From contig USEU01000055.1 of NCBI GenBank assembly GCA_900553805.1, positions 1 through 14,013 on the forward strand: a DNA stretch of 14,013 nucleotides, written 5' to 3'. Shown here in pieces: positions 1 to 14,013 of the stretch; the stretch's first letter is position 1, and the number at the start of each line of letters is the position of its first letter. This DNA comes from an uncultured Eubacteriales bacterium (GTDB lineage Bacteria; Bacillota; Clostridia; Oscillospirales; Oscillospiraceae). Under the pieces are notes generated by a model that saw only the letters and a program-made list of their open reading frames with translations, ran no database searches and was not told where the DNA came from. The translations under genes and the position numbers were made by a program.

Positions 1-112
1 TCGCTAAGAGCCGCCTGACGGCGGTTGCTCGCTTGCATAGCGCCTGCGCATCGCTTAAGTTGACGATATTGCCTTTTTGAGGAAACGCTGTCCGGGATGT
101 GCTTTGTGAACT
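1..112. other. Non-coding stretch downstream of the glycerate kinase gene
   Basis: No credible gene is visible here. It contains a short GC-rich hairpin, CCGCC at 11-15 pairing with GGCGG at 20-24 around a TGAC loop. It could be the edge of another dispersed palindromic repeat of the kind seen elsewhere in the window, but the sequence is cut at base 1 and no second copy is present to compare. There is no clear T-run terminator for the kinase transcript within these 112 bases. Confidence 0.3.
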
Positions 113-1354
113 TTATTCGTTCGGGCGGATCAGAAGAACGGCCACGTCGTTGACGTTGGTGCCGGTGGGGCCGGTGCGGATGAGCCCGCCCACGGCATCC
201 AGGGCCGTGTAGGCGTCGTTTCGGTCCAGCACCTGCTCTGTATTGCAGCCCGCTTTCTCCAGCTTTTCCAGAGTGCGGCCGTCCACGTAGCCCCCTGCCG
301 CGTCCGTTGGCCCATCGGTGCCGTCGCTGCCGATGCTGAACAGAGCCGACGCCGCGCCTGCCAGATAAGGGGCGGCGGACAGGGCCAGCTCCTGATTGCG
401 CCCGCCCTTGCCGTCGCCCAGCAGCCTGACCACGGTCTCCCCGCCTGCCAGGAAGGCAAGCTTTCCCTGCCCCGCGTGGGTCTGGGCGATGGCCCCCAGG
501 AACGCCCCGGCCTCCCGGGCCTGGCAGCACAGCCGGTCGGTGAGCAGCGTGGCGGCATAGCCCCGGCTCCGGCAGGCGGCCTGGGCCGCCGCGCACAGCT
601 GCCGGACGCTGCCCGTGACCCGGACGGTCACATTGGGCAGTTGCTTGGGCGTCTCCCGCTCCAGCAGCGCCCGGGCCTGGCCGGAGAGGCGGAGCCGGTA
701 TTTTTCCGCGATCTCCAGCGCCTGGGCGCAGGTGGAGCGGTCGGTGCAGGCCGGGCCGGAGGCGATCATATCCGGCTGGTCCCCCAGCACGTCGCTGAGG
801 ATCACGCAGAAAATGCGGGCCTCGCCGCAGCGGGCGGCAAAGCGCCCGCCCTTGACGGCGGACAGCCGCTTGCGGATGGCGTTGATCTGGGTGATGTCCG
901 CACCGCAGGCCAGCAGCTGGCGGTTGATGTCCTGAAGCTCCTCCAGGGGGATCAGGGGCTTTTCAAACAGGGCGCTGCCGCCGCCGGACAGCAGAAACAG
1001 CACCGTATCCCGGTCCGTCAGCTGCCCCACCATATCCAGCGCGGCCTGGGTGGCCCTGACGCCGTTCTCGTCCGGCACCGGGTGCCCGGCCTCAAAGATC
1101 TTCAGGTTCCCCAGCGGCCCCCGGCTGTGGCCGTATTTGGTGATGACGATGCCCTGGCGGACCTTGCCGCCCAGGGCGTCCAGGGCGGCCCGGCTCATCT
1201 GCCAGGCCGCCTTTCCCACCGCCACCAGGGTGACCGGCTCCGTCAGCGCGGTCTCGGCCAGGGCCTTCTCCACGGCTCTGTCCGGCTGGGCGGCCCGGAG
1301 GGCCTGGTCGATGATATATTGCGCGTCCTCGCGCAGCGCTTCCCATTGGGACAT
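113..1354 (-). CDS. Type-2 glycerate kinase (GckA/TtuD-like, MOFRL family)
   Basis: This 413-residue cytoplasmic protein should phosphorylate D-glycerate with ATP, giving 2-phosphoglycerate that enters lower glycolysis. The family signature is complete. An N-terminal DUF4147-type domain carries VGKAAW (46-51), SGGGSALFE (123-131), the INAIRKRLSAVKGGR stretch (157-171) and SDVLGD (187-192). The C-terminal MOFRL domain carries GGETV (304-308), GKGGRNQE (315-322), GSDGTDGPTDAAGG (342-355) and GPTGTNVNDV (395-404). The length is normal for the family. The start is an ATG with AAAGGAGAG about 8 bases upstream. It is the last gene of a hydrolase-permease-kinase set, separated from the permease by a 77-base gap that holds a hairpin, so its expression may be lower than that of the upstream genes. 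Exact substrate is inferred from the family; related hydroxy-acids such as hydroxypyruvate-derived glycerate are the usual source. Confidence 0.92.
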   Translation of the reverse strand: MSQWEALREDAQYIIDQALRAAQPDRAVEKALAETALTEPVTLVAVGKAAWQMSRAALDALGGKVRQGIVITKYGHSRGPLGNLKIFEAGHPVPDENGVRATQAALDMVGQLTDRDTVLFLLSGGGSALFEKPLIPLEELQDINRQLLACGADITQINAIRKRLSAVKGGRFAARCGEARIFCVILSDVLGDQPDMIASGPACTDRSTCAQALEIAEKYRLRLSGQARALLERETPKQLPNVTVRVTGSVRQLCAAAQAACRSRGYAATLLTDRLCCQAREAGAFLGAIAQTHAGQGKLAFLAGGETVVRLLGDGKGGRNQELALSAAPYLAGAASALFSIGSDGTDGPTDAAGGYVDGRTLEKLEKAGCNTEQVLDRNDAYTALDAVGGLIRTGPTGTNVNDVAVLLIRPNE

Positions 1355-1385
1355 ATCGGGTCTCTCCTTTCAGACGGGACAAAAG

Positions 1386-1415
1386 GCGAACCGGCGTCGG
1401 ATGCCGCCGGTTCGC
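1386..1415 (-). terminator. Intercistronic hairpin between permease and kinase
   Basis: An 11-bp perfect stem (1386-1396 with 1405-1415, arm GCGAACCGGCG) closes an 8-base loop. Read on the minus strand it is followed by CTTTTGTCC, only four Ts. It therefore looks like a weak or partial terminator, or a 3'-end stabilising hairpin for the permease message, rather than a full stop. The kinase has its own ribosome site after it but no obvious promoter in the remaining 30 bases. Confidence 0.6.
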
Positions 1416-1431
1416 GCAAGGGTAAATTCAA

Positions 1432-2796
1432 TTATGCCAGACCGGGCAGGAATTTCATCATGGCCAGCAGGCACAGCACCACAAAGCCGACAACGCAGGC
1501 AATCAGGTTGCCGCCGGTGTGGGCGATGAAGGTCTCCTTCATGGAAAGACCGTTGAATTCCTTCACTTCCCAGAACGCGCCGTCGGTGGGCAGGCAGATG
1601 CCCAGACCGCCCAGGCACACGGCCAGACCCACGATGATGGGGTTGGCCCCGGTGGTCTCCAGCAGAGGAGCGACCAGGGAGGCGGTGGTGACCAGCGCCG
1701 TGGCGGAGGAGCCCAGGGCCGCCTTCAGCAGCACGGACAGGATGAAGGCCAGGACGAACAGGGGGATGCTGCTGGCGGAGACGAAGGAACCCAGCACGCC
1801 GCCGATGCCGGAGGCGGAGATGATCGCGCCATAGGAGCCGGAGGCGGCCAGAATGAAGAACACGTCGCCCACGTCGTTCAGGCTGGAGGCGAAGATCTTG
1901 CCGGGGGTCTTGTCGATGTACTTGCGCAGCACGATCCAGGCCACGATCACGGACAGCAGCAGCGCGCCCACGCCGTTGGAGGCGGACAGGAAGGTGCAGA
2001 TGTTCAGCACGAAGCCGGCCTGGGTCACGTAGGGCAGCAGGGTGGCAAACAGGATGAGGATAATGGGCAGCAGGATCAGGATGATGGCGGTGGCGGCGGA
2101 GGGATGCACGGGCTTCTGGGTCTTCATGATCTCCGCAATGGCATCGTCGTCGGTGACGTCAGCGGCCTCTGTGCTGTGGCTGAATTTCTTGGTCAGGTAA
2201 TTGCCGTAGAGGGTGCCGCCGCAGATGCTGGCGGGCAGGCTGACGATGATGGAATACAGGATGAACAGGCCCACATTGGCGTTCAGGGAGCCGGCCACGG
2301 CCAGGGGGCCGGGGGTGGGGATGACAAGGCAGTGGGTGCACATCAGGCCCACCACCAGAGCGGTGGTATAGCCGATGACGTTCTTCTTGGTGTGCTTTGC
2401 CAGGGTGGTGCAGATGGGGTTGAGGATGATGTAGGCAGGTCCCATGAACACGGGGATGGAGACCAGGTAGCCGGTGGCGTTCAGGGCGACGTTGGCCTTC
2501 TTGCTGCCGAATTTGCGCAGCATGGCCAGGGCCAGCTGATCGGTGGCGCCGGACTCGGCCAGGATGCCGCCCAGGATGGAGCCAAGGCCCACCACGATGC
2601 CCAGGGCGGCCATCATGTTGCCGAAGCCGCTGGCCACGGTGGACACCAGCTCCTTGGCGGGCATGCCCAGCAGGATGCCGGTGAACAGGGCGGTGATCAG
2701 CATCATGACGCCGGAATCCATTTTCAGCTTGATGATGCCGTACAGAAGGACGAACAGACTGACGAAGAAGATGGCGATGATCATGGTATTGCTCAT
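1432..2796 (-). CDS. GntP-family gluconate/organic-acid:H+ symporter
   Basis: This is a 454-residue integral membrane permease with about 12 to 14 hydrophobic segments covering nearly its whole length. GntP family features are visible: an N-terminal pair of helices, the conserved GFGNMMAALGIVVGLGSILG stretch at about residues 57-76 followed by AESGATDQLA, the HCLVIPTPGPLA segment near the middle, and a C-terminal region containing LGICLPTDGAFWEVKEF. Family members import gluconate, D-serine, fructuronate or related hydroxy-acids with protons. The next gene in the same direction is a glycerate kinase, so glycerate or a compound converted to it is the most economical substrate, but sequence alone does not fix this. 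The gene starts 21 bases after the hydrolase stop, with AAAGGAA as ribosome site, consistent with one transcript. Length is normal and nothing is broken. Confidence 0.9.
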   Translation of the reverse strand: MSNTMIIAIFFVSLFVLLYGIIKLKMDSGVMMLITALFTGILLGMPAKELVSTVASGFGNMMAALGIVVGLGSILGGILAESGATDQLALAMLRKFGSKKANVALNATGYLVSIPVFMGPAYIILNPICTTLAKHTKKNVIGYTTALVVGLMCTHCLVIPTPGPLAVAGSLNANVGLFILYSIIVSLPASICGGTLYGNYLTKKFSHSTEAADVTDDDAIAEIMKTQKPVHPSAATAIILILLPIILILFATLLPYVTQAGFVLNICTFLSASNGVGALLLSVIVAWIVLRKYIDKTPGKIFASSLNDVGDVFFILAASGSYGAIISASGIGGVLGSFVSASSIPLFVLAFILSVLLKAALGSSATALVTTASLVAPLLETTGANPIIVGLAVCLGGLGICLPTDGAFWEVKEFNGLSMKETFIAHTGGNLIACVVGFVVLCLLAMMKFLPGLA

Positions 2797-2817
2797 TTTT
2801 CTACCGTTCCTTTCTTT

Positions 2818-3969
2818 TTATTGCATGGTATCCCGGAGGAACTGGGCCTCCAGGTCGTAGATCCATTCCTGCTCAAAGTCGTGGATGTTGTGGTGCGCGC
2901 CCTCCACGGTCTGGAAGCGGACCTTGTCCATCCCCGCCTCGTGCATGATCTTGGCGGCGAAGTGCATGGTCTGGACGATGGACACCACCTGGTCCTTGGT
3001 CCCGCTGAGGAACAGGAAGGGCGGGCAGTGCCGGTCCACGTAGCTTTCGGGGTTGGCGGCCTGGTCCATCCACCGGCGCTGGCCGGAAAGACCGCCCAGC
3101 AGCACGCTTTCCATGGAGCTGGCGTCGCCGTATTCCGCGATGATGGGGGCGTTGCCCCGGACCATTTCCTCCACCTTGAAGTATTCCGCCATCATGCCGA
3201 TGTCCGCCGGGCAGTACAGGGCGATCACCGCCTGCACCCGGTCGGAAACGTCCTGATTGGGCCAGCGGCTGTCCACCAGCTGGCCGGAGGCGGCGGAGGC
3301 GGCGGCCAGGGCCGCGTAGTGCGCGCCCGCGCTTTCACCCAGCAGGGCGATCCGGCTGCCGTCCAGATGGTAGCTGGCCGCGTGCTTGCGGATGTAGCGG
3401 ACGGCGGCCTTGACCTCCTGCACCTGCACGGGGAAGGGGGCCTGGAAGCTCATGGAATAGTTGATGCTGACCACGGCGAAGCCCCGCTTCAACAGATTCA
3501 GGGCGGGCTCCAGCTTGTGGGAGCTTTTCCGGCCGAAGTACCAGCCGCCGCCGAAGATATCCACGATCACCGGGAAGGGGCCGTCCCCCTCGTTGGGAAG
3601 GTAGATGTCCAGCAGCCGGGTGTCCTCCTTGGCGGGGTAGGGCGTGGCGGAGGTGTCCTTCACGTCTCCCTGGGACAGGGGAGCCTCCCCCTGGGGCTGG
3701 GATTCGATTTGGGCGATCTGCTCGGCCAGGCGCATTCCCGCCGTGGGACCCTGGTCCTTCTTCTCCTCCCGGTCGTCGGCAAAGACCATGCCGGGATAGT
3801 TGGAGGGGCCGTCGTCCTGATCCGCCGCCGTCTTCCACTGGCCGTCCGGCGTGTAGAAGGTGGGCAGCATCCAGTCGCCCTGGGGCGCATAGCGGATGTC
3901 CAGATATTTTCTGCGGACAAAGGCCGTATCCGCCGGAAGGTGCTGGCGCTTTTGATCGATGAATTTCAA
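2818..3969 (-). CDS. Alpha/beta hydrolase, carboxylesterase type (BD-FAE/Abhydrolase_3-like)
   Basis: This 383-residue protein has no signal peptide, so it should act in the cytoplasm on an imported ester. The serine hydrolase elements are in order: nucleophile motif GESAG with Ser213, acid GTKDQ with Asp326, and GAHHN with His359 or His360. The oxyanion-hole segment is FGGGW (139-143), where relatives usually have HGGGW. Residues 1 to about 115 form an extended, charged N-terminal part that I do not recognise; the hydrolase core starts near DIYLPNEGDGPFPV. The start is a TTG placed 9 bases after AAAGGAG; I prefer it because the only upstream ATG near this site is in another frame. It is the first gene of the operon with the permease and glycerate kinase, under a promoter at 4092-4065. 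Substrate is unknown; a short acyl or sugar-acid ester fits the context. Confidence 0.85.
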   Translation of the reverse strand: MKFIDQKRQHLPADTAFVRRKYLDIRYAPQGDWMLPTFYTPDGQWKTAADQDDGPSNYPGMVFADDREEKKDQGPTAGMRLAEQIAQIESQPQGEAPLSQGDVKDTSATPYPAKEDTRLLDIYLPNEGDGPFPVIVDIFGGGWYFGRKSSHKLEPALNLLKRGFAVVSINYSMSFQAPFPVQVQEVKAAVRYIRKHAASYHLDGSRIALLGESAGAHYAALAAASAASGQLVDSRWPNQDVSDRVQAVIALYCPADIGMMAEYFKVEEMVRGNAPIIAEYGDASSMESVLLGGLSGQRRWMDQAANPESYVDRHCPPFLFLSGTKDQVVSIVQTMHFAAKIMHEAGMDKVRFQTVEGAHHNIHDFEQEWIYDLEAQFLRDTMQ

Positions 3970-4041
3970 ATCGCTTCACTCCTTTCATCGCCCTCCCGGA
4001 AGCGCCGCGGCTGCAGCTTTCACGTCGCCGCCGAAAGAGCT

Positions 4042-4057
4042 TAACATATAATTGTTA
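4042..4057. promoter_or_regulatory. Candidate GntR operator downstream of the hydrolase promoter
   Basis: The 16-base dyad TAACA-N6-TGTTA lies just past the predicted start of the minus-strand transcript. A repressor bound here would block the hydrolase operon. The adjacent divergent GntR-type regulator is the natural candidate to bind it, which is inference from position. Confidence 0.4.
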
Positions 4058-4064
4058 TACATTT

Positions 4065-4092
4065 ATACTAGCAAGGCTGACGAAAATGTCAA
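4065..4092 (-). promoter_or_regulatory. Predicted promoter of the hydrolase-permease-kinase operon
   Basis: On the minus strand a consensus TTGACA (4092-4087) is followed after 16 bases by TAGTAT (4070-4065), within an AT-rich TAGTATAAAT run; TATAAA at 19 bases is the alternative -10. It points at the hydrolase gene about 95 bases downstream and is the only good sigma-A-type match on this strand in the gap. Confidence 0.55.
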
Positions 4093-4104
4093 TAGGGCTT
4101 TTGA

Positions 4105-4180
4105 ACAAACCATGAAGTTTGTGCAGAGTGTTTAAACCACCAACAAAATTTTTGTGCACCTTTTGCCGGATGCCGCAAAA
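4105..4180. promoter_or_regulatory. Cluster of three dyad-symmetric elements in the divergent intergenic region
   Basis: Three near-palindromes lie upstream of the hydrolase promoter: ACAAAC-N6-GTTTGT (4105-4122), ACAAAATTTTTGT (4143-4155) and TTTTGC-N8-GCAAAA (4161-4180). The first two share ACAAA/TTTGT half-sites and could be regulator sites; the third could also be an RNA hairpin. No protein can be assigned from sequence alone. The rest of 3970-4326, other than the promoters listed, shows nothing I recognise. Confidence 0.35.
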
Positions 4181-4264
4181 TTCTCTCCATCGGGAAGCAA
4201 AGGCCGTATCAAACCTTTCATGGGCGCTTGGGGTACAGAATCCATAGGAAAACGCATTTCACGG

Positions 4265-4293
4265 TTGCTTTTTGGGCGGCGGGGGGATATAAT
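4265..4293 (+). promoter_or_regulatory. Predicted promoter of the GntR regulator gene
   Basis: TTGCTT (4265-4270) and a perfect TATAAT (4288-4293) are separated by 17 bases. Transcription would start near 4300, leaving a leader of about 27 bases before the regulator's ATG. Confidence 0.65.
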
Positions 4294-4326
4294 AAAATGA
4301 TTAAGCGGAGAAAGTGAGCCGGTACA

Positions 4327-5097
4327 ATGGAAGAGAGTCATGCCCATCAGATCAAGCGCAGAAGCGTCAGCAATCAGATATTTGATATTTTGAAGGAGCG
4401 GATCATTGACCGTCAGTGGCTCCCCGGGGACAAGATCCCCTCCGAGACGGAGATCGCGGCCAGCTTTGGGGTCAGCCGCCTGTCGGCCCGGACGGCGATC
4501 CAGCGGCTCTCCGCCCTGGGGCTGGTGGAGGTCCGGGTGGGCGACGGGACCTACATCAAGGAGTCGCCCCTGGACGATCTGCTGGTGGAAGGCTCCGAGC
4601 TGCTGATGTCCGTCCGGGAGGAGGACGACATGGGCGATTTCCGCAGCCTGTTTGAGCAGGCCTATATGCTCCTTGCCTGCGCCCGCCGCACCCAGGAGGA
4701 CATCGACAGGGTATCCGCCATCATGGACAGGATGTGGGACTGCGCCCGGAAGGGGCAGCTGGAGGAATACCTGGAGGCGGACAACGAGCTGCACAGGACT
4801 CTGTGCCAGGTGGCCGGGAACCAGTATTTCTCCATGGTGTACAAGCTGATGGAGAAGACCTTCATCGCCCAGTACCGCATCAACACCGAGTATTTTTCCC
4901 ATCTGCCGGAGCACTCCCGGAACGTGGGGGACGATAACTACTATCTCAAGCTTCTGTGCCAGGGCCACAGGAGCTACCTGGAGGCGCTGGTGAAGGGGGA
5001 TCCCTCCATTTCCAACAGCTATATGTCGGGCTATCTGCAGATCTACTGGGCCAACCGCCACCCGGAGGAGCCGCCCAAGGAAAAGGCCTGGGGCTGA
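4327..5097 (+). CDS. GntR/FadR-family transcriptional regulator with FCD domain
   Basis: This 256-residue DNA-binding regulator has a GntR-type winged helix-turn-helix at about residues 12-78: SVSNQIFDILKERI, then PGDKIPSE, then the recognition region with FGVSRLSARTAIQRL and the wing VRVGDGTYIKE. From about residue 100 a helical FCD ligand-binding domain follows, including EADNELHRTLCQVAGN with the Asp-x3-His pair and a later GHRSYLEAL histidine. The last histidine usual in metal-binding FCD domains appears as Tyr in MSGYL, so the metal site may be incomplete. Members usually repress carbon-source operons until a small organic acid binds. It is transcribed divergently from the hydrolase-permease-kinase genes, so it most likely controls them. 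The ATG at 4327 gives the normal N-terminus, although its ribosome site is weak. A terminator follows directly. Confidence 0.9.
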   Translation: MEESHAHQIKRRSVSNQIFDILKERIIDRQWLPGDKIPSETEIAASFGVSRLSARTAIQRLSALGLVEVRVGDGTYIKESPLDDLLVEGSELLMSVREEDDMGDFRSLFEQAYMLLACARRTQEDIDRVSAIMDRMWDCARKGQLEEYLEADNELHRTLCQVAGNQYFSMVYKLMEKTFIAQYRINTEYFSHLPEHSRNVGDDNYYLKLLCQGHRSYLEALVKGDPSISNSYMSGYLQIYWANRHPEEPPKEKAWG

Positions 5098-5110
5098 AAA
5101 GAAAAATCAA

Positions 5111-5157
5111 GGCAGCACCGCGGGGCCGGGGGTTCGGGTGCTGCCTGAAAAAATTTT
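5111..5157 (+). terminator. Intrinsic terminator after the GntR gene
   Basis: A 9-bp perfect stem (GGCAGCACC at 5111-5119 with GGTGCTGCC at 5137-5145) lies 13 bases after the regulator stop. It is followed by TGAAAAAATTTT on the plus strand, a late and short T-run. Read on the minus strand the stem is followed by TTGATTTTTCTTTT, so it may work better in that direction or in both. It separates the regulator from the next promoter. Confidence 0.65.
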
Positions 5158-5160
5158 CAA

Positions 5161-5185
5161 TTTACCTATTGACATAGTAGGTAAA
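5161..5185. promoter_or_regulatory. Palindromic operator overlapping the importer promoter
   Basis: TTTACCTA (5161-5168) and TAGGTAAA (5178-5185) form a perfect 8-base inverted repeat with a 9-base centre that contains most of the -35 box. A further AATAGGT follows at 5184-5190. The position implies repression. The CCTA-N-TAGG character recalls sites of Rrf2-family regulators such as CymR or IscR, which control sulfur and cysteine genes; that assignment is inference. Confidence 0.55.
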
Positions 5186-5197
5186 TAGGTGTAATAT
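5169..5197 (+). promoter_or_regulatory. Strong predicted promoter of the amino acid importer operon
   Basis: Consensus TTGACA (5169-5174) and TAATAT (5192-5197) are separated by exactly 17 bases. Transcription should start near 5204, giving a leader of about 295 bases before the binding-protein gene. Confidence 0.75.
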
Positions 5198-5247
5198 GCG
5201 CACAACGAATTCAGACGCTCGATCTGGCAAGGAAGGAGAGGAATGCA

Positions 5248-5442
5248 ATGAAGGCAATGGGCATGAATACTGTGATGTGTTGTTGCCGGATGCGGTTCTC
5301 CCGGCTTGGTGTCGGCGGGCAGGTGCATTCGTCTGCCTTGTGCTGCGCCGATGTATCGTGCTTCGCCGTAAGGGTGGAGTATAAAGAGCCATTTGCCGGG
5401 AGCTTTCAGGAAAGCCCCCGGTTTTTTGACGTCGACGTCTGA
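5248..5442 (+). CDS. Cysteine-rich leader peptide (attenuator uORF)
   Basis: A 64-codon ORF starts at an ATG placed 6 bases after a strong GGAAGGAGAGG ribosome site, within the importer leader. Its N-terminus is rich in sulfur residues: five Met in the first 15 residues, and Cys at 11, 12 and 13 encoded by TGT TGT TGC (5278-5286). A second cluster has Cys at 32, 33 and 38 (codons 5341-5346 and 5359-5361). The later codons run through the terminator hairpin, so the C-terminus is probably not under protein-level selection. The peptide itself likely has no enzymatic role; its translation would report cysteinyl-tRNA supply. I do not recognise a named family. The alternative is a chance ORF, but the strong ribosome site, triple Cys codon and matched RNA structures argue against that. 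Confidence 0.7.
   Translation: MKAMGMNTVMCCCRMRFSRLGVGGQVHSSALCCADVSCFAVRVEYKEPFAGSFQESPRFFDVDV
5298..5402 (+). promoter_or_regulatory. Predicted antiterminator pairing in the importer leader
   Basis: CTCCCGGC at 5298-5305 is perfectly complementary to GCCGGGAG at 5395-5402, which includes most of the proximal 5' arm of the terminator. Forming this 8-bp GC-rich helix would prevent the terminator. The first segment begins about 12 bases after the last of the three consecutive Cys codons, so a ribosome stalled there would leave it free. A competing local hairpin, GCCGG (5285-5289) with CCGGC (5301-5305), could sequester it otherwise. Confidence 0.6.
5396..5427 (+). terminator. Leader terminator (attenuator) upstream of the importer genes
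   Basis: A 12-position stem, CCGGGAGCTTTC (5396-5407) with GAAAGCCCCCGG (5410-5421), has one A-C mismatch and is followed at once by six Ts (5422-5427). This is a textbook intrinsic terminator, placed 71 bases before the first structural gene and after its promoter, so it must be conditional. A 12-base palindrome, GACGTCGACGTC (5428-5439), follows it. Confidence 0.85.
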
Positions 5443-5498
5443 GTTCGGGGGAACCATTTTGACATTACGCTGAATAATATGGAAAGAGGTAATTGATA

Positions 5499-6344
5499 AT
5501 GAAAAAGCTTTTGAAAAGAGCGGGCGCTGCCCTTCTTGTACTGATGATGATCGCCGCGACCCTCACCGGCTGCGGCCGGGAGAGCGATAAAAAGGACGGC
5601 AGGACCGTCTATCGCACGGTGGATGAGATCAAGGCCAGCGGGACCATCAACATCGGCGTCTTTTCCGACAAGAGCCCCTTTGGCTACGTGGATGAAAACG
5701 GCCAGTACCAGGGCTACGACGTGTACTTCGCAAACCGCATCGGCCAGGACCTGGGCGTAAAGATCAACTACGTCTCCACCGAGGCGGCCAACCGCATCGA
5801 GTATCTCCAGACCGGCAAGGTGGATATCATCCTGGCAAACTTCACCGTGACGCCGGAGCGGGCCCAGGAGGTGGACTTCGCCTCCCCCTATATGAACGTG
5901 GCACTGGGCGTGGTATCCCCGGACAGCGCGGTGATCACCAGCCTGGAGGACATCGGGCCGGAGGATCAGGTGATCGTCATCTCCGGCACCACGGCAGAGA
6001 CCTATCTGGAGAAGAACTACCCGAATATCAGGCTCCAGAAATACGACGCCTACGCCGAGGCCAAGACCGCCTTTGAAAACGGCAACGGCGTGGCCTGGGC
6101 CAACGACAACACGGAGGTCATCGCTTTCGCCATCGAGAACCCCGGCTATACCGTGGGCATCCCCTCCCTGGGCAGCGCGGATACCATCGCCCCGGCGGTG
6201 ACCAAGGGCAACGAAAGTCTGCTGAACTGGCTGGGTGACGAGATCGCCGCCCTGGGCAAGGAGCGCTTCTTCCACGCCGACTACGAGGCCACCCTGCTGG
6301 ACACCTACGGCAGCGACTATGAGGACACCCTGGTGGTGGAGTGA
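5499..6344 (+). CDS. Amino acid ABC transporter substrate-binding lipoprotein (family 3)
   Basis: This 281-residue extracytoplasmic protein captures the substrate and hands it to the membrane permeases. It has a lipoprotein signal: KKLLKR, a hydrophobic stretch, then LTGC with Cys25 as the lipidated residue. The mature part is a SBP_bac_3 domain, starting with INIGVFSDKSPFGYVDENGQ and continuing with GYDVYFANRIG, then TGKVDIILANFTVTPERAQEVDFASPY, a typical ligand-site block, and the second lobe with VISGTTAETYLEKNYP. Relatives bind polar amino acids, including Asp/Glu (PEB1 type) and cysteine or cystine (CjaA type). The Cys-codon attenuator upstream favours a sulfur amino acid, an inference. 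I start at ATG 5499, 9 bases after GGAAAGAGG; a TTG six bases earlier is too close to that site. Hairpins right after the stop may raise its level above the permeases. Confidence 0.92.
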   Translation: MKKLLKRAGAALLVLMMIAATLTGCGRESDKKDGRTVYRTVDEIKASGTINIGVFSDKSPFGYVDENGQYQGYDVYFANRIGQDLGVKINYVSTEAANRIEYLQTGKVDIILANFTVTPERAQEVDFASPYMNVALGVVSPDSAVITSLEDIGPEDQVIVISGTTAETYLEKNYPNIRLQKYDAYAEAKTAFENGNGVAWANDNTEVIAFAIENPGYTVGIPSLGSADTIAPAVTKGNESLLNWLGDEIAALGKERFFHADYEATLLDTYGSDYEDTLVVE

Positions 6345-6352
6345 CCGTCTTT

Positions 6353-6451
6353 GGCTCCCCCATGGGGGAGCCAGGCGTTACATAAGGCAACAGGCGCGCA
6401 ATTGTGTCTGCGAGCCGCAGCCGTCTTTTTGCCAAATTGTGCGGTGTTGCC
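6353..6451 (+). repeat. Intercistronic hairpin repeats between binding protein and permease
   Basis: Nine bases after the binding-protein stop is a perfect 20-base palindrome (6353-6372, GGCTCCCC arms). It resembles the GCTCCCC/GGGGAGC hairpin at 8656-8673, so it belongs to the window's repeat family. A second, larger imperfect stem follows: GGCAACA (6386-6392) with TGTTGCC (6445-6451), with GCGCAATT/AATTGTGC extending it and an inner CTGCG/CGCAG hairpin (6408-6420). There is no T-run after the first palindrome, so full termination is unlikely. Confidence 0.65.
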
Positions 6452-6480
6452 ATAAAGATGTGAAATGAAGGTGCTGGAGC

Positions 6481-7134
6481 TTGGATTGGGATGTGATGAT
6501 AAGCTATCTGCCCCGCTTTTGGCAGGCGCTGGGGCTGACCCTGCGGGTGGGCTGGCAGGGCGTGGCCATTGCCTTTGCCCTGGGCTTGGCGGGGGCGGCG
6601 GCGCTGCACTTCCGGGTGCTGGGGCGGCTGGTGAACGCCTATGTGGAGCTGTTCCGCAATACGCCGCTGCTGGTTCAGCTGTTCTTCATTTATTTCGCCC
6701 TGCCCAAGCTGGGGCTGCGGGTCTCGCCGGAGACCTGCGGCACCTGGGGCCTGGGCCTGCTGGGGGGCGCGTATATGACGGAGACCTTCCGCAGCGGCCT
6801 GGAATCCATCCCGCCCATCCAGGCCGAAAGCGCCCAGAGCCTGGGCATGACCCGGGCACAGACCTTCCGCCATGTGATCCTGCCCCAGGCCCTGGCCACC
6901 AGCGTCCCGGGCCTGGTGGCCAACGTGGTGTTCCTGCTGAAGGAGACCAGTGTATTTTCCACCGTCAGCCTGATGGACCTGATGTTCACCGCCAAGGATC
7001 TGATCGGCATGTACGCCAAGACCCTGGAATGCCTGACGCTGCTGGCGGGGTTTTACCTGTTGATGCTGCTGCCCGTCTCCCTGGCGGGGGACTGGCTGGA
7101 AAGGAGGCTGCGCCGTGGCGCGTTTGGGAATTGA
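6481..7134 (+). CDS. Amino acid ABC transporter permease, first subunit (HisM/GlnP type)
   Basis: This 217-residue inner-membrane subunit forms half of the translocation channel. It has the polar amino acid permease layout: an N-terminal helix (YLPRFWQALGLTLRV), then the VELFRNTPLLVQLFFIYF segment (about 55-72) diagnostic of this family. The EAA loop (AESAQSLGMTRAQTFRHVILPQAL, about 115-138) with conserved Gly122 and Leu134-Pro135 docks the ATPase, and two further hydrophobic segments follow. The start is uncertain. A TTG at 6481 has AAGG 9 bases upstream and gives the usual length; an ATG at 6496 would give 212 residues but has a poor ribosome site. The 3' end overlaps the second permease by 20 bases, showing translational coupling. 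Confidence 0.88.
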   Translation: MDWDVMISYLPRFWQALGLTLRVGWQGVAIAFALGLAGAAALHFRVLGRLVNAYVELFRNTPLLVQLFFIYFALPKLGLRVSPETCGTWGLGLLGGAYMTETFRSGLESIPPIQAESAQSLGMTRAQTFRHVILPQALATSVPGLVANVVFLLKETSVFSTVSLMDLMFTAKDLIGMYAKTLECLTLLAGFYLLMLLPVSLAGDWLERRLRRGAFGN

Positions 7135-7789
7135 CGTGCTCTTCAAGGGCACGAATTTTCTGCGTCTGCTGGGCGGACTGTGGGTGGCCCTGCGCATCAG
7201 CCTGATCTCCGTGGGGATCAGCCTGGTGGCGGGACTGCTGGCGGGGGTGCTGATGACCTCCAAAAGCAGGGTGCTGCGGGCGTTCTTCCGGGCCTGGCTG
7301 GAGATCGTCCGCATCCTGCCCCAGATGGTGCTGCTCTTCGCGGTGTATTTCGGCACCACCCGGATCTTCGGCTGGAACCTGGACGCGGAGCTGTCGGCGA
7401 TCTTCGTGTTCAGCTTCTGGGGCGCCGCGGAGATGGGCGACCTGGTACGCGGGGCGGTGGTGAGCATCCCCCAGCTCCAGCGGGAAAGCGCCCTGGCCCT
7501 GGGGCTGACCAGGGCCCAGACGGACCTGTACGTGATCCTGCCCCAGACCGTCCGGCGGCTGCTGCCCCTGTCCATCAATCTCATTACCCGGATGATCAAA
7601 ACCACCAGTCTGGTGATGATGATCGGCGTGGTGGAGGTGCTGAAGGTGGCCCAGCAGATCATCGAGGCCAACCGCCGCAGCTCCCCCAACGCGGCCTTCG
7701 GGGTATTCGCCGTGGTATTTCTGCTGTATTTTCTCATCTGCTGGCCCATCAGCCGGCTGGCGGTCTATCTGGAAAAGAGGTGGTCGTAA
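7115..7789 (+). CDS. Amino acid ABC transporter permease, second subunit
   Basis: This 224-residue membrane protein is the second channel half. The order of motifs parallels the first subunit: LLGGLWVALRISLISV, then WLEIVRILPQMVLLFAVYFG (61-80), then an EAA loop at about residues 120-146 (LQRESALALGLTRAQTDLYVILPQ), and a final helix FAVVFLLYFLICW. The RNTP sequence of the first subunit appears as RILP here. It starts at a GTG inside the end of the first permease gene, 7 bases after AAGGAGG, and its TAA stop shares a base with the ATG of the ATPase. The two unequal permeases would form a heterodimer. Confidence 0.88.
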   Translation: MARLGIDVLFKGTNFLRLLGGLWVALRISLISVGISLVAGLLAGVLMTSKSRVLRAFFRAWLEIVRILPQMVLLFAVYFGTTRIFGWNLDAELSAIFVFSFWGAAEMGDLVRGAVVSIPQLQRESALALGLTRAQTDLYVILPQTVRRLLPLSINLITRMIKTTSLVMMIGVVEVLKVAQQIIEANRRSSPNAAFGVFAVVFLLYFLICWPISRLAVYLEKRWS

Positions 7790-8574
7790 TGGAGCAGCCG
7801 CTGCTGCAAGTGAACAATCTGCGCAAGGCCTACGGGGATAACGTGGTCCTGCGGGACATGAGCCTGACCGTGCGCCAGGGGGAGGTGACGGTGATCATCG
7901 GTCCCTCCGGCTGCGGCAAGAGCACCCTGCTGCGCTGCCTGAACGGCCTGGAGGACATCCAGGGCGGAGAAATTCTGCTGGAGGGCCAGCCGCTGCGGCG
8001 GGACGCAAAGGACATCTGCGCCCTGCGGCAGAAGATCGGCATGGTGTTCCAGAGCTATGACCTGTTCCCCCACCTGACCGTGCTGGAAAACATCCTGCTG
8101 GCCCCCATGAAGGTGCAGAAGCGCAAGCGGGCCGAGGCGGAGCGGGAGGCCCTGGCCCTGCTGGAGCGGGTGGGCCTGGCGGACCGCCGGAACGACTACC
8201 CCCGGCAGCTGTCCGGCGGGCAGAAGCAGCGCATCGCCATCGTCCGGGCGCTGATCCTGCGCCCGAAAATTCTGCTTCTGGATGAGATCACCGCCGCCCT
8301 GGACCCGGAAATGGTCCACGAGGTGCTGGCGGTGGTGCTGGATCTGGCCCGGCAGGGCAGCACCATGCTGATCGTCACCCATGAGATGGCCTTTGCCAAG
8401 GCCGCTGCGAACCGGGTCCTCTTCCTGGAAAACGGCGTCATCGCCGAGGAAAGCCGCGAGCCGGCGGCCTTCTTCACCCACCCCGCCACCCCCCGCGCCC
8501 AGCAGTTCCTGAACTCCCTGGAATACGAGACCCCCAGTTCCTTGCTGCCCCCTCTGGGGGAAGTGCCGCGTTAG
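7789..8574 (+). CDS. Amino acid ABC transporter ATP-binding protein
   Basis: This 261-residue cytoplasmic ATPase powers the importer. All nucleotide-binding elements are present: Walker A GPSGCGKST (38-46), Q-loop in VFQSYDLFPH (Gln88), signature LSGGQ (141-145), Walker B ILLLDE (161-166), D-loop ALDPE and H-loop His198 in VTHEM. Just after Walker B the sequence is DEITAALD where relatives mostly have DEPTSALD, a mild variation. The last 13 residues (249-261, PSSLLPPLGEVPR) run beyond the usual end near FLNSLE and are encoded by a palindromic repeat, with the stop codon inside the repeat's hairpin. The start overlaps the permease stop (TAATG), so the three membrane and ATPase genes are tightly coupled. 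Confidence 0.93.
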   Translation: MEQPLLQVNNLRKAYGDNVVLRDMSLTVRQGEVTVIIGPSGCGKSTLLRCLNGLEDIQGGEILLEGQPLRRDAKDICALRQKIGMVFQSYDLFPHLTVLENILLAPMKVQKRKRAEAEREALALLERVGLADRRNDYPRQLSGGQKQRIAIVRALILRPKILLLDEITAALDPEMVHEVLAVVLDLARQGSTMLIVTHEMAFAKAAANRVLFLENGVIAEESREPAAFFTHPATPRAQQFLNSLEYETPSSLLPPLGEVPR

Positions 8575-8740
8575 CGGCAAAGGGGGTGTCGTCGGTAATT
8601 TTGAGATGCTACCATTCAACGAACCACACCCCCTCAGTCTCGCTAGCGCTCGACAGCTCCCCCACCGGGGAGCCGAGTCCAACCGCCCCTGAAAGGGGAG
8701 GAGGGCCGCGCGTCAGCGTGGCGGAGGGGTTTGCGGCACG
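8546..8740. repeat. Palindromic repeat cluster, left part of the convergent region
   Basis: Successive hairpins fill this stretch: CCCCC/GGGGG (8548-8560), TGCCGC/GCGGCA with a GTTA loop (8564-8579), GGGGGTGT (8582-8589) pairing at distance with ACACCCCC (8626-8633), CGCTAGCG (8641-8648), GCTCCCC/GGGGAGC (8656-8673), CCCCT/AGGGG (8686-8698) and GCCGCGC/GCGTGGC (8705-8722). The CTCAGTC-hairpin-CAGCTC order recurs at 8845-8873, and CCCCTGAAAGG recurs in the other repeats. No credible gene is present. It overlaps the end of the ABC ATPase gene. Confidence 0.65.
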
Positions 8741-8762
8741 CAGAATACCAATAAGAAAAACC

Positions 8763-8809
8763 AAGGCGAATCCGTACAATCTCCATTTTGGATTGTACGG
8801 ATTCGCCTT
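8763..8809. terminator. 19-bp perfect hairpin, probable bidirectional terminator
   Basis: Arms at 8763-8781 and 8791-8809 are perfectly complementary over 19 bases around a 9-base loop. It lies between two convergent operons. On the minus strand it is followed by GGTTTTTCTTATT, a fair T-run for ending thrC-thrB; on the plus strand by CGTCTTTGTATTG, weaker, for the importer operon. Confidence 0.7.
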
Positions 8810-8840
8810 CGTCTTTGTATTGATTTAAGTGCCTGCCGCG

Positions 8841-8937
8841 CCCTCTCAGTCAGCCTTTGCAGGCTGCCAGCTCAGCTTTGCATTAAGCAGCTGTACGCCG
8901 CCCTTTGGTCGGCTACACCTGCTAAACCTTTCAGGGG
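8841..8937. repeat. Palindromic repeat, right part of the convergent region (copy B)
   Basis: It begins with CTCAGTC and a CAGCC/GGCTG hairpin (8851-8866). It continues into a large hairpin with arms 8886-8899 and 8911-8923 around an 11-base tip (8900-8910), then a conserved tail to 8937. Bases 8886-8899 and 8911-8937 are exact reverse complements of 14000-14013 and 13962-13988. The repeat overlaps the 3' end of thrB. Confidence 0.75.
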
Positions 8938-9831
8938 CGCCGAGGAAGGCACCACATGGGCGCCCTGGAATTCTACGTGGAGGGGAAGCATCTGCCAGGT
9001 GTGGTCGGTGATGCTGCTCAGCTTTTTGGAGAGCTTTTCCTCCAGGCCGGGGTTGCGGGTGATGCACAGCAGGGTGGGCCCCGCGCCGCTGAGGCAGAAG
9101 GCTGCGCCGATGGTGCGCACCAGGGCTTCAATGCGCTCGTAGTCCGGGATCAGCTTCTTGCGGTACTTCTGGTGCACCCGGTCCTGCATGGCGCTGCGCA
9201 GCAGCTTCTCGTCCCCGGATTCCAGGGCCTTGAGCACCATGGCCCCGTGGGATACATTATAAATGGCGTCCGCCCGGCTGACCTGCTCCGGCAGGACGCT
9301 GCGGGCCAGACTGGTGGGCAGGTCGAAGTCCGGCACCAGGGCCAGGAACTCCCAGCCGGGGTGGAGGGGGAAGTTCACCGTCACCGGCAGGCCGTTATCC
9401 ACCATGGAGGCGGTGAGGCCGCCGTAGAAGGCGGGGGCCAGGTTGTCCGGGTGGCCCTCCATGGCGTTGGTGATGTTCAGCAGACCCTGGGTGCTCAGGC
9501 GGCTGCCCCGCAGCACATTGGCCCCCATGGCCCCCGCCACCAGCAGGGCGGCGGAGGAGCCAAGCCCCCGGCAGATGGGAATGTGGGCGTCGATGTGGAT
9601 CCTGACGCCCTTCACCGGCTCGTTCAGCGAGGCCAGCACGGCGCAGTAGGAGGTATAGGCCAGATTGTCCGGCCCGGTGTAGGCCTCGTCGCAGCCGGTA
9701 ATCTCCAGGCCGCAGTCCTCGGTCTCTTCAAAGGTCACGTCGGTATACAGGCTCAGGGCGCAGCCGAAGGCATCGAACCCCGGCCCCAGGTTGGCGGTGG
9801 TGGCGGGGACGCGGATGGTCACTTGCTTCAT
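8872..9831 (-). CDS. thrB: Homoserine kinase
   Basis: This cytoplasmic GHMP-superfamily kinase transfers phosphate from ATP to L-homoserine, the penultimate threonine step. The protein has 319 residues from the chosen start. The N-terminal RVPATTANLGPGFDAFGCAL and the ATP-binding CRGLGSSAALLVAGAM (about 87-102) identify ThrB, as does the C-terminal GHMP motif LSGAGPTLL (248-256). I start at 9831, where GGGAG sits 6 bases upstream; an ATG at 9846 overlaps the thrC stop but lacks a ribosome site and would add five residues. The last 21 residues (299-319, from PLKGLAGV on) are encoded by a dispersed hairpin repeat; without them the length is the usual roughly 300. It follows thrC with only 11 bases between them, in one operon. 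Confidence 0.94.
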   Translation of the reverse strand: MKQVTIRVPATTANLGPGFDAFGCALSLYTDVTFEETEDCGLEITGCDEAYTGPDNLAYTSYCAVLASLNEPVKGVRIHIDAHIPICRGLGSSAALLVAGAMGANVLRGSRLSTQGLLNITNAMEGHPDNLAPAFYGGLTASMVDNGLPVTVNFPLHPGWEFLALVPDFDLPTSLARSVLPEQVSRADAIYNVSHGAMVLKALESGDEKLLRSAMQDRVHQKYRKKLIPDYERIEALVRTIGAAFCLSGAGPTLLCITRNPGLEEKLSKKLSSITDHTWQMLPLHVEFQGAHVVPSSAPLKGLAGVADQRAAYSCLMQS

Positions 9832-9842
9832 GGTGCGCTCCC

Positions 9843-11291
9843 TCATTCCAGGCCCAGCACGTAGGCGGGCATGTCCTCTTTTTCAATCACGTCGGTGTGC
9901 AGCTCCGGCTTGCCCTGAAGGGCGGCCAGGGGCGCGGGAATGGGCACACCGGTGATCTTTTCCAGCCGGGCCATCTGCTCAAATTCCGTGCCGCCGGTGT
10001 CGCCGCCGATGGCGCGCAGCACCGCCGCCGGGAATTTATAGGGCGAGGCGGTGGAGAGCACCACCATGGGGGCCTTGTCCCCGGTGGCGCGGACGTAATC
10101 CTCCGCCGCCGCGAAGCCGGAGGCGGTGTGGGGGTCACACAGGTAGTGCTCCTCCCGGTAGACCCGGCCGATGATCCCGGCGGCCCGGTCGTCGTCGCAA
10201 TAGGCGGCCCAGAATTCCCGCCCGATAGCCGCCTTCAGCGTCTCAGGCACGGTGTAGACCCCGTTCTCCTTCAGCTGCCTCATCAGCCCGGCCACCAGCT
10301 CCGTGTCGCCGGAGAGCAGATACAGCAGCCGCTCCAGGTTGGACGACACCAGAATGTCCATGGAGGGGGAGGTGGTCTTGAGCAGGGGCCGCCGCCGGTC
10401 GTAGGTGCCGGTGGTGATGAAATCGGTGAGCACATTGTTGGCGTTGGAGGCGCAGATCAGCATGCCCACGGGCAGGCCCATCCGCTTGGCCAGGTAGCCC
10501 GCCAGAATGTCGCCGAAGTTGCCGGTGGGCACGGAGAAGTTCACCCGGTCGCCCAGCCGGATCTTCCCGGCGGCCAGCAGGTCCTTGTAGGCCCGGAAAT
10601 AGTACATCACCTGGGGTGCCAGGCGGCCGATGTTGATGGAGTTGGCGCTGGACAGGCGGAAGGGCAGGGCTTTGTCCTGGAAGGCGGTGAAGATCTGCTT
10701 CACCCCGGTCTGGGCGTCGTCGAAGTTGCCACGTACCGCGCACACGGCCACGTTGCCGCCCTCCTGGGTCACCATCTGGGCGCGCTGCACCTGGCTGACG
10801 CCGCCGTCGGGATAGAAGACGCAGATCTTCACCCCCGGCACATCCCGGAAGCCCACCAGGGCCGCCTTGCCGGTATCGCCGGAGGTGGCGGTGAGGATCA
10901 GGATATCCTCCTGCACGCCCTTCTCCCGCTTGGCCGCGGTGAGCAGCTGGGGCAGCATGGACAGGGCCACATCCTTAAAGGCGGACGTGGGCCCCCGGAA
11001 CAGCTCCAGCACCGTCACATCCCCGGCCTGCACGCTGGGGGTCAGGTCCTCGGTCTCGAACTTGCCGGTGTAGGCGTTGGCCACCAGCTGCCGCATGCCG
11101 GGAATGTCCGGCAGCAGGGCGGAGAGGATGGCGCAGGAGATCTCCTGGCTCGTCCCATGCAGAATATTTACCCAGTCCAGGGCGGGAATTTTTTCAGGCA
11201 TATACAGCCCCCCGTCCGGGGCCAGGCCGGACAGCACCGCCTGGGCGCTGTCCACAGATTCATTGACGTTTCGGGTGGAGTGGTAGCGCAT
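9843..11291 (-). CDS. thrC: Threonine synthase
   Basis: This 482-residue PLP enzyme converts O-phosphohomoserine to threonine, the last step of the pathway. The N-terminal MRYHSTRN and LAPDGGLYMPEKIP are typical of bacterial ThrC. Lys106 in RGPTSAFKD should bind PLP; TATSGDTGKAAL (134-145) and SANSINIGRLAPQ (215-227) line the active site, and VPTGNFGDILAGY (254-266) holds the cofactor phosphate. The start at 11291 is supported by AAGGAGG 5 bases upstream; a TTG-initiated form 11 residues longer has no such site. It is transcribed divergently from hom-lysC across a 221-base gap and is followed by thrB. No clear promoter for it is visible on the minus strand, so it may be weak or nonstandard. 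Confidence 0.95.
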   Translation of the reverse strand: MRYHSTRNVNESVDSAQAVLSGLAPDGGLYMPEKIPALDWVNILHGTSQEISCAILSALLPDIPGMRQLVANAYTGKFETEDLTPSVQAGDVTVLELFRGPTSAFKDVALSMLPQLLTAAKREKGVQEDILILTATSGDTGKAALVGFRDVPGVKICVFYPDGGVSQVQRAQMVTQEGGNVAVCAVRGNFDDAQTGVKQIFTAFQDKALPFRLSSANSINIGRLAPQVMYYFRAYKDLLAAGKIRLGDRVNFSVPTGNFGDILAGYLAKRMGLPVGMLICASNANNVLTDFITTGTYDRRRPLLKTTSPSMDILVSSNLERLLYLLSGDTELVAGLMRQLKENGVYTVPETLKAAIGREFWAAYCDDDRAAGIIGRVYREEHYLCDPHTASGFAAAEDYVRATGDKAPMVVLSTASPYKFPAAVLRAIGGDTGGTEFEQMARLEKITGVPIPAPLAALQGKPELHTDVIEKEDMPAYVLGLE

Positions 11292-11366
11292 AGTTTCCTC
11301 CTTATTAACCGATAAATTGCACAAAAGCGGGCGATAATCGGTGAAATCATTTGAATTTTGTTGTAG

Positions 11367-11395
11367 TTGAAATCTGATAAGCTATATGATATACT
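11367..11395 (+). promoter_or_regulatory. Predicted promoter of hom-lysC
   Basis: TTGAAA (11367-11372) and TATACT (11390-11395) are 17 bases apart. Transcription would begin near 11402, giving a leader of about 110 bases before hom. Confidence 0.65.
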
Positions 11396-11425
11396 GAACC
11401 GTAACAAATTTCAAGTACCTTTTGC

Positions 11426-11481
11426 CGCGGATGTTTGTTTTTGTGGCGCATACAAAAAGCGCCCGCCCGGATCCGCGTTTT
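11426..11481 (+). promoter_or_regulatory. Structured hom leader with terminator-like stem
   Basis: CGCGGAT (11426-11432) pairs with ATCCGCG (11471-11477), which is followed by TTTT. Inside are two mutually exclusive stems: TTTTTGT (11438-11444) with ACAAAAA (11452-11458), and GGCGC (11445-11449) with GCGCC (11459-11463). It lies 20 bases before the hom ribosome site. It could attenuate transcription or affect translation; no sensing element such as a T-box or Thr-rich leader peptide is visible. Confidence 0.35.
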
Positions 11482-11512
11482 GAAGTGCAGATTGAATAAC
11501 GGAGGGATAGAT

Positions 11513-12619
11513 ATGAAGATTGGTCTTTGCGGCTTCGGCGTGGTTGGCCGGGGCGTGTATGAGATCGTGCAGAAGCGGGCGGACATGCACGTTTCCAAGG
11601 TGCTGTGCCTGGAGGACATCCGGCTGCCCGACGCCGAGGCGGTGAAGGATTTCTCCGCCATTGCCGCCGACCCGGAGATCGACACCGTGGTGGAGGCCAT
11701 GGGCGGCCTGCACCCCAGCTACGATTTCGTCAGCGCCGCGCTGAAGGCGGGCAAGAACGTGGTCACCTCCAACAAGGCCATGGTCTGCACGTTTTATGAT
11801 GAGCTGATCCCTCTGGCAGCGGAAAAGGGCGTGTCCCTGCGCTGTACTGCCGCCGTGGGCGGCGGCATCGGCTGGCTCAGCGAGCTGGAGCGCTCCCGCC
11901 GGGTGCAGGAGATCACCGCTGTGGGCGGCATTATGAACGGCACCTGCAACTATATTCTTGACAATATGACCCGCCTGGGGCTGGGCTATGACCAGGCGCT
12001 GAAGCAGGCCCAGGCCCTGGGCTACGCCGAGGCCAACCCCGCCACCGACGTGGACGGCATCGACACCTGGCACAAGCTGATTCTTTCCAGCAACATTGCT
12101 TTCGGCATCTCCCTGGACAAGCAGACCGTCCCCGTGGCGGGCATCCGCAGCATCACCGCCGCCGACGTGGAGTGCTTCCGGCAGCACGGCAGGGTGTGCA
12201 AGCTGATCTCCACCGGCAGCCGCACGGACGGCGGCATCAGCGCCTATGTCCAGCCCACCCTGGTGGACGCCGCCAGCCCCGAGGGCGCGGTGCCCCTGAA
12301 CTATAATCTCATCACCTTCGTGGGCGAGACCTCCGAGCGCATGAGCTTCTACGGCCAGGGCGCAGGCCGCTATCCCACCGCATACAATGTGGTGCAGGAT
12401 CTGGTGGATGTGCTGAGCGGCAAGGGCTTCTACGCCCCCTACGGCGCGCCCCAGGCGGCGGATAACCGCACCGCCCTGCGCTATTACATCCGGGGCGACT
12501 GGCAGGGCGAGGCAGAGGAAACCTGGTCCTCCGGCATCATCACCCCGCCCACCCCCGTCTCCGAGATCCACGCCTGGCTCAAAGAACACCCGTCCGCCTT
12601 CATCGCGGCGCTGGCCTAA
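11513..12619 (+). CDS. hom: Homoserine dehydrogenase, short form without ACT domain
   Basis: This cytoplasmic enzyme reduces aspartate semialdehyde to homoserine with NAD(P)H. The 368-residue protein has the N-terminal Rossmann motif GFGVVGRGVYE (7-17), TSNKAMV (85-91), GGGIGW (116-121), MNGTCNYIL (141-149), and the catalytic block GYAEANPATDVDGIDTWHK (170-188) with Asp179, Asp184 and Lys188. GQGAGRYPTA (281-290) closes the substrate domain. Many bacterial Hom proteins run to about 430 residues with a C-terminal ACT domain; here only about 50 residues follow residue 318, so classic threonine feedback through that domain is probably absent. Start is ATG 11513, 6 bases after GGAGGG; upstream in-frame codons lack a ribosome site. 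It is followed by lysC after 10 bases. Confidence 0.94.
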   Translation: MKIGLCGFGVVGRGVYEIVQKRADMHVSKVLCLEDIRLPDAEAVKDFSAIAADPEIDTVVEAMGGLHPSYDFVSAALKAGKNVVTSNKAMVCTFYDELIPLAAEKGVSLRCTAAVGGGIGWLSELERSRRVQEITAVGGIMNGTCNYILDNMTRLGLGYDQALKQAQALGYAEANPATDVDGIDTWHKLILSSNIAFGISLDKQTVPVAGIRSITAADVECFRQHGRVCKLISTGSRTDGGISAYVQPTLVDAASPEGAVPLNYNLITFVGETSERMSFYGQGAGRYPTAYNVVQDLVDVLSGKGFYAPYGAPQAADNRTALRYYIRGDWQGEAEETWSSGIITPPTPVSEIHAWLKEHPSAFIAALA

Positions 12620-12629
12620 AGGAGATCAT

Positions 12630-13943
12630 ATGAAAGTTGTGAAATTCGGCGGAAGCTCCATGGCGGATGCCAATCAGTACCGCAAGGTGCGGGATATCCT
12701 GCTGGCCGACCCGGAGCGGCGGGTGGTGATCGTGTCCGCGGCGGGCAAGCGCTTCGGCAGCGACCACAAGATCACCGATCTGCTCTACCTGTGCCACGCC
12801 CACACCCAGTATGGGGTGGACTGCTCCAATATTTTTGAGATGATCCGCTCCCGCTATCTGGAGATCCGGGATGAGCTGGGCATCCAGCTGGATCTGGAAT
12901 CCGAGTTCGCCGCCCTGAAAAGCGGGCTGGACCGCAAGATGGTCAGCCAGGATGAGCTGGCCAGCCGGGGCGAATATTTCTCCGCCAGGCTGATGGCCGC
13001 CTATCTGGGCTTCGCTTTCGTGGACGCGGCGGACTGGGTGCGCTTCAAATACGACGGCACCGTGGACCAGAGCGCCACCTATGAGCTGCTGAAAGAGCGG
13101 GACAAGGGCTTCGGCATGGTCATTCCCGGCTTCTACGGCCGGATGCCCGACGGCAAGATCCGCACCTTCTCCCGGGGCGGCTCCGACATCACCGGCGCGC
13201 TGGCCGCCGCCGCGCTGGATGCGGACGTATACGAAAACTGGACGGACGTGTCCGGCATCCTCATGGCCGACCCCCGGATTGTGGACGATCCGGCCACCAT
13301 CCCCGAGGTCACCTACGACGAGCTGCGGGAGCTGAGCTATTCCGGCGCGCAGGTGCTCCACGAGGGCACCATCTTCCCCGTGCGGGAGAAGAACATCCCC
13401 CTGAACATCCGCAATACCAACGCCCCCGACGACCCCGGCACCATGATCAAGGAGTCCTTCCCCACCGATTCCGACCCCGACCGCTTCATCACCGGCATCA
13501 CCGGCAAGAAGGATTTCAGCATCATCTCCCTGACCAAGCGGGGCCTGTCCGGCGAGGTGGGCTGCCTGCGCCGGGTGCTGACCATCTTTGAGCGGCACAA
13601 TGTCTCCATTGACTACGTGCCCAACGGCATCGACAATGTTTCCATCGTCCTGCCCACCGAGGCCATCGCCCCCAGCCTGTATACCATCATGGCTGAAATT
13701 CAGAAGGAACTGGAGCCGGATACCCTCACCGTCCACGACCAGATCGCCGTGGTGGCCGCCGTGGGCCGCAAGATGGCCTTCCGCCCCGGCATCTCCGGCA
13801 AGATTTTCGCCACATTGGGCGAGGCCGGCGTCAACATCCGCATGATCAACCAGGGCCCCGACGAACTGAACATCATCTTCGGCGTGGACAACAAGGATTT
13901 CAAAACCGCCATCCACGTCCTGTACGACAGCTTCGTGAAGTGA
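12630..13943 (+). CDS. lysC: Aspartate kinase (monofunctional, with two ACT domains)
   Basis: This enzyme phosphorylates L-aspartate with ATP, the entry step to lysine, threonine and methionine synthesis. The 437-residue protein begins with the signature VKFGGSSMAD (4-13). The kinase domain continues with FSRGGSDITGALAA (180-193), TDVSGILMADPR (205-216), LSYSGAQVLH (235-244) and NIPLNIRNT (255-263). Two ACT regions follow, about 296-345 (SIISLTKRGLSGEVGCLRRV) and 371-435 (VAAVGRKMAFRPGISGKIF), where an end-product amino acid would bind. With hom lacking an ACT domain, feedback control of this locus probably rests here. The ribosome site AAAGGAG comes 6 bases before the ATG and right at the hom stop. 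The symbol lysC is the usual one for this type; which end product inhibits it cannot be read from sequence. Confidence 0.94.
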   Translation: MKVVKFGGSSMADANQYRKVRDILLADPERRVVIVSAAGKRFGSDHKITDLLYLCHAHTQYGVDCSNIFEMIRSRYLEIRDELGIQLDLESEFAALKSGLDRKMVSQDELASRGEYFSARLMAAYLGFAFVDAADWVRFKYDGTVDQSATYELLKERDKGFGMVIPGFYGRMPDGKIRTFSRGGSDITGALAAAALDADVYENWTDVSGILMADPRIVDDPATIPEVTYDELRELSYSGAQVLHEGTIFPVREKNIPLNIRNTNAPDDPGTMIKESFPTDSDPDRFITGITGKKDFSIISLTKRGLSGEVGCLRRVLTIFERHNVSIDYVPNGIDNVSIVLPTEAIAPSLYTIMAEIQKELEPDTLTVHDQIAVVAAVGRKMAFRPGISGKIFATLGEAGVNIRMINQGPDELNIIFGVDNKDFKTAIHVLYDSFVK

Positions 13944-13961
13944 CGGGAAGCCCAAAAACCT

Positions 13962-14013
13962 CCCCTGAAAGGTTTAGCAGGTGTAGCCATTCGCAGAATG
14001 GCGTACAGCTGCT
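13962..14013. repeat. Palindromic hairpin repeat (copy C), cut by the window end
   Basis: Bases 13962-13988 and 14000-14013 match the reverse complement of copy B exactly; the 11 bases between (13989-13999, ATTC-GCA-GAAT) differ but are again self-complementary. The whole forms a large imperfect hairpin. It starts 18 bases after the lysC stop and may help protect or end that transcript. The element continues beyond the window. Confidence 0.75.

Follow-up and report, generated by a model that had tools for sequence, protein, structure and literature searches.

Organisation of the leader and importer locus

The window, that is, the whole stretch of 14,013 bases analysed here, carries a four-gene amino-acid importer (a binding protein, two permeases and an ATPase) 3′ of a leader. 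The gene of an FCD-type GntR regulator (4327-5097) lies immediately 5′ of this leader, on the same strand. The features of the locus are given below.

5160..5186, no strand assigned: 27-bp palindrome, ATTTACCTA-9 nt-TAGGTAAAT, overlapping the -35 box; putative CymR/Rrf2-like operator
5169..5197, + strand: sigma-70-type promoter, TTGACA (from 5169), 17 nt, TAATAT (ending at 5197), 10 of 12 consensus positions
5206..5217, + strand: 5′ strand of a closing helix, CGAATTCAGACG, 12 pairs with 5436-5447
5233..5241, + strand: Shine-Dalgarno-like site of the leader ORF, AAGGAGAGG, with similar sites in homologues
5248..5442, + strand: leader ORF of 64 codons, ATG at 5248, stop at 5440-5442
5278..5286, + strand: Cys codon run TGT TGT TGC, the proposed sensor (direct reading, alignment)
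5287..5294, + strand: segment 1, CGGATGCG, which may pair with 5324-5331
5298..5305, + strand: segment 2, 5′ strand of the antiterminator, CTCCCGGC; 5301-5305 may alternatively pair with 5311-5315
5341..5346, + strand: second Cys pair, TGC TGC (direct reading)
5395..5402, + strand: segment 3, 3′ strand of the antiterminator and 5′ arm of the terminator, GCCGGGAG
5395..5427, + strand: intrinsic terminator (segments 3:4), stem 5395-5422, six T at 5422-5427
5436..5447, + strand: 3′ strand of the closing helix, CGTCTGAGTTCG, pairing with 5206-5217
5499..6344, + strand: solute-binding protein (SBP_bac_3), related to 2yjp and 1xt8 (family and structure matches)
6481..8574, + strand: remaining importer genes, two permeases (6481-7134 and 7115-7789) and an ATPase (to 8574)

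The nearest solved relatives of the window binding protein are 2yjp (E 4e-72) and 1xt8 (E 1.5e-71), which are annotated as amino-acid transporters and which we take to be cysteine binders of Neisseria and Campylobacter. Its best NCBIfam matches are lysine/arginine/ornithine and cystine binders, far under the cut-offs. We infer cysteine or cystine as the substrate, and go no further because the structural relatives are named as amino-acid transporters only and the NCBIfam matches fall so low. The window protein has 281 amino acids; in many relatives (L002, L005, L008 and others) the binding protein is an ORF of about 550 amino acids, and in the long ORFs inspected, for example L109 and L110, a MetQ-like part follows the cysteine-type part.

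An earlier note on this DNA had proposed that a strong promoter is followed by a cysteine-codon attenuator of the trp/his type controlling the importer. The TTGACA and TAATAT boxes are where it had placed them, with a predicted transcription start near 5204-5206; shuffles of the region yield 0.8 sites this good on average, so that the promoter match, taken alone, is weak. The leader ORF, its good ribosome site and the TGT TGT TGC run were all found as described, as was an intrinsic terminator before the first gene. The latter folds with -16.4 kcal/mol, a value equalled by 4 of 200 dinucleotide shuffles; a simple terminator scan of the window did not list it, because its stem is interrupted. 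The proposed 8-base complementarity is exact, segment 2 being the reverse complement of segment 3. One 8-bp match in a single sequence is weak evidence by itself, and we place this one above chance because the helix covaries in homologues and the window is recovered by a model from which it had been left out.

Conservation of the leader and its RNA helices

A search of a species-genome collection with the binding protein, made blind to the presence of a leader, gave 552 relatives, of which the best 80 were used. Among these 80 loci, 31 have a leader ORF of the type ...CCCRMxxSRA... directly before the importer gene, and in 30 of these 31 importer leaders two or more Cys codons are preserved at the run together with a terminator. 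The exception, L038 (1423-1554), retains one Cys codon and segments 2 and 3, has no terminator and is perhaps decaying. The upstream sequence available for importer loci was 2,000 bases, except for L016 and L029 (under 100), and loci in which no leader was seen may carry one beyond this range. In three loci (L026, L035 and L039) a metY gene lies between the leader and the importer. A TwoAYGGAY RNA was seen upstream of the importer in Pseudobutyrivibrio (L020:955-1116 and L052:810-972), and the Rfam search placed an L21 leader elsewhere in some loci.

A peptide profile (A1, from the window and 28 importer loci) gave matches with E up to 0.001 in 10 of 391 genomes of a class, 31 of 397 of one family and 7 of 295 of an order; at a looser limit of 0.01, 15 of 300 genomes of another family matched, some of them doubtfully. 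With strict filters, the covariance model R1 found the leader in 11 of 274 genomes of the class, one being marginal at 8e-4. Ten genomes chosen for having a leader contained one to three copies each. The leader is thus scattered, not universal. A second covariance model (R2), constructed from 60 leaders with the window left out, recovered window positions 5272-5429 with an E value of 4e-19, as its sole match in both strands of the 14,013 bases.

For comparison of the RNA we used an alignment of 72 rows (A2), made of the window, 30 importer loci and 41 loci from the profile search. Four loci were dropped: L134 and L141, where no leader was seen, L110, which has the same leader as L076, and L038, which lacks the terminator. 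L131 was additionally left out of the antiterminator swap, the partition folds and the swap of stem 1:1′, which hence cover 71 leaders. Counting Cys codons among the five codons ending at the anchor, 71 of the 72 aligned leaders have two or more at the run, in line with the conservation that the earlier note had proposed to look for; the exception is L098 (MCMRRM). A further Cys occurs within the last 12 residues of the peptide in 62 of 72.

The antiterminator covariation sought by the earlier note was likewise found. Ten antiterminator pairs (alignment columns 27-36 and 176-185) are formed in 96.5% of cells over the 72 leaders, as against 15.6-61.8% in slid registers. Both sides have changed in 6 of the 10 pairs, in 22 cells, a level reached by 0 of 500 shuffles; the 72 rows are related, so that these cells are not independent events. 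The variants include GGGCA/TGCCC, AGGCA/TGCCT, GGACA/TGTCC, GAGCA/TGCTC and GGGTA/TATCC, and in the window the helix is one pair shorter, the pair being lost on both strands. Only L099, L136 and L139 have as few as 5 or 6 contiguous pairs. Exchanging strands between leaders was less informative (71 leaders; mean score 27.5 for own strands, 24.9 for swapped strands and 13.9 for mononucleotide shuffles), because most leaders share one sequence. Between the Cys run and the antiterminator helix all 72 rows are free of gaps, which puts the edge of a stalled ribosome at about the start of the helix and agrees with the position near 5297 proposed before.

A hairpin that would hide segment 2, with an outer stem CGAATG/C(A,G)TTCG at the position of the stalled ribosome, is paired in 79% of cells compared with at most 42% in slid registers. 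Its covariation does not exceed that of shuffles (105 of 500), and the swap test for stem 1:1′ gained little (14.59 for own strands, 14.55 for swapped ones).

A second long-range helix, missed in the earlier note, is an addition to its model. In 24 of the 72 leaders, the predicted 5′ end of the transcript can form nine or more contiguous pairs with the segment after the T-run. In the window this closing helix has 12 pairs, and 1 of 2000 dinucleotide shuffles is as good; in L051 the figure is 3 of 2000. Both strands of the window and of L051 differ from the common GAATTTGAGC/GCTCAAATTC, yet 12 positions pair, and strands exchanged with other leaders score lower (at most 19.5 against 28.5 for the window, at most 18 against 29 for L051). 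The closing-helix score was reached by 25 rows and is reached by 3.3% of shuffles; L125 passed it at another place, which we take as chance, and L021 was kept among the 25 aligned rows although it lies below the score. In this alignment 89.5% of cells are paired and 11 cells are changed on both sides, as high a count as in 1 of 500 shuffles. The number of further pair types counts against the helix, since 496 of 500 shuffles had at least as many. The window and L051 are misaligned in these 25 rows, and their pairing rests on the separate shuffle and swap tests.

Downstream genes were surveyed for 97 leader copies by comparing up to three ORFs with eleven reference proteins, six of them named after NCBIfam and the remainder by our own reading. 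A listed sulfur-type gene is among the first downstream ORFs in 93 of the 97 copies, in Lachnospiraceae and Oscillospirales; the set was gathered partly by way of the importer gene, and the shares of the individual genes are not an unbiased census. The first recognised gene resembles the cysteine-type binding protein in 41 copies (at only 26% identity in L155, and as the second ORF in L050) and O-acetylhomoserine sulfhydrylase in 30, five of them only about 34% alike; the sulfhydrylase-like gene of L182 is nearest to cystathionine gamma-lyase models. The others are 9 MetQ-type binding proteins, 7 importer permeases, 2 CysK, 1 MetN-type ATPase, a further sulfhydrylase-like enzyme (L123) and a possible cyclase with no NCBIfam family at the limit (L122). 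In L127 the leader (1516-1668) precedes a (2S)-3-sulfopropanediol dehydratase gene (1758-3071, truncated by the end of the locus), which suggests that sulfonate use may answer to cysteine supply there. No reference match was found among up to three downstream ORFs in L099, L113, L148 and L149. Control of the importer, as first proposed, fits the leaders directly before it; by its gene neighbourhoods, the leader appears to serve a regulon of sulfur genes and not the importer alone.

Proposed mechanism and alternative readings

We consider it likely, on comparative grounds, that the leader is a ribosome-mediated transcription attenuator that senses the supply of charged tRNA-Cys in some gut Clostridia and is shared by many relatives; it would turn on genes for cysteine uptake and sulfur assimilation under cysteine shortage. 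Comparison bears out the Cys run, the terminator and the covarying helix of the trp/his-type reading; it does not bear out a scope confined to the importer, nor a read-through ORF as a general trait. The antiterminator and the terminator are mutually exclusive, segment 3 being shared, and the antiterminator helix starts where the stalled ribosome would end. A ribosome starting at the good Shine-Dalgarno site would soon meet the Cys run, from which segment 2 is separated by a constant spacing. Segment 3 could then pair either with segment 2, as antiterminator, or with segment 4, as terminator. When Cys-tRNA is ample, the ribosome would pass over segment 2, or leave it in a local hairpin, and transcription would stop near 5427. 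Under a shortage of Cys-tRNA, the ribosome would halt over the run, its front edge reaching to about 5297; segment 2 would then capture segment 3, and the importer genes would be transcribed. This order of stall, antiterminator and read-through is proposed because of the geometry.

Partition-function folds of the 71 leaders, in which a 29-nt mask at the Cys run stands for the stalled ribosome, provide equilibrium sketches and not kinetics. For RNA reaching to segment 3, the antiterminator probability exceeded 0.5 in 66 of 71 leaders without a ribosome, in 68 with the Cys-run mask, in 70 with everything upstream masked and in 0 with segment 2 covered; once segment 4 was included, the corresponding numbers were 40, 46, 65 and 0. 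In the case of the window, the probabilities in these four states were 0.13, 0.99, 0.99 and 0 up to segment 3, and 0, 0.41, 0.98 and 0 with segment 4, the terminator reaching 0.86 with segment 2 covered. When the full-length stalled window was folded with a slightly altered transcript and mask, the antiterminator had a probability of 0.16 and the terminator was still favoured. Because 66 of the 71 leaders are predicted to form the antiterminator ahead of segment 4 without any ribosome, the folds separate the states clearly only for some leaders, the window included.

In the subgroup with a closing helix, the 5′ end of the read-through RNA would close with the segment past the terminator. This helix is possible only in read-through RNA, because its 3′ strand lies past the terminator. 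We tentatively suggest that it may mark read-through mRNA and protect its 5′ end from 5′-dependent decay, the terminated leader staying open. If true, a single leader would link transcription attenuation to the stability of the mRNA.

The earlier note had pointed out that the ORF of the window reads through the terminator to 5442. This is true of the window and private to it: 1 of 72 leaders has an ORF crossing segment 3. The other 71 stop before the 3′ strand of the antiterminator, at a median of 33 nt before segment 3 (70 measured; the distance in L011 is not measurable, but its stop has the same offset as in relatives and it is counted among the 71), and the end of the relatives' ORF aligns near window codon TCG 5356-5358. 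A fast ribosome on the long ORF could spoil termination. The window copy might accordingly be decaying and leaky, with no usual stop, ribosomes entering the terminator and the importer roughly constitutive. We hold this to be rather unlikely: its terminator is intact, and so are its antiterminator and closing helix, in which changes on one strand are matched by changes on the other.

Is the signal cysteine alone? Of the 25 further copies found with R1, 15 carry at least two Cys codons at the run, 7 carry a single one and 3 carry none, which tells against strict Cys specificity. Loss of the run in homologues that keep the gene order had been named beforehand as evidence against the attenuator. 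Of all 97 copies, 3 are without Cys at the run and 8 have one only, which counts against it; the Cys-poor copies include no typical importer leader except L038. The three copies without Cys (L001:954-1095 and L037:1065-1204, both on the minus strand, and L150:1492-1631) keep the RNA core. Those of L001 and L037 are divergent metY leaders with RFGRM and RSGRM at the run and Cys codons later, and that of L150 has MMMRM and precedes a MetQ-type gene. The Cys run is thus typical, not absolute, and Met codons can replace Cys. A run sensing Cys and Met jointly, as a general sulfur-amino-acid sensor, would account for the Met codons among or instead of Cys before Met-related genes (L098, MCMRRM; L180 and L184, MCMRM; L150, MMMRM). 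We regard it as unlikely, since a Met preceding the run frequently stands alone and, among the best 80 of 552 relatives, 30 of the 31 importer leaders have two or more Cys.

The promoter palindrome, also missed in the earlier note, is a further addition to the attenuator model. Its core CCTATTGACnnAnTAGG matches 53 of the 72 leaders with no more than one mismatch, and shuffled windows never gave better than three mismatches; 13 of the 72 have 5 or more mismatches. The core is also present before 22 of 49 importer genes without a directly upstream leader, among the best 80 of 552 relatives (L020, L032, L046 and 19 more loci). With up to one mismatch it was found in 6 of 7 genomes searched, in one to five copies each; the reversed control pattern gave up to three matches in the same search. 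The palindrome is a candidate operator at which a CymR/Rrf2-type repressor may act, probably as an extra, protein-based layer over the promoter. Its conservation, and its presence before importer genes with no leader directly upstream, would suit a reading in which cysteine control lies in this operator only, the terminator being a fixed brake and the ORF having no regulatory role. That reading seems improbable to us: it leaves the covarying antiterminator, the fixed Cys-to-helix spacing and the Cys run unexplained, and at least 11 of the 72 leaders have no good palindrome match.

Arrest by the nascent peptide in response to a small molecule, as in TnaC or Erm leaders and not through codon supply, is very improbable: RMxxSRA after the Cys run is conserved, but the residues before the run, which would sit in the tunnel, are poorly conserved, and those after it change along with the RNA helix (helix-keeping changes such as CGG to CAG and GCA to ACA alter the peptide).

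Relation to known leaders

The leader peptide matched no NCBIfam family and no credible Pfam family; one search of known protein families yielded three poor matches of the kind expected by chance (E 0.02 or worse), which we rejected. No Rfam family was found in the window or in 13 leader loci, the latter showing nothing beyond faint microRNA-type matches under the gathering scores. In Firmicutes, T-box and S-box leaders regulate genes of this sort, likewise through termination; unlike those, the window leader has no Rfam match, and a T-box was rejected for the window and the 13 loci alike. To our knowledge, few transcription attenuators in Firmicutes sense codons, this task usually falling to T-boxes. 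Transcription in Firmicutes is thought to outrun translation; if our reading is true, ribosome-timed termination works in gut Clostridia. The leader precedes genes for uptake, sulfhydrylation, cysteine synthesis and, in one case, sulfonate degradation, and as an attenuator it would offer a handle on cysteine and sulfide management by these organisms, with 97 natural variants and a covariance model at hand. The closing helix poses a new question, that of the fate of the mRNA after antitermination.

In the open-licence literature, which leaves most subscription papers outside, we found no cysteine leader of this kind in Clostridia, and the attenuator is likely to be new there. In a Clostridium, CymR is described as a cysteine repressor (PMC3828012, in part). 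Our case resembles that regulon in its cysteine uptake and synthesis genes and in having a palindrome, a candidate operator, at the promoter; CymR is a protein repressor, whereas the attenuator would be a separate RNA layer.

Leaders with Cys codons have been predicted in Actinobacteria (PMC1262725), and polycysteine leader ORFs are known from mycobacteria (Canestrari 2020, as cited in PMC9094748 and PMC13236596). As far as the excerpts of these sources go, they too are Cys-codon leader ORFs before sulfur genes. The mycobacterial leaders, as excerpted from PMC1262725, have no terminator hairpin and carry their Cys codons near the stop, whereas the present leaders have an explicit terminator and antiterminator and an early run; a passage of PMC13236596 calls the mycobacterial control translational. 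A leaderless polycysteine leader of the mycobacterial type (PMC1262725, in part, and the title of Canestrari 2020) was rejected, a Shine-Dalgarno site and a terminator being present here.

Among Firmicutes, the consulted sections of the literature describe His leaders in bacilli and at hisZ of Clostridium difficile (PMC2965389, PMC4833913) and a Leu leader in Staphylococcus aureus (PMC5794164). The present leaders resemble the trp-, his- and leu-type attenuators of Proteobacteria and Actinobacteria, which, in the portions of the sources used, share a short ORF containing codons of the amino acid under control and mutually exclusive antiterminator and terminator. Compared with these partial descriptions, the present leaders use Cys codons, place the stop about 80 nt beyond segment 2 instead of over it, and add a CymR-like operator and, in a subgroup, the closing helix.
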